64,000 nt of DNA, taken from Bacteroidales bacterium (GTDB lineage: Bacteria > Bacteroidota > Bacteroidia > Bacteroidales > Paludibacteraceae). The first letter of the stretch is position 1, and each line of letters begins with the position of its first letter. The DNA lies in assembly GCA_015061185.1 (NCBI GenBank), contig SUWZ01000003.1, forward strand, positions 1-64,000, written 5' to 3'. Below are positions 1-64,000 of the stretch, in pieces. The notes beneath the pieces were generated by a model, which made no database searches, had not been told where the DNA came from, and worked only from the letters and a program-made list of their open reading frames with translations. The translations under genes were made by a program, and so were the position numbers.

Positions 1-34
1 TTATTTGGTTGTTTTGCAAATACAAAAATAACCT

Positions 35-80
35 AAAAGGGCTGAAACCTTTTATGGAATCAGCCCTAATTTTTTTTCTT
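35..80. terminator. Stem-loop AGGGCTGA...TCAGCCCT with T-tract, likely terminator
   Basis: Inverted repeat agggctga/tcagccct followed by aattttttttctttttt; T-rich on the other side too (bidirectional-like). Confidence 0.6.
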
Positions 81-113
81 TTTTAAACTTTTAGCGGACA
101 GTAATAATTTTTT

Positions 114-239
114 TCATCGCTTAAGCAGACCTCTAAAGATGCCGCTTGGGGTGCATGGGAAAATATAAAGTGGTATCTCTTGGCTGTTGTTATGCTCTCT
201 GTCATTTCAACCATCGTTTTGTTTTTTCTTCAATTGTAA
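114..239 (+). pseudogene. Possible C-terminal fragment of a membrane protein (SLKQTSKDAAWGAWENIKWYLLAVVMLSVISTIVLFFLQL*)
   Basis: Manual translation gives a protein-like hydrophobic C-terminal segment with a stop at 237-239 and no start or upstream ORF. Confidence 0.3.
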
Positions 240-269
240 TGCCTTAAGCGGTTCAAATCTGTCAAGACT

Positions 270-1622
270 TTAGTTTAACCCCGAAAGATCAAGACTAAAC
301 GTTACGTTTGTAAAATTTTCCTTATGGATGAACATCATCATATAGACGGGTAGATACTTGACTTTCCCTTTTTGTGAGGTGTTGTCGTTGCACAATACGA
401 TTGCGGCAGGAATATCATACTCTTTGCAATCAAGAATATTGTTCAAGGCGCGATGTCTTGCGTAGTCTTTGCCGGATTTAACCTCGATAGGGAAGACTTT
501 ACCATTGTGTTCTGTAACAAAGTCAACCTCGCCCATCTTCTTGCTGTTGTAGTAGAACAAATTTTCAAAACCATGTGCCAAAAGTTCCTGTGCTACAACA
601 TTTTCATAGACCGCTCCGTAGTTGATGCTATCGTTGCCCATGAGTATTTTTAGTTGAATGCCATCAGCATACTGACAGGATAGCAATCCTACATCGTTTG
701 AGAAAAGTTTGAAGAGATTTCTCGAAGAGGCAAGTTTTAACGGAGACTTGGGTTCTTCTATGTTATACACAGGGATAGCAACTCCTGCATCTTTTAGCCA
801 AAGGAATTCGTTTTCATACATTTCTGATCGTGCTTTCTCATTGAGATTTTTGATGAAGAATCTCTTGTTTTTTGAATTCAATTCAGATGGAATAAGGTCA
901 AATGCATCTTTAATCCTTAGTTGCCTCTGTTGGTCGTATTGAGAAATATCCTTTCTGTATAGTCGGATAATTTCTCTCTGACTTTCCATGACGTCTTGGA
1001 GATTGTTGTTTTGTTTGTATGACATAACAGCAGCCGGCATGCCGCCAACAATCAAATAAAGTCTGAAAACTTCCATCATCTTCTTGTGTACGAATTCGTC
1101 AACCGGATCTCCCTTTTCCCAAGTTTCTTTTAGCTTGGAAATTATATCTTGATTTATACCTACAGCCCACATAAATTCCTCCAAGTCAAGTGGATACATA
1201 TCTTTAATGTCCATATACCCGACCGGAACAGATCTAAGATTATTTAGTTCTACGCCAAGAAGGGAGCCACTGAGTATATAGCGGTACCTTCCATCGTCCA
1301 CCAGAAACTTGATTGCAGTGACAATTTCTGGGCATTTCTGAACTTCATCAAAGAATATTAGGGTTTCATCTTTGAGCAACGGTTTGTTTGTATATGCAGA
1401 CAATCGCAGCAGAATGTCAGAGCTGTTTTTGGCGTTTGAAAATATTTCAATAGCTTCAGGAGACTCTACGAAATTTATTTCTATAAAGCTCTTAAAGTTT
1501 TCATTTGCAAACTCTCTTACAGAGTATGTTTTGCCTGTTTGACGTGCTCCTGTCAATAATAGAGCCCCTTTGTTAACCTTATAAAAGTGCTCGATAAATG
1601 TAGATATTTTTCTTCGCAACAT
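270..1622 (-). CDS. AAA+ ATPase with DUF4143-type C-terminal domain
   Basis: Walker A-like GARQTGKTYSV, LIFFDEVQKCPE Walker B, C-terminal GEVDFVTEHNGKVFPIEVKSGKDY nuclease-like motif; first ATG at 1622 rather than the TTG at 1643. Confidence 0.85.
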   Translation of the reverse strand: MLRRKISTFIEHFYKVNKGALLLTGARQTGKTYSVREFANENFKSFIEINFVESPEAIEIFSNAKNSSDILLRLSAYTNKPLLKDETLIFFDEVQKCPEIVTAIKFLVDDGRYRYILSGSLLGVELNNLRSVPVGYMDIKDMYPLDLEEFMWAVGINQDIISKLKETWEKGDPVDEFVHKKMMEVFRLYLIVGGMPAAVMSYKQNNNLQDVMESQREIIRLYRKDISQYDQQRQLRIKDAFDLIPSELNSKNKRFFIKNLNEKARSEMYENEFLWLKDAGVAIPVYNIEEPKSPLKLASSRNLFKLFSNDVGLLSCQYADGIQLKILMGNDSINYGAVYENVVAQELLAHGFENLFYYNSKKMGEVDFVTEHNGKVFPIEVKSGKDYARHRALNNILDCKEYDIPAAIVLCNDNTSQKGKVKYLPVYMMMFIHKENFTNVTFSLDLSGLN

Positions 1623-1632
1623 ATTATTTTTA

Positions 1633-1743
1633 CATTTTTCCAAAGCAAATGTATGCTATTTTCTGCATTTTTCCAAAAGATTTTATGCTATTTTCTGCAT
1701 TTTTCCAAAATAAAAACTATTAGATTTCTACATTTTTCCAAAA
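1633..1743. repeat. Four direct repeats CATTTTTCCAAA(A/G) at 32-33 bp period
   Basis: Copies at 1633-1645, 1666-1678, 1698-1710, 1731-1743. Confidence 0.9.
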
Positions 1744-1776
1744 AAAAGTTGTACTAGCTTCAAAATGTAGAGACTA

Positions 1777-1970
1777 AGAAGTTGTTTAAATTTTATTTCG
1801 AGCATATTTGAGAGTGATTTTTAAGATTATTTTTATTATTCTTTTGAAGTTAATAGTAGACTATTTTCAAAAAAGAATAGTGAAAATAGTTTAAAAAGCG
1901 CTTCAAAGATGCCGAAAAAAAAGAGAGTGAAGCTCAAAATCAATTTTATAATAAAATTTAAACAGCTTCT
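1777..1970. repeat. MITE-like intergenic repeat, family 1 copy A (AGAAGTTGTTTAAATTTTAT...ATAAAATTTAAACAGCTTCT)
   Basis: About 20-bp terminal inverted repeats; similar sequence recurs in 7 other intergenic places. Confidence 0.75.
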
Positions 1971-2048
1971 AAAAATAATTTCTGAATTCCGAAGCATCTG
2001 AAGCGGGAGGTATGACACAACTTCTAAAAATCGTGCTTTATAGCAACT

Positions 2049-2819
2049 TTAAAAGTTTTTGGTAAATCTGCATTTGGGGAAATGAGAGCAACCCAAGAAT
2101 TTTCCGTGTTTCCCTTTTCGCTCAACAAGATGACCTCCGCACCTCGGACATTTGCCGTTGGAAATTGCCTCTTCTTTCTCTTTTCTGATTGTTTCTACAT
2201 ATCGAATATGGTTCTCTTTGCTACCTTTGGTTGTGATGTTGGCAGAAGATATTGCGTTTGCAATCAGCTGAACATTCTCTTGGGACATAATGGGGATTTT
2301 GTAGGATTGGATAGTGGAACGTAAATCGCACCAGTTAATCACAGTGTAATTGGGTGTTGTTATCTTTAGTTCTGCATTGTCCGAGAATACTATGATAGGA
2401 ATAATAGGGAAGTAGCCAATCTTTTTCAGTATGGCGTTTAAGGCTTTGGTATGGGACTTGTTTTGAAGAATTGGGTTGGGCAACCTATATTGTTTCTTAG
2501 ACCTGCCAAAAAATCGCTTTCTTCCAATCAGACTTTGTTTCCACTCCTCAGAGTCTTCGTGACCTAAAATTCAACCTTTGTAGTCTTTGGTTTCTATCAC
2601 GAAGATTCCGTAAGGAGATACCACAATATGATCAATCTGTGTTGTACCATAGTGCGTGGGCAATAGAACATCATTGAGAGTGACGTACTCTTTCGAAAGT
2701 CGTTTGAGTTTACGGGCTACACACCTTTCTCCGTAATTGGGTGTGTTTTTGAAAGAAGAAACTCCTCTCACTAAAGCCCAAAGAAGAGCAACGATGCCGA
2801 TGATGATTATTATTTCCAC
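2049..2819 (-). pseudogene. NERD-domain protein with C-terminal topoisomerase-type C4 zinc finger, interrupted by in-frame TGA at 2571-2573
   Basis: ORFs 2571-2819 and 2049-2483 are in the same frame; joined translation ...VIETKDYKG*ILGHEDSEEWKQSLIGRKRFFGRSKKQYRLPNPILQNKS...; Zn finger CPRCGGHLVERKGKHGKFLGCSHFPKCRFTKNF. Confidence 0.8.
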
Positions 2820-2838
2820 GCAATTTTCAATGAATAAA

Positions 2839-2921
2839 GGGTGTGTTCTATAAATTCAAAAACATCCGTAACGGAATTTATGAAGAATAAATAGAAAAAT
2901 CGTAATTTGTAGAAGTTGCCC
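2839..2921. repeat. Intergenic repeat family 2 copy (GGGTGTGTTCTATAAATT ... AATTTGTAGAAGTTGCCC)
   Basis: Imperfect terminal inverted repeats; ends recur in about 12 other places in the window. Confidence 0.6.
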
Positions 2922-3379
2922 TATGATATCTTCTCCAAAATCTGCTCTGCGTGAATTTTGGTTTTGATCTCTTTAGGACCCATGATTTGTTCGATGACAC
3001 CCTCTTCATTAATTAAGTAAGTGGTACGCAGAGTGCCGATGGTTTTCTTTCCGCAGAAAACTTTTTCGCCCCAACAACCCAAGGTTTGGAGCAGGGTAGT
3101 TTCAGTATCGGCTATCAAAGGAAATTCCAAATGGTGATTTTCGGCAAACTTTAGTTGAGCCGATTGTTTGTCTTTGCTCACCCCGATGATAGAGTATCCC
3201 TTTTTCGCTAATTCATCCTTGTGTTGTTGCAAGGAGCAAGCCTCTGCTGTGCAACCCGAAGTATTTGCTTTCGGGTAGCAAAACATTATCACCTTTTTTC
3301 CTTTGAAATCACTCGCTTTAATTTCATTTCCGTTTTGGTCTGTGCCAAGAATTTCCGGTATTTTATCTCCAATGTTCAT
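2921..3379 (-). CDS. bcp: Thioredoxin-dependent thiol peroxidase (peroxiredoxin Q/BCP)
   Basis: GDKIPEILGTDQNG...FYPKANTSGCTAEACS-type active site (CYPKANTSGCTAEACSLQ). Confidence 0.9.
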   Translation of the reverse strand: MNIGDKIPEILGTDQNGNEIKASDFKGKKVIMFCYPKANTSGCTAEACSLQQHKDELAKKGYSIIGVSKDKQSAQLKFAENHHLEFPLIADTETTLLQTLGCWGEKVFCGKKTIGTLRTTYLINEEGVIEQIMGPKEIKTKIHAEQILEKIS

Positions 3380-3480
3380 TTGTTAAAAATTTATGGTGTT
3401 TCTATAAATTATGATTGAGCCTTTTTATGGGTATTACCTTAAACTCAGTCGTACTTACTTAATGTAGTAGTTATCCAAAG

Positions 3481-3488
3481 CAAAGATA
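3481..3488 (-). promoter_or_regulatory. -7 box TATCTTTG for bcp
   Basis: caaagata = reverse complement of TATCTTTG, about 100 bp upstream of bcp. Confidence 0.45.
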
Positions 3489-3547
3489 AGGAATATTGTG
3501 GTATTAAAAAAATATATGGTAAAGTATTGAAAAATGATAAAATAAAT

Positions 3548-3555
3548 TAACTTTG
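3548..3555 (+). promoter_or_regulatory. -7 box TAACTTTG
   Basis: Matches Bacteroidetes TAnnTTTG, upstream of CDS at 3616. Confidence 0.5.
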
Positions 3556-3615
3556 CACGTGCGGAAAGTCGATCTAATTTTATAAAAATTAAACTGCTTT
3601 TATATAATATAGAGT

Positions 3616-4077
3616 ATGAAGAGATTAAAGATTCTTATTTTTGTAGCAATCGTCGCTTTATTTGCAACAACAGAGAGTTATGCACAATTCGACAAGATTA
3701 GTTTTGGCAAATATGGGATATCCTCCATTAGTCCTCAAAGTTTAAGGTCTGTAGCAGGAGAGGCGTGGATTGATGTAACCAATGCTGCAAAAAGTTTTAA
3801 GGTATCCAATATACAGGGCGTTGTATATAAAAAGGGGAAACCCTTTGTGACAGGTACAGCCAATGCCTTTCAAGTTGAAAAAGGGACAAAACGTCTGCCT
3901 CTCAAAGGAAAAGCATCGTTATGTGAAGGCGTCTCCTTATGGAGTGTGTTAGGGTTGTTGTCATTTGATGCAAAGGATTATGCAGTCGATGTTTCTATGA
4001 CGGTTACTACCGGAGATGGAAAGCAAAAGGTAATTTCAAAAAAGATGGTTCCATTGAATAAATTATTAAAAAGGTAA
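3616..4077 (+). CDS. Secreted protein of unknown function (LEA14-like resemblance only)
   Basis: Signal peptide MKRLKILIFVAIVALFATTESYAQ; Bacteroidetes-like composition. Confidence 0.7.
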   Translation: MKRLKILIFVAIVALFATTESYAQFDKISFGKYGISSISPQSLRSVAGEAWIDVTNAAKSFKVSNIQGVVYKKGKPFVTGTANAFQVEKGTKRLPLKGKASLCEGVSLWSVLGLLSFDAKDYAVDVSMTVTTGDGKQKVISKKMVPLNKLLKR

Positions 4078-4147
4078 TATCTTTTTCTAAGGATATATCT
4101 ATTTTGTAAAATTCATTATCTTTGCAGAAATTTAAATTTAAAATAGA

Positions 4148-4642
4148 ATGAAGTTTTCAAAGTTTTTAGTAGCCTCCTTATTGGTTTTAGTGGGAGTTGC
4201 TTTCAGTGCATGTGACAAAAAAGATGAAGAAGAAAAGGATTCGGTAAAGGCCGGTGTTCATCGAGTAGAAATTGAGTTAAAGAGTAGTGAATCTTTGGAT
4301 TATATTCTACAAGTAATTCCATCGTCAAATAAAGGAGCATGTGATATGTATTATGAGTTAGAAACAGGTGCAGACGGAGCAGTTTCTGATTTTACAGGAG
4401 GTTCCAGTGTGGGAAGTATGGTGCAAGAGATGGCAACTGTAGATGGTAGAAAAAAAATTATATATTACACATCTAACAATTGTACCAATCTTAATGTGAG
4501 TTTATCATTGATTGCAGCGTTTGAAACGATAGAGTATTCATATACGATTAAATTCTTTATTGATGGTGTAGAAACAAAGAGTTATAGCGACAAAGGGGCA
4601 ACTAAAACATCTGTGCAAAGAATGTTTAATTCGGCAGAGTAG
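4148..4642 (+). CDS. Hypothetical lipoprotein
   Basis: Signal/lipobox MKFSKFLVASLLVLVGVAFSAC; -7 box TATCTTTG at 4117-4124. Confidence 0.75.
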   Translation: MKFSKFLVASLLVLVGVAFSACDKKDEEEKDSVKAGVHRVEIELKSSESLDYILQVIPSSNKGACDMYYELETGADGAVSDFTGGSSVGSMVQEMATVDGRKKIIYYTSNNCTNLNVSLSLIAAFETIEYSYTIKFFIDGVETKSYSDKGATKTSVQRMFNSAE

Positions 4643-4695
4643 TTTGTCAGACTTGATTTGTAGAAGTTGCCCATATCCGTAAGGGTGAAAAATTT

Positions 4696-4810
4696 GGAAG
4701 TCGTTTAAATTTTATTTCGATCATATTTGAGAGCGGTTTTTCAAAGATGCCGAAAAATAATAAAGAGGGAAGCTCAAAAACAATGTAATAATAAAATTTA
4801 AACATCTTCT
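4696..4810. repeat. MITE-like repeat, family 1 copy B
   Basis: GAAGTCGTTTAAATTTTATTTCGATCATATTTGAGAG ... TCAAAGATGCCGAAAAA ... ATAAAATTTAAACATCTTCT, shared with copy A. Confidence 0.75.
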
Positions 4811-4828
4811 TAGAAAGAAAATATTTTA

Positions 4829-4866
4829 GGGAGTGAATAACAAACATTATTCTAACTCCCTTTTTT
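4829..4866 (+). terminator. Terminator GGGAGTGAATAA...TTATTCTAACTCCC + T7
   Basis: Inverted repeat followed by ttttttt. Confidence 0.65.
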
Positions 4867-4900
4867 TGTATATTTGTCACACAGTTATAGATTATATAAA

Positions 4901-6703
4901 ATGAATTTGTTGGAATTATTTAAGAACATAAAACCCTTTGTAATGCCTTACAAATGGTTGGTTTTGGCGACATTGATTCTTACCTTGATAGGTTCTTTTA
5001 TGGCGCAAGTGAATGCGATTGTTTTGGATTGGACGGTAGATTCGATTAATAATTTAATAGAAACTCCGCAATTTGCATGGGACAAAGCAGTCCATATCTT
5101 AACGATTATTTCGGCTGTTTTATTAGGGAAAGAGGTGTTATCTGCTTTGATAACCTTTGCCCAACGCTTTTTTGGTGAAAAGATGCGAATTTATGTTTCC
5201 AAAGATTTGGCACAGGCTGTCATTGAAAAAGTCTTAACATTTCGTGTAGCATTCTTTTCTATGAGCGATAACGAGACAGGAAAGTTGCAAACTCGTATAG
5301 ACCAAGGAGTAAGTAGTTTGTCACGAACAGTGCAAAACTTTTTTATTGATTTGTTGCCATTGTTTATGAGTGCTATTTTGGCATTGATATTGATGTTTGC
5401 GGCAAATGTTTTTGTTGGAATAACCGCATTAACCATAGTTCCAATTTATTTCTTTATCACCTACAGACAAGCCAGAAAATTACAAGGGTGGAGAAGGGAT
5501 ATGAGACAATTCAGAGAGGTGAAAAGTCATGGTATAATGAACATTATAGAATCCATCAATGTAATCAAGTCTTTTAACCGAGAGCGAATTGAGGGCGATA
5601 AACAGCTGGATATTCAGAATAAAGTGACAGATAATCAATTAAATACCCGTAAGGTGAGTTTTTATTTCGAGGGTTTGAAAAGTTTCGTACAGCAAATAGG
5701 AACGGTATTGATTATCATTTTAACAGCCTATCTTGTGTTGATTGGTTACCCGGAGATGACGATAGGAAAGATCATGTATCACGTTATGTTGTTTAGTAAT
5801 GTTGTAGCTCCAATCAGTCAGTTACACCGTATTTTTGACGACATCAACGATGCATTAATTTATGCAGAAGGTTTCTTTGATATTTTGAATTCCGATGATC
5901 AAATAGAACCAACCGGCACATACAGACCGGAGAAAGTAGAGGGTAAATTTGAGTTGTCGGGAGTAGATTTTACCTATCCTAACGGGACAAAGGCATTGCA
6001 TGATATCAATATGACAATCGAGTGTGGAAAGATAACAGCCTTGGTGGGATTATCCGGAGCCGGAAAGAGTACGATTGTAAACTTGTTGGACAAGTTTTAT
6101 GAACCCGACTGTGGTTCCATCAAGTTGGATGGTGTAGATTTAAAAGATTATGACACAAAATTTCTTCGTGAGAACATAGGATTGGTATTACAAAAGAATC
6201 ACATTTTTGATGGTACCATTGAAGAGAATATACGATATGGAAACCCCAATGCAACATTTGAGGAGGTGGTAGAAGCGTCCAAAAAGGCCTACATTTATGA
6301 TCAGGTGATGGAACTTCCTAATCAATTCCAAGGGAAAGCGCAACAATTATCGGGAGGACAACAACAGAGAATCGCGATAGCGCGTATGTTCTTAAAGAAT
6401 CCTCCGATAATCTTTTTGGATGAGCCTACAGCAAGTTTGGATGCTATTGCAACAGAGCAGATTAAAAATAGTATAGAGGCGATAAAGAAGAATCGTACCG
6501 TAATCATTATTTCTCATAGTATCTCTCAAATTATTGATAGTGATATTATTTATGCATTGAAAGCCGGAAGGGTGGAACAATTTGGAGATCCGGATGAGGT
6601 TTATAAGCAAGGTGGTATTTACAAAGATATTGTTGATGCATCTGCACGAAGTCTGAATATAGAAAAGATTGCCAAGACCATCGATGATGATTATGACGAT
6701 TGA
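4901..6703 (+). CDS. ABC transporter, fused permease and ATPase
   Basis: Walker A GLSGAGKST, LSGGQQQRIAIARMF signature; ATG at 4901 preferred over TTG 4874 because the -7 box TATATTTG lies across 4874. Confidence 0.9.
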   Translation: MNLLELFKNIKPFVMPYKWLVLATLILTLIGSFMAQVNAIVLDWTVDSINNLIETPQFAWDKAVHILTIISAVLLGKEVLSALITFAQRFFGEKMRIYVSKDLAQAVIEKVLTFRVAFFSMSDNETGKLQTRIDQGVSSLSRTVQNFFIDLLPLFMSAILALILMFAANVFVGITALTIVPIYFFITYRQARKLQGWRRDMRQFREVKSHGIMNIIESINVIKSFNRERIEGDKQLDIQNKVTDNQLNTRKVSFYFEGLKSFVQQIGTVLIIILTAYLVLIGYPEMTIGKIMYHVMLFSNVVAPISQLHRIFDDINDALIYAEGFFDILNSDDQIEPTGTYRPEKVEGKFELSGVDFTYPNGTKALHDINMTIECGKITALVGLSGAGKSTIVNLLDKFYEPDCGSIKLDGVDLKDYDTKFLRENIGLVLQKNHIFDGTIEENIRYGNPNATFEEVVEASKKAYIYDQVMELPNQFQGKAQQLSGGQQQRIAIARMFLKNPPIIFLDEPTASLDAIATEQIKNSIEAIKKNRTVIIISHSISQIIDSDIIYALKAGRVEQFGDPDEVYKQGGIYKDIVDASARSLNIEKIAKTIDDDYDD

Positions 6704-6755
6704 TGCTATGTGAAAATTTTTTCAATAAAATTTAAAACAACTCTAAATAATTTTC

Positions 6756-6763
6756 TAAATTTG
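6756..6763 (+). promoter_or_regulatory. -7 box TAAATTTG
   Basis: TAnnTTTG match upstream of phenylacetate-CoA ligase gene. Confidence 0.45.
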
Positions 6764-6847
6764 TAATCCAAGATTGTTATCTGATGAGTTGATAAAAAAG
6801 ACTTGTTGGAACATCAAAGATAAATAAGGGCAAAAAATTAGATAAAA

Positions 6848-8149
6848 ATGATTTGGAATGAGACCGTAGAGTGTATGGATCGCGAAGAGATGAAAAAACT
6901 TCAGAGTCTTCGTTTGAAAAGAGTTGTAGAAAGAGTTTATCACAACTGTGAGCCGTACAGAAAAAGAATGCAAGAAGCAGGAGTTACTCCTGAAGACATT
7001 AACAGTATTGATGATATTGTGAAGTTGCCTTTTTCATCGAAAAAGGATTTGAGAGATTATTATCCATTTGGGTTGTTATCTTCTCCGATGTCAGAAATTG
7101 TTCGGATTCATGCATCTTCCGGAACTACAGGAAAACCTATTGTGGTAGGATTGACACGCAATGATTTGTCTGTTTGGAAAGAGGTAGGAGCGAGATGTTT
7201 AACTGCTTTTGGATTGACCAATAAAGATATTGTTCAAGTATCTTATGGCTATGGTTTATTTACAGGTGGATTGGGAGCTCATGATGCAGTTCAAAATATC
7301 GGAGGAACTGTTATTCCTATGTCAAGTGGAAATACGCAAAAACAGATTATGTTGATGCACGATTTAGGGGCTAACGCTTTGGCTTGTACTCCTTCTTACG
7401 CATTGTATTTGGCAGAGGCGATGGAGGCATCGGAATATAATAGAGATGAGTTTAAGTTGCGTGTCGGAGTGTTTGGTGCTGAGCCATGGACAGAGTCTAT
7501 GCGTAAAGAGATTGAACAGAAAATGGGTATCAAAGCCTACGATATTTATGGTTTGACAGAGATAATCGGTCCGGGTGTCGGATATGAGTGTGAATGTCAA
7601 AATGGTACTCACCTTAACGAAGATCATTTTTATCCGGAAATTGTCGATCCTGAAACGGGAGAGCCTGTAGAGCTTGGACAGGTTGGTGAATTGGTATTTA
7701 CGACATTGACAAAGGAGGGTATGCCATTGATTCGCTTCCGTACAAGAGACTTGACCGCTTTGCATTATGAAAAATGTTCTTGCGGTAGAACTTTTGTTCG
7801 TATGGACAAAATCATGGGACGTTGCGATGATATGTTGATTATTCGCGGTGTAAATGTATTCCCTTCTCAGATTGAAGCTGTTATTTGTGAAACAGAGGAG
7901 TTTGAACCTCATTTCTTCATTACTGTAGATCGTATCAATAATACCGATACTTTTGAAGTGCAAGTGGAGGTTAAAGAGGCGTTCTATTCTGACGATATTA
8001 AGAGTATGTTGGAATTGAAAAAGAAAATAGCTCATAAAATTCAAGGAGTTATTGGAATTCAGCCGGATATTAAATTGGTGGAACCTCGTTCTTTGCAGCG
8101 TAGCGAAGGTAAAGCAAAGAGAGTTTTGGATAAAAGAGTTTTAGTTTGA
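6848..8149 (+). CDS. paaK: Phenylacetate-CoA ligase family AMP-binding enzyme
   Basis: HASSGTTGKPIVVG AMP-binding motif, YGLTEIIGPGVGYEC, GRCDDMLIIRGVNVFPSQIE. Confidence 0.9.
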   Translation: MIWNETVECMDREEMKKLQSLRLKRVVERVYHNCEPYRKRMQEAGVTPEDINSIDDIVKLPFSSKKDLRDYYPFGLLSSPMSEIVRIHASSGTTGKPIVVGLTRNDLSVWKEVGARCLTAFGLTNKDIVQVSYGYGLFTGGLGAHDAVQNIGGTVIPMSSGNTQKQIMLMHDLGANALACTPSYALYLAEAMEASEYNRDEFKLRVGVFGAEPWTESMRKEIEQKMGIKAYDIYGLTEIIGPGVGYECECQNGTHLNEDHFYPEIVDPETGEPVELGQVGELVFTTLTKEGMPLIRFRTRDLTALHYEKCSCGRTFVRMDKIMGRCDDMLIIRGVNVFPSQIEAVICETEEFEPHFFITVDRINNTDTFEVQVEVKEAFYSDDIKSMLELKKKIAHKIQGVIGIQPDIKLVEPRSLQRSEGKAKRVLDKRVLV

Positions 8150-8157
8150 TAAAAATT

Positions 8158-8601
8158 ATGGATATGGATAAAAACGGAGTAATTAAACAATTGTCTGTTT
8201 TTTTGGAGAACAAGACCGGTCGATTAAATCATGTGGCTGAAATATTGGGTGCAGAAGGTATCAATATGACGGCTTTTAGCGTGGCAGATAATTCTGATTT
8301 CGGTATTTTGAGAGTGATTGTTTCCGATCCTCAAAAAGCATTGACTGTGTTGAAAGAGAATCGTTTTGCTGTATCGTTGACAGACGTGATTTGTTTGCGT
8401 ACATCGAATGAACCGGGAACGTTGTCGAAGGTTTTGAAAATTCTTGAACAAGAACAGATTTATATTGAATATATGTATGCTTTCTCTGAAGGTTCTGAGG
8501 CGAATGTTGTTATTCGTCCTGATAAATTGGATGCTGGTTTGGCTGCTTTGGAGAAAAACAACATTAAAGTCTTGTCCGAAAAAGATGTTTGTCGTTTGTA
8601 G
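8158..8601 (+). CDS. ACT domain protein (amino-acid binding), paired with paaK
   Basis: Tandem ACT-like repeats: QLSVFLENKTGRLNHVAEILGAEGINM and VICLRTSNEPGTLSKVLKIL. Confidence 0.85.
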   Translation: MDMDKNGVIKQLSVFLENKTGRLNHVAEILGAEGINMTAFSVADNSDFGILRVIVSDPQKALTVLKENRFAVSLTDVICLRTSNEPGTLSKVLKILEQEQIYIEYMYAFSEGSEANVVIRPDKLDAGLAALEKNNIKVLSEKDVCRL

Positions 8602-8640
8602 AATGTAGAGACATCATCAAAATATAAGGAAATCACTATA

Positions 8641-8684
8641 GGTGGGTTCTATAAATTCTGCGAAATGGATTTATAGAACCCACT
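8641..8684. repeat. Repeat family 2 copy forming a 15-bp perfect hairpin between convergent genes
   Basis: GTGGGTTCTATAAAT (8642-8656) / ATTTATAGAACCCAC (8669-8683). Confidence 0.8.
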
Positions 8685-8762
8685 TTAAGTAAAATACTTT
8701 TCAAAATTATTTGATTTGTAGAACTATTCGATAGTTTTCCTCTTTGTTTTTCAGACTTTTAT

Positions 8763-10346
8763 CTATATGCTTTGTAGGGAGTTTAACTTGGCAAAAATTC
8801 TTTCGGCACATAGTTCTCCATCGACAGCAGAAGAGGTTATGCCTCCTGCATATCCGGCCCCTTCTCCGCAGGGATAAAGACCATTGATTTCTATATGTTG
8901 CAGTGTTTCCGGATTTCGAGGAATGCGAATAGGAGAGGAGGTGCGAGACTCGACACCCACAATGATGGCTTGGTTGGTCAGATAGCCTTTCATTTTTTTG
9001 TCAAATTCTTTAAGTCCTTCTTGCAATCGTTCTCTGATAAAAGGTGGAATCCAACTATGCATTGGCGATGAAATCACTCCGGGTATATAGGAGGTTTGAG
9101 GTAGGTCTTTAGACTCTATTCCATCTACAAAGTCTTTTACACGTTGAGCAGGTGCCACAGCGTTTCCGCCCCCATTAACAAAAGATAGGTGTTCATACTC
9201 TTCTTGAAACTTCAATCCGGCAAGAACGCCATATTTTGCGTAGGAAGTCAAATCTTCAGGACGAATCTCAACCACAAATCCTGAGTTGGCAAATTTTGAA
9301 TTTCGTAGTGATGATGACATCCCATTCACCACGCACTCATTTTCGTAAGTAGAAGCCGGAACAATGAATCCCCCCGGACACATACAAAATGAGTAAACAC
9401 CCCGACCATTTACTTGAGTAACAAGGTTATAACTTGCTGCAGGAAGGCTATTTCCGCAACGGTCATTGCAGTGATATTGAATCTTGTCTATAAGAGATTG
9501 TGGATGCTCTATACGGACCCCCATGGCAAACCCTTTTGCTTCAAGAGCAATTCCTTGATTATCGAGTAGATGGTAAATATCTCTTGCAGAGTGTCCTGTT
9601 GCCAAAATTACGTTGGAGGCATAAAAAAGATCTCCATCTGACGTTTTGACACCCTGTATCTCGTTATTCTCAATTAGTAGTTCGGCGACTTTTGCATTGA
9701 AATGAACCTCTCCTCCATATTTCAGGATGGTTTGGCGCATATTTTTTATGATGGTAGGAAGTTTGTCTGTGCCAATGTGGGGATGGGCTTCAAATAGAAT
9801 TTCATCTTGAGCCCCGTGCTGATGGAAGTTGAGAAGAATACGTTCTCCATTTCCCCTTTTCTTTGAGCGAGTAAATAATTTTCCGTCAGAAAAAGTCCCT
9901 GCACCGCCTTCTCCAAAGCAGTAGTTGGATTCGATATTCAGTCCATTGTTTCTGTTTAATAGAGCAATATCTTTTTTCCGTTCAGAGACCTCTTTCCCTC
10001 GTTCTAATACAATAGGTTTTAGTCCCAATTCGATAAGGCGAAGAGCCGCAAAAAGTCCGGCAGGACCAGCCCCCACGATAATCACTTTCGGAGAGTCTTT
10101 GACATCCTGATAGATGAAAGGGTAGTGAATGGGAGCCATTGGAGTACCATCGGTATATACATTCAAAGTTAAGTTTACCTTGATCTGTTTCCTTGACCTT
10201 GCATCAATTGATTTTTTGACGATTTGAATCTTGTCGATAGCACTTTTTTTGATACCCAATTTCTTTGCAATTTCCCCTTTTAACAGTTCTTTTGACGAGG
10301 ATTGCTCCGGGGTTACAATAATACTAATTTGAGAATGAATAGCCAT
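8763..10346 (-). CDS. FAD-dependent dehydrogenase (COG2509-like)
   Basis: KVIIVGAGPAGLFAALRLIELGLKPIVLERG FAD-binding motif; NYCFGEGGAGTFSDGKL; C-terminal GLYPCGEGAGYAGGITSSAVDG. Confidence 0.9.
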   Translation of the reverse strand: MAIHSQISIIVTPEQSSSKELLKGEIAKKLGIKKSAIDKIQIVKKSIDARSRKQIKVNLTLNVYTDGTPMAPIHYPFIYQDVKDSPKVIIVGAGPAGLFAALRLIELGLKPIVLERGKEVSERKKDIALLNRNNGLNIESNYCFGEGGAGTFSDGKLFTRSKKRGNGERILLNFHQHGAQDEILFEAHPHIGTDKLPTIIKNMRQTILKYGGEVHFNAKVAELLIENNEIQGVKTSDGDLFYASNVILATGHSARDIYHLLDNQGIALEAKGFAMGVRIEHPQSLIDKIQYHCNDRCGNSLPAASYNLVTQVNGRGVYSFCMCPGGFIVPASTYENECVVNGMSSSLRNSKFANSGFVVEIRPEDLTSYAKYGVLAGLKFQEEYEHLSFVNGGGNAVAPAQRVKDFVDGIESKDLPQTSYIPGVISSPMHSWIPPFIRERLQEGLKEFDKKMKGYLTNQAIIVGVESRTSSPIRIPRNPETLQHIEINGLYPCGEGAGYAGGITSSAVDGELCAERIFAKLNSLQSI

Positions 10347-10349
10347 TTT

Positions 10350-11078
10350 TTAGTTGAAAATCGAGTATTTATTCATGAAATTTTGAAAATTCTCTTTATA
10401 GGTGTCGGAGATTGGAATATACGTTTTCCCAAAAACAATTCGATTACGTTCAATTACCTTGATTTTTTGAGGTTGTACAATGTAGGATTTATGTACACGA
10501 ATAAATTGGTCGGAAGGAAGAAGTGCTTCCATAGATTTCATACTCATAAGAGATAGGATAGGGTATTGTTCACCCTCTACATAAATTTTTACATAGTCTT
10601 TTAAACCCTCTATATGAGTAATTTTATCCAATTCAATTTGAATCAGTTTATAATCAGTTTTTACAAAAATACTCTTTTTCTTTCCCTCTGAAGTTTCTTG
10701 AACTTGAGGAGTTCGTATCGCTTTAAACCATTCAAGAGCTTTGTTGGTAGCCGCTAAAAAATCGGCGTAATCAATAGGTTTAAGCAGATAGTCGATAGCA
10801 TTCACTTTAAAACCCTCCAATGCATATTGTTGAAATGCAGTCGTAAAGATTATCTTAGTTTCGTTGCTAACGATTTTGGCAAATTCCAATCCATTTAAAT
10901 CGGGCATTTGAATATCTAAAAAAAGAATTTCTGGAGTCTCTTGTTTTAATGTTTGAAAGGCTTCTATTGCATTATCAAATTTTCCGATTAATTCCAGGTA
11001 GGGAGTCTTTTTTACATAACTTTCTATCAATCCCAGAGCAAGAGGCTCATCATCTATAATCATACATTTTAGTGTCAT
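10350..11078 (-). CDS. LytTR-family response regulator
   Basis: Receiver domain (IIDDEPLALGLIESYVKKTP, ILFLDIQMPDLNGLEFAK) and LytTR domain (FIRVHKSYIVQPQKIKVIERNRI). Confidence 0.93.
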   Translation of the reverse strand: MTLKCMIIDDEPLALGLIESYVKKTPYLELIGKFDNAIEAFQTLKQETPEILFLDIQMPDLNGLEFAKIVSNETKIIFTTAFQQYALEGFKVNAIDYLLKPIDYADFLAATNKALEWFKAIRTPQVQETSEGKKKSIFVKTDYKLIQIELDKITHIEGLKDYVKIYVEGEQYPILSLMSMKSMEALLPSDQFIRVHKSYIVQPQKIKVIERNRIVFGKTYIPISDTYKENFQNFMNKYSIFN

Positions 11079-12250
11079 ATTTCATTTTTTATTATAGGGT
11101 TTATAATTAAAGTTGAATAATAAACGTTCTCTTCTACACCGGAGGTAAAAGAATGGTTAGAAGGGTATATTAATTCTAAACGACGTTTTAAATTTTCTAT
11201 ACCTATCCCGGAGCCACTTTTGTCTGAAGTAGTATCTTTAGGGTGATGACTGTTTTTTAATTTACAAACAATTGTTTGATTTTCATCCGTGTAAATATCA
11301 ATATGAATAAATGATTTCAATTGTTTATTTGCAGCAACTCCATGTTTAAACATATTTTCAACCAAAGAGATGAATAACAAAGGGGCAATAATTATATTTT
11401 TATTATTGTCCTGAATATTAACTTCTAATTCTACATTTGATTGGAGACGTAATTTCATTAATTCGATATAATTGGAGGTAAATTCCAATTCTTTACTTAA
11501 AGGAACAAACTCTTTATCGCTTTCGTATAGTACGTAACGGAGCAACTTGCTAAGTTCCATTACCGCTTCTTGTGATTTTTCTTGACTAATAGCGATTAAC
11601 GCATAGATATTGTTAAGCGTATTAAATAGGAAGTGAGGATTGAGTTGACTCTTAAGATTTTTAAGTTCAGCCTCAATTTCGGTTCTTCTTTTTTCTGCCT
11701 CTTTTTCTTTGTTGATATACCAATTGCAAGTGGTTTGTATTGCTATCGCCATTCCCACCATACAAACCAATGAGATGACGTTCCATATAATGTGCCACCA
11801 TAAGAATCTGGATTTTCTTTGGTTATGTTTATGCAAAGATTTCTTATTTTCATGTTTGGCTTTTGAAAGGCTTTTTGTTGAATCAATCCCGAGGGTAGAT
11901 GATGATTCTTGGACATTATTCTCCGGTTGTTGAACATGTTCTATCTTTTTCGCTTTTCGGTGAGGTGAAAAGTTGTTTTCCCAAACATGACCAACTCCGC
12001 AAATAACACCTATGACTATTGCATTAATGATGATAAACTGTTTTAGTTTTTCATTTAGGAGGTAGCGATTTATCAAAAATAGGTAGTTGAGATAAAAAAT
12101 AAAGCATAGTGAAATTGGTGTGTAAAGATACATCATATAGAAAGTTGTGTCGAACTCCTTGTTTTTTGTAAATAAAAAAAGAGGAAGCAAAAAGAGCATC
12201 AACCATGCGAAAATATGTATGAGTATTGTATAATTATTTTTCTTAATCAT
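11075..12250 (-). CDS. LytS/YehU-type sensor histidine kinase
   Basis: LKSQLNPHFLFNTLNNIYALI motif, C-terminal GIGIENLKRRLELIY; 4-nt overlap with regulator. Confidence 0.93.
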   Translation of the reverse strand: MIKKNNYTILIHIFAWLMLFLLPLFLFTKNKEFDTTFYMMYLYTPISLCFIFYLNYLFLINRYLLNEKLKQFIIINAIVIGVICGVGHVWENNFSPHRKAKKIEHVQQPENNVQESSSTLGIDSTKSLSKAKHENKKSLHKHNQRKSRFLWWHIIWNVISLVCMVGMAIAIQTTCNWYINKEKEAEKRRTEIEAELKNLKSQLNPHFLFNTLNNIYALIAISQEKSQEAVMELSKLLRYVLYESDKEFVPLSKELEFTSNYIELMKLRLQSNVELEVNIQDNNKNIIIAPLLFISLVENMFKHGVAANKQLKSFIHIDIYTDENQTIVCKLKNSHHPKDTTSDKSGSGIGIENLKRRLELIYPSNHSFTSGVEENVYYSTLIINPIIKNEI

Positions 12251-12270
12251 TTGATTGAATTTTAAGGTAA

Positions 12271-12305
12271 AAATATGCTCGAAATAAAATTTAAATAACT
12301 TCTTA
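12271..12305. repeat. Repeat family 1 end (copy C), in the leader of the LytS gene
   Basis: ATATGCTCGAAATAAAATTTAAATAACTTCTTA, matches revcomp of copy A left end. Confidence 0.7.
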
Positions 12306-12309
12306 GAAG

Positions 12310-12317
12310 CAAATGTA
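12310..12317 (-). promoter_or_regulatory. -7 box TACATTTG for LytS/LytTR operon
   Basis: caaatgta on + strand, 60 bp upstream of the start at 12250. Confidence 0.45.
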
Positions 12318-12344
12318 ATAATAAGATATGATATTTTTGCTGTT

Positions 12345-13364
12345 TTACTCTCTTTTTTCGATTTTTAAGTCAATGAATACCGGCAAATGGTCGCTGAATC
12401 CATAGGCAAAGAAGGTTCCTAAAAAAGCTCTTTTGGGCATTTCTCCTGTAGAACTTTCTTTAAAGAGAAACTTTTCGCGGCATATAGTTAGTCCGTTTGG
12501 TAAAACTTTGCTTTTTGAAGAATCTTTCAAGAGAGAGCCTGAAACAATAATTTGATCAAGCATTCCCCATTCTCCTCCAAATTTGTGGCTACCTGTTTTA
12601 CCTTTTTCGTTCAAAGGAATGGCTAAGTTGTAGAGTCGGTTGAATTCTATAGAATCGTTTGGAGAGTGAGCTTGTAAAACTATATGCAAACTTTCATCAT
12701 CGGGATAGTCATTAAAATCGCCCATGATAACGATTTTGCTAAAAGGAGATGTGTTGAATAGAGAATCTATGCAAGTTCGTAATGTTTGTGCAGCTTTGTT
12801 TCTTTTGGGTTGGGATTCCAACTCGCCTCCATAACGAGAAGGCCAATGATTGACAAAGACATGCAGTGTATCCCCGTTGGAAATTACTCCGGTTGCATGT
12901 AAAATATCACGAGTTTTAAGTTCTGCTCCTAAGTCAACCTTCAGAAATTGAGTTTGAATCAGTTGAAATTGTTGAGGTTGATAGAGTAGGGCAACATCCA
13001 CACCTCTTCGGTCAGGAGAATCTTTATGGACATATTGGTATCCGCAGATTTTTAGTTGAGTTTGGTGGATTAAATCAGAAACCACTTTTTCATTTTCCAC
13101 TTCGCATAAACCGATGATTCCCGGAAATTCCCATTCTCCGGCAGCAGTAATAGCTTTAGATAGGTTGTTGAGTTTATACCTATATTTCTTCTCTGTCCAT
13201 TGGTGTGCCCCTTCAGGAGTGAACGAGTCGTCGTTTGTTACAGAATCATTTTCACAATCAAAAAGATTCTCCAAATTGTAACTGATGATTCGTAAATTTT
13301 TAGCCATTAAAGGCATGCTAAAAATTAGATGCATTAAGCAAATCAAACAAAATTTTTTTCTCAT
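12345..13364 (-). CDS. Endonuclease/exonuclease/phosphatase family protein, secreted
   Basis: ISYNLENLFDCEND, IGLCEVEN, IVIMGDFNDYPDD, SDHLPVFIDL motifs. Confidence 0.9.
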   Translation of the reverse strand: MRKKFCLICLMHLIFSMPLMAKNLRIISYNLENLFDCENDSVTNDDSFTPEGAHQWTEKKYRYKLNNLSKAITAAGEWEFPGIIGLCEVENEKVVSDLIHQTQLKICGYQYVHKDSPDRRGVDVALLYQPQQFQLIQTQFLKVDLGAELKTRDILHATGVISNGDTLHVFVNHWPSRYGGELESQPKRNKAAQTLRTCIDSLFNTSPFSKIVIMGDFNDYPDDESLHIVLQAHSPNDSIEFNRLYNLAIPLNEKGKTGSHKFGGEWGMLDQIIVSGSLLKDSSKSKVLPNGLTICREKFLFKESSTGEMPKRAFLGTFFAYGFSDHLPVFIDLKIEKRE

Positions 13365-13441
13365 AATGGTAGATTTTTATTACGTTAAAAATTAAATTCT
13401 AAGCAAGAATATCGGATGCTGATAAAATCTTATCATCTCAT

Positions 13442-14914
13442 CTATTCTGTTGCGGTAGAGTCGGTTGAAATCTTGAATTGGAAAGCACCTAAATCCGGAA
13501 TAGAATCCAAAGACCTACTATTCCCATCTTTGTCTGTTAAACACTCCGGATAATGTGCAAGGATATTTATATCTCCTTGTTTTCTGGCGACATCCTTTTC
13601 ATTCAAATGAAAATCAAACAAACGATTTTCAGAATCAATCAAGACAAAAAGTTCGTCTTCGCTGATATAAGACTCTTTGAAATATTTTTCAGAGATAAAC
13701 TCTTCGTTTATGTTTTCAGCTTTGATTAAGGTGTGATCGAAGAAAAAGTTCAAGGACTCTTTGTCGTCTGAGTAAAGTAGTTGTAATTCCTCTTTCGACG
13801 AGCCATACACGATGCAATTATTAAAAGTTGCCAATGTAATGGGAAGTATAGGTCCATCATAAAATAATACTTTGTCCGAAATCGTCAATGCGTTGTTGTA
13901 TATGCCGGCACCTTTTTGATATCCGGCGATAGTGCAATGATTAAAAAGGTACTCGCCCCCTTGTAGAACAACGCAACCATTTCCGCCATTCGTAAATAGC
14001 GAATTATAGGCATAGATATTGGCATTCGTTGCTTGCAGTGCTTGTTGTTGCATATTGTGGATGTGACAATTCCCTATTATAAGACGCCGTTGAGATGGAA
14101 CTATTTCTGCAGAATCAACGACAAAACCATATTTCCCATTTCTGATGTTGACATTGCTAAATTGATTATCTGTACTTGTCGATTTTATAAAAATCCCCCC
14201 CCATTGATTGGAAAGTTGGTCGTACAGAATATCATCTGCAACAATATCTTTTCTGTCGCCCCGAATAGTGATAGGGTTGGCAAAACTACCTTGGGCTTTT
14301 ATATTTCCTTTTACAACAATGGTTGCATCATGATGCATATAAATATATGTCCCTTCCAATACTTCCAACGTAACCCCTTCTTCAACTGTCAAAGAGTCGT
14401 AAATTAGGTAAGGTTTTGTATTATCCCAAGTCGTATTTTGATTGATAATTAGTTTCTTACACCAGTTAACATCTTGTCCAAAGGCTGACATTACAATCTG
14501 TTGAACATTGTTATTGTATTTAAATTCGATTTTTCCTTCAATCTGTAGTGGTAAATTTTCTCCTGTTTTAGCCGGAAATGCTTGAGCAAAAATAAATAAG
14601 CTATCGCCACTTTTGATTTCTTGATTGTCAAAATACTTTCCACTCATACCATTTACGTTGATTTGAAAGCATTGATATTCAGAAAGTAAAGAGATGGATT
14701 CTATCAAAATATTTTCATCCGTAAAGTTGTAAACTTTGATGATTTGTGTTGGTGTTAAGACTTCTGAAAATATGGTATCGAACGCAATCGTATCGGTAGA
14801 AAATTGCAGTTCATGGGAGTCGCTTATATATTCATCTTTGCACGAAGAAAGTTGTGCGACAATGAATAGAGATACAAGCAGTAAGCCAAAAAATGAAGTC
14901 AATCTGTTTTTCAT
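13442..14914 (-). CDS. Lipoprotein with right-handed parallel beta-helix-like region
   Basis: MKNRLTSFFGLLLVSLFIVAQLSSC lipobox; repeated GNI.AQGS..NPITIRGDR, NVNIRNGKYG, NCHIHN strands; LGAFQF C-terminus. Confidence 0.75.
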   Translation of the reverse strand: MKNRLTSFFGLLLVSLFIVAQLSSCKDEYISDSHELQFSTDTIAFDTIFSEVLTPTQIIKVYNFTDENILIESISLLSEYQCFQINVNGMSGKYFDNQEIKSGDSLFIFAQAFPAKTGENLPLQIEGKIEFKYNNNVQQIVMSAFGQDVNWCKKLIINQNTTWDNTKPYLIYDSLTVEEGVTLEVLEGTYIYMHHDATIVVKGNIKAQGSFANPITIRGDRKDIVADDILYDQLSNQWGGIFIKSTSTDNQFSNVNIRNGKYGFVVDSAEIVPSQRRLIIGNCHIHNMQQQALQATNANIYAYNSLFTNGGNGCVVLQGGEYLFNHCTIAGYQKGAGIYNNALTISDKVLFYDGPILPITLATFNNCIVYGSSKEELQLLYSDDKESLNFFFDHTLIKAENINEEFISEKYFKESYISEDELFVLIDSENRLFDFHLNEKDVARKQGDINILAHYPECLTDKDGNSRSLDSIPDLGAFQFKISTDSTATE

Positions 14915-14986
14915 ATCAAAATAATTAACGAGCCCCAAAGATATTTATTTTGTACCACTTTCTTTTCTTTTTTCGAGAGAAAGATT

Positions 14987-14994
14987 TACTTTTG
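14987..14994 (+). promoter_or_regulatory. -7 box TACTTTTG
   Basis: TAnnTTTG match 25 bp upstream of CDS 15020. Confidence 0.5.
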
Positions 14995-15019
14995 TCGAAA
15001 ATTTTTCAGATTATATATT

Positions 15020-15568
15020 ATGCGTAAAAAATTTTGTGCATTTATTTTGAGGATGTTTGGTTGGTCGGCTATATTGAAAGTTGATATTCCTCAGAAGTGT
15101 GTGTTGTGTGTTGCTCCGCATACCAGTAATTGGGATTTGATTTTGGGCGAGTTGATGTATTCTGCGATTGGGGGAGTAGGGAAGGTTAATTTTTTGATAA
15201 AGAAAGAGTGGTTACGTTTCCCATTCAATTTGGTGATTGCTCCGATGGGAGGAGTGGCGGTAGATCGTTCAAAAAAGACTTCGTTAGTAGATCAAATATC
15301 GGCAGAATTTAGCAAGAGAGATTCTCTTAGAGTAGCGATAACTCCGGAGGGAACCCGCAAGGCGAATGCCAATTGGAGACGAGGGTTTTATTATATTGCT
15401 CAGCAAGCCCAAGTTCCTATTTTACTTACCTATTTTGATTATAAGAAGAAGGTGGCAGGGATAGAAAGAATTTTTGAACCTTCTGGTGATGTCGAGAAAG
15501 ATATGAGAGAGATTAAAGAGTATTTTTCTCAGTTTTCCGGGAAGTATCCGGAAAATTTTGCTATCTAA
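15020..15568 (+). CDS. 1-acyl-sn-glycerol-3-phosphate acyltransferase family protein
   Basis: APHTSNWD (HxxxxD-like) and ITPEGTRKANANWRRGFYYIA. Confidence 0.88.
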   Translation: MRKKFCAFILRMFGWSAILKVDIPQKCVLCVAPHTSNWDLILGELMYSAIGGVGKVNFLIKKEWLRFPFNLVIAPMGGVAVDRSKKTSLVDQISAEFSKRDSLRVAITPEGTRKANANWRRGFYYIAQQAQVPILLTYFDYKKKVAGIERIFEPSGDVEKDMREIKEYFSQFSGKYPENFAI

Positions 15569-15577
15569 CAGAGTGAT

Positions 15578-16345
15578 ATGCGAATTGCCGTTTTTCAATC
15601 CGATATTGAGTGGTGTAACGAGGATGCTAATTTATCTAAAGTAGAGCATGTGTTACGTCAAGTTTCCGGTGTTGCTGATATTTTGTTGTTACCGGAGATG
15701 TTTACCACTGGTTTTTGCGTTGAGGCTGATTCGTTAGACGAAAATATAGGCGGAAAAACAAAGGAAACTCTTTTAACGTGGTCAAAAGAGTATGATGTTG
15801 CCATTTCAGGGAGTTTTATTGCCTTTGATGCCGGTAGATATTTCAATCGAGCTTTTTTTGTTACACCTGAAGGTGAATTCGTTTCTTATGATAAAAGACA
15901 CCTTTTTTCTATAGGAGCAGAGGGAAAACTCTTTTCTCGAGGAGAAAAACGTGTGATAGTTCCTTTCCGTGGTTGGAATATTTGCTTACAAATCTGTTAT
16001 GATTTGCGGTTCCCGGTGTTTTCCAGATGCGTGAATAATGAGTATGATTTATTGCTCTATTTTGCCAATTGGCCGAAGTCTCGTATTAATGCGTGGAATA
16101 TTTTATTGCCAGCAAGAGCGGTTGAAAATCTCTCATACGTATGTGGTGTCAATAGAGTAGGGTGTGATGGTTACGGTCACCAACAAGGGGGAGCATCGGC
16201 TGTATATTCTCCCAAAGGTGAAAAGTTATTGCAATTGGGGAGTCAAGAGGAGTTTCAAATTGTAGAGTTGAATCTTGAATACCTTCGTCAGTTTAGAGAG
16301 AAATTTCCGGCTTGGAAAGATGCGGATGAATTTGAGATTAGTTAA
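15578..16345 (+). CDS. Nitrilase/omega-amidase family hydrolase
   Basis: LLPEMFTTGF, KRHLFSIG, NICLQICYDLRFPVFSR catalytic E-K-C motifs. Confidence 0.9.
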   Translation: MRIAVFQSDIEWCNEDANLSKVEHVLRQVSGVADILLLPEMFTTGFCVEADSLDENIGGKTKETLLTWSKEYDVAISGSFIAFDAGRYFNRAFFVTPEGEFVSYDKRHLFSIGAEGKLFSRGEKRVIVPFRGWNICLQICYDLRFPVFSRCVNNEYDLLLYFANWPKSRINAWNILLPARAVENLSYVCGVNRVGCDGYGHQQGGASAVYSPKGEKLLQLGSQEEFQIVELNLEYLRQFREKFPAWKDADEFEIS

Positions 16346-16600
16346 TACGATTACAGTACGTGCGCATTTGATGAGTTATCGAAAATCGTCGTCAACTTCG
16401 CCTATCCATCCAACTCAAGCGAAAGAGGGACGAACGAAAATAGATTCGGACTTATCAGGCACTACAAACCGAAAGGTTCTGATTTAGCCTAAGTTTACGA
16501 CGATTATATTGCAAAGGTGCAAAAAATCCTCCAAAACTGGCAAGAAAGAGAGTGGGATTCAGCTACCCCCCTCTTGAGTTTGCAAAATAGTTCTATAGTG
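16346..16600 (+). pseudogene. Degenerate C-terminal remnant of IS30-family transposase
   Basis: Manual frame from about 16346: FDELSKIVVNFAYPSNSSERGTNENRFGLIRHYKPKGSDLA* resembles IS30 C-terminus (WQRGTNENTNGLIRxxFPKGTD); then DDYIAKVQKILQNW. Confidence 0.7.
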
Positions 16601-16646
16601 AGTTTTTTAGTTGCGTTGTCAACTTAATATTAAATATTTATTTTCC

Positions 16647-17483
16647 ATGGACAAAAAAAGATTATTGATTTTTCCTATCCTATTTGGTGTTGTTTTAGCA
16701 GCCAAATTAATTGCGCCCCATTATAGCGCCCAACCTATTCCCGGGCTAGGTTTGCTATATACAATTGTAACACTTGCCATATCTTTTTTTTATGGTTCCT
16801 ACCCAATAATCAAGAGGAGAAAAAAAATGATGATTGATGATGTGGATACCGAAGGCGACTCAAAAGCTCCGAAAAACGATTTAATCGAAAAGTTTGGTGG
16901 CATATCAATTAGTATGCTCTTAATAGGAATATTATATCTCGCCATGCATTGGCCAGGTGCGAAGTTTATGCTATATGTAGGGATGTTTGGCTGTATGGCA
17001 GTTGCGATTCTTTGTGCAAAACAATGGGGAACCAACATAAATGCAAGACACCATTTATTCCTATTTTTTGTATACATTTCTTTTGCTCTTATTGCAAATT
17101 ACGTCAGTAGCATAGACCCTCCCAAAATCAATGTTTCGCAAAATATTTCCGGAACATGGTGTGCTTATAAGAAAGTTTCTTACATATTAGAACAGGATTC
17201 TTTGTACAAAGAAGTATCCAGCGAGGACAAAGGTGAATGGTTGAACATCTTCTACACGTTCAATCCGGACGGAACATATTTTGTCGATTACAACCAAGTA
17301 GGATGTGAGGGACGGTATGAAATTAAAGATGATTCTCTGAAAATGTCTGACATAGACTCTTTCCCTTGTCATAATGCGCTTGTCACCATTAGGTCACTAT
17401 CAAATATGAAGATGGCAACTCATAGCCTAGATGAAGATAGCAATGAAGTGAAGACAGAAATTCATTTCGATAAATTACGTTAA
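16647..17483 (+). CDS. Hypothetical multi-pass membrane protein with soluble C-terminal domain
   Basis: MDKKRLLIFPILFGVVLAAKLIAPHY...; several TM segments; ATG at 16647 preferred. Confidence 0.65.
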   Translation: MDKKRLLIFPILFGVVLAAKLIAPHYSAQPIPGLGLLYTIVTLAISFFYGSYPIIKRRKKMMIDDVDTEGDSKAPKNDLIEKFGGISISMLLIGILYLAMHWPGAKFMLYVGMFGCMAVAILCAKQWGTNINARHHLFLFFVYISFALIANYVSSIDPPKINVSQNISGTWCAYKKVSYILEQDSLYKEVSSEDKGEWLNIFYTFNPDGTYFVDYNQVGCEGRYEIKDDSLKMSDIDSFPCHNALVTIRSLSNMKMATHSLDEDSNEVKTEIHFDKLR

Positions 17484-17513
17484 GGCGGCTTCTATATAAA
17501 ACAAAATAATTTT

Positions 17514-17614
17514 ATTGGTGTCCGGTAAATTTTTGAAAAATGAATCGGCAATACCTATTTATGGGCACTGCGGAGACATATTTCACCTGTTTTCAACTTT
17601 TAGCGGGCGCCAAT
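17514..17614. repeat. About 100-bp element with imperfect terminal inverted repeats (IS remnant or MITE-like)
   Basis: ATTGGTGTCCGGTAAATTTTTGAAAA (left) vs revcomp of right ATTGGCGCCCGCTAAAAGTTGAAAA. Confidence 0.55.
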
Positions 17615-17665
17615 AATTGAATTTACAGAATCCTACCTAAAATTATTTCACTGCGATTCTTATAG

Positions 17666-18040
17666 TTATTTTTCAATATCCCCTTTCCACTGCACGATAC
17701 CGGTATTGAGTTCATACACTTCAAAGCCTTGGTCCACCAATTTTTGGGCAGCAATTTTGCTCCTTCTTCCGGAGCGGCAATAAACTGCAACAGGATATTT
17801 AGTTTTAAGTTCTTTTCCGGCTTTTTCCTGAAAGTCGGCTTGTCTCATATCTATATTTATAGCTTTTGGAAGATGTCCGGTGTTGTACTCTTGCGGTGTT
17901 CTAACATCAATGACTTGCACTTTTTTCTTTTTGATGACTTTTGAAAATTCGTCATTGTTTACAGATTGAAAACTTCCATCTTGAGCAGAAACCATCAATG
18001 ATGTCATTATAGTAAATAGAATAAAAATTATTTTTTTCAT
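17666..18040 (-). CDS. Rhodanese-like domain protein, secreted
   Basis: IDVRTPQEYNTGHLPKAINID, active-site CRSGRRS; signal peptide. Confidence 0.93.
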   Translation of the reverse strand: MKKIIFILFTIMTSLMVSAQDGSFQSVNNDEFSKVIKKKKVQVIDVRTPQEYNTGHLPKAINIDMRQADFQEKAGKELKTKYPVAVYCRSGRRSKIAAQKLVDQGFEVYELNTGIVQWKGDIEK

Positions 18041-18067
18041 ATTGTTCTTGCTTTACGAGTGAACTAA

Positions 18068-18541
18068 TTAATACTCAATCTTGTCTGCTTTGTTTTTCCA
18101 TTGATAAAAGGCTTCCAAAGCTTCCTCTCTCAGGATTTGTTCGCGCGGCATACTTCTTTTGTCCGGTGTTTTATCCAACTCTTCGTAGATAAAGTTGTCG
18201 TCAAAATCGATAGCTTTGGCATCTTCCTTTTGGTTGGCGTAAAAATAGCGGTCTATGTGAGCCCAATACATGGCAGATAAGCACATCGGGCAAGGTTCGC
18301 AAGAGGCATAGAGAGTACAACCGCTTAAATCGAATGTATTCAATTTTTTACAAGCTTTTCTAATTGCCATAACCTCTGCATGAGCAGTTGGGTCATTATT
18401 TATTGTAACTTTATTATTTGAGCTTGCAATAATTTTACCATCTTTCACGATAACAGCCCCAAAAGGACCTCCGCCATTTTCAATGCTTTTTTTTGAGATA
18501 GCAATAGCTTTTCTCATGAATTTTTTATCGTCATTCTTCAT
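18068..18541 (-). CDS. Nucleoside (guanine-type) deaminase
   Basis: NDPTAHAEVMAIRKAC and CEPCPMCLSAMYWAHIDR Zn motifs; internal start MKNDDKK preferred. Confidence 0.9.
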   Translation of the reverse strand: MKNDDKKFMRKAIAISKKSIENGGGPFGAVIVKDGKIIASSNNKVTINNDPTAHAEVMAIRKACKKLNTFDLSGCTLYASCEPCPMCLSAMYWAHIDRYFYANQKEDAKAIDFDDNFIYEELDKTPDKRSMPREQILREEALEAFYQWKNKADKIEY

Positions 18542-19823
18542 TTGTTTCTTCTCCATCCTCTTCTTTGTTATTGTTAGCATTTAATTCCAAAGATTCGTTA
18601 CTTTTATATTTCCCAGCCAATGCATTCTCTGTAATTTTCTTTAGAGCATCAATGGTATAATTTACATCATCCAAAGTATGCATGGCAGTTGGAATAAGTC
18701 GGATCATGATTTTACCCTCGTCAATGTAAGGATAGACAATATTAACGCAGAAAATACCATAAGATTCCCGAAGATCCATCATCATCATGATAGCTTCTTG
18801 GATATTTTCCATGTTCATATAGACAGGAGTTACCATTGACTCCGTCTTTCCTATTTCCAATCCTGCTTTGCGCAATCCGGTTTGTAGAGCCTTAGTGATT
18901 GTCCAAAGTTGTGTTTGAAGTTCCGGATGCTCTTTTATGTAGTCCAAACGATAAATAGCACTTGCAGTAATTGCCGAAGGAAGAGCTTCCGAGAAAGTTT
19001 GCGAACGCATATTATAGCGGAGATAATTAATTAAATCTTCGCTTCCTGCAACAAATCCCCCGGTTATTCCCATTGCTTTCCCGAAAGTACCAATCATCAA
19101 GTCAATTTTATCTTGTACATTGTAAAAGTCGGCTACTCCGATTCTATTGGGACCGATTGTGCAAAAACCGTGCGCATCTTCCACTAAAAGTAAGAAGTTA
19201 TATTTCTCTTTTAATTCAACGATTTTGTCCAAAGGTGAAAACTCACCGGTCACACCGATGACCCCTTCTGTAACAAATAAAACACCGCCACCATTTTCTT
19301 CTGCCACGGCACACGCTTTTTTTACCTGTTCTTCAATATCTTGGATATTATGTCGTGTGTAGATAAATCGTCTGTTAGAATGAAGTCTGATACCATCTTT
19401 GATACTTGAGTGAACATCCATGCTATAGACCACAGCATCATTGTTTGTGCATAGTGAGTCGATGGTGGAAATCATCCCCTGATAAAACGAATTCAAAACG
19501 AAAGCATCCTCCATTTTCACAAATTCGGAAATTTTACTTTCCAATTCTTCGTGGAGGACAGTTTGTCCGGTCATCATGCGAGAACCCATAGGAGTTGAAA
19601 ATCCATATTTGGTGGCATATTCAATGTCTTTCTCCTTGATTTCAGGATTACTCGCCATGCCATAGTAATTGTTTATGCTCCAATTAAGTACATTTTTTCC
19701 TCTGAATGTCATTTGAGGACCCAAATCACCTTCTAATTTTGGAAACATAAAATATCCGTGTGCGTGTTTACTCCATTGACCTAACACGCCCATATTACTT
19801 AATACTCTCTTCGCAATTTCCAT
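18531..19823 (-). CDS. spt: Serine palmitoyltransferase-like PLP-dependent acyl-CoA transferase
   Basis: Alpha-oxoamine synthase family: NNYYGMASNPE, VEDAHGFCTIG, IDLMIGTFGKAMGITGGFVAG. Confidence 0.85.
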   Translation of the reverse strand: MEIAKRVLSNMGVLGQWSKHAHGYFMFPKLEGDLGPQMTFRGKNVLNWSINNYYGMASNPEIKEKDIEYATKYGFSTPMGSRMMTGQTVLHEELESKISEFVKMEDAFVLNSFYQGMISTIDSLCTNNDAVVYSMDVHSSIKDGIRLHSNRRFIYTRHNIQDIEEQVKKACAVAEENGGGVLFVTEGVIGVTGEFSPLDKIVELKEKYNFLLLVEDAHGFCTIGPNRIGVADFYNVQDKIDLMIGTFGKAMGITGGFVAGSEDLINYLRYNMRSQTFSEALPSAITASAIYRLDYIKEHPELQTQLWTITKALQTGLRKAGLEIGKTESMVTPVYMNMENIQEAIMMMMDLRESYGIFCVNIVYPYIDEGKIMIRLIPTAMHTLDDVNYTIDALKKITENALAGKYKSNESLELNANNNKEEDGEETNEE

Positions 19824-19827
19824 GGTT

Positions 19828-22212
19828 TTAATCGAATAAAATCATTTCAGTATCTTCACTTTCTGTAATAGTTTCGGAAGCCCCTTTCGGGCAATCATAT
19901 TTGTTGTTTAATACAAATTGTTCTGTTCGTGAGTATCCTAATGTGGAGTCATTGTAAACTTTGTTCATAAATTTACCCCATATAGGAAGCGCTGTAGCAG
20001 AGCCTTGACCATGACGTAAATTATCAAAGTGAATGTCTCGATCTTCACCCCCGACCCAAACTCCGGTAATTAGGCTCGGGACATAAGCAATGAACCAACC
20101 GTCAGAGTTATTTTGAGTGGTTCCGGTTTTTCCTGCAATAGCAGTTTCCCATCCTAAACTATAGTCATATCGTCTTGTTCTTAATCGCAGTCCTGTACCT
20201 CCATTGATTACGCCTTGCAACATCACTGTCATTTTGGAAGCAGTCTCTTCGCTCAAGATTTCACTCATTCGAGGAACAAAGGTAGAGATTACATTTCCGT
20301 TGTTGTCTTCTATGCGAGTAACGAATAAAGGTTCGATATGAATTCCCTTATTAGCAAAAGCTGTGTAGGCAGAAGCCATTTCACTAATAGATACATCAGC
20401 AATACCTAAACATAAAGCAGGAACCGGATCAATGTGATTTTTCAGTCCGAACGAATGCAAAATATTAGCAAAACTCTCCGGTTCTAACTGTTTTATTAAG
20501 TAAGCAGAAATCCAATTGTTGGATGTTTGCAATCCTCGTTTTAGTGTGATCATTTTACCAATCTCTTCTTTTCCGGCTTCACCGTATGGCACATTTCTTG
20601 GCTCCCAAATTTCTCCGGAAGGAAGTAAAACTTGAGGTTGTACGTTAGGAACTTCATCACACGGAGACATACCCTCTTCCATAGCCAAAGCATATAAATA
20701 AGGTTTAATTGTAGAACCAACTTGTCGACGGCCGGTACTGACCATATCGTATTGGAAGTAGTTGAAGTTAGGTCCACCAACATACGCTTTTACATGGCCG
20801 TTTCGTGGATCAATAGACATCATGCCTGAGCGCAAGAAGAACTTTTGGTATCGTATGGAGTCTAACGGCGTAAGGACGGTATCTTTGCTACCTTCTTCCC
20901 AATCAAAAACCTGCATTGCAATAGGAGTATTAAAGGCTTCTTTGATTTCTGCATCACTCTTGCCGGCTCTTTTCATGAAGCGGTAGCGATCCGTCAATTT
21001 TATAGCCTTTGAAAGAATGGAGTCCACTTGAGCCTGTGTTGATTTATTTGAGAATGGAGCTTTTTTATTTTTCAGTCCGCTCTTCTCTTTGAAGAACAAA
21101 GGTTGCAGATACCCACCTAAATACTCTTCAACGGCCTCTTCTGCATATTGTTGCATACGAGAATCCACCGTAGTATAAATCTTCAAACCATCCACATATA
21201 AGTTGTACGGAGAACCATCCGGTTTCGTGTTTTTATTGCACCAACCATAGAGAGGATCTGTTTCCCATGCCAATGAATCTTCGTAGTATTTTTGGTTCAT
21301 CCATTTGGGATATCTGCTTCGTTCCGGTTTTTTAGCAGTCATGATTTTGCGTAGATATTCCCTGAAATAAGGAGCAAGTCCCAATTTATGATCCACTTTT
21401 TGGTAGTTTAATGTTATATCTAAGGCACTCAATGAGTCACACTCGGCTTGAGTCAGTTTATTGTTTACAACCATTTGAGACAATACAATATTTCTACGAT
21501 TTTTGCTCGCTTCTTTGGTTCGATTCCTGACCGGATTGTAGCGAGTAGGATTTTGCAGCATACCCACCAATAAAGCAGCCTCTTCAACTTTCAGTTCGTT
21601 AGGTGCTTTGTTGAAATATATTTGGGAAGCCGATTTTATACCAACTGCATTATTCAAAAAGTCGAACTTATTGAAATACATCGTAATAATCTCATCTTTG
21701 GTATAATATTTTTCCAATTTAGTAGCGATTACCCATTCTGTTAATTTTTGGTAAACTCGTTCCCACTTGGTTTTTGCAGTAGGGGTGAAAAGCAACTTTG
21801 CCAACTGTTGGGTGATAGTACTACCACCACCGGCACTTTGTCCCATCAATAAAGTTTTTACTCCCACACGAGCCAATGCTTTTTCGTCAATTCCCGAGTG
21901 GTCATAATATCTAATATCTTCAGTAGATATCAAGGCATCTATCAAGTAGGGAGATAGATCTTTGTACGGAGTATATACTCTGTTTTCTTGACTTTGAAAG
22001 TACCGACCTAAAACTTTTCCATCACTCGAATAGATTTCGGATGCAAATTTGTTTTTGGGGTTTTGCAACTCCTCGATAGGAGGAAGGTAACCAATTTTTC
22101 CCTCATTAATCGACTTAAACAAAAGAAAAACAGCAACAATACCGATGATGAACAAAATCCATACTCCTATCAGTATTTTTATGCCAATACCTATTTTTTT
22201 ATTTTCTGCCAT
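19828..22212 (-). CDS. Penicillin-binding protein 1A family (transglycosylase/transpeptidase)
   Basis: STEDIRYYDHSGID, GGSTITQQLAKLLF, STGRRQVGSTIKPYLYA, AGKTGTTQNNSDGWFIAY. Confidence 0.95.
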   Translation of the reverse strand: MAENKKIGIGIKILIGVWILFIIGIVAVFLLFKSINEGKIGYLPPIEELQNPKNKFASEIYSSDGKVLGRYFQSQENRVYTPYKDLSPYLIDALISTEDIRYYDHSGIDEKALARVGVKTLLMGQSAGGGSTITQQLAKLLFTPTAKTKWERVYQKLTEWVIATKLEKYYTKDEIITMYFNKFDFLNNAVGIKSASQIYFNKAPNELKVEEAALLVGMLQNPTRYNPVRNRTKEASKNRRNIVLSQMVVNNKLTQAECDSLSALDITLNYQKVDHKLGLAPYFREYLRKIMTAKKPERSRYPKWMNQKYYEDSLAWETDPLYGWCNKNTKPDGSPYNLYVDGLKIYTTVDSRMQQYAEEAVEEYLGGYLQPLFFKEKSGLKNKKAPFSNKSTQAQVDSILSKAIKLTDRYRFMKRAGKSDAEIKEAFNTPIAMQVFDWEEGSKDTVLTPLDSIRYQKFFLRSGMMSIDPRNGHVKAYVGGPNFNYFQYDMVSTGRRQVGSTIKPYLYALAMEEGMSPCDEVPNVQPQVLLPSGEIWEPRNVPYGEAGKEEIGKMITLKRGLQTSNNWISAYLIKQLEPESFANILHSFGLKNHIDPVPALCLGIADVSISEMASAYTAFANKGIHIEPLFVTRIEDNNGNVISTFVPRMSEILSEETASKMTVMLQGVINGGTGLRLRTRRYDYSLGWETAIAGKTGTTQNNSDGWFIAYVPSLITGVWVGGEDRDIHFDNLRHGQGSATALPIWGKFMNKVYNDSTLGYSRTEQFVLNNKYDCPKGASETITESEDTEMILFD

Positions 22213-22236
22213 GATAATCAAATTATATTTTCAGAG

Positions 22237-22244
22237 CAAAAGTA
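22237..22244 (-). promoter_or_regulatory. -7 box TACTTTTG for PBP1A gene
   Basis: caaaagta on + strand 25 bp upstream of the start. Confidence 0.45.
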
Positions 22245-22500
22245 AGAAAATTATTGTATTTTTGTGCGTTGTATTTGTTATAATTTTTATTAAGGTGATT
22301 TCTATAAGTTGGGTCAAGATAAATTTGAAAGTTATTTTTTTTTGTTGAATCCATTCGTAATGGATTTATCGTATAGATATAACTGGTCGAATATGAGTTG
22401 GTTAGATGTATTTTTTTAAATTTCTGAACTTGATTATAGAATATTTTAGAAAGTATAAAAATATAGCAGATAATTTGTTCCGATAAATGATTGTAATAAG

Positions 22501-23082
22501 ATGGTAAAACAGATTTTTGTTAGAATATTTGACCTTATTGTGCATCCTCAAGAAACATGGGAAACAATAAAAACTGAAAATGTAGATGGAAACGTTTTGA
22601 GAAATAAGTTTTATTTTCCGTTGATAATCATGATGATTATATGTGCTACGATAGGTTCCATTTCGTCTTTCATATTTGAAATCGAGGCTGACTTTGTTAC
22701 GTTGTTTTTGGAATCAATAAAAAATGCAGTTGTGTTTTTTATTGCTTATTTTCTTGGCTTTTTTGTTGTAACTTTGATATTTAATGAGTTATTGGCATCA
22801 CCTTTTTTTTATATGGAGAGAGATTTGGATAAGTGTTTTACGCTGTTTGCATATTCTTCTTCGCTTATGTGGTGTATAAAGGCATTGGTATTATTGTTCC
22901 CGAATATGTTGTTCCTCTATTTGTTGAACTTTTATGCTATTTATTTGATATGGACCGGAGCAGTTGTCATTTTTGATAATTTACAAAAGGAGATGACTGT
23001 TAAGTTTACTTTGATAGCATTACTTTTGTTATATTGTATTCCCTTAGGTATTGAGAATATTATGTTAAAATTGATACCTTAG
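22501..23082 (+). CDS. Yip1-family integral membrane protein
   Basis: DLIVHPQETWETIKTENVDGNVLRNKFYFPLIIMM N-terminus followed by several TM segments. Confidence 0.7.
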   Translation: MVKQIFVRIFDLIVHPQETWETIKTENVDGNVLRNKFYFPLIIMMIICATIGSISSFIFEIEADFVTLFLESIKNAVVFFIAYFLGFFVVTLIFNELLASPFFYMERDLDKCFTLFAYSSSLMWCIKALVLLFPNMLFLYLLNFYAIYLIWTGAVVIFDNLQKEMTVKFTLIALLLLYCIPLGIENIMLKLIP

Positions 23083-23109
23083 ATTTTTTTATGTTAATTA
23101 TGTTGAAAT

Positions 23110-23568
23110 ATGGAGAAACTGAAAAATAGTGTTTTGATTCGTAACAAGAGAGCTTCTTTTGACTATGAATTGGTGGATTTTTATAAAGCCGGAATTGTTT
23201 TAGTGGGGACAGAAATTAAATCCATTCGTTTAGGAAAAGCAAGTCTTGTTGATACATTTTGTTTCTTTAATAATGGCGAGTTATGGGTGAAAAATATGAA
23301 TATATCAGAATATTTTTATGGTACTTACAATAATCACTTACCTCGTAGAGATCGTAAATTATTGCTATCAAAAAAAGAGTTGTTAAAAATAAGGCGACAA
23401 ACAAAAGATACCGGCTTTACGGTTATTCCTACAAAGTTGTTTATCAATGAGAAAGGATTGGCTAAGTTGGAAATTGCTGTGGCAAAAGGTAAAAAATCCT
23501 ATGACAAGCGAGATGCCTTGAAAGAGAAGGATGATAAGCGTAATATGGATCGTGCAATGAAAAGGTAA
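23110..23568 (+). CDS. smpB: SsrA-binding protein
   Basis: [55 protein letters not shown]-terminus. Confidence 0.96.
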
Positions 23569-23574
23569 GTGCTT

Positions 23575-25023
23575 ATGTGCAGGGATTGTATTGTGAGAAT
23601 GAAAGCAGCTCAACCTCGTATTTTTGGAATGGATTTTCCGAAGGGTGTTGATTGGGAAATTAAAGAGGGTGAGCAATGGTGTGTTTTAGGTAAAAATGGT
23701 TCAGGAAAAACTTTGTTGGCAGATCTTTTATCTGGAAGATATGCCGTGGGGAGAGGAGAGATTAATTACCTCTTTTGGAACGAGGATATAAAGCAAAAAT
23801 ATGCGTGGTCTTATCCCACGGAAGCGATAAAAAAAGTTTCGTTTGAGTCTGCCTATCTTTTGTCTGATTACAAGAATATGTATTATCAACAGCGGTTTCA
23901 TGCCTTAGAAAATGAAACAACACCCACTGTAGAGGAGTTATTGATGGAGGTGAAGGACGATGAGACCTACCTTGCATGGTTGTGTGAAAAGTTGCATTTG
24001 GATGTGTTGTTATCTAAGCGTCTTATAATGCTTTCTTCAGGAGAATTGAGGCGTTTGTTGATTTTTTTAGCATTGATTTCTCGTCCTAAATTGGTGATTT
24101 TCGATAACCCTTTCATTGGGTTAGATGTTCAAATGCGAGAAGAATTGGAAGATTTTTTTGAAGAGTTAGCATCGTTTCAAAACATGATTTTTCTAGTTCC
24201 TGCCAAGAATGAAATTCCTCGTGTGGTTAATCGTTTTTTGCTGGCAGAAGGGTTATGCTTTCGGGTGATTGAAACTCCTGAAGAGTTCAAAGAAGCGAAG
24301 GCGAATCTAAATTTTAGAGCAGAATTGCCAATTCCTTTGTTGGAGGACAAGGTAGAGTCGGACTATTTGTTCAGGATGAAGAATATAAATGTAAGCTATA
24401 AGGATATTAAGGTTTTTTCCAATTTGACATGGGAGGTAAGAAGAGGCGAGAAGTGGGCATTGTTGGGGCGTAACGGCTCCGGGAAATCAACCTTATTGAG
24501 TTTGTTGGCAGCGGATAATCCGAAGGGATATGCTTTGGATTTGGAAATCTTTGGAAGAAAAAGAGGCAGTGGCGAGAGTATTTGGGATATCAAAAAACAC
24601 ATAGGTTATATTTCGTCAGAAATGCATCTCTACTTTAGAGAAGATCAACCCTGCCTGAAAATTGTTGCATCAGGTTTGTTTGATACAATCGGTTTGTTTC
24701 GTTCTTGCAGCGAAGAGCAGAATGAGTTAGCAATGAAGTGGATGAAACTATTGAGTATTGATTATTTGAAAGACCGTTCATTTTTGAAAATCTCAGGAGG
24801 GGAGCAACGCTTGGTTTTATTGGCACGAACCATGGTTAAAAATCCCAATTTACTCATATTGGATGAGCCTTTGCATGGTTTGGATATATACCATAAATCG
24901 TTAGCAAGAATGTTGATTGAGCAATATTCAGAGCAAACGGGTAAGAGTTTGATATATGTAACACATAAAAAGGAGGAGATTCCTAATTGCGTTGAAAAGG
25001 TGTTTGAATTGCAAAAGTTGTGA
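23575..25023 (+). CDS. Tandem-ATPase ABC protein (ModF-like)
   Basis: Two Walker A motifs GKNGSGKTLL and GRNGSGKSTLL; ISGGEQRLVLLARTMVKNPNLLILDEP. Confidence 0.85.
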   Translation: MCRDCIVRMKAAQPRIFGMDFPKGVDWEIKEGEQWCVLGKNGSGKTLLADLLSGRYAVGRGEINYLFWNEDIKQKYAWSYPTEAIKKVSFESAYLLSDYKNMYYQQRFHALENETTPTVEELLMEVKDDETYLAWLCEKLHLDVLLSKRLIMLSSGELRRLLIFLALISRPKLVIFDNPFIGLDVQMREELEDFFEELASFQNMIFLVPAKNEIPRVVNRFLLAEGLCFRVIETPEEFKEAKANLNFRAELPIPLLEDKVESDYLFRMKNINVSYKDIKVFSNLTWEVRRGEKWALLGRNGSGKSTLLSLLAADNPKGYALDLEIFGRKRGSGESIWDIKKHIGYISSEMHLYFREDQPCLKIVASGLFDTIGLFRSCSEEQNELAMKWMKLLSIDYLKDRSFLKISGGEQRLVLLARTMVKNPNLLILDEPLHGLDIYHKSLARMLIEQYSEQTGKSLIYVTHKKEEIPNCVEKVFELQKL

Positions 25024-25064
25024 AATCTATAGTTGTTAAATTAGAACTTGTAAAAATTTGAAGT

Positions 25065-25259
25065 ATGAAAACATCTCCTAAAAAGAATGAAAAATTTCTT
25101 ATTCTGCTTAAAGAATTTTTTTCATGGTTGGCATACCAAAATGTTAGGGCGCAAGTTGTAGTCTTTTTAACTATTTTTCTTGTGTTATTTTTGTTCGGGA
25201 AGATAACAATTGAATTTGTTCAGGATTGTTATGAGTTAATTTTGTTGTGGTTCGATTAA
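25065..25259 (+). CDS. Small single-TM hypothetical protein
   Basis: 64-aa ORF with one hydrophobic segment, ATG shortly after upstream gene. Confidence 0.5.
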   Translation: MKTSPKKNEKFLILLKEFFSWLAYQNVRAQVVVFLTIFLVLFLFGKITIEFVQDCYELILLWFD

Positions 25260-25280
25260 GAAACCTTTAAAATTAATTTT

Positions 25281-25327
25281 GAGTTTCACTCTCAAATATG
25301 CTCGAAATAAAATTTAAACAACTTTTA
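25281..25327. repeat. Repeat family 1 end (copy D), followed at 25333-25348 by a family 2 end
   Basis: CTCTCAAATATGCTCGAAATAAAATTTAAACAACTT then TTTATAGAAATTACCC. Confidence 0.7.
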
Positions 25328-25410
25328 AACCCTTTATAGAAATTACCCAAGACGACTTTAAATTTCAAAATAAATGATTATCTTGCGAAAAAAATTAAAT
25401 TGAGAAAGTT

Positions 25411-25845
25411 ATGAAAACAATAGTAAAGAAAATTTTTTTAGCAGTAGGTTTTGTTTTTTTTGCAAGTATGAGTTTTGCGCAAAAGAACAAAGGACCCGAG
25501 TTTTTGTTAGTGGAAGGTATTACATCATGTGATACAGTTTGGGTAATTCTTGATAAAAATCCGGAGTATCCAGGGGGAATGCCGGAGTTATACCATCTTA
25601 TAAATAAAAAGATGAAAAATCCGCAAGACTTAAATCCTTTGATTACCACGCACCGACTTATGATTCGTCTTCTTGTAGATGCCGATGGAAATGTTGTAGA
25701 GAAGAAGGTATTGCGGCCATTAGATCCGGAGCGTACAGCAGATGTAATGCAAGCTATAGAGCAGTTGCCAAAATTGATTCCCGGAGAGAAGAAGGGCAGA
25801 AAAGTCTGTTCCTATTTTATGGCAAGTATTAATTTCTCGCATTAA
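25411..25845 (+). CDS. Secreted TonB C-terminal-domain-like protein
   Basis: PEYPGGMPELYHLINKKM and LLVDADGNVVEKKVLRP resemble Bacteroidetes TonB_C proteins; signal peptide. Confidence 0.7.
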   Translation: MKTIVKKIFLAVGFVFFASMSFAQKNKGPEFLLVEGITSCDTVWVILDKNPEYPGGMPELYHLINKKMKNPQDLNPLITTHRLMIRLLVDADGNVVEKKVLRPLDPERTADVMQAIEQLPKLIPGEKKGRKVCSYFMASINFSH

Positions 25846-25956
25846 AGAGGGTAGTTTAAGATGGCTGAAATCTCTATGTAATGATAGAATTCGACTTGAT
25901 TAGAGGAATTTATTGGAATTTCTTAAAAAATAATCGTTAAATAAAAAAAAAAGTAC

Positions 25957-25964
25957 TATCTTTG
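25957..25964 (+). promoter_or_regulatory. -7 box TATCTTTG for rplU-rpmA
   Basis: TAnnTTTG consensus, leader of about 70 nt to rplU. Confidence 0.65.
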
Positions 25965-26039
25965 CATCCGATTTTTCCTACGTGGTACGAATAAGTGGCG
26001 AAAGTCCACCACCGGAAGTAACTTTAATAGTATAATTAA

Positions 26040-26351
26040 ATGTACGCTATTGTAGAAATTGCAGGACAACAATTCAAGGTAGAAAAGGACCAAAAATTGT
26101 ATGTTCATCGTTTAGACGCAGAACGTGGTTCTGTTGTTGAATTTGACAAAGTGTTGTTGGTTGACAATGACGGAAAAGTAGTAGTTGGTTCTCCTGTAGT
26201 GGAGGGTGCGAAAGTAACTGCAGAGGTTGTTTCTCACGTAAAAGCTGACAAGGTAATCGTTTTTCACAAGAAGAGAAGAAAAGGTTATCGTAAAAAGAAT
26301 GGTCATCGTCAATGTATGACAGAGTTGAAAATTAATAACGTAGTTGCTTAA
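26040..26351 (+). CDS. rplU: 50S ribosomal protein L21
   Basis: [42 protein letters not shown]. Confidence 0.97.
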
Positions 26352-26370
26352 CTTTTAAATTTGTAAGAAA

Positions 26371-26634
26371 ATGGCACACAAAAAAGGAGTTGGTAGTTCC
26401 AAGAACGGTCGTGAGTCAGCAAGTAAGCGACTCGGAGTAAAATTGTATGGTGGCCAATTTGCCAAAGCTGGTAATATTTTGGTTCGTCAACGTGGTACAG
26501 TTCATCATCCAGGTGAAAATGTAGGAATCGGAAAAGATCATACATTGTTCGCTTTAGTTGATGGTAAAGTAGTATTTAGAAAGAAGAAAGATAATCGTTC
26601 ATACGTTTCTGTAGATCCTATCGTTGCAGAATAA
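26371..26634 (+). CDS. rpmA: 50S ribosomal protein L27
   Basis: [53 protein letters not shown]. Confidence 0.98.
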
Positions 26635-26659
26635 GATTATTTTCTTGATAAAAATTAAA

Positions 26660-26690
26660 AAGTGCGTCAGTAATGGTGCACTTTTTTTGT
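26660..26690 (+). terminator. Terminator AAAGTGC...GCACTTTTTTT after rpmA
   Basis: Inverted repeat with T-tract. Confidence 0.75.
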
Positions 26691-26736
26691 TTTTTTTATA
26701 CCTTAGTCGCGCTTATGTTATTTAAAATATTAAACC

Positions 26737-29289
26737 ATGAAAAAAATTACACTTTTAGTTATTCTGAGTTTTTGCACTCTTGTTATGGGTGTAACGAGTG
26801 CATTTGCTGCGCCGGATCCTAATTTCCATATTTATATCTGTTTTGGACAGTCTAATATGGAAGGTGCGGGTCAAGTTGAACAATCTGATAAAGTAAATGT
26901 AAATGAACGTTTCCGTATGATGGCAACTGTTAGTTGTAACGGAAGTCGAGAGATGGGGAAATGGTACACTGCTGTTCCTCCTTTGGCGAGGTGTAATACC
27001 GGATTATCTCCTGCAGATTATTTTGGAAGAACTTTGGTGGAAAAGTTAGATGAGAATATTCGAGTTGGTGTTATTGTTGTAGCAGTTGGAGGTGCTGATA
27101 TTCAGTTATTTGAACAAGATGGTTATCAATCCTATATCAATACGGCTGCAGATTGGTTGAAAAATTGGGCAAAAGAGTATGATTATAATTGCTATAAACG
27201 TATCATAGATATGGCAAAAATAGCTCAACAAGATGGGGTCATAAAGGGTATTCTTGTACATCAGGGAGAGACCAATAATATGCAACAAAATTGGCCTAAT
27301 CGCTTGAAAGCTATTTATGAGAGTATGCTGTCTGACTTAAATTTAAAAGGGGAGGATGTTCCTCTATTGGTAGGTGAAACCCGTAGAGATGGTGTTTGTA
27401 GTGGTCACAATCAGGTGATTGCGAATGTTCCTAATGTGATTCCTAATTCGTATGTTATCTCTTCGGAGGGCTTGGAAAAAACAAACGATGACTATCATTT
27501 CTCTGCGCAAGGTTATCGTGATTTTGGAAAACGTTATGCAGAGCAAATGCTGAAATTGCTCCCTGCAAGTTCTGAGCCGGAATCAGGCAATCAGTCAGGG
27601 GAGAGTGGATCTACAGATGATGTTGACGAAAAGCCTATTACAGGGCCTAAAGGTGGAGCAGACTTATATGTGAATGGTCGTAGAATTTATGCGTATGCAC
27701 CTAATGGACTAACCTCTAATCGTCCGTTGCTTATTTCTTGTCATGGTATGGATCAAAGTATAGAGTATCAGCGCAATCAGGCAAAATGGGAACAGATTGC
27801 TGATACTGCTAATTTTTTGGTTGTTTATCCTGCGGGAGGTACGGGGTATTCTACTTGGGATATAAGTGGCGACCAAGATGTTAATTTTATTTTGTCTATC
27901 ATTGATGAAATGCACAAACAATATAATATTGACAAATCACGCGTTTACATGTCCGGTTTCTCAATGGGAGGAATGCTCACATATCATTTGATGGCTAAAA
28001 TTCCGGATAGAATTGCTGCTTTTGCTCCTGTTTCCGGACATTTGATGGGCGGAGGCTCATACTCTAATGTAAGACCTCTTCCGCTTATTCATGTGCATGG
28101 TACGAGCGATAGTGTAGTCCCATACGATGGTTCAACCGACTATGTAAATGGTTGGGCTAAACAGAATGGATGCAACAGTACTCCTATTGTTACTCAATAC
28201 AATAACGGCAGTCCATCTTGCAAAAAAGAGGTTTGGACAGGAGGAGAATGCGAAACGGAGGTTGTTCGCATCTCTTTCAACGGACGTGATCATGAGCATA
28301 ACAACTCCGGAGCTTTGCATACAAGTCGCGAAATTTGGAATTTTGTGAAGAACTATTCTCTTGAATGTGGAAAAGTAGGTTCTAATGGTATTACTTTCTC
28401 TTCTCCATCTTCTAGTGGGAAATATTCTGATGGAGATGTTCTTCCTATCTCTGTGAAGGTTGGTAGCAAGGTCGAGGCAACTAAAATTGTTTTCAGCATA
28501 GATGGTGATGAGTTGACTACTATTTCTTCAGAACCTTGGTCAACAAAATGGACTGCAACATCAGGAAACCATGTGATAAAGGCTGTGGCAACAATGTCAG
28601 ATGGTTCAACTTTTGAAGCTGAAACTAAAATTTTTGTAAACGTGCCACAGACTCCTTTCAATGAAGTTCCGGCTGTGGTTCCGGGTAAAATAGAGGCGGA
28701 AGAGTTTGACTTAGGAGGAGATGGTTATGCTTATTATGACTTAGACTCTGAGAATAGAAATGGTGGCGACCGTGAAGAGGGTGTGGACATGAGCAACACG
28801 GCAATTGGTTACACTCAGAAGGGTGAGTGGCTCGAATATACCATAGAAGTAGAACAAGATGGAAAATATACAATGAGTGCTTCTGTTGCTTCAGGAGCTG
28901 ATGGATCATCTTTTAAACTTTATATTGATAATGAAGCAGTGACTGATGTTATTGAAGTCCCTAATACCGGCGATTGGGAAACGTTTGTTACGGTTGATTC
29001 TGAGATTGATTTACTGACCATCGGAAAGCATATTCTTAAGTTAGAAATTACAGGAGATTGGTTAGATATGGATTATATGCAATTTTCTCTGATTTCTGAA
29101 GGAACCGGTGTTAAAGTACCTTTGGCAGACTTCTTTGTAGGAGGCGACGATTGCACCGTTTATAGTTTGTTAGGTCAGCAAATTAAGACCATCAAGTGTA
29201 GAGACGACTTGCGTCGATTGCCTTCCGGAGTTTACCTGCTTAAAAGTAATGTTACGGGGCAAGTGAAGAAGATTGTTATATCGGAATAA
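26737..29289 (+). CDS. Multidomain secreted esterase: sialate O-acetylesterase/CE6-like + PHB depolymerase/CE1-like + Ig-like + CBM6-like + type IX-like C-terminal tail
   Basis: FGQSNMEGAG, GILVHQGETNN; GFSMGGMLTYHLMAKIPDRIAAFAPVSG; GKIEAEEFDLGGDGYAYYD; tail YSLLGQQIKTI...LPSGVYLLKSNVTGQVKKIVI. Confidence 0.85.
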   Translation: MKKITLLVILSFCTLVMGVTSAFAAPDPNFHIYICFGQSNMEGAGQVEQSDKVNVNERFRMMATVSCNGSREMGKWYTAVPPLARCNTGLSPADYFGRTLVEKLDENIRVGVIVVAVGGADIQLFEQDGYQSYINTAADWLKNWAKEYDYNCYKRIIDMAKIAQQDGVIKGILVHQGETNNMQQNWPNRLKAIYESMLSDLNLKGEDVPLLVGETRRDGVCSGHNQVIANVPNVIPNSYVISSEGLEKTNDDYHFSAQGYRDFGKRYAEQMLKLLPASSEPESGNQSGESGSTDDVDEKPITGPKGGADLYVNGRRIYAYAPNGLTSNRPLLISCHGMDQSIEYQRNQAKWEQIADTANFLVVYPAGGTGYSTWDISGDQDVNFILSIIDEMHKQYNIDKSRVYMSGFSMGGMLTYHLMAKIPDRIAAFAPVSGHLMGGGSYSNVRPLPLIHVHGTSDSVVPYDGSTDYVNGWAKQNGCNSTPIVTQYNNGSPSCKKEVWTGGECETEVVRISFNGRDHEHNNSGALHTSREIWNFVKNYSLECGKVGSNGITFSSPSSSGKYSDGDVLPISVKVGSKVEATKIVFSIDGDELTTISSEPWSTKWTATSGNHVIKAVATMSDGSTFEAETKIFVNVPQTPFNEVPAVVPGKIEAEEFDLGGDGYAYYDLDSENRNGGDREEGVDMSNTAIGYTQKGEWLEYTIEVEQDGKYTMSASVASGADGSSFKLYIDNEAVTDVIEVPNTGDWETFVTVDSEIDLLTIGKHILKLEITGDWLDMDYMQFSLISEGTGVKVPLADFFVGGDDCTVYSLLGQQIKTIKCRDDLRRLPSGVYLLKSNVTGQVKKIVISE

Positions 29290-29315
29290 ATATGATTTAA
29301 GATATACTGTAAAAA

Positions 29316-29348
29316 ACGAAGTGCAAATAGGTGTACTTCGTTTTTTTA
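29316..29348 (+). terminator. Terminator ACGAAGTGC...TGTACTTCGTTTTTTT
   Basis: Inverted repeat plus T7 after esterase gene. Confidence 0.75.
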
Positions 29349-29393
29349 TCTCTTGCGTACGAAGTACATTTCGGAATAGGAAAATTACAATAC

Positions 29394-31409
29394 CTAATCA
29401 GCAGAGGATGTTTTTAGTTTATTTTCAAGTTGAACTATCAAATCTCGGTATTGAGCAGCTTCAATAAAATCTAAATTTTTGGCACATTTTTTCATCTCAA
29501 TTTTGGCCATTTCAATAGCTTTTTCTATCTCAGTTTTGGTTTGGTATGTACAATCGGTGGAGGCTACCATAGAGCGATTTTCGGTTTCTCTTTCAAGGTA
29601 ATATTCACTACCATCATTTTTGGATAAAATATTCTTTTTCTTACCATTAATAGCTTTAGGAGTGATGTTGTGTTCCAAGTTATACTGCATTTGCTTTTCC
29701 CTTCTTCGATTAGTTTCGTCAATTGTTTTCTGCATGCTTTTGGTGATTTTGTCAGCATACATAATAACTTTTCCATTGAGATTTCGAGCGGCTCTTCCTG
29801 CAGTTTGCGTCAAAGCTCTATGAGAGCGTAGCATACCCTCTTTGTCTGCGTCGATAATGGCGACCAAAGAAACTTGTGGCAGGTCTAATCCTTCACGAAG
29901 AAGATTGACTCCCACTAAAACATCAAAGAGTCCATTTCTGAGGTCATCCATAATTTGTACTCGCTCCAATGTATCTACGTCGGAGTGAATATAGTTACTA
30001 CGTATGCCCATCTTTTCTAAGTAAGCCTGAAGCTCTTCAGCCATTCGTTTGGTTAGAGTTGTAACCAAAGTACGTTCGTCCTTTTCATTCCTTTGGTGAA
30101 TCTCTTCAATTAGATCATCTATTTGATTTAAACTTGGTCGCACTTCAATAATAGGATCTAAAAGTCCTGTTGGGCGGATAATTTGTTCGACATAGATACC
30201 CTCTGATTTTGCCAATTCATAGTCTGCAGGAGTTGCACTAATATAAATACACTGACCCGCTAATTCTTCAAACTCCTCAAATTTTAAAGGTCTGTTATCC
30301 AATGCCGAAGGCAATCTAAATCCAAAATCAACAAGAGTGCGTTTGCGCGAAGCATCCCCGCCATACATGGCATGTATTTGAGGAATTGTAACATGACTTT
30401 CATCAATTACCAAAAGGTAATCCTTCGGGAAATAATCAAGGAGGCAGAATGGACGAGTGCCAGGTTTTCTCCCATCAAAATAGCGCGAATAATTCTCAAT
30501 GCCCGAGCAGTGTCCCAACTCTTTAATCATCTCCATGTCATAATTAACTCTTTCGTAGAGACGTTTGGCTTCGTAAGCCTTTCCGATTGATTGGAAATAC
30601 TCTACTTGAGCTGTTAAGTCATCTTGAATTTCGTTCAAAGCATTTTTTATCCGTTCTTGAGTCGTGACAAATAAGTTGGCAGGATATATGTTTATCTCCT
30701 TAAATTCATCTATTCGCAGACCTGACAAGGGGTCAATAGATTCGATTTCTTCAATTTCATCGCCCCAGAAATGCACACGAATAATGTAGTCTGTATAGGC
30801 CAAGAATATATCAACAGAATCACCTTTAACCCGAAATCTACCTCTGTCCAATTCAATTTCATTGCGCACATAAAGGCTTTCAACCAATTTTCTTAACAGA
30901 TGATTCATGCTAATGCAATCCCCCTGTTTTAGAGTAATCATTGTGCTGTGAAAGTCTTCCGGATTTCCGATTCCGTATAAACAAGAAACAGAAGAAACAA
31001 CTATTACATCTCTTCGTCCGGATAGCAGGGCAGAGGTGGTTGCTAACCGCAGTTTTTCCAATTCGTCATTGATAGCAAGATCTTTTTCTATGTAGGTGTC
31101 AGTTACAGGCAGGTAGGCTTCCGGTTGAAAATAGTCATAATAGGAGACAAAGTATTCCACAGCATTTTCCGGAAAAAAACTTTTGAATTCTCCATAAAGT
31201 TGAGCGGCCAACGTCTTGTTATGACTTAGTACAAGCGTTGGCCGTTTAACCTCTTTAATAACATTTGCAACAGTAAAAGTTTTACCCGAACCGGTTACGC
31301 CCAACAACGTTTGATGAGGAAGACCGGAATTAACACCATCAACCAACTCTTTGATGGCTTGAGGTTGGTCTCCTGTTGGAAGGTATTCCGATTGCAGGTT
31401 AAAATCCAT
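29394..31409 (-). CDS. uvrB: Excinuclease ABC subunit B
   Basis: LLGVTGSGKTFTVANVI, SYYDYFQPEAYLP, GVNLLREGLDLPQVSLVAIIDADKEGMLRS, C-terminal UVR motif. Confidence 0.98.
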   Translation of the reverse strand: MDFNLQSEYLPTGDQPQAIKELVDGVNSGLPHQTLLGVTGSGKTFTVANVIKEVKRPTLVLSHNKTLAAQLYGEFKSFFPENAVEYFVSYYDYFQPEAYLPVTDTYIEKDLAINDELEKLRLATTSALLSGRRDVIVVSSVSCLYGIGNPEDFHSTMITLKQGDCISMNHLLRKLVESLYVRNEIELDRGRFRVKGDSVDIFLAYTDYIIRVHFWGDEIEEIESIDPLSGLRIDEFKEINIYPANLFVTTQERIKNALNEIQDDLTAQVEYFQSIGKAYEAKRLYERVNYDMEMIKELGHCSGIENYSRYFDGRKPGTRPFCLLDYFPKDYLLVIDESHVTIPQIHAMYGGDASRKRTLVDFGFRLPSALDNRPLKFEEFEELAGQCIYISATPADYELAKSEGIYVEQIIRPTGLLDPIIEVRPSLNQIDDLIEEIHQRNEKDERTLVTTLTKRMAEELQAYLEKMGIRSNYIHSDVDTLERVQIMDDLRNGLFDVLVGVNLLREGLDLPQVSLVAIIDADKEGMLRSHRALTQTAGRAARNLNGKVIMYADKITKSMQKTIDETNRRREKQMQYNLEHNITPKAINGKKKNILSKNDGSEYYLERETENRSMVASTDCTYQTKTEIEKAIEMAKIEMKKCAKNLDFIEAAQYRDLIVQLENKLKTSSAD

Positions 31410-31426
31410 TGTTGCTACCTCTAATC

Positions 31427-31609
31427 TTATTCTTCAGGAATTGCAATCCAACAAATTAAGTACACCCAGAAGAATATACTACCACTGCATATAGCAAGTA
31501 AAGCCCAAGCAATACGAACAATAGTAGGGTCTATTCCAAAATATTTAGCAACACCTGCAGCAACACCTGCAATCATACGATTTCTAGATCTTTTTAAACT
31601 CTTTTCCAT
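31427..31609 (-). CDS. PspC domain protein
   Basis: KSLKRSRNRMIAGVAAGVAKYFGIDPTIVRIAWALLAI. Confidence 0.9.
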   Translation of the reverse strand: MEKSLKRSRNRMIAGVAAGVAKYFGIDPTIVRIAWALLAICSGSIFFWVYLICWIAIPEE

Positions 31610-31642
31610 TTCTGTTAGATTTAATTCGTTTTACAATTTTTG

Positions 31643-31650
31643 CAAAGGTA
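31643..31650 (-). promoter_or_regulatory. -7 box TACCTTTG for pspC-like/uvrB
   Basis: caaaggta on + strand, 34 bp upstream of the start. Confidence 0.5.
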
Positions 31651-31736
31651 CAATTTTTTTGTATTTATATATACGATTTGTCTTGAAACAGTATAATTTT
31701 AATTTTTTTTAGGGAGTTTCATCTTTGGGAAGAACC

Positions 31737-33233
31737 CTATTTCCTTTTAATTCCCAATTGACGATAAGTCTCCAATAAGGCAGAGTGATCATCAGTGATG
31801 ATCAGTAATTTGTCGTGATTGTGAAGGATGGTTTTTCCTGTAGGGACAAAATATTTGTTATCCCGTTTAATCATTACAACCAAAGTTTTATCAGGTAACG
31901 AAAGGTTCATCAAAAGATTCCCATTTTTCAATATCTCTTCGGTCAAGGTAATTTCTGTAGTAACCGATTTGATGTCGTCAGAGAAGTCAACATCGAAGTT
32001 TTCCAATTGATATTTCTCTTCATTAGTCTCTTCCAATCCCAGCCATTTAGCCATAATTGGGATAGTGGTACCTTGTACAAGAAGCGAAATTAGCGTGCAG
32101 AAGAAGACAATGTTAAAAATTAAGTGAGCGTGAGGAACGTCGGCGGCCAATGGCAAAATAGCAAAAATAATAGGGACAGCTCCTCGTAGTCCGCACCAAG
32201 AAACATATATTTTATCTTTTATACCCATTTTTTTGAAAGGTAATAAAGATATAAATACGCTTAAAGGACGAGAAATAAATATCATTAACAAACTAATTAT
32301 TAATCCCGGTTTTGCAATCGGAATCAATTCATGCGGATTAACTAATAGACCCAGAGTTAGGAACATCAATAATTGACACAACCAAGCAATACCATCAAAA
32401 AAATTGACTGAAGAACGTTTGTGAACGAAAGAGTTATTGCCAAATACCAATCCTCCGATATATACAGCTAAATATCCGTTCCCTTTGATATAGTAGGTAA
32501 ATGAAAATATGAATATGCATAGGGTTAATGAAAGAATAGGGTAGAGAGAGGGATTATCAATTTTCAGACGATTGATAATATGCACAGACCCTTTTCCAAT
32601 AAGGAAACCGGCAATTCCTCCAATCGCCAATTGTAGTAATAAAAACAGAATCGCATTTAAGTAGTTTGGAGTACCTCCCAATTGACAAATTTCGATTAAA
32701 GTAATCACCAATACGTATGCCATTGGGTCGTTACTACCACTCTCCAACTCCAGCATAGGACGCAGATTATTTTTTAGGTGTAGCCCTTTTGATCTTAAGA
32801 TAGAAAATACGGAAGCGGAATCAGTAGAGGACATAGTGGCCGCCAACAATAAAGCTGTAGTCATACCTATGTTTAAAGATTGAGAAGTGAGTCCGAGAAC
32901 CCAGTAAATCAACAAACCTGTAATTATGGAAGTAAGTAGCACACCGATAGTTGCAAGGGAAATACCTTGTTTCATAACCGGTTTAATTTCGCCTAAGCGA
33001 GTATTCATACCTCCGGAAAACAAAATGATACATAATGATACGGTACCGATGGTTTGAGCTACAGATGTGTCATCAAAATGTATTCCTAATCCATCTGTTC
33101 CGCTAATCATTCCAACTAACAAAAATAACAACAGTGCAGGCAATCCTAATTTAGAACTTACTTTCCCGATTACTATACTAACAAAAAAAAGTAATGAAAG
33201 TGCTAATAAAATCAACTCAATTTGTATCTCCAT
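31737..33233 (-). CDS. Potassium/proton antiporter (CPA1/NhaP2-like with TrkA-C-like C-terminus)
   Basis: Multi-TM: LGLPALLLFLLVGMISGTDGLG, TDSASVFSILRSKGLHLK, ESGSNDPMAY, CGLRGAVPIIFA. Confidence 0.9.
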   Translation of the reverse strand: MEIQIELILLALSLLFFVSIVIGKVSSKLGLPALLLFLLVGMISGTDGLGIHFDDTSVAQTIGTVSLCIILFSGGMNTRLGEIKPVMKQGISLATIGVLLTSIITGLLIYWVLGLTSQSLNIGMTTALLLAATMSSTDSASVFSILRSKGLHLKNNLRPMLELESGSNDPMAYVLVITLIEICQLGGTPNYLNAILFLLLQLAIGGIAGFLIGKGSVHIINRLKIDNPSLYPILSLTLCIFIFSFTYYIKGNGYLAVYIGGLVFGNNSFVHKRSSVNFFDGIAWLCQLLMFLTLGLLVNPHELIPIAKPGLIISLLMIFISRPLSVFISLLPFKKMGIKDKIYVSWCGLRGAVPIIFAILPLAADVPHAHLIFNIVFFCTLISLLVQGTTIPIMAKWLGLEETNEEKYQLENFDVDFSDDIKSVTTEITLTEEILKNGNLLMNLSLPDKTLVVMIKRDNKYFVPTGKTILHNHDKLLIITDDHSALLETYRQLGIKRK

Positions 33234-33450
33234 TGTTATTCTATTTTGTCAAAATCAACTTTATAGAACCTGCCTTAAAAAATTCTCATCAATCACTATT
33301 TAGATTTATTCTATAAACCTTTCAAAATCATCTCGAACTGATTTATAGAAAAATCTTAAAACCAACCTTATAATGAACATTTAATAAGCCCGTTTTGTTC
33401 CGTACTTCAAAAGTACTTATTTATGCTAAGATAAAAAAATTTATTTCTCT

Positions 33451-33479
33451 AATTATTCCTAAATTATTCCAGAAATCGC
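33451..33479 (+). repeat. 29-bp direct repeat copy 1 (AATTATTCCTAAATTATTCCAGAAATCGC) upstream of TAttTTTG
   Basis: Exact copy at 33621-33649. Confidence 0.9.
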
Positions 33480-33620
33480 CTCTATTTTTGCAATAAAGAT
33501 TTACGACTTGATTTAGACAAGGTTTAGTTTTATAGATTAGGTTGAAGTGAATAGGAAGAGAATTCATTTGTCGAATTAAGAACAGAATCAAGAGTGATAA
33601 AGAAAAAAATGGAGAATATA

Positions 33621-33649
33621 AATTATTCCTAAATTATTCCAGAAATCGC
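33621..33649 (+). repeat. 29-bp direct repeat copy 2, upstream of TAgaTTTG
   Basis: Exact copy of 33451-33479; same offset to a -7-like box. Confidence 0.9.
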
Positions 33650-33707
33650 TTTTAGATTTGCAGAAGAAAAAAGAAAAATAAATATTAACAATTAAATACT
33701 TACGATT

Positions 33708-34148
33708 ATGAATGCAAAAAGATTTATTATTGGATTGATTTTGATGGTTATGCCTATTGTATCAATGGCAGATGGTAAATTATCAAAGGATCCGTTGCCA
33801 GACAAGATTTGTTCGTTTTTGACAACTCATTTTCCAGATGTAAAGGTTGCATTTTATAAAATTGAAAAAAATATTTTAAGAATTGAATCTTATGATGTAA
33901 TTTTGACGGATGGAACAGATTTAGAGTTTGATGGCAGTGGAAATTGGACAGAAATTGATGGAGAAAAGAAAGCATTGCCTCTATCTGTAATTCCATCTCA
34001 AGTTCTTAAATATGTAAATGAGCATTTCCCGGATCAATTTGTGGTTTGCTTGGATAAAAAGAAGAGAAACCGCGTGGAGGTTCAACTTAATTCCGGATGG
34101 GAATTGTTATTTGATAAGAACTATCAAATAATTAATATAGAGGATTAA
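33708..34148 (+). CDS. PepSY-like (DUF2874-type) periplasmic protein
   Basis: Signal peptide; duplicated ...FLTTHFPDVKVAFYKIEK... / ...YVNEHFPDQFVVCLDKKKRNRVEVQLNSGWELLFD. Confidence 0.8.
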   Translation: MNAKRFIIGLILMVMPIVSMADGKLSKDPLPDKICSFLTTHFPDVKVAFYKIEKNILRIESYDVILTDGTDLEFDGSGNWTEIDGEKKALPLSVIPSQVLKYVNEHFPDQFVVCLDKKKRNRVEVQLNSGWELLFDKNYQIINIED

Positions 34149-34210
34149 ACTATATAAATAATTAATAAGAGAGAAAGTTTAATATTTAATAATTATAAAA
34201 TTTTTAATTT

Positions 34211-34993
34211 ATGAAAAGAAGTTTGTTTTTAGTAGGTTTTTTGTTCTGTGTGATGGGTGTTTTTTCACAGAATGCATCAAAGGGAGCATTTAGTTGGGGT
34301 ATTACTGCCGGTGCCGGTATGGCTGATATGAGGTTTGAGAAAAAACTTGTAGATAAAGATCCTATTGCGAATATTCAAGCCGGAGTTGTGGTTGATTATG
34401 CAATTGTTGATAATTTCTTTTTGGAGAGTGGTTTAACCTTCCAACGCAAAGGTTATCATGTTGAGTCGGAATCTGATTTTAATTCGGCATTAGGTTCAGT
34501 AAGTACAAGTATAGATCAAACGGTTAATCTTTTCTATTTACAGTTGCCGGTATTGCTTAACTATCGTTTTAACATCGGACAAACAGTTGGATTGATTCCT
34601 CAAGTGGGTCCTTACTTTGCAGTGGGTGTTGGAGGAAAAACGAAGATTGAAACCGAAGTTGAAAATGAACCTATTAACGGGTATGAAACGGTTACTTATG
34701 ATGTAAAGAAGGAAGATTCATTTAATGATCAAAGAAGTCGTTTTGATTTAGGTTTACGCTTTGCTTTAGGTGTTGGAATTGCTTCTAATATGAAGGTGTC
34801 TGTTGGCTACGATTTGGGTCTTGTGGATTGGATTAAGAAAGAGTATAAAGCTTTTGATAAAGTTTATCAAGTGGAGAATAACAAGTCCAAAAATGGTTCT
34901 CTTTTTGCAACATTTACCTACTACTTTAATCAAAACAAGGGTAAAACCATAAATGAAAGTGCGACAATTGCTCCTGAAATTGTAACTGAGTAG
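34211..34993 (+). CDS. Outer-membrane beta-barrel protein (PorT-like family)
   Basis: Signal peptide, GITAGAGMADMRF, FLESGLTFQRKGYHV, LQLPVLLNYRF. Confidence 0.8.
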   Translation: MKRSLFLVGFLFCVMGVFSQNASKGAFSWGITAGAGMADMRFEKKLVDKDPIANIQAGVVVDYAIVDNFFLESGLTFQRKGYHVESESDFNSALGSVSTSIDQTVNLFYLQLPVLLNYRFNIGQTVGLIPQVGPYFAVGVGGKTKIETEVENEPINGYETVTYDVKKEDSFNDQRSRFDLGLRFALGVGIASNMKVSVGYDLGLVDWIKKEYKAFDKVYQVENNKSKNGSLFATFTYYFNQNKGKTINESATIAPEIVTE

Positions 34994-35023
34994 TATAGAA
35001 TAGAGATTACTAACGATAAAAAT

Positions 35024-35072
35024 AGGGGCTATCTAATTTTGAGATTAGGTAGCCTCTTTCTATTTTTTTTGT
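35024..35072. terminator. Terminator between convergent genes (GGGGCTATCTAAT...ATTAGGTAGCCTC + T-run)
   Basis: Inverted repeat and T-tract. Confidence 0.7.
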
Positions 35073-35083
35073 CGAAGAAGTAA

Positions 35084-35731
35084 TTACTTTTGCTTTTTTT
35101 CTCCCAAGTAAAATCTCGCATGTATAGCACCTCCTTGAGCATTTAATTGAAATTGTTTTGATTCACTGGAAACAGTGATTAATGGAGTTTCTGTTTCTAA
35201 TTTCATCGCATTAAAATTGATATTTCCGTAATCTACTCCTAATGCAAATTTTTCTGAGATTCTGAATTCAAATGATATGAATTTTAAGTAAATATTCCAA
35301 AATTTGATATTGGAATCATAGCCGTTAGAATCTCCTTTTCCTAATCCTAAATTGGCTCCAAACTCAGGAGAATAAGAGAATTTATCTGTAATTCGGAAGT
35401 AATAGGCGATGTTGGGGGTAAGGACTCCGATAAGTGATTTTGTTTCTGTAGTGGGATTTTGACCTTCTGCTTTGGAACTATTGAAGGCTCCGCTTATTGC
35501 GCAACCTACTTTGAAATTGTTGCTTACAAAATAGCCGAATTCAGAACCAACTGATAGAGTGAATGTTTGTTGAGTTTCGTCAGCTAAATCAAAGAATTTA
35601 TTTCTGGAATGCTCCGTCGTATTTTTGTCAAAGTTTACTCCGAAATCAGCCGAAATGTACTTTTCTCCCTTCTCTGCAGAGGCAGAAAAAAGAGAGAGGG
35701 AAAGAAATAGGATAGATAATTTTTTTCTCAT
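35084..35731 (-). CDS. Outer-membrane beta-barrel protein
   Basis: Signal peptide; alternating beta strands; C-terminal HARFYLGEKK. Confidence 0.7.
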   Translation of the reverse strand: MRKKLSILFLSLSLFSASAEKGEKYISADFGVNFDKNTTEHSRNKFFDLADETQQTFTLSVGSEFGYFVSNNFKVGCAISGAFNSSKAEGQNPTTETKSLIGVLTPNIAYYFRITDKFSYSPEFGANLGLGKGDSNGYDSNIKFWNIYLKFISFEFRISEKFALGVDYGNINFNAMKLETETPLITVSSESKQFQLNAQGGAIHARFYLGEKKQK

Positions 35732-35751
35732 GATTTTTAATTTTTTTTTTG

Positions 35752-35759
35752 CAAAGTTA
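35752..35759 (-). promoter_or_regulatory. -7 box TAACTTTG
   Basis: caaagtta on + strand just upstream of CDS 35084-35731. Confidence 0.5.
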
Positions 35760-35826
35760 GTACATTTTTCGGATGTTTTACTGTTTTAGGTGTTTTTTAG
35801 GATTCGCAGATATCGTCGGCACTCTA

Positions 35827-37494
35827 TCAACGAGAGATTTTTTTTACATGAATAACCATAGGCTGATGAAGAGGTGTATCGGATGTTTTTATCCAATTTT
35901 TACCCTTATTCAACCATAAATTTACATTTTTTCTCAATACTCCGGAAAGTGTGTAATAAGATATGTTATACCATCCTTCTGTATCTACGTTTAGGGTTGT
36001 TTCTGTATTGAATATGAATTGGACATTTGCTTCGTAATCCGTAAATTCTGAATTAGTGGTCATTAGGTGTGTGTTTTCACTTAAATCATTTTCACCTTTA
36101 TCTAAGTCAATGCAAAATGGTGAGGATTTACTTTCGTTTCCCCAAGTATCAATAAATCCTAATTCATATTGTGTTTTGTCAGATTTTGAATAGTTCGGGT
36201 AGAGTAAGAAGTCGGGTTCATGAGCTATATTTCCACTTTCAGAACGTGTGCTAGTCCGATAAGCAACACATTTACCATCTTTGTATAAATTAACCCGCAA
36301 AATTCCTTTTTCATCATAGTAATCATCGCTCCACGTTAACTTTAAAACACTATGTGAAGATGAAGAGTTATGACTCTCAATTTCAATCATTTCATATTTT
36401 ACTTTTTGAGGCAGAGTAGGATAGAGTGAATCAATTTCTCCTGTATGTAAATATTGTGTTAAATTTTGGTGAATTCCCGGTATGTTGTTATGAGGAGATT
36501 GATAGTGAGCATAGGCAAAAGTATATATTTTATTTGCATAATTTTTAGCTATTGCTAATTGTTGAACAAATCGTCCGATGGGTGCACTACCCCAATAATT
36601 TACACCAAAGAGAGGGGTTGTATCGGTGTCATAAAGTAATGAATCTGCCGGTTGAACAAAACTTTCGATATTAGCATTGCATTGTGGAATACCATTATTA
36701 TTTGCTACGGCGTTAGCGTACATAGCACTCCATGGATTTACAGTTTCCAACGTTTGTCCGCCTCCTCCAATATTATCCATGGGAAGCATTTCATCAATTT
36801 CTCTAAATTGACAATATTGAAAAAACTCTTCATAGAAGGCTTGTGTATTTTCGATGTTGGCGCACCAATCCGCTTGAGAGGCAAATGGACTGAACAAGAG
36901 AGGCATAGAAGGATCAATGACATTTAAAGTGTCGATTAGTCGATTAAATTGTTCTGCCATGCGTTGTGCGTAGATTGAACGTCTTTGAGGATTGTTCCAT
37001 TCGATATGGTTCCATATTTCGTAAACGCTGTAAAACCCAGAAAAAGTAGTAGAAAATTCTGTTTTGTATGTAGAGTATAACTCCCTTGCAATTTGGCAAG
37101 ACATAGTGATTGCTTCTTCGAACTCTTGGTAGTCATTGTCATTGCAGAGATTCCAATTCCACCATCTATTATCACAGCCTAAACCGAGATATACTTTTAT
37201 TCCACCTTTTTTTGCATGTTTAAGGATTTTGGTTGTTTCATTGGCAGAGAGATTGGTATTGGGAAGATGAGAAGGATAATTACATAGCCATGGTTCATTA
37301 CCATTATTGCGAGATGCTATGTCTGCCATGATGATCTCTTGTATTCCGATTTCCTTCATAGATGCGATTTCGTCATCCCACCTTTCGTCATCCCAATAGC
37401 TATATAGCCATGTTTGTATAAACGTTCCGTCTATATTTGCAACGCATGGAAAAGATAGTAAAAGCGACAATAGTGCAAGGATAAATTTATTCAT
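35827..37494 (-). CDS. DUF4434-type secreted glycoside-hydrolase-like protein
   Basis: Signal peptide; DGTFIQTWLYSYWDDERWDDEIASMKEIGIQEIIMA; GFYSVYEIWNHIEW; C-terminal beta domain. Confidence 0.75.
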   Translation of the reverse strand: MNKFILALLSLLLSFPCVANIDGTFIQTWLYSYWDDERWDDEIASMKEIGIQEIIMADIASRNNGNEPWLCNYPSHLPNTNLSANETTKILKHAKKGGIKVYLGLGCDNRWWNWNLCNDNDYQEFEEAITMSCQIARELYSTYKTEFSTTFSGFYSVYEIWNHIEWNNPQRRSIYAQRMAEQFNRLIDTLNVIDPSMPLLFSPFASQADWCANIENTQAFYEEFFQYCQFREIDEMLPMDNIGGGGQTLETVNPWSAMYANAVANNNGIPQCNANIESFVQPADSLLYDTDTTPLFGVNYWGSAPIGRFVQQLAIAKNYANKIYTFAYAHYQSPHNNIPGIHQNLTQYLHTGEIDSLYPTLPQKVKYEMIEIESHNSSSSHSVLKLTWSDDYYDEKGILRVNLYKDGKCVAYRTSTRSESGNIAHEPDFLLYPNYSKSDKTQYELGFIDTWGNESKSSPFCIDLDKGENDLSENTHLMTTNSEFTDYEANVQFIFNTETTLNVDTEGWYNISYYTLSGVLRKNVNLWLNKGKNWIKTSDTPLHQPMVIHVKKISR

Positions 37495-37523
37495 TGAAGG
37501 TAAAATTTATTGAGTTGAATCTA

Positions 37524-37617
37524 AGAAGCTGTTTAATTTTATTAAAAAAATATTTTAGAGTTTCACTCTCTAATTTTCGGTATTTCTGAGCTCCTTTTAG
37601 TTGGGTTCTAAAAATTC
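37524..37617. repeat. Family 1 copy E followed by family 2 end
   Basis: AGAAGCTGTTTAATTTTATT...GAGTTTCACTCTCTAATTTTCGGTATTTCTGAGCTCC...TTGGGTTCTAAAAATT. Confidence 0.65.
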
Positions 37618-37780
37618 ATTGTTTACAATTACAAAAAGAATTTATGATACCCTTAAAAAAATAAGGATGTAGTCCGATTTATTACAATATGGATACATCC
37701 CTATCTTGTTTTGTTCTTCGAGAGGTCACATTATCGGATAAAAAATAGTGTAACCCAATGAACAAGCTTAACAGATGAAA

Positions 37781-38113
37781 TTATTCTGTCAAATCTACGA
37801 TTTCTGCAGCAGGAGCATTTTTCATAACAGAAGCAATTCCATTTTTGCAACTAGCTTCGCTAGCGTACATTTGGCTAGAACCAATCACTTGACCGTTAGT
37901 TGCTTTTAGGTTAAAATGGAATTTACCATTTTGAGCTTCTTTAATTTCGAATCTTTTTTCTTCTTGACTATTTTTCTTTACAGATTCAACTCCATTCAAG
38001 CAAGATGCTTTTGTTTTGTATCCTTCACTTCCCAAAATGATTTCACCATTTCCGGCTTTCAAATTGAATTGGATTTCTCCGTTTTTTCTTGTCGTAATTT
38101 CAAATTTTGCCAT
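37781..38113 (-). CDS. YegP-like (DUF1508) two-repeat protein
   Basis: FEITTRKNGEIQFNLKAGNGEIILGSEGYKTKASCLNGVESV repeated as FEIKEAQNGKFHFNLKATNGQVIGSSQMYASEASCKNGIASV. Confidence 0.92.
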   Translation of the reverse strand: MAKFEITTRKNGEIQFNLKAGNGEIILGSEGYKTKASCLNGVESVKKNSQEEKRFEIKEAQNGKFHFNLKATNGQVIGSSQMYASEASCKNGIASVMKNAPAAEIVDLTE

Positions 38114-38188
38114 GATAATTAAATTTATAGTTAATTTTGCCTATTTTCAAAAAATAGTTGTTCATTAAATCTCTTATTTTATTTTAGG

Positions 38189-38196
38189 CAAATTTA
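38189..38196 (-). promoter_or_regulatory. -7 box TAAATTTG
   Basis: caaattta on + strand upstream of the YegP-like gene. Confidence 0.4.
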
Positions 38197-38281
38197 TAAA
38201 ACTTTGCGAAAATAGCAAGTGTTTAGTTCTTTTTTTATAAGGAAAATGAAACTTTTACTTTTAAAGTTTTAAACAGAGAAT

Positions 38282-39064
38282 TTATTGAACTCTCCTTAAT
38301 TGAACAATTACAATACTTATTTCATACAAAAGGATAAGAGGTAAAGAGACTAAAGCCAAAGTGAAAATATCAGATGTTGGAGTGATGATTGCAGCGATCA
38401 GAAGTATTGCAATAATACTATGTCGTCTGTATTCTTTCATCATCTTAGCATTTATAACACCAAGTTTGGCAAGCACCCAAGCAAATATGGGCATTTCAAA
38501 AGCGATGCTACAGAATAAAGAAATAGCTATAAAATTATCAATATAGGATTGTAAACTGATTAAATTTTCAACGTTACCACTAACCTGATAAGTACTAAGG
38601 AACTGGTATGTAAACGGGAAAATAATAAAATAGGCCAACGTAAAACCAATTGAGAATAAAAGAGTAGAGCAGATACAAACAGATATAGCATATCTTTTTT
38701 CCTTTTTATGCAAAGCAGGAGCTACAAATTTAAACAATTGATATAATAAGAATGGGAATGAAAGTAAGAAGCCTACTTGTAATGCCGTTTTTATATGGAT
38801 GACAAACTGACTTGCCAGTCCGGTATTAATTAATTTGACCTTTCCCGAATTATTGGCAGAGGAGATAAATCCGGTATTAAAATCAGATATAAGTTCGTAT
38901 GTAATAAAGTTTTCTCCACCGGGAGCTAAAATAAATGCGAAAATTTCCTCCTTGAAGAAAAAAGCAACAATACTGCACACTACGAAGACTATGCAAATTT
39001 TTATAATGCAATCCCGTAGTTCGTCCAGATGCTCCCAGAAGGTGAGTTGGTCTTTATTACTCAT
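38282..39064 (-). CDS. tatC: Sec-independent protein translocase TatC
   Basis: LTFWEHLDELRDCIIKI; multi-TM; FEMPIFAWVLAKLGVI. Confidence 0.95.
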   Translation of the reverse strand: MSNKDQLTFWEHLDELRDCIIKICIVFVVCSIVAFFFKEEIFAFILAPGGENFITYELISDFNTGFISSANNSGKVKLINTGLASQFVIHIKTALQVGFLLSFPFLLYQLFKFVAPALHKKEKRYAISVCICSTLLFSIGFTLAYFIIFPFTYQFLSTYQVSGNVENLISLQSYIDNFIAISLFCSIAFEMPIFAWVLAKLGVINAKMMKEYRRHSIIAILLIAAIITPTSDIFTLALVSLPLILLYEISIVIVQLRRVQ

Positions 39065-39251
39065 TCTCTTTCTTTGTATCCTCTTTTTTCTCTTTCTCTT
39101 CTAAGTCGTTCAGTCCCTCTTTAAAACTTTTGACACCTTTTCCTAAACCTCTCATTAATTCAGGAATCTTTTTTCCGCCAAAAAGAAGCAACACTACAAG
39201 AGCAATAACCAATATCTCTTGCATTCCCAATCCCATAAACAATAACTTCAT
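39057..39251 (-). CDS. tatA: Sec-independent protein translocase TatA/E
   Basis: LGMQEILVIALVVLLLFGGKKIPELMRGLGKGVKSFKEGLND. Confidence 0.95.
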   Translation of the reverse strand: MKLLFMGLGMQEILVIALVVLLLFGGKKIPELMRGLGKGVKSFKEGLNDLEEKEKKEDTKKENE

Positions 39252-39270
39252 AATTAGTTTAATTTAAGAA

Positions 39271-39309
39271 AATCGGAGTGTGATAATAGCTCATTAGCAC
39301 ACTCCGATT
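39271..39309 (-). terminator. Terminator of tkt (AATCGGAGTGTG...CACACTCCGATT)
   Basis: 12-bp perfect inverted repeat downstream of tkt. Confidence 0.75.
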
Positions 39310-39316
39310 CATGTTA

Positions 39317-41356
39317 TTAAATATTTAAATACTCACAAACTTCGTTGTAAACAGATTCTCCGTTAAATCCAAATTTTTCATCCAAAACTTTGTAAGGAGC
39401 AGAATAACCGAAATGGTTTAATCCATGAATAAATCCATTAGCACCAACAAGGTCTCTAATGTTCAAAGATAATCCGGCTGTCATTCCATAAGTAGGGATG
39501 TTATTAGGCAGAACCTCTGTTTGGTATTCTTTGCTTTGCGAGCGGAACAATCCTTCAGACGGAGCAGAAACGATTCTGATATTTAGGTTTTTACGTTCTT
39601 CTAAAAGTTTAGCACCTTCAAACAAAGTAGAAACCTCAGAACCACTTGCCACCATGATGATGTCTGGGGTTCCCTTGCAATCTTTTACGATATAAGCACC
39701 TTTTTCAGCTCCCAAAGCTTGTTCATAATTATTCCCCTTTTCCCAAGGCAAATCATTAATATTTTGGCGAGAAAGAATTAGTCCTGTAGGAGTGTCCAAG
39801 TTTTCCATTGCCATTTTCCATGCCACAGTTGTTTCATGTACATCAGCAGGACGAAGCACCAACATGCTATTTTTTCCTTTATGATTTTTCACATGTTCCA
39901 TTAAACGAACTTGAGCTTCCTGTTCGATAGGTTGATGAGTAGGACCATCTTCCCCAACACGGAAAGCGTCATGAGACCAAATATATTTCACCGGTAGTCT
40001 CATAAGAGCAGACATGCGATAAGCCGGTTTCATGTAATCAGAGAAGGCGAAGAAAGTACCGCAAGCAGCAAAAATACCACCATGAAGAGCGATACCATTC
40101 ATAATACAAGCCATTGTCAATTCAGAAACTCCGGCATTAAAGAAAGCACCAGAAAAATCTCCATTAACAAAAGGATGAGTTTTCTTTAAGAATCCATCAG
40201 TTTTGTCCGAGTTGGATAAATCGGCAGAAGCAACGATCATATTTTCGACATTTTCAGCCAGAACACCCAAAACTGTAGCAGAACCTACTCTAGTAGCCTG
40301 ATTAGGTTTTTGTTCTATTTTTGAGTAATCAATTTTAGGAGCTTCACCACTAAAGAAAGTTTTCAATTTTTCAGCCAATTCAGGGTTTTGTTTTTCCCAT
40401 GTAGCTTGTTCTGCCTTTTTCTTGGTAGCCAATTCGATAAGTTCTTTTTTTCTTTTTGCATAAAGTTCTTTTACTTCATCAAATATTACGAATGGATTTT
40501 CAGGATCACCACCCAAATTTTTGATGGTAGAAGGAATGCAAACGCCAGCGTTAGAAAGAGGCTGTCCATGCGTAGAAACCTTATTTTCCATTGAGCCTCC
40601 ATTGGCATCCAAACAACCGATACCCATAGTTGTTTTACCAATGATTAAGGTAGGTCTTTTAGTCTCTTTATTAGCACTCTCTAAAGCATTATATATTTCT
40701 TGAGCGTTGTTACCGTTGACAGAAATAACATTCCAATTCCAAGCTTTATATTTCATTTCGATATCTTCGGTATCTACCTCATCTACTTTGGTTGATAATT
40801 GAATGTTATTAGCATCATAAAACATGATTAAATTATGAAGTCCTAAGTGACCGGCAACGCGACCGGCACCTTGAGAAATTTCCTCTTGGATACTACCATC
40901 AGAAACGAAAGTATAGATTTTATGACTCATCCATTCTCCGAATCTTGCAGCAAGGAATCTTTCTGCAATTGCGGCACCAACAGCCATTGTGTGTCCTTGT
41001 CCTAATGGTCCGGATGTATTTTCCACACCCAACTCAAAATTCACCTCTGGATGTCCCGGAGTTTTGCTTTGCCACTGACGAAACGATTTTATGTCGTCCA
41101 TTGTCAATTTTTCGCTAAGCAGAAGTGCCGAATACAACATAGGAGACATGTGTCCCGGATCTAAAAAGAATCGGTCTCTGTTAATCCAATTTGAATCGTT
41201 GGGATCATAGTTTAAAAAACTTGAGTATAGGACGTTGATAAAATCAGCACCCCCCATTGCACCTCCCGGATGTCCTGATTTTGCTTTTTCTACCATAGAA
41301 ACAGTCAAAATTCGGATGTTGTCTGCTGCTCGATTTAGCGTTTTAATGTCAACCAT
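39317..41356 (-). CDS. tkt: Transketolase
   Basis: SGHPGGAMGGADF, GHTMAVGAAIAERFL, TPGHPE, HDAFRVGEDGPTHQPIEQ. Confidence 0.97.
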   Translation of the reverse strand: MVDIKTLNRAADNIRILTVSMVEKAKSGHPGGAMGGADFINVLYSSFLNYDPNDSNWINRDRFFLDPGHMSPMLYSALLLSEKLTMDDIKSFRQWQSKTPGHPEVNFELGVENTSGPLGQGHTMAVGAAIAERFLAARFGEWMSHKIYTFVSDGSIQEEISQGAGRVAGHLGLHNLIMFYDANNIQLSTKVDEVDTEDIEMKYKAWNWNVISVNGNNAQEIYNALESANKETKRPTLIIGKTTMGIGCLDANGGSMENKVSTHGQPLSNAGVCIPSTIKNLGGDPENPFVIFDEVKELYAKRKKELIELATKKKAEQATWEKQNPELAEKLKTFFSGEAPKIDYSKIEQKPNQATRVGSATVLGVLAENVENMIVASADLSNSDKTDGFLKKTHPFVNGDFSGAFFNAGVSELTMACIMNGIALHGGIFAACGTFFAFSDYMKPAYRMSALMRLPVKYIWSHDAFRVGEDGPTHQPIEQEAQVRLMEHVKNHKGKNSMLVLRPADVHETTVAWKMAMENLDTPTGLILSRQNINDLPWEKGNNYEQALGAEKGAYIVKDCKGTPDIIMVASGSEVSTLFEGAKLLEERKNLNIRIVSAPSEGLFRSQSKEYQTEVLPNNIPTYGMTAGLSLNIRDLVGANGFIHGLNHFGYSAPYKVLDEKFGFNGESVYNEVCEYLNI

Positions 41357-41358
41357 TT

Positions 41359-42102
41359 TTATTTGTTGTTTTGTTTATGGAAAAAATAACTTATCGTATA
41401 TCTAAATCCCCATTTCCCATACTCCTTGTCGCCATAACCGGGAGCATAAGATTGGTGAATAATTTTGTCATCTTCTTTTTGTAATTTAGCATACAATGGC
41501 AATTTGTAAATAACTTCCCAGCCCAAGCATAATCCGCCTACGATGGGGGTTTTTAGTCCTACAAAAATTTCACCCCAGTGAGCAGTTGTTTTGCCTTCTG
41601 CGGAAAATAGAGTTGGGTCTTTATCCCAATAACTATTTTCGATAGGATAATTTTGTATTTTATAACTATATTTTGGAGCCACTGCATACATCATTCCTAT
41701 GTAGGCATTAGGAAGGATCATTTTGTCCGGATTTTTTTTCCAAAGATTGTATGCTGCACCAAATTTTATATATAGTCCATTTACCTTATATAAATTACCG
41801 GAGACCGGAGTGGAGTATGAATATTCGTCGGAAGCGTCAAAACGATCATATCCCACTACAATTTCAGGATATAAATGATGGAAAAAGTCTGCCTGAACGC
41901 TAGCATTAAATCCCAATCTATCTCTGTTAAATATATGTAGGATAGGAGAAAATAGATCCAAATCAACCGACACCCCATAGAAAGTCTTTCCCTCCCACTT
42001 CTTTTTCTTATCCGCGGCAAGAAGAGAAGCAGATGAGTGCAGTAGGATAACTATTGCAATCCACTTAATAGTAATTGAGGAAAAATTCAACTTGAGCTTC
42101 AT
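41359..42102 (-). CDS. DUF6048-like outer-membrane barrel protein
   Basis: Hydrophobic N-terminus, beta-barrel-like; located beside DUF6452-like gene. Confidence 0.55.
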   Translation of the reverse strand: MKLKLNFSSITIKWIAIVILLHSSASLLAADKKKKWEGKTFYGVSVDLDLFSPILHIFNRDRLGFNASVQADFFHHLYPEIVVGYDRFDASDEYSYSTPVSGNLYKVNGLYIKFGAAYNLWKKNPDKMILPNAYIGMMYAVAPKYSYKIQNYPIENSYWDKDPTLFSAEGKTTAHWGEIFVGLKTPIVGGLCLGWEVIYKLPLYAKLQKEDDKIIHQSYAPGYGDKEYGKWGFRYTISYFFHKQNNK

Positions 42103-42742
42103 TGTTTTGATTATTTATCAAAGTATGGAGTTTTTTAATGTCTCCTATTCTCTGTCTATTAAATTCAACATCAAGCAAGATTTGGGAGGACAAGCAGCCG
42201 CACTCAGCCGATATAAATTCATCTTGATTGTAATAAGTAATAGATAGAGTGTCAAATATTGGAGTATTATACACGTAGGATACAGAGTCTATATTATGGG
42301 ATAAATAAATGGCACTATTAAAACCATTTGTAAAATAAAAGTCTCCAACCTTTTTTTCTATTTCTAAAGTGTCATTTGTTTTGTTATTTACAAAAATGCG
42401 ATCTGTAATAAAGGTGAGAGTGTTCTCCTCCGCTCCATTGTACATTAAGGCGATTAAATATTCAGATTTGTTGCTATTTTTATTCAGTGGTAAATTAATC
42501 TGACTTTTTTGAGAAAAATCCAAAATGGAATCTGTTCCAATTCCTTGTAATAGTAGAGCTATAGGAGTTGCTTTTTGCGTTGTGTCAGAATATTTATATA
42601 AGTCGATTCTTAGAGGAGTATTCATTACCACATCGCAATGTTCGTTGTTGCAAGAAATAAAAAGCGAGAAACCCACAACGAAAAACAAGACTATTTTTCG
42701 ATGCGAGATTTCTGACATTATTTTCACAAATTTCCAATTCAT
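42065..42742 (-). CDS. DUF6452-like lipoprotein
   Basis: VVGFSLFISCNNEHCD lipobox and conserved Cys pattern; TAATG overlap with upstream nitroreductase. Confidence 0.6.
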   Translation of the reverse strand: MNWKFVKIMSEISHRKIVLFFVVGFSLFISCNNEHCDVVMNTPLRIDLYKYSDTTQKATPIALLLQGIGTDSILDFSQKSQINLPLNKNSNKSEYLIALMYNGAEENTLTFITDRIFVNNKTNDTLEIEKKVGDFYFTNGFNSAIYLSHNIDSVSYVYNTPIFDTLSITYYNQDEFISAECGCLSSQILLDVEFNRQRIGDIKKLHTLINNQNNEAQVEFFLNYY

Positions 42743-43251
42743 TAGACAAAAGAAGTAATTTCGTTTTTACTTTTTCTCTTTTTTTCTGCGATAGTATTTT
42801 CGTTTGCATATCCAATAGGGAGGATAACAATAGCCTCTTCATTTAGAGGTAGTTGTAATATCTCTGCGCATTTGAGAGCATCAAAATTGCACACCCAGCA
42901 AGTCCCCAATCCCAATTCCTGAGCAGCCAGAACAATATGTTCTGTAGCAATTGCAACATCGATATCGCAATGATCTTTACTATCGGAGCCTCTTTTCCAT
43001 GATTCAGAATGAATGCCGCATACAACAATGTAGAGAGGAGCCTCCTTGAACCAATCTCTATTGTAGCAATCGTGCAATGCACACTTTTTCTCTTCGGATT
43101 GAACAACGATAAATCTCCAAGGCTGTTTATTTACGGCTGAAGGGGCTAAACGAGCCACTTCCAATAGATACTCGATTTTCTCTTTTTCAACCGGTTGTTG
43201 AGAATAAGCACGAACAGAGTGTCTTTTTTGTATGAGTTCTAGTAAATTCAT
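42742..43251 (-). CDS. Nitroreductase family protein
   Basis: IQKRHSVRAYSQQPVEKEKIEYLLEVARLAPSAVNKQPWRFIVVQ. Confidence 0.93.
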   Translation of the reverse strand: MNLLELIQKRHSVRAYSQQPVEKEKIEYLLEVARLAPSAVNKQPWRFIVVQSEEKKCALHDCYNRDWFKEAPLYIVVCGIHSESWKRGSDSKDHCDIDVAIATEHIVLAAQELGLGTCWVCNFDALKCAEILQLPLNEEAIVILPIGYANENTIAEKKRKSKNEITSFV

Positions 43252-43259
43252 TATCGAGA

Positions 43260-43784
43260 TTATCCAAATGATTTAACTTCAGCTTTCAAAATATTAAGAG
43301 CAATATCAATAGGACTCTCTTCAAGCTCGCCGTATCTTTCGATAACAATCTTAGCCAACTCAATGGCAGGAAGTTTATTAGGGATTTCAGAGGCGCATGT
43401 ATTAATAAGTTGAATCATTGTCTCTTTTGCATTTTTTGTCACCAACCAAACTTCTTTACCTACATAAATCTGTTGAGTTACATTATGTTCGAACTCTTCT
43501 CGGATAGTTGTAAGCAACATTAAGTGTAAATCGCCGCTTGTCATATTACCTGTTTGAACACGCATGATAAGAGAGTCGGGACGAATACGTTCTAAGAAGA
43601 GAGCCAAACGTTCGTAAGCAGTAAGTTTAATAGGATTTAAACTTTTAGCTGTTTCACGTCTCATTTCGTAGTATCTTTTTCTCTCTTCATTTTTAAAGAA
43701 ATCTCTTAAAAGATAGTATGTAGTCAATAATACCAACAATCCCGGTATTGTAACTTTTGCCAATTCAAGAATAAAATTTTCCAT
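43260..43784 (-). CDS. Conserved hypothetical protein with N-terminal TM helix
   Basis: 174-aa ORF in a compact operon; MRRETAKSLNPIKLTAYERLALFLERI. Confidence 0.7.
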   Translation of the reverse strand: MENFILELAKVTIPGLLVLLTTYYLLRDFFKNEERKRYYEMRRETAKSLNPIKLTAYERLALFLERIRPDSLIMRVQTGNMTSGDLHLMLLTTIREEFEHNVTQQIYVGKEVWLVTKNAKETMIQLINTCASEIPNKLPAIELAKIVIERYGELEESPIDIALNILKAEVKSFG

Positions 43785-43787
43785 TTA

Positions 43788-44747
43788 TTAATCTAAGTTT
43801 AATGTTTTTTCCAATTTATAATCATTTCTTTCGGAAGAATTTCTTGCAATCATTTCACCAATAAACCCGGACAAGAATAGTTGAGTTCCAATAATCATGC
43901 TTGTCAGAGATAAGTAAAAATAGGGACTATCAGTAACAAGCGGAGCATTTGTACCTTCCCAGATGTGATATAGTTTCACACCACCCACGACACAAACTGA
44001 AATCAGTCCTATAAAAAACATTAAGGAGCCCACGATGCCGAAAAAGTGCATAGGTTTTTTCCCGAAAGTAGAAAGAAACCAAAGAGAAATTAAGTCTAAA
44101 TAACCATTGAAGAAACGATTAATTCCAAATTTAGATACACCATATTTTCTCGCTTGGTGTTTTACCACTTTCTCTCCAATTTTTTTAAATCCGGCATTTT
44201 TTGCCAAGTAAGGGATATAGCGATGCATTTCTCCATATACTTCGATGCTTTTCACTACATTTTTTCTGTAGGCTTTTAGTCCACAATTGAAGTCGTGCAA
44301 GTAAATTCCGGAAATAGTGCGAGTAGTAGCATTAAAGAGTTTAGAAGGAAGATTTTTCGTTAATTTAGAATCGTAACGAATTTTCTTCCATCCGGAAACC
44401 AAGTCGTACCCCTCATCGGTTATCATTTTATAAAGTTCAGGGATTTCTTCCGGACTATCTTGAAGGTCAGCGTCCATAGTGACAACCACTTCACCATTGC
44501 ACTCTTTGAAACCACAGTAAAGGGCCGCAGATTTTCCGTAGTTGCGTCTGAATTTAATACCTTTAGCTTCAGGATATTTGCTACCTAACTCTTCAATGAT
44601 ATTCCAAGAATTATCAGTACTTCCATCATTAATAAAGATAACCTCGTAAGAGAAATTATTTTCCTCCATTACGCGTTTTATCCATAAGAAAAGTTCATTT
44701 AAAGAATCTTCTTCATTATATAATGGGATGACTACGGATATATCCAT
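43788..44747 (-). CDS. Glycosyltransferase family 2 (DPM1-like) with two TM helices
   Basis: SVVIPLYNEEDSLNELF, FINDGSTDNSW, VVTMDADLQDSPEEIPEL. Confidence 0.93.
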   Translation of the reverse strand: MDISVVIPLYNEEDSLNELFLWIKRVMEENNFSYEVIFINDGSTDNSWNIIEELGSKYPEAKGIKFRRNYGKSAALYCGFKECNGEVVVTMDADLQDSPEEIPELYKMITDEGYDLVSGWKKIRYDSKLTKNLPSKLFNATTRTISGIYLHDFNCGLKAYRKNVVKSIEVYGEMHRYIPYLAKNAGFKKIGEKVVKHQARKYGVSKFGINRFFNGYLDLISLWFLSTFGKKPMHFFGIVGSLMFFIGLISVCVVGGVKLYHIWEGTNAPLVTDSPYFYLSLTSMIIGTQLFLSGFIGEMIARNSSERNDYKLEKTLNLD

Positions 44748-44760
44748 ATATTACACAGAT

Positions 44761-45306
44761 TTAATTTACAATATTATTTTTATTCCGAAAAGAAAAAGAT
44801 GTAAAAATGGATAAAATGAACCCCATTAAGAAGAAAGACCACATACTCGATAGAGCAAAATTGGCTGCGGTCATACTTTTGAGGTTGTTTACCATTAGTA
44901 TTTTATCGTTTTCGGTTAAATTAAAATTAGAATGATTGATTAACGAAATAGATGTTTCAATCGTTTGTTGTAGTACTTTAGGATTAATAAATTGGAAATA
45001 GAAGTAAAAGAAAGTTGCCAAAAGCATTGAAACGAAGAAAAATAGATTCATTCCAAAATTGAGAGCTTTAAAGTAGGTTATATCTCCATTTAGTAAATCT
45101 CTATTGTACACCATTGTGTAGTGATATACACAAAAGATAGTAATTGCGAACCCTAAAGAAGAAAGTATAAGGGAACACAAAGGAAGTTTAGCGCAAAATT
45201 GCAGTTGAATGAAGTAGATAAAAATTAAGGCTCCACCCAATACCAAGCCGGCTGACATAGCATAAGTAGTAGCATTTTCTCTATTTTTATTTTCTTTCTC
45301 CATCAT
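44761..45306 (-). CDS. DUF4199-type membrane protein
   Basis: YAMSAGLVLGGALIFIYFI; multi-TM; adjacent to DPM1-like glycosyltransferase as in many Bacteroidetes. Confidence 0.75.
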   Translation of the reverse strand: MMEKENKNRENATTYAMSAGLVLGGALIFIYFIQLQFCAKLPLCSLILSSLGFAITIFCVYHYTMVYNRDLLNGDITYFKALNFGMNLFFFVSMLLATFFYFYFQFINPKVLQQTIETSISLINHSNFNLTENDKILMVNNLKSMTAANFALSSMWSFFLMGFILSIFTSFSFRNKNNIVN

Positions 45307-45326
45307 TATTTTCCTTAAAAACGGTG

Positions 45327-45334
45327 CAAATTTA
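45327..45334 (-). promoter_or_regulatory. -7 box TAAATTTG for leftward operon 45306-42065
   Basis: caaattta on + strand 21 bp upstream of the start. Confidence 0.45.
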
Positions 45335-45398
45335 GCGATTTTTTTAGAGTGATAGAAAATTTTTTTGCGAAAAATGTTTGTAATTAAAAAAAAATATC

Positions 45399-45406
45399 TA
45401 CTTTTG
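45399..45406 (+). promoter_or_regulatory. -7 box TACTTTTG (with TTTG at 45377-45380) for SRP RNA
   Basis: TTTG-18 bp-TAcTTTTG, just upstream of the predicted RNA 5' end. Confidence 0.7.
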
Positions 45407-45409
45407 CAA

Positions 45410-45508
45410 CGGGTAAGTCCTATACGACCAGCTCCCTTAGAATCCCCCAGGGCTTGATCGCAGCAAGGGTAATTCGGTTGTAGCGGTGCGATGTAGATTG
45501 CTTGCCCG
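45410..45508 (+). ncRNA. ffs: Signal recognition particle RNA (small bacterial type)
   Basis: Closing helix CGGGTAAG/CTTGCCCG; conserved CCCCCAGGGCTTGATCGCAGCAAGGGTAA apical domain. Confidence 0.85.
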
Positions 45509-45511
45509 CTT

Positions 45512-45585
45512 GCCTCTTTAGCTCAGTTGGCCAGAGCACGTGATTTGTAATCTCGGGGTCGTTGGTTCGAATCCGACAAGAGGCT
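45512..45585 (+). tRNA. tRNA-Thr (anticodon TGT)
   Basis: GCCTCTT/AAGAGGC acceptor, anticodon loop TTTGTAA, T-arm GTTGGTTCGAATCCGAC. Confidence 0.93.
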
Positions 45586-45594
45586 CAAAAGGAA

Positions 45595-45625
45595 GGTGTA
45601 CGGGAGTGCACCTTTTTTTGTTGTA
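45595..45625 (+). terminator. Terminator GGTGTA...TGCACCTTTTTTT after tRNA-Thr
   Basis: Inverted repeat and T7. Confidence 0.75.
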
Positions 45626-45741
45626 TGAAAGGGGTGGAGAGTTGTGGTGGGTTGTTGGTGTAGAGACGACGATTTGATAAATTTAATCGTTTTAAGAGAA
45701 ACTTCTTTCTAGGAGTGTTTTTCTACCTCATTTCTTTATTG

Positions 45742-45749
45742 TATCTTTG
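45742..45749 (+). promoter_or_regulatory. -7 box TATCTTTG for purM
   Basis: TAnnTTTG, 37 bp upstream of the ATG. Confidence 0.6.
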
Positions 45750-45785
45750 TAGGCAAATAATTGTTTTATTAATAAAATATTCGTT

Positions 45786-46952
45786 ATGAGCGATCAACGT
45801 TATAATTTGCGCGGAGTTTCTGCAGGGAAAGAGGATGTACACAATGCTATAAAGAACATTGATAAGGGTTTATATCCTAAGGCTTTTTGTAAGATTATTC
45901 CTGATATTTTGGGTGGTGATTCAGAGTATTGTAACATTATGCATGCTGATGGAGCCGGTACTAAATCATCTTTGGCTTACATGTATTGGAAGGAAACGGG
46001 AGATTTGTCTGTGTGGAAGGGGATCGCTCAGGATGCGTTAATAATGAATATTGATGATTTGTTGTGCGTTGGTGCAACAGATAATATTTTGGTCTCTTCA
46101 ACTATTGGACGAAACAAATTGTTGATTCCCGGCGAAGTGATCTCTGCTATTATTAATGGTACAGATGAATTGTTGGCAGAGTTGAGAGAGATGGGAATAG
46201 GGGTGTATGCGACCGGAGGAGAGACTGCAGATGTCGGTGATTTAGTTCGTACAATAATTGTAGATAGTACAGTGACATGTAGAATGAAGCGTGCTGATGT
46301 TGTCGATAATGCAAATATTCAAGCCGGAGATGTAATCGTGGGATTGGCATCATACGGTCAAGCAAAATATGAAAAGGAGTATAATGGGGGAATGGGTAGT
46401 AATGGTTTGACCTCAGCTCGTCATGATGTCTTTTCAAAATATTTGGCAGAGAAATATCCCGAAAGTTTTGATGCAGGAGTGCCTTCTGAGTTGGTTTATT
46501 CAGGAGCTTTATCTTTGTTAGACAAGGTTGAGGGTTCTCCTATAAATGCCGGAAAGATGGTGTTGTCGCCAACAAGAACATACGCTCCTGTTATTAAGAA
46601 AGTGTTGGATGTGATGAGAAAGGAGATTCACGGTATGGTTCATTGTTCCGGTGGAGCGCAAACAAAAGTATTGCACTTTGTTGATAATGTGAAAATTACA
46701 AAAAATAATTTATTTGCAGTTCCTCCATTGTTCAAAACAATTCAAAATCAATCTGGAACTGATTGGAAAGAGATGTATAAAGTCTTCAATATGGGTCATC
46801 GATTTGAACTTTATTTGCCGGAGAAATTGGCAGGAGAGGTGATTCAAATCTCAAGAGAATTTGGCATTGATGCTCAAATTGTAGGTTTTGTTGAGAAGTC
46901 GGATAAGAAGGAGTTGGTGATAGAAAGTGAGTTTGGACGTTTTGAATATTGA
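45786..46952 (+). CDS. purM: Phosphoribosylformylglycinamidine cyclo-ligase / AIR synthase
   Basis: GTKSSLAYMYWKETGD, ALIMNIDDLLCVGA, GGETADVGDLVRTIIVDSTV. Confidence 0.88.
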   Translation: MSDQRYNLRGVSAGKEDVHNAIKNIDKGLYPKAFCKIIPDILGGDSEYCNIMHADGAGTKSSLAYMYWKETGDLSVWKGIAQDALIMNIDDLLCVGATDNILVSSTIGRNKLLIPGEVISAIINGTDELLAELREMGIGVYATGGETADVGDLVRTIIVDSTVTCRMKRADVVDNANIQAGDVIVGLASYGQAKYEKEYNGGMGSNGLTSARHDVFSKYLAEKYPESFDAGVPSELVYSGALSLLDKVEGSPINAGKMVLSPTRTYAPVIKKVLDVMRKEIHGMVHCSGGAQTKVLHFVDNVKITKNNLFAVPPLFKTIQNQSGTDWKEMYKVFNMGHRFELYLPEKLAGEVIQISREFGIDAQIVGFVEKSDKKELVIESEFGRFEY

Positions 46953-46976
46953 TTAACGGATTGAAAATTTAGTAGT

Positions 46977-48086
46977 ATGTCTGAAAATACATTGTTGCAA
47001 AGATTAGAAGGTTTAGAGCATAAATTTGAAGAGATTTCTACGCTAATCACGGATCCGTCTGTAATTGCGGATATGAAGCGATATGTGAAGTTGAATAAAG
47101 AGTATCGAGATTTGGAGCGCATTGTTTCTGCAAGAAAGGAGTATGTGCGAGTGCTTTCCAATATAGCAGAAGCAAAAAGTATATTGGAAACAGAAAGTGA
47201 TCCGGAAATGCGAGAGATGGCAAAGATGGAGTTGGAGGAGTTGGAGCCTCAATTGCCATCTATGGAGGAGAATATAAAAATTTTGTTGATACCTTCCGAC
47301 CCTGAAGATTCAAAGAATGCGATAGTAGAAATTAGAGGAGGAACAGGTGGGGACGAGGCAGCTCTTTTTGCCGGAGATTTGTATAAAATGTATGCAAAAT
47401 ATTGTGAAACAAAAGGTTGGAGTATCGCTGTTTCAAGTTTTAATGAAGGAACAGCCGGCGGATTCAAAGAGATAATCTTTACTGTTTCCGGAGAGAATGT
47501 ATATGGAACGTTAAAATATGAATCCGGTGTTCATCGGGTACAAAGAGTACCTGCAACCGAAACACAGGGCAGAGTTCATACTTCAGCAGCAACAGTTGCA
47601 GTTTTGCCGGAGGCGGATGAGTTTGATGTTGAGATTAATGAAGGAGAGATTAAGTGGGATACTTTTCGTTCCGGAGGCGCAGGTGGGCAGAATGTCAATA
47701 AGGTGGAATCCGGAGTGCGTTTACGCTATATGTGGAGAAATCCTGTAACAGGAGTTTCAGAAGAGATTTTGATTGAGTGTACAGAAACTAGAGATCAACC
47801 TAAAAATAAAGAGAGGGCTTTGTCACGATTGAGAACGATGATTTATGACAGAGAACATCAGAAATATGTAGATGATATTGCTCAAAGACGAAAAACAATG
47901 GTCTCTACCGGAGATAGGTCAGCTAAAATTCGGACCTATAACTATCCGCAAGGAAGAGTAACCGACCACAGAATAAATTTAACTTTGTATAATTTACAAG
48001 CTGTCGTTGGAGGTGAAATACAAGAGATTATTGATAAGTTGATTATTGCAGAAAATGCAGAAAGATTGAAAGAGAGTGAATTATGA
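46977..48086 (+). CDS. prfA: Peptide chain release factor 1
   Basis: EIRGGTGGDEAALFAGDL, RSGGAGGQNVNKVESGVRL (GGQ), RVTDHRINLTLY. Confidence 0.96.
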   Translation: MSENTLLQRLEGLEHKFEEISTLITDPSVIADMKRYVKLNKEYRDLERIVSARKEYVRVLSNIAEAKSILETESDPEMREMAKMELEELEPQLPSMEENIKILLIPSDPEDSKNAIVEIRGGTGGDEAALFAGDLYKMYAKYCETKGWSIAVSSFNEGTAGGFKEIIFTVSGENVYGTLKYESGVHRVQRVPATETQGRVHTSAATVAVLPEADEFDVEINEGEIKWDTFRSGGAGGQNVNKVESGVRLRYMWRNPVTGVSEEILIECTETRDQPKNKERALSRLRTMIYDREHQKYVDDIAQRRKTMVSTGDRSAKIRTYNYPQGRVTDHRINLTLYNLQAVVGGEIQEIIDKLIIAENAERLKESEL

Positions 48087-48982
48087 TTTCAAACAATATT
48101 TTGGAAACAATTGGAAAAACTCCACTTGTTCGTATTAATAATTTGTCCCCTAATCCGAATGTAAATATTTTTGCTAAGTTAGAAGGTTTTAATCCTACAG
48201 GTAGTATAAAAGATAGAATAGCTGTTCAGATGGTTGAACAAGCTGAGAAAGAGGGGAAGCTTACTAAGGGGAAAATCATCATAGAGCCTACTTCAGGAAA
48301 TACCGGAATTGGATTAGCGATTGCCGGAATTGTGAAAGGGTATGAGGTAGTTATCGTTATGAGTGAAGCAGTATCTGTTGAACGCAGAAAGATTATCAAG
48401 TCGTATGGCGGGACTGTGATTTTAACTCCCGCTAATGAAGGGACAGATGGAGCAATACGTTTGGCGCATAAGATGGTGAACGAAAATCCTGATAAATATT
48501 TTATGCCTGACCAATTTTCTAATGCAGCGAATTATCAAGCTCATTATAAAACTACAGCAACTGAAATTTGGGAGCAGACACAAGGTAATATAGATTACTT
48601 GGTTTGTGCATTGGGTACATCCGGAACCATTATGGGAATTTCTAAATTTTTGAAGCAGCATAAGCCGGAAATAAAAGTTGTTTGTGCTCATCCGATAAAG
48701 GGACACTATATTCAAGGCTTAAAGAATATGGAAGAGGCGATTGTTCCTGCTATTTATGATCCATCGCGAATTGATGTTCAGATAATGGTGGAGAGTGAAG
48801 AGGCGATTGCAACAGCGCGAAGAATAATCGCTAAAGAGGGGATTTTTGCCGGAATGAGTAGTGGTGCTGCAATGTTGGCTGCAATTAAGACTGCCGAGAT
48901 GATTGAAAAAGGAAATATTGTTGTGGTTTTTCCTGATAGAGCAGAAAAATATTTGAGCACGAGCATGTTTGAGACCTTGTAA
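48083..48982 (+). CDS. cysK: Cysteine synthase
   Basis: IGKTPLVRINNL, NPTGSIKDRIAVQM, EPTSGNTGIGLAIAG, GTSGTIMG. Confidence 0.95.
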   Translation: MISNNILETIGKTPLVRINNLSPNPNVNIFAKLEGFNPTGSIKDRIAVQMVEQAEKEGKLTKGKIIIEPTSGNTGIGLAIAGIVKGYEVVIVMSEAVSVERRKIIKSYGGTVILTPANEGTDGAIRLAHKMVNENPDKYFMPDQFSNAANYQAHYKTTATEIWEQTQGNIDYLVCALGTSGTIMGISKFLKQHKPEIKVVCAHPIKGHYIQGLKNMEEAIVPAIYDPSRIDVQIMVESEEAIATARRIIAKEGIFAGMSSGAAMLAAIKTAEMIEKGNIVVVFPDRAEKYLSTSMFETL

Positions 48983-48995
48983 TAAAAAAGAGGGG

Positions 48996-49012
48996 TGACA
49001 AGAATGTCACAC
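48996..49012. terminator. Hairpin GTGACA-agaa-TGTCAC between convergent genes
   Basis: Perfect 6-bp stem, 4-nt loop; weak T-tract. Confidence 0.4.
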
Positions 49013-49075
49013 CCTCCGAACCGAGTGAAAATTTGTAACACTGAGTGAGCGTATAATGCGTAGAACCGCATCTGT

Positions 49076-49513
49076 TTATTTCACTTCGATTGCTTTTGTC
49101 ATCTCTTCTTTTTCCAAATTTTTCTTCTTGATGTCAATGTAAAGAATGCCATTTTCTTGTTTTGCTTCGATGCAGTCTCTATCTATATTATCCGGTAAAA
49201 GAAGAGTTTGTTTAAATTGAGTATAGCCAAACTCGCAGCGAAGATATTTTCCGGATTTATCCTTTTCTTCTGTTTCACTTTTTTTGTTAACAGAGATAAC
49301 CAATTCATTGTCGTTGGTTATGCTGATTTGAAAATCCTCTTTTGTAATCCCCGGAACGGCAAGCTCGATTTTATAGCAATTTTCCTTTTCAATGATATTC
49401 ATTGCAGGCAGATTAGAACTTTTCCTTGTAGGAATAATACTTGACCAATCGTTAGCCCAAAAGTCATTGAATAAACTTGGCATCCAGTTTTGATTTCTTT
49501 TTACAGGTGTCAT
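49076..49513 (-). CDS. Hsp20/alpha-crystallin small heat-shock protein
   Basis: PAMNIIEKENCYKIELAVPGITKEDFQISI ... GILYIDIKKK. Confidence 0.93.
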   Translation of the reverse strand: MTPVKRNQNWMPSLFNDFWANDWSSIIPTRKSSNLPAMNIIEKENCYKIELAVPGITKEDFQISITNDNELVISVNKKSETEEKDKSGKYLRCEFGYTQFKQTLLLPDNIDRDCIEAKQENGILYIDIKKKNLEKEEMTKAIEVK

Positions 49514-49600
49514 ATTCGTATAATTTTTTGTTTTTGTTTGTATAGATATAACCCCAAGAAATACTAAATGTTTACTGGTTCGATTATTTTAACGAATACA

Positions 49601-49640
49601 AAAAAAATGTCAGGATTAATCATAAACCTTAATCCTGACA
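49601..49640 (-). terminator. Terminator TGTCAGGATTAA...TTAATCCTGACA with T7 on - strand
   Basis: 12-bp perfect inverted repeat downstream of CDS 49662. Confidence 0.8.
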
Positions 49641-49661
49641 CAATGAATATATAAGCCCTAC

Positions 49662-50042
49662 TTAATTTCGTATAGTGACGATACTATCTATCACATATTT
49701 ACTATTTCCTCTCCAAGGTAGGGGAGCAAGATACTCTTTGTAGTGGAGATCTAACTCATGATGACCACTAAGGAGTTCTAATTTTTTTGCAAGAGAATCG
49801 TTTTCTATGGAGAAAATAAATTCGTTAGATTGTATTCCCCCGGTACCTTGAGAACTTTTGAATCCACTTTGAATCATTTTTCCCTCATACGTTTTGAAAA
49901 GGTATCCTTTGTAAACAACGTAATTCAACACGCCGCTTTTTACTCCTTCTCCAAACACAAAGTAGTAGCGGTAGTAGAAGAAGCCTCCTCCGATTAGCAA
50001 AAGAGCCAAAATAGAAAACGAGATAATCTTAAAAAATTTCAT
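49662..50042 (-). CDS. Hypothetical protein with one N-terminal TM segment
   Basis: 126-aa ORF; KIISFSILALLLIGGGFFYYRYYF; follows asnS. Confidence 0.65.
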   Translation of the reverse strand: MKFFKIISFSILALLLIGGGFFYYRYYFVFGEGVKSGVLNYVVYKGYLFKTYEGKMIQSGFKSSQGTGGIQSNEFIFSIENDSLAKKLELLSGHHELDLHYKEYLAPLPWRGNSKYVIDSIVTIRN

Positions 50043-50052
50043 GTCAAAAAAA

Positions 50053-51459
50053 TTAAAAGTTTGCAGATTTTGGAGTTCTTGGGAACGGTATTACATCACG
50101 AATATTCTGCATACCGGTTACAAAAAGTAAAAGACGTTCAAATCCGAGACCAAATCCGGCGTGAGGACAAGTACCAAAGCGACGAGAATCCAAATACCAC
50201 CACATATCTTTCATCGGGATATTTAATTCTTGGATTCGATTCATCAATTTATCATAGTTCTCTTCGCGTTCAGAACCACCAATAATCTCTCCGATAGTAG
50301 GGAATAGAACATCCATGGCTCTCACTGTTTTGCCATCATCATTTTGTTTCATATAAAATGCTTTGATCTCTTTTGGATAATCTGTCAAGATAACCGGATT
50401 TTTAAAATGGTTTTCAACGAGGTAACGTTCGTGCTCGGAAGCCAAGTCGCAACCCCAAAAAACAGGGTATTCAAACTTATGACCCTTAGCAACTGCCTCT
50501 TCAAGAATGTTGATACCTTCTGTGTAAGTCAATCGAGTGAATTTGTTCTTAAGCACCCCTTGTAATCTCTCCAACAAACCTTTATCAATCATTTGATTCA
50601 AGAATTGAAGGTCATCATTACAATTATCCAAAGCCCATTGAACGCAATATTTGATAAACTCTTCAGCCAAATCCATGTTGTCATTAATATCATTGAAAGC
50701 AACTTCAGGTTCAATCATCCAAAACTCGGCTAAGTGGCGAGGAGTATTTGAATTCTCGGCGCGGAAAGTTGGTCCGAATGTATAAACAGCACCTAAAGCA
50801 GTAGCAGCCAATTCAGCTTCCAACTGACCGGAAACTGTTAGGCTGGTAGGTTTGCCAAAGAAATCATTTTCGTATTTAACAACATTAGTTTTTTCATCTT
50901 TTTGGATGTTGTCAAGGTTCAATGTTGTAACTTGAAACATCTGTCCCGCACCCTCGCAATCTGATGCTGTAATAATAGGAGCATGGAAATAAACAAAACC
51001 TCTATCATGGAAAAATTTATGAATAGCATAGGCCATTTGGTGGCGAATTCTATAGACAGCCCCAAACGTATTGGTGCGAGGTCTTATATGTGCAATTTCG
51101 CGAAGAAACTCCATAGAGTGTCCCTTTTTTTGTAGAGGGTATGTGTCCGGATCCGCTAAACCATATATCTTTATCTCTTCTGCTTGAATTTCTACTGATT
51201 GTCCACCACCAATAGATTGAACAAGTTTTCCAACTACACTTATACAAGCTCCGGTTGTGATTGATTTTAAAGTATTTTCATCAAACTTTTCAACATCAGC
51301 AACAATTTGAATATTGTTGATGGTTGACCCATCATTGAGAGCAATAAAATTAACCTGTTTATTACCTCTTTTCGTTCTTACCCAACCTTTTACGTTGATA
51401 TCTTTACCGAACTCAGTGCACTTAAGAGCATCGGTGATTTTTGTCCTGCGAATTTCCAT
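50053..51459 (-). CDS. asnS: Asparaginyl-tRNA synthetase
   Basis: [72 protein letters not shown]; start at MEIRRTK. Confidence 0.97.
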
Positions 51460-51853
51460 AAAAATTTTATGTTGTTTTTTAATTTGCCACAAAATTAGTT
51501 AAAAATAGGAATATTATAACAATAGTTTACTATATTTTTTTTACCTTCCGTTTTTGCTATCTTTTTTCTATGAGGATAGCCCCTATTTTAGAGAGAATAG
51601 AATCTTTATCCTAAATATATGGGTGAAATATTTCAATAAAAATCTTAACTTTTTATTGCTAATTATTATTCCCGATATTTCATAATAGATGTTTGATGGT
51701 ATGGGAAGTTTATTTTGTATTAGCAATTGTAAACAATAGAAAGAGCATATTTGTTAAATTTATTATTGATTCAATAATTAAGGTAATATGAATATTTTAA
51801 ATTGTTTTTATTCTTATATTTTTATAAAGGTAAGTTCCATCAATTCATCGTTG

Positions 51854-51979
51854 AGAAGCTGTTTGAATTTTATTTCGAGCATATTTGAGAGAGATTTTTA
51901 AGATTGTTTTTTGCAGTTAATAGTGGACTATTATCAAAAAAGAATAATAAGATTAGGTTTAAGGTGAGTTCTAAAAATT
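51854..51979. repeat. Family 1 copy F followed by family 2 end (GGTGAGTTCTAAAAATT)
   Basis: AGAAGCTGTTTGAATTTTATTTCGAGCATATTTGAGAG...GTTAATAGTGGACTATTATCAAAAAAGAATA as in copy A. Confidence 0.7.
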
Positions 51980-52296
51980 AATAGTTTATATTAAAAAAAC
52001 ATAAATCAATGGGCGAACTTTTCGGTGATTTTTGATTTTTTTTTGCAACGTGCTATTTTCAGTCGGTCAAGGAACTCGTACGGAGCCAATCTATTGTTTA
52101 ATAAATTACTCAAAATAAATTCAAAAAATCAGAGGAGAATAGATAGAATCCACCTTTAATATTGTTCACAGATATTATCTTAATTGATTTGTTGTAAATA
52201 TTTAGTAATTAATGTTTTATTGTATTGGTTTTATTAAATATATTAACTGATGTAAAAAAAAATGAATATTGGCGATATTATTTGATAAATTTGTCG

Positions 52297-52304
52297 TATA
52301 TTTG
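52297..52304 (+). promoter_or_regulatory. -7 box TATATTTG for rpsA
   Basis: TAnnTTTG, 62 bp upstream of the ATG. Confidence 0.55.
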
Positions 52305-52366
52305 CAACGAATTTTATTTATACATATTGTCTAACGACTAAAAATTATTTTTTTTATTAACTTAAA

Positions 52367-54163
52367 ATGAGTGAATTAACAGACAAAGTGAATCCCGTAA
52401 ACGATTTTGATTGGGATGCTTATGAAAATGGTGATGTTCTAACAAACATCAGTAAAGAAGAATTAGAAGGTAAGTACAGCAAGACATTGAATGTCGTGAA
52501 AGACAAAGATGTTGTTATGGGTACTGTTATCTCGATGAACAAGAGAGAGGTAGTCGTAAATGTAGGCTACAAATCAGACGGAGTTGTTTCTATGAATGAA
52601 TTCCGTTACAATCCGGAGTTGAAAGTTGGAGATCAAGTTGAGGTTTACATTGAGAGTCCGGAGGACAAAAAAGGGCAATTGTTGTTGTCTCACAAGAAGG
52701 CGCGTGCAGCACGTTCATGGGATTGTGTAAATGCTGCATTAGAAAATGATGAAATCATAAAAGGTTACATTAAATGTAGAACTAAGGGTGGTATGATTGT
52801 GGATGTGTTTGGAATTGAAGCATTCTTGCCAGGTTCACAAATTGATGTTAAGCCAATTCGCGACTATGACATGTTCGTAGGAAAGATCATGGAATTCAAG
52901 GTTGTGAAAATTAATCATGAATTTAAGAATGTTGTTGTATCACATAAGGCTCTTATCGAGGCTGAGTTGGAACAACAGAAGAAAGATATTATCTCTAAAT
53001 TGGAGAAAGGACAAGTATTGGAAGGAACTGTTAAGAACATCACTTCTTATGGAGTATTCATTGATTTGGGTGGTGTAGATGGTTTGATTCACATTACAGA
53101 TTTGTCTTGGGGTCGTGTTACACATCCTGAAGAGGTTGTTTCTTTGGATCAAAAGTTGAACGTAGTTATCTTAGACTTTGATGATGATAAGAAACGTATT
53201 GCATTAGGATTGAAACAATTAACTCCACATCCATGGGATGCATTGGATGCTAATTTGAATGTTGGAGATAAAGTTAAAGGAAAAGTTGTTGTGATGGCTG
53301 ATTATGGAGCATTTGTTGAGATTGCTCCTGGTGTAGAAGGTTTGATTCACGTTTCTGAGATGTCATGGTCACAACACTTGCGCAGTGCTCAAGATTTCAT
53401 GAAGGTTGGAGATGATGTTGAAGCAGTAGTTTTGACATTGGATCGCGACGAAAGAAAGATGTCTTTGGGTATCAAACAATTGAAAGAAGATCCATGGGCA
53501 GCAATTGATACTGAGTATGCTATTGGAACTAAACATACAGCAAAAGTACGTAACTTTACAAACTTCGGAGTTTTTGTTGAGATTACAGAAGGAGTTGATG
53601 GTTTGATTCATATTTCAGATTTGTCTTGGACTAAAAAGATTAAACATCCATCAGAGTTTACTCAAATTGGAGCAGACATTGAAGTTCAAGTATTAGAGAT
53701 TGATAAAGAGAATCGTCGTTTGAGTTTGGGTCACAAACAATTAGAAGACAATCCATGGGAAGTGTTTGAGACAGTCTTTACAGTAGATTCAGTTCACGAA
53801 GGAACTATCGTAGAGATGATTGATAAAGGTGCTGTGATTTCATTGCCTTACGGAGTAGAAGGTTTTGCAACTCCAAAACACTTGATCAAGGAGGATAAGA
53901 CACAAGCAAAAGTTGATGAGAAATTGATGTTTAAAGTGATAGAGTTCAATAAGGATGCTAAGAGAATCATTCTTTCTCACAGCAGAATTTTTGAAGATGC
54001 ACAAAAAGCTGCAGCTCCTGTAGAGGAGGGTGCAGAAAAGAAAGCAACTCGCAAGAAAAAAGCAACAAAGAAGTCTGAGAATTTGATTTCTGTAGAAAAG
54101 ACTACTTTGGGAGATATCGAAGAGTTGGCAGCTTTGAAAGATCAATTGTCATCTGAAGAGTAG
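52367..54163 (+). CDS. rpsA: 30S ribosomal protein S1
   Basis: Multiple S1 repeats (GTVKNITSYGVFIDLGGVDGLIHITDLSWGRVTHPEE, GKVVVMADYGAFVEIAPGVEGLIHVSEMSWS etc.). Confidence 0.96.
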   Translation: MSELTDKVNPVNDFDWDAYENGDVLTNISKEELEGKYSKTLNVVKDKDVVMGTVISMNKREVVVNVGYKSDGVVSMNEFRYNPELKVGDQVEVYIESPEDKKGQLLLSHKKARAARSWDCVNAALENDEIIKGYIKCRTKGGMIVDVFGIEAFLPGSQIDVKPIRDYDMFVGKIMEFKVVKINHEFKNVVVSHKALIEAELEQQKKDIISKLEKGQVLEGTVKNITSYGVFIDLGGVDGLIHITDLSWGRVTHPEEVVSLDQKLNVVILDFDDDKKRIALGLKQLTPHPWDALDANLNVGDKVKGKVVVMADYGAFVEIAPGVEGLIHVSEMSWSQHLRSAQDFMKVGDDVEAVVLTLDRDERKMSLGIKQLKEDPWAAIDTEYAIGTKHTAKVRNFTNFGVFVEITEGVDGLIHISDLSWTKKIKHPSEFTQIGADIEVQVLEIDKENRRLSLGHKQLEDNPWEVFETVFTVDSVHEGTIVEMIDKGAVISLPYGVEGFATPKHLIKEDKTQAKVDEKLMFKVIEFNKDAKRIILSHSRIFEDAQKAAAPVEEGAEKKATRKKKATKKSENLISVEKTTLGDIEELAALKDQLSSEE

Positions 54164-54253
54164 TAGAAATAAAAATTATAGAGTTGGTTGTTTTATCAAT
54201 TGACTCTATAATAAAAGATAAACAAGGAATTATTTACTTTAATTTAATTTTAT

Positions 54254-55498
54254 ATGAAAAAAAGTTTTTTGACATTATTTGCTGCTTTGTCACTTGTAGC
54301 ATCTGTTAATGCTCAAGATCAAGTTGAAGAACAAGCAGTTGCAACTTCTGATGTAGAAGCTGCTGAAGAAGGAGCTAAGGAATCAATCAACCATTGGTCT
54401 ATCGCTGTTAAGGGTGGTATCAACTACTTGAGACAATCAGATCAAACAGTTGACATGGAGATTGGTGGTCTTATCGAGAGAACATTCAACCCTCGTTGGG
54501 GAATGGGTATCGAGTACATGTTCTTGAACAATGATCAAGAAAGTCCAAAACCATTGTTGGATGGATATTGCCATGACATTACATTCTTCGGATCTGTAAA
54601 TGTTTCTAACATTATCGCTCCATATCGTTCTGCAGGATGGCAAAAATTGAACTTGTATGCTAATGGTGGTCTTGGTGCTACTATCTACGGATACGAGTTG
54701 GAAGGTGCAGAAAAAGAAACTGGTGCTAAGTTGTTATTCTTAGGTGCTGCAAACTTGGAATATGATGTTTGCAAATGGTTGGGTATCTTCTTGGAGGCTC
54801 AATACAGATGGCATACTAACGCAGAAATGGACGGATTTACTGCTGGTCGTTCTTTCTTGTCAGCTAACTTAGGTCTTCGTCTTAAATTTGCTGGAGAAAG
54901 CAATATCAGAAACATCGCTTGGGCTGACTATATTCCACAAGTTGAATTGCCTGATTACGCTCCAATGTTGGAAGCTCAAAAGCAAGAATGTGCTAACATG
55001 ACTTCTAGATTGGAAGATCAAATCAACGCTCAAAACGAACAAATTAAGAAGTTGCAAGATAAGATCAAATTTACTCAAGATTCATTAGATCGTCACATCA
55101 AGATGACTAAAGTTCCTGAGAAGATCGCTCCTACAGCTGAAGAAGAGAAGATCATCAAGACTGCTTTGTCTAACTTGGAATTTGAGTCTGGTAAGGCTAT
55201 TATCAAATCATCTTCTTTCCAATATTTGGACAACTTGGCTAACATGGCTAAATCTCGTAAGGATTGGGTTTTGCACTTGAAAGGTTACACTGATAACACA
55301 GGTGACAAAGCTAAAAACCTACAATTGTCTAAAGATCGTGCTGCTGCAGTTAAGAACTACTTAGTAAGCAAAGGTGTTGATCCTGTAAATCTTGAATCTA
55401 AAGGTTTCGGTGACGAAAATCCTATCGCTACTAACAAAACTGCTGCTGGTAGAGCTAAAAACCGTCGTGTAGAAATTGATTTGTTCTCTAACAAATAA
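54254..55498 (+). CDS. OmpA family outer-membrane protein
   Basis: Signal peptide; N-terminal barrel; C-terminal LHLKGYTDNTGDKAKNLQLSKDRAAAVKNYLVSKGVDPVNLESKGFGDENPIATNKTAAGRAKNRRVEI. Confidence 0.93.
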   Translation: MKKSFLTLFAALSLVASVNAQDQVEEQAVATSDVEAAEEGAKESINHWSIAVKGGINYLRQSDQTVDMEIGGLIERTFNPRWGMGIEYMFLNNDQESPKPLLDGYCHDITFFGSVNVSNIIAPYRSAGWQKLNLYANGGLGATIYGYELEGAEKETGAKLLFLGAANLEYDVCKWLGIFLEAQYRWHTNAEMDGFTAGRSFLSANLGLRLKFAGESNIRNIAWADYIPQVELPDYAPMLEAQKQECANMTSRLEDQINAQNEQIKKLQDKIKFTQDSLDRHIKMTKVPEKIAPTAEEEKIIKTALSNLEFESGKAIIKSSSFQYLDNLANMAKSRKDWVLHLKGYTDNTGDKAKNLQLSKDRAAAVKNYLVSKGVDPVNLESKGFGDENPIATNKTAAGRAKNRRVEIDLFSNK

Positions 55499-55520
55499 TT
55501 TTAATTAATACTATAAGAAA

Positions 55521-55553
55521 AGGTAGAGGTCGTTGTACTTCTACCTTTTTTTT
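55521..55553 (+). terminator. Terminator AAGGTAGA...TCTACCTTTTTTTT after ompA-like gene
   Basis: Inverted repeat and T-tract that abuts the rnz -7 box. Confidence 0.8.
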
Positions 55554-55554
55554 G

Positions 55555-55562
55555 TACTTTTG
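55555..55562 (+). promoter_or_regulatory. -7 box TACTTTTG for rnz
   Basis: TAnnTTTG, TTG 19 nt upstream at 55533-55535; 4 nt before ATG. Confidence 0.6.
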
Positions 55563-55566
55563 CAAT

Positions 55567-56484
55567 ATGGAAAATTTCCAATTGCATATTTTAGGAGCCG
55601 GATCAGCTATTCCTACTAAACAATTTAGTCAACCTTCACAATTGTTATCGTTGCGGGATAAGTTGTTTATGATTGATTGTGGTGAGGGTGCTCAAAATCA
55701 ATTGAGACGATTTGGAGCAAGCCTCAGTCGTTTGAATCATATCTTTATTTCTCATTTGCATGGCGATCATTGTTTCGGATTGATTGGGTTGCTCTCTACT
55801 TTGGATATGCAAGGTAGAACGGCTGATCTCACAATTCATTCTCATGAAGATTTAAAAGCTTTGCTTTCTCCTTTGTTGTCTTATTTTTGTAAAGGAATAT
55901 CTTATAGAATCAAGTTCGAACCTTTTAATCCTAAGGATAATCTTGTTATCTACGAAGATAAATCTCTTACAGTTGAAACTATTCCCTTGAAGCATAAGAT
56001 ACCAACTGCAGGATTTTTGTTTCGTGAAAAAGATAAATTAAGACATATTATAAGAGAAAAAATTGATTTTTATAAAATACCTATAAGGGAAATTCCTCTT
56101 ATTAAGCAGGGGGCTGATTTTTACTCTGAAGAGATGGGTGAACTAATTCCTAATTCGCAGTTAACTCTTCCTCCTACACCGTCTAAAAGTTATGCTTATT
56201 GTTCTGATACGCTTTGTACAGATTCGATTATTCCTTTAATAGAGAGGGTAGATTGTTTGTTTCACGAAGCAACTTTTTTAAATCAACATCTTTCAAGGGC
56301 TAAATCCACGTTTCATTCAACAGCTCGGCAAGTTGCATTGCTTGCGGAAAAAGCTTCTGTTGGAAAATTGATTATCGGTCATTATTCCGCCAGATATGAT
56401 GACGTACGATTGTTGTTAGATGAGGCGAAGAGTATTTTCCCTAAAACTTATTTAGCTCATGATGGGGCGCATTTTATAATATGA
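55567..56484 (+). CDS. rnz: Ribonuclease Z
   Basis: LGAGSAIPTKQFSQPSQLL, ISHLHGDHCFGLIGLLSTL, FHEATFLNQH, LIIGHYSARYDD; ATG at 55567. Confidence 0.93.
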   Translation: MENFQLHILGAGSAIPTKQFSQPSQLLSLRDKLFMIDCGEGAQNQLRRFGASLSRLNHIFISHLHGDHCFGLIGLLSTLDMQGRTADLTIHSHEDLKALLSPLLSYFCKGISYRIKFEPFNPKDNLVIYEDKSLTVETIPLKHKIPTAGFLFREKDKLRHIIREKIDFYKIPIREIPLIKQGADFYSEEMGELIPNSQLTLPPTPSKSYAYCSDTLCTDSIIPLIERVDCLFHEATFLNQHLSRAKSTFHSTARQVALLAEKASVGKLIIGHYSARYDDVRLLLDEAKSIFPKTYLAHDGAHFII

Positions 56485-59024
56485 TAAGGTCAAAATATTT
56501 TCTATTAGTTCTATTTTTTATCTTTTCGTCCAATTTGTTGTTTTCTCAGATTTCTACTGAGATTACAGGTATTGTTAGAGATTCAGCCTCACAAGAGACG
56601 CTGCCCAATGTTTCCGTTTATTTTAAGAATACCTCCAATGGTACTGTTACCGACTTATACGGTTCCTTTTCTTTGATAACCAAAGAGTCCGGAACATTAG
56701 TGATTTCAATGGTGGGCTATAAAGAGAAAGTTTACAAAATTGTAGCCAATGGAAAGAAGAGGTCTCTTAAGGTCAATTTACCCTTGGAATATTATGGTTT
56801 AGATGAAATAGTTGTTAAGCCCAAAAGGGTTAGGTACAGCAGGAAAAATAATGCAGCTGTGGATTTTGTTAAGGCTGTTATTGAAAATAAAGATAAGGCA
56901 AGAATTCAGAATCATCCCTATTATAACTATGAAAAATATCAGAAGTTATCCTATTTTTGGAATGAATTTGAGGAGGGTAAGTATGGGATTTTGAACAATA
57001 AATTCGCTTTTTTATATGACCATATTGATACTTTATCCGATGGTACTACTATTTTACCTTTAGGATTAAGGGAGAATATATCTACAATTTATGCGAGGAC
57101 AAACCCGGAAAAAATTCATACGATTATTCATGCGCAGAAGCAAGATGGATTGGATGAATTTCTTCCTCAAGAAGGTGTTCAGAAGACTTTGGACGAGATG
57201 TTTCAGGAGATTGATGTATATGATAATGACATAGTTTTACTCTCCAACCATTTTGTGAGTCCCTTATCCAATATAGCACCATCGTTTTACAAATATTACA
57301 TAATAGATTCTTTAGAGATAGATGGAGAGCCATGTGTCAATTTAGGATTTACGCCATTTACAACGGAGGCATACGGATTTTCGGGAAGTTTATTTGTTAC
57401 TTTAGATTCTTTTAAATATGTAAAAAAGGCAGTTTTCAATGTGCCTAAGGATATCAATATGAATTTTGTAGAGGATCTTCATATAGAATTAGAGTATGCC
57501 ATGTTAGATAGTTCTGCACGTGTTAAGACCAGAGATTTTATGACGGCAGATTTTTTTGTACCTGCGTTACCTCGTATCTATGGGGAACGATTGAATACGT
57601 ATAAAAATTATTCCTTAGAGGCTCCAGCTACAGACGCCATTTTTGAGCGTGAGGCACCGGTGACAGAGAGTGCTCAAAGTCATTCTCACTCTCAAGAGGA
57701 TTGGGATAAGATGAGGGGAGAACCATTGAAAGCACAAGAGAGTCAGGTCTCTACGATTATGGATGAGATGCATAATGTGAAAGCATTTAGAGTGGTAGAA
57801 AAAGTGGCTAAATTTTGCGTTGATAATTATATTCCTACCAAAAAGGTGAACAGTCAGTTTGATTATGGCCCCATTTTTAGTACGGTCACTAAGAATGCTT
57901 TAGAGGGTTGGCGTATAAGAGTAGGAGGGGAGACCACCACCGCATTTGATAAACATTTTTTTCTTAATACGTATGCCGCTTGGGGTTTTAAAGATAAAAG
58001 GCCCAAAGGATATGGCGCATTGGAATATTCGTTTAATGATAAAAAACAATACAGAACTGAGTTTCCGGTTCATTCATTAAAAGCTTCTGTAAAATACGAT
58101 GTTGCCAAGGTTGGAGAAGATTTTTCCGGTGGAAATATTTTATCCTCTCTCTTCAGTCGTTCCGACGACAGAAATGCAATTTATCAGTTAAATGCCGCAC
58201 TTACCTATCAGCGAGAGAGTTATTCCGGATTTTCTTTTACGATGGATTTTGTTCATCAAAAATCTTATTCAACAGAGTTAACACAATTTTATCGTTATAA
58301 TAAGGATAATCAATTAGAAAGATTAGACGATTATTCAATGTTTACGGCTAACATCGCGTTGCGTTACGCTCCGGGAGAGAAGTTCTATTCATCCAGAAGA
58401 TTTCGTTATTCATTGTCGAGAGAAAAGCCCGTATTTATCCTGTCTCATAATGTCGGTGTAAAAGGTTTTTTAGGGTCGGAGTACACCTGTAATCGAACTC
58501 AATTAAGTTTTGATAAAAGATTTTGGTTATCCTATTTTGGTTATATGAATTTAACGTTAAAGGGAACTAAAGTATGGAATAGAGTACCTTATCCGATGTT
58601 AGATGTTCCCAATATAGGTTTTTCTCGTTTGTTGGATGATAAAGCATTTATGTTGATGGATCCGGTTGAATTTATAAATGATTGGTCTGTAACTTGGTAT
58701 ATTTCTTATTTTATGGGAGGTTTAATATTAAATAGAATACCGATTATAAGAAAGTTGCAGTTGAGGGAAGTGGTAACTTTTAAAGGACTTTATGGAGGGT
58801 TATCTAACAAGAATAATGTAAATAAAACAAGTAATAAAGAGGGATTGTTTCAGGTTCCATATTCAACCTATTCAATAGAGAATGTACCATATATGGAATT
58901 AAGTGTAGGGTTGGATAATATACTGAAAATATTCAGGTTGGATTATGTTTGGCGTCTAACCTACAGAGATCATCCGGGAGTTGATAAAGGGGGACTTCGA
59001 TTTGCGTTTCACATAGATTTTTGA
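56481..59024 (+). CDS. DUF5686 / carboxypeptidase-like regulatory domain outer-membrane protein
   Basis: ITGIVRDSASQETLPNVSVYFKNTSNGTVTDLYGSFSL N-terminal CarbopepD_reg; long barrel-like C-terminus; ATGA overlap with rnz. Confidence 0.85.
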   Translation: MIRSKYFLLVLFFIFSSNLLFSQISTEITGIVRDSASQETLPNVSVYFKNTSNGTVTDLYGSFSLITKESGTLVISMVGYKEKVYKIVANGKKRSLKVNLPLEYYGLDEIVVKPKRVRYSRKNNAAVDFVKAVIENKDKARIQNHPYYNYEKYQKLSYFWNEFEEGKYGILNNKFAFLYDHIDTLSDGTTILPLGLRENISTIYARTNPEKIHTIIHAQKQDGLDEFLPQEGVQKTLDEMFQEIDVYDNDIVLLSNHFVSPLSNIAPSFYKYYIIDSLEIDGEPCVNLGFTPFTTEAYGFSGSLFVTLDSFKYVKKAVFNVPKDINMNFVEDLHIELEYAMLDSSARVKTRDFMTADFFVPALPRIYGERLNTYKNYSLEAPATDAIFEREAPVTESAQSHSHSQEDWDKMRGEPLKAQESQVSTIMDEMHNVKAFRVVEKVAKFCVDNYIPTKKVNSQFDYGPIFSTVTKNALEGWRIRVGGETTTAFDKHFFLNTYAAWGFKDKRPKGYGALEYSFNDKKQYRTEFPVHSLKASVKYDVAKVGEDFSGGNILSSLFSRSDDRNAIYQLNAALTYQRESYSGFSFTMDFVHQKSYSTELTQFYRYNKDNQLERLDDYSMFTANIALRYAPGEKFYSSRRFRYSLSREKPVFILSHNVGVKGFLGSEYTCNRTQLSFDKRFWLSYFGYMNLTLKGTKVWNRVPYPMLDVPNIGFSRLLDDKAFMLMDPVEFINDWSVTWYISYFMGGLILNRIPIIRKLQLREVVTFKGLYGGLSNKNNVNKTSNKEGLFQVPYSTYSIENVPYMELSVGLDNILKIFRLDYVWRLTYRDHPGVDKGGLRFAFHIDF

Positions 59025-59166
59025 TCCTACGATTAATTGTGTTTTCGTTCGCCTCTCTTTCCTATGAGTGGTATGGGTGGGCGACTAAAATCTCGCACTT
59101 TTGTCTCTCGTTTATATGTTTTTCTTATGCAACTAATTGTTGTGGAACTTGAGGTTGAGAAGATGC

Positions 59167-59223
59167 AAAATTTTCCATCAAAGTAGAAAGGAGGAAAGCA
59201 CTTTCGCCTTGATGGAAAATTTT
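59167..59223. terminator. 15-bp perfect stem-loop between convergent genes (bidirectional terminator)
   Basis: AAAATTTTCCATCAA (59167-59181)/TTGATGGAAAATTTT (59209-59223). Confidence 0.65.
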
Positions 59224-59337
59224 TTATTCCCCTTGTTGCATTATTAACTTGAATTTATTTTTTATAGGGGGACGTAGAAATAGTCAAAGTAAAATATTTT
59301 CAACAACTACGCCAACTACATAAATAACAACGATTTA

Positions 59338-60417
59338 TTATATGTAATCTTCTCCAATTTTCACCAACGTATCATTTACAAATTGTCTGATTCGTTGTTC
59401 TTCACTTTTTTTGCAAATCAGAAGCACCTTATCCGCTTCAGCCACAATATAATCTTCCAAACCTTGTACCACAGCCAATTTTCCGTCGGGAAGAGCGATG
59501 ATATTGTCTTTGCAGTCGTAGAGAAGTGATTTGCACTTGAGTGTAACATTTTGTTCGGTGTCTTTCTCAGAGTGTTCGTAGATAGATCCCCAAGTACCCA
59601 AATCAGACCAGCCAAAATTAGCAGCCAATACATGAACGTTGTCAGCTTTTTCTAAAATTGCGTAGTCGATAGAGATATTAGTACAAGATTGGTAAATACT
59701 ATTGATGTATTCTTGTTCTTTAGGAGTTCCATAAAACTCTGCTCCTGCTTTAAATTTGTTACTAACCTCTTCCAAATAGCTATCAAACGCAGCTATGATA
59801 GTTTTAGCGTTCCAGATAAACATACCGGAATTCCATAGGAACTCGCCGCTATCCAAGAATATCTTTGCCAATTCCAAGTTGGGTTTTTCTGTAAAAGTTT
59901 TGGCTTTATAGAATCTGCTTTTTCCATCATTTTCAGCAATTTGAATATAGCCATAACCAGTTTCAGGTCTGTTAGGTTTTATTCCCAATGTCAAGATATT
60001 GTCATTTTGGCGAGTATATTCCAATCCCTCTTTAATAGTAGAGATAAAATCGTCTTCCTTTAGAATAAGGTGGTCAGACGGAGAAACAATAACATTTGCC
60101 TCTTTGTTAAGAGTATAGATTTTATTCATTGCGTAAGCGATACAAGGAGCAGTGTTACGTCTTGCCGGTTCCAACAATACTTGGTTTTCGCTGATTTCCG
60201 GAAGTTGTTCAAGAATCAAATCTTTGTAGTCGCTATTAGAAGCTATATAAATATTTTCTACCGGTACTATTTTAGAGAATCTGTCAAAAGTCATTTGAAG
60301 GAATGATCTTCCGGTTCCGAAAAAATCGAGGAATTGTTTGGGTTTTTTATTTGTACTAAAAGGCCAAAAACGACTTCCGACGCCCCCCGCCATAATTACA
60401 CAATAATTGTTTTTCAT
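59338..60417 (-). CDS. manC: Mannose-1-phosphate guanylyltransferase
   Basis: VIMAGGVGSRFWPFSTNKKPKQFLDF, PARRNTAPCIAYA, VSPSDHLIL. Confidence 0.93.
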   Translation of the reverse strand: MKNNYCVIMAGGVGSRFWPFSTNKKPKQFLDFFGTGRSFLQMTFDRFSKIVPVENIYIASNSDYKDLILEQLPEISENQVLLEPARRNTAPCIAYAMNKIYTLNKEANVIVSPSDHLILKEDDFISTIKEGLEYTRQNDNILTLGIKPNRPETGYGYIQIAENDGKSRFYKAKTFTEKPNLELAKIFLDSGEFLWNSGMFIWNAKTIIAAFDSYLEEVSNKFKAGAEFYGTPKEQEYINSIYQSCTNISIDYAILEKADNVHVLAANFGWSDLGTWGSIYEHSEKDTEQNVTLKCKSLLYDCKDNIIALPDGKLAVVQGLEDYIVAEADKVLLICKKSEEQRIRQFVNDTLVKIGEDYI

Positions 60418-60450
60418 AATAAAATCACTTTATATATTCTTAATTCACTG

Positions 60451-60458
60451 CAAAAGTA
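60451..60458 (-). promoter_or_regulatory. -7 box TACTTTTG for manC
   Basis: caaaagta on + strand. Confidence 0.5.
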
Positions 60459-60498
60459 ATAAAAAAAATAGATTTTTTAGGAAAAAATTGCAGATATG

Positions 60499-60529
60499 TT
60501 TGGAAGTTCAAAAAAAAGCCGTATCTTTG
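60499..60529 (+). promoter_or_regulatory. Promoter TTTG-19 bp-TATCTTTG for tRNA-Leu
   Basis: TTTG 60499-60502; TATCTTTG 60522-60529. Confidence 0.75.
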
Positions 60530-60553
60530 CATCGCAATTCAGAAAAATGGTTT

Positions 60554-60637
60554 GCCCAGATGGCGGAATCGGTAGACGCGCTGGTCTCAAACACCAGTGG
60601 ATTCACTTCCATCCCGGTTCGACCCCGGGTCTGGGTA
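60554..60637 (+). tRNA. tRNA-Leu (anticodon CAA)
   Basis: GCCCAGA/TCTGGGT acceptor, CTGGT-CTCAAAC-ACCAG anticodon arm, long variable arm, CCCGGTTCGACCCCGGG T-arm. Confidence 0.93.
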
Positions 60638-60640
60638 CAA

Positions 60641-60676
60641 GGAAGAGAGGAACAAGAGTTTCTCTCTTTTTTTTTG
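60641..60676 (+). terminator. Terminator after tRNA-Leu (AAGAGAG...CTCTCTTTTTTTTT)
   Basis: Inverted repeat and T-tract. Confidence 0.6.
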
Positions 60677-60802
60677 TTTCTATGTTTTAATTTACCAGGG
60701 TTGCACCCGTCACTCGGTTCACAGCTTGAACGGATCACCGTAAATTTTCGGTGATCCTAAATTTTCGGTGGGAAAGATTTGAAAATATACTATCTTTGTA
60801 GT

Positions 60803-60865
60803 ATGGAACAGCGTAAAAAGAAGATAGAAGATCCGTTAAAATTGTTGTTACCAAGTGTAATCTAA
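60803..60865 (+). pseudogene. Truncated ORF MEQRKKKIEDPLKLLLPSVI* behind a -7 box TATCTTTG (60791-60798)
   Basis: ATG 4 nt after the -7 box; ORF stops just before repeat family 1 copy G. Confidence 0.35.
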
Positions 60866-60880
60866 AAATAGATTTAAAAA

Positions 60881-60992
60881 TTTCTCTCAAATATGCTCGA
60901 AATAAAATTTAAACAACTTCTAAATTCTTTTTTTTATAATAGTTCTATTTGAAAATAAAGTGTACCTTTGTTTATGGCGATTTCTATAAATT
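60881..60992. repeat. Family 1 end (copy G) and nearby family 2 end (GGCGATTTCTATAAATT, 60976-60992)
   Basis: CTCTCAAATATGCTCGAAATAAAATTTAAACAACTTCT at about 60884-60921. Confidence 0.65.
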
Positions 60993-61180
60993 CTAATAAA
61001 AATGTTTGTAATTGGATTGGAATAAAATGAAGTCTTAAGCAATTTAGGGGATATTGTTTGGGTTGTGAAGGTTGTTCTTTTTCTTGTTGATTGAGGGGTA
61101 GGAACATGCCTTGAGAGAATGTTGGAGTCGAATTTAAGAAATTGTCTTTATGGAATAGAAAGAAAATTAATGTTTAGCGT

Positions 61181-62095
61181 ATGGATCAGCCTAAAATTGA
61201 GAGATTGTTGAGGATTGTAAAATTGTTGCAAGATTCTGACGTTGATTATACAATTGAAGAAATAGCTCAACGTGTAAATGTTTCTTATCGCACCATTTAT
61301 CGCTATTTAGATACCTTAGAGACGGTTGGTTTTGTAGTGATAAATAAAAGTCCGGGGGTGAAAAAACTTTGTGTGGAGAAGAGAAAAGCATTTGATTTTT
61401 CTAAATTAATCCATTTTTCTGAAGAGGAGGCTTTTGTTATCGATCAGTTGATTGAGGCTTTGGATGAGACCAATGTCTTGAAACAAAACTTGAGAAGAAA
61501 ACTTGCCACGGTTTATGATTGCGCTCCCATCATTCAATCTGTTGTGCAGGGGAGAAAGGCTGCCAATGTGAATCGTATTGTGGATGCAATTCGGAGGAAG
61601 AAGCAAGTGATCTTAAAAAATTACTCATCGTCTTCTTCTAATACAATCAGAGATCGGTTGGTGGAACCTTTTGAGCTATCGCAAAATTATGTTCAAGTGT
61701 GGTGTTATGAGCCGGAGAGTGGAAAAAATAAATTGTTCAAGATGGCACGAATCGAAGAGACTGAGTTATTGAGTACAGGTTGGCAATTTGAGAGTGCTCA
61801 TAAATCAAAGGCGGTAGATGTGTTTCGTTGTGCCATGGAGTCGCCGTTCCGAATTAAGTTGCTGTTAGGAGTGAGAGCGCATAACCTGCTCATAGAAGAG
61901 TATCCTTTGGCGGAAAGAGATGTGAGTCGTTGCGAAGATGGACGGTGGATGTTGGATACGGTTGTGCAAGGTTTTGCCGGAGTGGGCAGGTTTGTTTTGG
62001 GACTTGCTCATGATATTGAAATTGTTGAATCGGATGAACTGAAAAATTATCTCAAAAAGGAGTTGCAAATTGCGGAGTGTAATTTGCTAAAGTAG
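61181..62095 (+). CDS. HTH + WYL domain transcriptional regulator
   Basis: YTIEEIAQRVNVSYRTIYRYLDTLETVGF HTH; RKKQVILKNYSSSSSNTIRDRLVEPFELSQNYVQVWCYEPESGKNKLFKMARI WYL-like. Confidence 0.85.
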   Translation: MDQPKIERLLRIVKLLQDSDVDYTIEEIAQRVNVSYRTIYRYLDTLETVGFVVINKSPGVKKLCVEKRKAFDFSKLIHFSEEEAFVIDQLIEALDETNVLKQNLRRKLATVYDCAPIIQSVVQGRKAANVNRIVDAIRRKKQVILKNYSSSSSNTIRDRLVEPFELSQNYVQVWCYEPESGKNKLFKMARIEETELLSTGWQFESAHKSKAVDVFRCAMESPFRIKLLLGVRAHNLLIEEYPLAERDVSRCEDGRWMLDTVVQGFAGVGRFVLGLAHDIEIVESDELKNYLKKELQIAECNLLK

Positions 62096-62230
62096 AGTGT
62101 CCGGTGGTCTAAAGTTCTATATTTTCCCGTGGTGCTAATCGCATTCGCCCTGTTTTGTATCCGCAGTATTTATCTTCGGTAGGGTAAAATGCGTTTTGCA
62201 AGTTTAAGGTTTTAATTGGCAGTATGTTTG

Positions 62231-62263
62231 AAACCTGAAACTTGAAACCTGAAACCTGAAACT
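62231..62263 (+). repeat. Heptanucleotide tandem repeat (AAACCTG)x~4.7
   Basis: AAACCTG AAACTTG AAACCTG AAACCTG AAACT. Confidence 0.9.
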
Positions 62264-62406
62264 AAATGTATGCCTTAAAAATTTCTTCCAACGGGTTAGT
62301 CTGCAAAATCTAAAAGAAAAAATAATCTAAAATAGTGAAAAATTTTTACCCATTGTCAAAAGTTGTCAAAACTGCATCTTAACTTTGTCGGCACGTAATG
62401 ATTTAA

Positions 62407-62475
62407 GGGAAGTTCTATAAATTAGGTTGCGAGAATCTTGAAAGGTAATCAGTAAGTTGTAATTTATAGAACGGC
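62407..62475. repeat. Repeat family 2 copy with both ends
   Basis: GGGAAGTTCTATAAATT ... AATTTATAGAACGGC. Confidence 0.65.
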
Positions 62476-62917
62476 TTTACATAAAAGATTATGTTTGTTT
62501 AGGTAATTTATAAAAGTTTTTTTAAAGTCTCTCTGATGTGGTTTTTTTGACAAAATTGGCTTGACAGGAGATTTGTTTGGATGGGAATTTTGTCAATTTA
62601 GAGGTAGTACCATTTCAATCAGCCGAATGAACAGAACTAAATTTACTTTAGGAACTGTTTTGACGAGAAGTGGCGCATGAATGTGGATGTATAGTTTTGG
62701 AAAATCTGTTAGTTGTGGTTGCTGCGATAAAGTAATTAAGATGATTTTGAATGAGATTTGTTGAGTCTTTTTATACTTAAATCGGAGAAGGATGTGGGGT
62801 GTAATTGGTTGAATATGAGTGATGTATATAGGGTAGTTCAAAATTATACGAGTGCAAAACGATAAAATTGGTACGTCTTGTAATTAATGTGTAACCTTTA
62901 TCTAAAAATTAAGTAAT

Positions 62918-64000
62918 ATGAAAGCAAATAGAATTATTAGTAGGTTGGCTGTTGTCATTTTTTTTATGACATTAGTGGCTTGTTCATTGTTTGATGAGAG
63001 TCAGGAAAAGGTGGTAGAGGTGTTTTCTTCCGAAAAACCTTATACTTTAGAGATTTTGAAAGAGCGCAGTTATTATCAGGCAGACAAGGTGGTCAGTCGT
63101 TTATCCTCTAAGAATGTTGATTCTTACATATTGAAGAGTGAGGATGAAGATGGAGATAGTTGGTATAGTGTTGTGAGCGGAGCGTTTGAGAACGATAGTT
63201 GTTTGGAGGTTTTTCGGCTCTATTTGGATACCGCATTGCAAATTAAAGCCGGTGATGTTTTTCTCTATTCGGAGATGGACTCGCTGAATAGAATCCCTGT
63301 TAAAGAAGAGTCCGTAAAAGAACAAAAGCGCATTGATGCCAACAAGCCTGACGTGCCGAAAGATATTGCTTTGCTCATTTCTCAATATCCCAAAACGGAT
63401 ATTTTTTATCTGAAAAATGTGAGTCTTTTGTCTTTGACCGACGAGGGTATTGAGTCGGCAGAGGGGAGACATGTGGATATGCCTCGCGGTGTGACGTTGA
63501 AGAAGCTTAAAGAGTTGGGTTGTGTCTCTTTCGCCTCGGTGATTTATAAGGATAATTTATACAAAGATGAGGTTACTTTACAGGTGGCAAAGTTGAAAGA
63601 TCGTCCGGATGTAAATCAGGCTTCTGTTGTGCCTCTTTTTAATCTGAACAATGAAGAGGCGGCAGAAATTTGTTCGCTTTTGGCGGATTTGGTTTTGGCA
63701 ACCGGTAAGTATAACGAGGAGAAAAAAGAGGAGTTTCAACATCCTGCTCAGAAAAGTATTGTCGGGTATAAAGTTTCTTTTCTAACCAAAGAGGGGAAGC
63801 TCAGAAAGTATTATTTCTTGACCTCAGAAACGGGTGGGTTTGTCTATATGCTTCAAAGTACCAAGGAGGATGATACCGAATTGATGGATTTTCTTGCTAA
63901 TATTGGTAAATCAGATGGCGGTTTGGAAGAGTTTGATGAGTTTTATAATTCGTTCTATACGGTTGCCGACCAAATGGCCAATTTGGATGTTCTTATTGGC
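62918..64000 (+). CDS. Hypothetical lipoprotein, open at the window end
   Basis: Not in ORF track because no stop before the end; manual translation MKANRIISRLAVVIFFMTLVACSLFDESQEKVVEVFSSEKPYTLEILKERSYYQADKVVSRL..., 361 codons without a stop. Confidence 0.8.
   Translation, partial: MKANRIISRLAVVIFFMTLVACSLFDESQEKVVEVFSSEKPYTLEILKERSYYQADKVVSRLSSKNVDSYILKSEDEDGDSWYSVVSGAFENDSCLEVFRLYLDTALQIKAGDVFLYSEMDSLNRIPVKEESVKEQKRIDANKPDVPKDIALLISQYPKTDIFYLKNVSLLSLTDEGIESAEGRHVDMPRGVTLKKLKELGCVSFASVIYKDNLYKDEVTLQVAKLKDRPDVNQASVVPLFNLNNEEAAEICSLLADLVLATGKYNEEKKEEFQHPAQKSIVGYKVSFLTKEGKLRKYYFLTSETGGFVYMLQSTKEDDTELMDFLANIGKSDGGLEEFDEFYNSFYTVADQMANLDVLIG

Follow-up and report, generated by a model that had tools for sequence, protein, structure and literature searches.

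The window is the whole stretch of DNA analyzed, 64,000 nucleotides from a Bacteroidales bacterium (Paludibacteraceae; assembly GCA_015061185.1, contig SUWZ01000003.1, positions 1–64,000 of the forward strand). It contains a minus-strand gene for a protein with AAA_14 and DUF4143 domains, preceded by four minus-strand copies of TTTTGGAAAAATG, three exact and one with a single mismatch, at spacings of 33, 32, and 33 bp. The features of the locus are as follows.

270–1622, minus strand: AAA_14–DUF4143 gene, 450 amino acids, PDC-S01 family, presumed array-binding protein (Pfam and PADLOC profiles)
1170–1571, minus strand: AAA_14 domain, residues 18–151, Walker A GARQxGKT, Walker B DEVQ (Pfam)
471–956, minus strand: DUF4143 domain, residues 223–384 (Pfam), with PD-(D/E)XK-like signature E340, E365/D367, E380-x-K382
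1731–1743, minus strand: array unit 1 (distal), TTTTGGAAAAATG, exact match
1698–1710, minus strand: array unit 2, TTTTGGAAAAATG(CAGAAAATAGCATA), exact match
1666–1678, minus strand: array unit 3, TTTTGGAAAAATG(CAGAAAATAGCATA), exact match, its TTTG placed as a −33 element
1646–1653, minus strand: −7 promoter box TACATTTG (TAnnTTTG consensus), position conserved in orthologues
1633–1645, minus strand: array unit 4 (proximal), CTTTGGAAAAATG, one mismatch to TTTTGGAAAAATG

The original prediction had claimed an iteron-like array of four copies at 33, 32, and 33 bp before an AAA-DUF4143 gene, with a −7-like box between units. Both claims held: all four units were located, and the box TACATTTG lies at 1646–1653 of the minus strand, one base off the predicted 1647–1654. 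The TTTG of unit 3 (1677–1674) is separated from this box by 20 nt, and unit 4, lying 10 nt upstream of the gene's ATG, spans the transcription start predicted near position 1640. This start codon (1622–1620) is conserved across 16 aligned orthologues, and the last unit is therefore inferred to fall in the presumed 5′ leader. Within the window, TTTTGGAAAAATG has five matches at one mismatch or fewer (0.74 expected; 0 of 100 shuffles reached five). Tandem Repeats Finder reports the array (1625–1746, period 32, 3.8 copies) as the strongest tandem repeat of the window, with a score of 126, the next best scoring about half of this (61). A separate heptanucleotide repeat, TGAAACC (4.9 copies, 62229–62262), occurs within the last 2 kb.

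The window protein matches AAA_14 (E 1.8e-26) and DUF4143 (E 8.5e-31) in Pfam and the PADLOC profile of PDC-S01 (E 2.5e-198); PDC-S01 profiles are also matched by all 24 of 24 diverse homologues. The Walker residues G25, R27, G30, K31, D92, and E93 are invariant in these 24 homologues, and the nuclease-like signature residues E340, E365, D367, E380, and K382 are invariant among the family members aligned, some of which give weak UPF0102/NERD matches; conservation of both sets of motifs is thus shown computationally. In an AlphaFold2 model (pLDDT 84, pTM 0.86), the predicted AAA+ core resembles Orc/Cdc6, the middle region is helical, and the nuclease-like domain retains its PD-(D/E)XK residues. 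The best Foldseek match of the model is PAB2304 (2qen, E 5e-9), followed by Orc/Cdc6 (E ~1e-6 to 1e-5), MuB, Avs proteins, and DnaA, all with modest TM-scores (only 0.2–0.4). Residues 208–310 are likely a winged helix and residues 330–431 are read as a nuclease fold, both from secondary structure and motifs and without a separate test. Sequence search found no solved homologue of the window protein, and profile search for solved homologues returned chance-level matches apart from one weak hit of the ATPase region to midasin.

PDC-S01, a phage defence candidate in PADLOC of AAA_14–DUF4143, COG1373-like composition, ranks fourth among defences across prokaryotes in a 2026 survey, with 29,494 bacterial and 9,986 archaeal systems; the survey describes it as an ATPase joined to a domain of the PD-(D/E)XK superfamily, and most such candidates still await validation (PMC12988326). 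In a rumen survey it is the most frequent individual locus (PMC13356809). The family was reportedly discovered by location in or within defence loci, which is not required of each member. The window protein is a clear member by profile and has the ATPase and PD-(D/E)XK-type domain reported for the family; its antiviral function is inferred, and that of PDC-S01 remains a candidate assignment without experimental validation. The window gene has no visible defence island within the 22 kb of its one readable side, where the genes are mostly housekeeping; the other side is the contig end. Some relatives of the gene adjoin vsr-like, AbiE, or methyltransferase genes. Just upstream of the window gene (2049–2819, minus strand), a gene encoding a NERD domain and a topoisomerase-type zinc ribbon appears to be split in two by an in-frame TGA, and may be a pseudogene or a sequencing error.

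An upstream array with 32–33 bp spacing is a near-general feature of the long-form family and is not peculiar to the window gene. A set of 149 distinct homologues was gathered by protein alone, without regard to arrays, from related genomes, a phylum-wide Bacteroidota sample, plasmids (of Actinomycetota, Bacillota, Fusobacteriota, Pseudomonadota, and Chlamydiota), and viral contigs; archaeal members were not included. The histogram of an 8-mer lag test is dominated by 33, 66, 32, and 64, and a motif finder detected upstream repeats spaced by 32/33 bp in 86 of 102 long-form genes. Because arrays are plain by eye in several of the 16 finder-negative genes (L031, L103, L132, L151), this count is conservative; L047, L126, L136, and L146 were finder-negative and showed no array by eye. 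Two or more spacings of 32/33 bp were present in 81 of 101 upstream regions versus 3 of 98 downstream regions, and in none of the controls (0/102 gene interiors, 0/50 other window genes). In significant long-form arrays, adjacent units are spaced by 33 bp 160 times and by 32 bp 48 times, with no other value seen more than 5 times, and most arrays have 3–6 units. The sequences are not all independent; 73 of 82 genes in the pair statistics are left after removal of near-duplicates above 95% identity. The phasing is computationally established across the family. Two outcomes that would have refuted the original prediction, absence of the motif upstream of homologues and spacing that varies without constraint, were both checked and not found: the spacing is as given above, and all full-length orthologues obtained carry an array. 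The expectation of a single family motif failed, as the specific motif is common to close relatives only and each paralogue has its own unit.

A shorter DUF4143 subfamily (~390 amino acids) more often has no array, or else weaker ones, spaced by 22/23 or 32/33 bp. The 22/23-bp upstream repeats, corresponding to two helical turns, are seen at L090, L086, L113, and L049:2988-4185, and the two sets of spacings hint at a step of ~11 bp. In Vibrio, Acinetobacter, and some others (L072, L075, L151, L103), units are palindromic or near-palindromic, for example around TGCGCA. As opposed to direct asymmetric units, these could reflect a different binding arrangement, for which there are no binding data.

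The genome of the window has 12 DUF4143 genes, 11 of which have upstream repeats visible by eye, each with a different unit; L015 is the sole one of the 12 without repeats by eye. The closer two proteins are in identity, the more alike their units (Mantel r = 0.53, 0 of 2000 permutations), and the units of these paralogues are no more alike than those of genes from different genomes. This computational result shows that unit sequence tracks the protein, not the host, and a unit private to each paralogue fits self-recognition better than a single family motif would. The unit–protein correlation is partly expected from linkage alone; constraint on the units is concluded because the spacers, though equally old, have diverged. 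The AAAAn[TC]G core is oriented with the gene in 154 occurrences and against it in 35. The longest arrays are exemplified by L012 (G000:C9:3522-4034), where pattern search finds 16 units over 513 bp in 33-bp steps and one further diverged unit adjoins the gene, giving about 16–17 in total. A regulon of dispersed sites was rejected, in that the exact 13-mer TTTTGGAAAAATG has no copy outside its array in the whole 2.9-Mb genome and the L012-type unit has just one weak match elsewhere (three mismatches or fewer). Covariation did not single out a DNA-recognition segment of the protein: region-wise partial correlations between unit and protein were weak (best r 0.29, lid/linker residues 158–207; 0.20, wHTH-like region).

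In the orthologues of the window gene (L051–L064 and viral L066, 60–87% identity), the array lies directly before the start codon. The unit is TTGGAAAAATGCA in close relatives and TTGGAAAAACGGACAAA in a group of ~62% identity. Across eight aligned close relatives (77–87% identity), the cores are nearly invariant and the spacers have diverged; these relatives retain a TAnnTTTG-like −7 box between their two final units, and the TTTG of the penultimate unit takes the −33 position. A search of 300 same-family genomes for orphan arrays, using the paired window unit, returned just the window's own array and one further array, before a DUF4143 gene (G296/L162); no paired window units were found in the viral contigs searched.

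Overlap with promoters extends beyond these orthologues. Of 80 genes with arrays in the Bacteroidota and viral-contig set, 56 have TAnnTTTG no more than 110 bp from the start (shuffling expectation, ~7/94), most commonly ~30 bp before it. The commonest position of the −7 box is 20 bp downstream of one core start and 13 bp upstream of the following one (20 + 13 = 33), and in many genes all units are upstream of the promoter box. The viral-contig genes L149 and L150 have a perfect TTGACA-N17-TATAAT promoter with one unit inside the spacer, and in L141, also of sigma70 type, units lie over the −35 element and the start. In most other sigma70-type genes, the promoter call is not clearly better than chance. 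Units therefore sit on core promoters of two types, Bacteroidetes-type (TAnnTTTG) and sigma70-type, as shown computationally. Their position is that expected of a repressor; in the absence of expression data, repression as opposed to activation is inferred.

In gene pairs with 90–98% DNA identity, homology begins near the array and stops near the stop codon, with unrelated sequence on either side. The transferred unit thus includes the array, again a computational demonstration. Pairs sharing essentially the array and ORF include L053/L066, L056/L059, and L059/L062; a few within-genus pairs (L039, L041, L043) are simply syntenic. Homology extends into a vsr-like gene in L056/L058 and into a downstream terminator-like repeat in L061/L063, extra sequence as expected of ordinary transfer. 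The vsr-like repair endonuclease gene beside the nearly identical L056/L058 cassette (around 2858–4402) has an intact start in L058 and is cut short in L056. Transposon-like ends were rejected, as no consistent target duplication was present at the two junction pairs inspected. The ATPase gene is the sole trans-acting factor travelling with the array.

The reading we favor, with a probability of roughly 0.66, is autoregulation through a private operator: the ATPase would bind cooperatively to the helically phased array in front of its own gene. The encoded AAA+/nuclease-like protein would recognize its own asymmetric unit of ~14–16 bp and assemble on at least three copies, 32–33 bp (about three helical turns) apart and roughly on one DNA face; 33 bp slightly exceeds three turns of relaxed B-DNA, and 'same face' is approximate. 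Both the binding and its cooperativity are inferred. With one unit on the −33/−35 region or the −35/−10 spacer, and often another at the start site, a bound array would exclude RNA polymerase and so hold down the level of an ATPase-nuclease that could be harmful, and loss of occupancy would raise expression. Movement of array and gene as one cassette would preserve specificity after transfer to another host, and co-resident paralogues would have diverged in their units to avoid cross-talk. The suggestion in the original prediction of autoregulation by the ATPase is supported insofar as units overlap the promoter, as autoregulation needs; its alternative, a functional DNA substrate, is not excluded.

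The most serious rival, which remains possible, takes up that alternative: the array would be mainly a working DNA platform on which the ATPase parks or nucleates, so that a stored oligomer is activated against invading DNA and promoter control is secondary. AAA+ initiators are known to nucleate at origin repeats, and the predicted fold of the window protein has a modest-scoring similarity to Orc/Cdc6, DnaA, and MuB, all of which form assemblies on DNA. The invariant nuclease residues and the ~11 bp per turn quantum of the 22/23 and 32/33 spacings also favor a platform, as do arrays of about 16–17 units, which exceed the need of simple repression and so count against the operator. Against the platform, units are superimposed on promoters of two different types, most arrays have just 3–6 units, and the array remains before its own gene. 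Long arrays and the initiator-like fold nevertheless leave a resting or activation role of the array conceivable. A bolder reading joins the two, and is offered tentatively: the array would be both an autorepressing operator and a resting or sensing platform, from which disturbance by infection releases or activates the protein (such release is inferred); mobile single-gene cassettes would pair an initiator-like AAA+ nuclease with its own phased array; and specificities would diverge, allowing a single cell to hold many orthogonal copies.

Other explanations fare worse. That the array is a mobility part of the single-gene cassette, such as a recombination end or homing site recognized by its own product, is suggested by the homology blocks between unrelated flanks, and is unlikely given that there are no matching repeats downstream, no consistent target duplication at the two junction pairs inspected, and shared non-cassette sequence in L056/L058 and L061/L063. 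An origin of replication is likewise improbable because 12 DUF4143 genes occur in one genome, 11 with visible upstream arrays, and a plasmid iteron system was rejected, with no Rep domain among the Pfam matches. Binding of the repeats by a host regulator instead of the ATPase can be entertained since binding by the ATPase rests on inference; it is very unlikely in view of at least ten paralogues with different units in one genome, similar units in different genera with similar proteins, and the travel of just the ATPase gene with the array as a trans-acting factor. Least tenable is the absence of a dedicated function, through promoter duplication or replication slippage, or an RNA or CRISPR-like element. 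The repeats do contain promoter-like TTTG/TTTTG words, and near-identical neighboring units in L012 and L057 look recently duplicated. However, cores are conserved while spacers diverge, units without a −7 box are conserved too, and many genes have every unit upstream of the promoter box. A known RNA element was rejected, as Rfam gave nothing at E ≤ 0.1 and folding was unremarkable (z = 0.38), and so was a CRISPR array, given short cores with drifting spacers and not long identical repeats with unique spacers. A PADLOC scan of ten window proteins revealed no cas nuclease with convincing support; the sole cas-like signal came from a WYL regulator, whose Cas-associated matches are weak. A WYL-domain regulator-like protein is encoded at 61181–62095 (plus strand).

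Several known systems resemble the array in part. Archaeal Orc1/Cdc6 origin repeats (ORB) are oriented, lie beside their own gene, and are initiator-specific; the likeness to these and to DnaA boxes consists in an AAA+ core of similar predicted fold, at modest scores, and in oriented, binder-specific repeats adjoining the gene of the presumed binder. Unlike Orc1/Cdc6 and DnaA, the window protein has a nuclease-like domain and is one of 12 DUF4143 gene products in its genome, and its repeats lie in phase on promoters with no sign of an origin. Plasmid iterons are phased direct repeats by a Rep gene, and co-resident systems differ in specificity; the arrays here share non-palindromic direct repeats beside the gene of the presumed binder, helical phasing, and differing co-resident specificities, but their spacing is mostly 32–33 bp, versus ~22 bp for iterons, and they belong to chromosomal single genes with no replicon and no Rep domain. 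Restriction–modification (R-M) controller proteins, AbiEi, and CapW/BrxR control defence-gene promoters from the same locus, similar in that an operator lies over the promoter and the factor is encoded with the gene. Here, in contrast, there is no separate regulator, so that the effector ATPase would regulate itself, and the direct-repeat units number 3 to about 17. A cognate upstream array for DUF4143, COG1373, or PDC-S01 is not mentioned in the literature searched, which excludes the defining preprint (Payne et al. 2024), and an earlier mention there is not ruled out.

With an array before nearly every long-form PDC-S01 gene, the mechanism becomes concretely approachable for the first time: the sequence upstream of each gene shows the likely DNA ligand of its product. 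Direct tests of binding, of the need for ATP, of nuclease control, and of induction are thereby opened up, and the many natural protein–site pairs of the family form a large set from which the rules of DNA recognition by such AAA+ proteins could be learned. Nature offers a test of cognate specificity at L022:2842-3139, where two divergent PDC-S01 paralogues share a common intergenic region of 297 bp with a different array facing each gene.

Follow-up and report, generated by a model that had tools for sequence, protein, structure and literature searches.

Within the window, i.e. the entire stretch of 64,000 nucleotides that was analyzed, a 29-bp box (AATTATTCCTAAATTATTCCAGAAATCGC) occurs as two exact copies, at 33451-33479 and at 33621-33649 on the + strand. 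Each copy is followed by a Bacteroidetes -7 element of the form TAnnTTTG, and both lie ahead of a PepSY_like/β-barrel gene pair (Table 1). A preliminary description had presented the two copies as an identical 29-bp box with -7-like boxes, forming two tandem promoter-like units before envelope genes, and the sequence bears this out: the copies are exact, and both TATTTTTG and TAGATTTG are present. No other occurrence with three or fewer mismatches was found in the window, and 100 shuffles yielded 0 matches; the organism's own genome (G000) holds no further exact copy beyond the window pair. The similarity of the two promoter copies reaches 42 nt at 90% identity, taking in the -7 element and the next GCA. 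As other promoters do not share the last letters of the box (TCGC), the exact 29-bp identity is probably a product of local duplication as well as of function, and exactness alone is thus not readable as constraint.

Table 1. Predicted regulatory elements and genes of the PepSY_like/β-barrel locus (window coordinates)
Feature	Position	Strand	Remarks
Operator 1 (predicted)	33456..33475	+	distal half-site TTCCTAAAT 33456-33464, proximal half-site TTCCAGAAA 33467-33475; 11-bp direct repeat; register from 18-genome consensus
P1 -7 element TATTTTTG	33483..33490	+	from sequence; predicted start near 33495
P1-P2 segment, non-coding	33493..33620	+	127/128 identical to sister species G012
Operator 2 (predicted)	33626..33645	+	distal half-site TTCCTAAAT 33626-33634, proximal half-site TTCCAGAAA 33637-33645
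P2 -7 element TAGATTTG	33653..33660	+	from sequence; predicted start near 33665
PepSY_like gene (PF11396, 89 bits)	33708..34148	+	146 aa; apparent N-terminal signal sequence
Outer-membrane beta-barrel gene OMP_b-brl_2 (PF13568, 73 bits)	34211..34993	+	260 aa; paired with the PepSY_like gene
Intrinsic-terminator-like hairpin	35024..35057	+	would close the PepSY-OMP unit; 1 found vs 0.9 expected in region shuffles

The segment separating the two promoters is closer to its G012 counterpart than are the adjacent genes (421/441 and 738/783 identical), and the DNA at 33260-33380 is barely alignable to that species. A leader RNA or riboswitch was considered for this segment and set aside, there being no Rfam match and folding only slightly above that of shuffles (z -1.7); no small ORF between P1 and P2 was seen by eye. 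The PepSY_like protein encoded downstream has relatives of known structure (3due, 3db7, 4qoa, 4poi, 3elg and 4dsd).

The anatomy of the box emerges from a comparison of 18 promoters outside the genus, with the consensus WTTYCMRWWTYWTTYCMRAATY-N7-AnnTTTGY, in which the distal and proximal halves are 0.81 identical at an offset of 11 and at most 0.49 identical at any other offset. The half-site defined by this cross-genus comparison is TTYCMRAWT, represented in the window by TTCCTAAAT and TTCCAGAAA. Thus, the 11-bp direct repeat described earlier holds up, but the register given to its half-sites, AATTATTCC, is wrong. A pair of half-sites set head to tail, 11 bp apart and ahead of a -7 element, is the arrangement of OmpR/PhoB-class operators, while the TAnnTTTG element (TAATATTG at the site on contig C70 described below), lying 8 nt past the proximal half-site at 4/4 sites of the own genome, is that of a Bacteroidetes primary-sigma promoter. 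No -33 TTTG is recognizable under the box, so that the promoter looks activator-dependent, with the site occupying the -33 position; the 11-bp-spaced repeat overlapping -33 supports the activator-type site previously suggested for that position.

Scans of the own genome relied on patterns rather than on a weight matrix. The preliminary description had called for a genome scan with AATTATTCC-N2-AATTATTCC, and this pattern gives good matches only at the two window sites; the remaining ones (2-3 mismatches) look like chance, and it was discarded as a regulon motif. A degenerate box, TTCCnAAATnnTTCCAGAA-N8-TAnnTTTG, does occur at two other promoters, namely those of a PepSY paralogue on contig C70 and of an operon on contig C8 coding for an OmpR-type response regulator (RR) and a PorY-family histidine kinase (HK). 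The C70 paralogue is 62% identical to the window protein and its promoter carries ATTCCCAAATCTTTCCAGAATTACATCCTAATATTGCA, with the layout of the window box. A composite pattern, TTCCNAAATNNTTCCAGAA-N8-TANNTTTG, was derived from the window and C70 promoters, with the C8 site left out of the design; allowing up to three mismatches, it recovered the window sites (0 mismatches), the C8 RR promoter (1), the C70 PepSY promoter (1) and a single 3-mismatch site, and its reversed control had 0 matches in this genome. The looser cross-order consensus finds the four main sites and three more, vs two control matches, and a pattern limited to the proximal half and the -7 element, with one mismatch allowed, was rejected as too loose, with 12 matches vs 6 in the control. 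Further PepSY_like paralogues on C42 (L057) and C3 (L061), one of them two-domain, have no box upstream and thus seemingly lie outside the regulon.

The C8 regulator combines Response_reg and Trans_reg_C domains and carries the box at its own promoter, placing it in the OmpR/PhoB class. Its kinase scores 442.4 bits against the PorY-family model NF052314 of NCBIfam (cut-off 350), with a hydropathy profile suggestive of membrane helices near residues 10-34 and 132-165. Besides the C8 protein, just two OmpR-type regulators turned up in the genome, one PhoB-like (C21) and one RprY-like (C20). The recognition helix of the C8 protein, DFVYSQVKNLRKKL, is conserved in its family, unlike that of either of these two, and accompanies the box across the order. 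In relatives, the kinase homologue commonly adjoins a PepSY_like gene, and PepSY_like, HK and RR genes are adjacent in many of them, just as a common box marks them in the own genome. In two genomes of the same genus (G006 and G014) all four genes form one operon, in the order RR-HK-PepSY-OMP, which includes a homologue of the window β-barrel gene (PF11396 and PF13568 were confirmed in G006) and has a diverged box ahead of PepSY. The window pair thus resembles one half of such an operon that has become detached but is still linked to the other half through the box.

Beyond the genus, a weight matrix trained on this genus only was run on PepSY promoters elsewhere, each against 200 dinucleotide shuffles, and beats all or nearly all of them at PepSY promoters of other genera and families. 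When the best-scoring PepSY gene per genome is counted, the box precedes PepSY_like in 19/20 genomes with a PorY-family kinase vs 0/18 kinase-negative ones (Fisher p 1.1e-9, a value that treats related genomes as independent, with about 11 families contributing box-bearing genomes). In the one exception, G105, a box precedes a different PepSY_like gene, which lies immediately after the kinase gene. Some genomes of this sample (G158 and G168 among them) were added by a second search that focused on another family and was undertaken once the association was already apparent. Two genera (g15 and g7) each include a genome with both kinase and box and a genome with neither. The box is also found at several RR promoters in other families, while some RR promoters of the family have no recognizable box (e.g. 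L070, L077, L078 and L080), suggesting that autoregulation is either not universal or effected via diverged sites.

A gene-blind pattern scan of 247 genomes returned 52 matches vs 5 for the reversed pattern. Among the perfect matches, 16/17 lie upstream of a PepSY_like gene and 1 upstream of an unrelated transporter, an enrichment that is not wholly independent, as the pattern was partly derived from PepSY promoters of the same sample. Sites that played no part in deriving the pattern also lead to PepSY_like genes in G203, G181, G078, G028, G088 (contig C26) and G228, and one further G203 site leads to the response regulator. One-mismatch sites additionally precede larger lipoprotein-like proteins in G071 and G101 (L204:927-961 and L205:1246-1280), one being a multi-domain PepSY_like lipoprotein of 427 aa and the other a lipoprotein-like protein of 321 aa that matches no Pfam family. 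Genomes of genus g2 share a common one-mismatch site (L217:950-984, L218:3070-3104 and G193:C7:83457-83491), closely downstream of which no reading frame starts in the two loci inspected; it is probably a chance occurrence within a conserved gene.

Given the sites and their restriction to these genes, the operon linkage in relatives, the kinase co-occurrence across the order Bacteroidales and the outcome of the gene-blind scan, the boxes most likely serve as operators for the OmpR/PhoB-type RR and PorY-family kinase of C8, a two-component system that lies elsewhere in the genome and would control its own expression, a reading to which we assign a probability of roughly four in five. Binding by the RR, activation rather than repression, and feedback are what we infer from these sequence patterns. 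Under the proposed mechanism, the phosphorylated C8 RR would occupy the 11-bp direct repeat in head-to-tail fashion, covering the -33 region of promoters of the Bacteroidetes type. Three units would be activated in this way: the RR's own operon, the window's PepSY-OMP pair with its two operators, and the PepSY gene of C70. The role of activator is argued from the position of the site. The PepSY_like protein, presumably secreted to the periplasm, would then probably report to or restrain the kinase, closing a feedback loop in the manner of DbfQ acting on DbfS; such feedback is proposed by analogy with a system of another phylum, whose protein has the Pfam PepSY rather than the PepSY_like domain.

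The same regulator and box could in principle work in the opposite sense, with PepSY and OMP made when the regulator is inactive, for a site overlapping the -33 region could block RNA polymerase. However, the want of a recognizable -33 TTTG under the box gives the promoter its activator-dependent look, and the regulator's own promoter has the same layout, rendering repression unlikely. The fixed distance between box and -7 element (8 nt separate TAnnTTTG from the proximal half-site at every site of the own genome) would also suit a bipartite promoter, in which an alternative sigma factor, and not a response regulator, would recognize the box. This we hold to be very improbable: an 11-bp direct repeat combined with the usual Bacteroidetes TAnnTTTG speaks for the primary sigma factor acting with an activator, and the box is linked to an RR/kinase pair, with no sigma factor seen in the loci examined.

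If the box is indeed an activator site, its reader might still be a regulator other than that of C8. OmpR-class proteins bind 11-bp direct repeats, a habit that would suit the PhoB-like and RprY-like proteins equally, these being the only other OmpR-type regulators found in the genome; but their DNA-binding domains, which are 0.26-0.27 identical to the family co-occurring with the box, disfavour them, and the box sits at the promoter of the C8 regulator and follows the kinase of that system, making either of the two a very improbable candidate. The preliminary description had suggested a dedicated regulator, possibly the LytTR response regulator of the window (10350-11078) or else an unlinked one. 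The former is a genuine LytTR protein, encoded beside a His_kinase sensor (10350-12250, - strand) in the same window. LytTR sites, however, are usually repeats of about 9 bp set about 21 bp apart, as against the 11-bp repeat here, no box lies near the LytTR operon, and across the order the box instead follows the PorY-family/OmpR-type system and marks that system's own promoter. The LytTR option can accordingly be given scarcely any credence, whereas the unlinked regulator gains support from the box at the C8 RR/HK promoter.

A precedent for the C8 circuit is presented by the PepSY protein DbfQ of Vibrio, which resides in the periplasm and, on binding DbfS, shifts that kinase towards phosphatase activity (PMC12714742). 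As in DbfQRS of Vibrio cholerae and in PA2658/PA2659 with BqsRS of Pseudomonas aeruginosa, a small secreted PepSY-type protein, a membrane HK and an RR are encoded together, whereas the Bacteroidales version differs in its PepSY_like domain (PF11396), its PorY-family kinase, the added beta-barrel and a dispersed regulon with a defined operator. The window protein matches only PF11396 and not the Pfam PepSY domain proper, and we thus regard the system as DbfQRS-like in its working without filing it as a member. PepSY-TCS neighbourhoods have been reported at >60-fold over chance in a survey that used the Pfam PepSY domain, and the text of that paper does not mention Bacteroidetes (PMC12714742); with the survey so defined, the PepSY_like version of Bacteroidales seems to have fallen outside it. 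Among the papers reached by our literature search, mostly those outside subscription, we found none that connects PorY to PepSY or that reports a PepSY-like two-component regulon in Bacteroidales.

With respect to PorXY-SigP of Porphyromonas gingivalis, the likeness lies in the kinase, which exceeds the NCBIfam PorY-family cut-off. In that species, PorY has PorX as its partner, and both are encoded by orphan genes (PMC4800418); the C8 kinase, by contrast, shares an operon with an OmpR-type regulator, and PepSY_like genes are what the box marks. The C8 kinase therefore departs from the orphan-kinase arrangement of the PorXY system that regulates type IX secretion (T9SS). A PorX-like protein (receiver plus PglZ, 515 aa) is nonetheless encoded in the own genome, on C10 (L171:1216-2763, - strand), away from the PorY-family kinase. 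The operator, for its part, resembles those of PhoB/OmpR-class activators that replace the -35/-33 element, in having an 11-bp direct repeat at -33 and, on the side of the protein, an OmpR-type DNA-binding domain, but departs from them in the half-site TTYCMRAWT, the Bacteroidetes -7 element and a recognition helix that is not of the own PhoB or RprY type.

Proteins with PF11396 are common in Bacteroidales and their structures have been solved, yet their function is unexplained; a conserved operator now connects many of them with a single signalling system, with a testable input and output. The regulon also offers a view on where PorY, the kinase known from work on type IX secretion, may have originated. 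We tentatively raise the possibility that PorY-family kinases of Bacteroidales generally sense for an OmpR-type RR whose main targets are periplasmic PepSY_like proteins acting as feedback modulators of the kinase, and that the orphan PorY-PorX pair of P. gingivalis could be a rewired offshoot of an ancestral PepSY circuit. Elsewhere in the Bacteroidales, a PepSY-like pair of Bacteroides thetaiotaomicron, BT_0922-0923, has been reported to be up under low iron and in colitis (PMC10434189).
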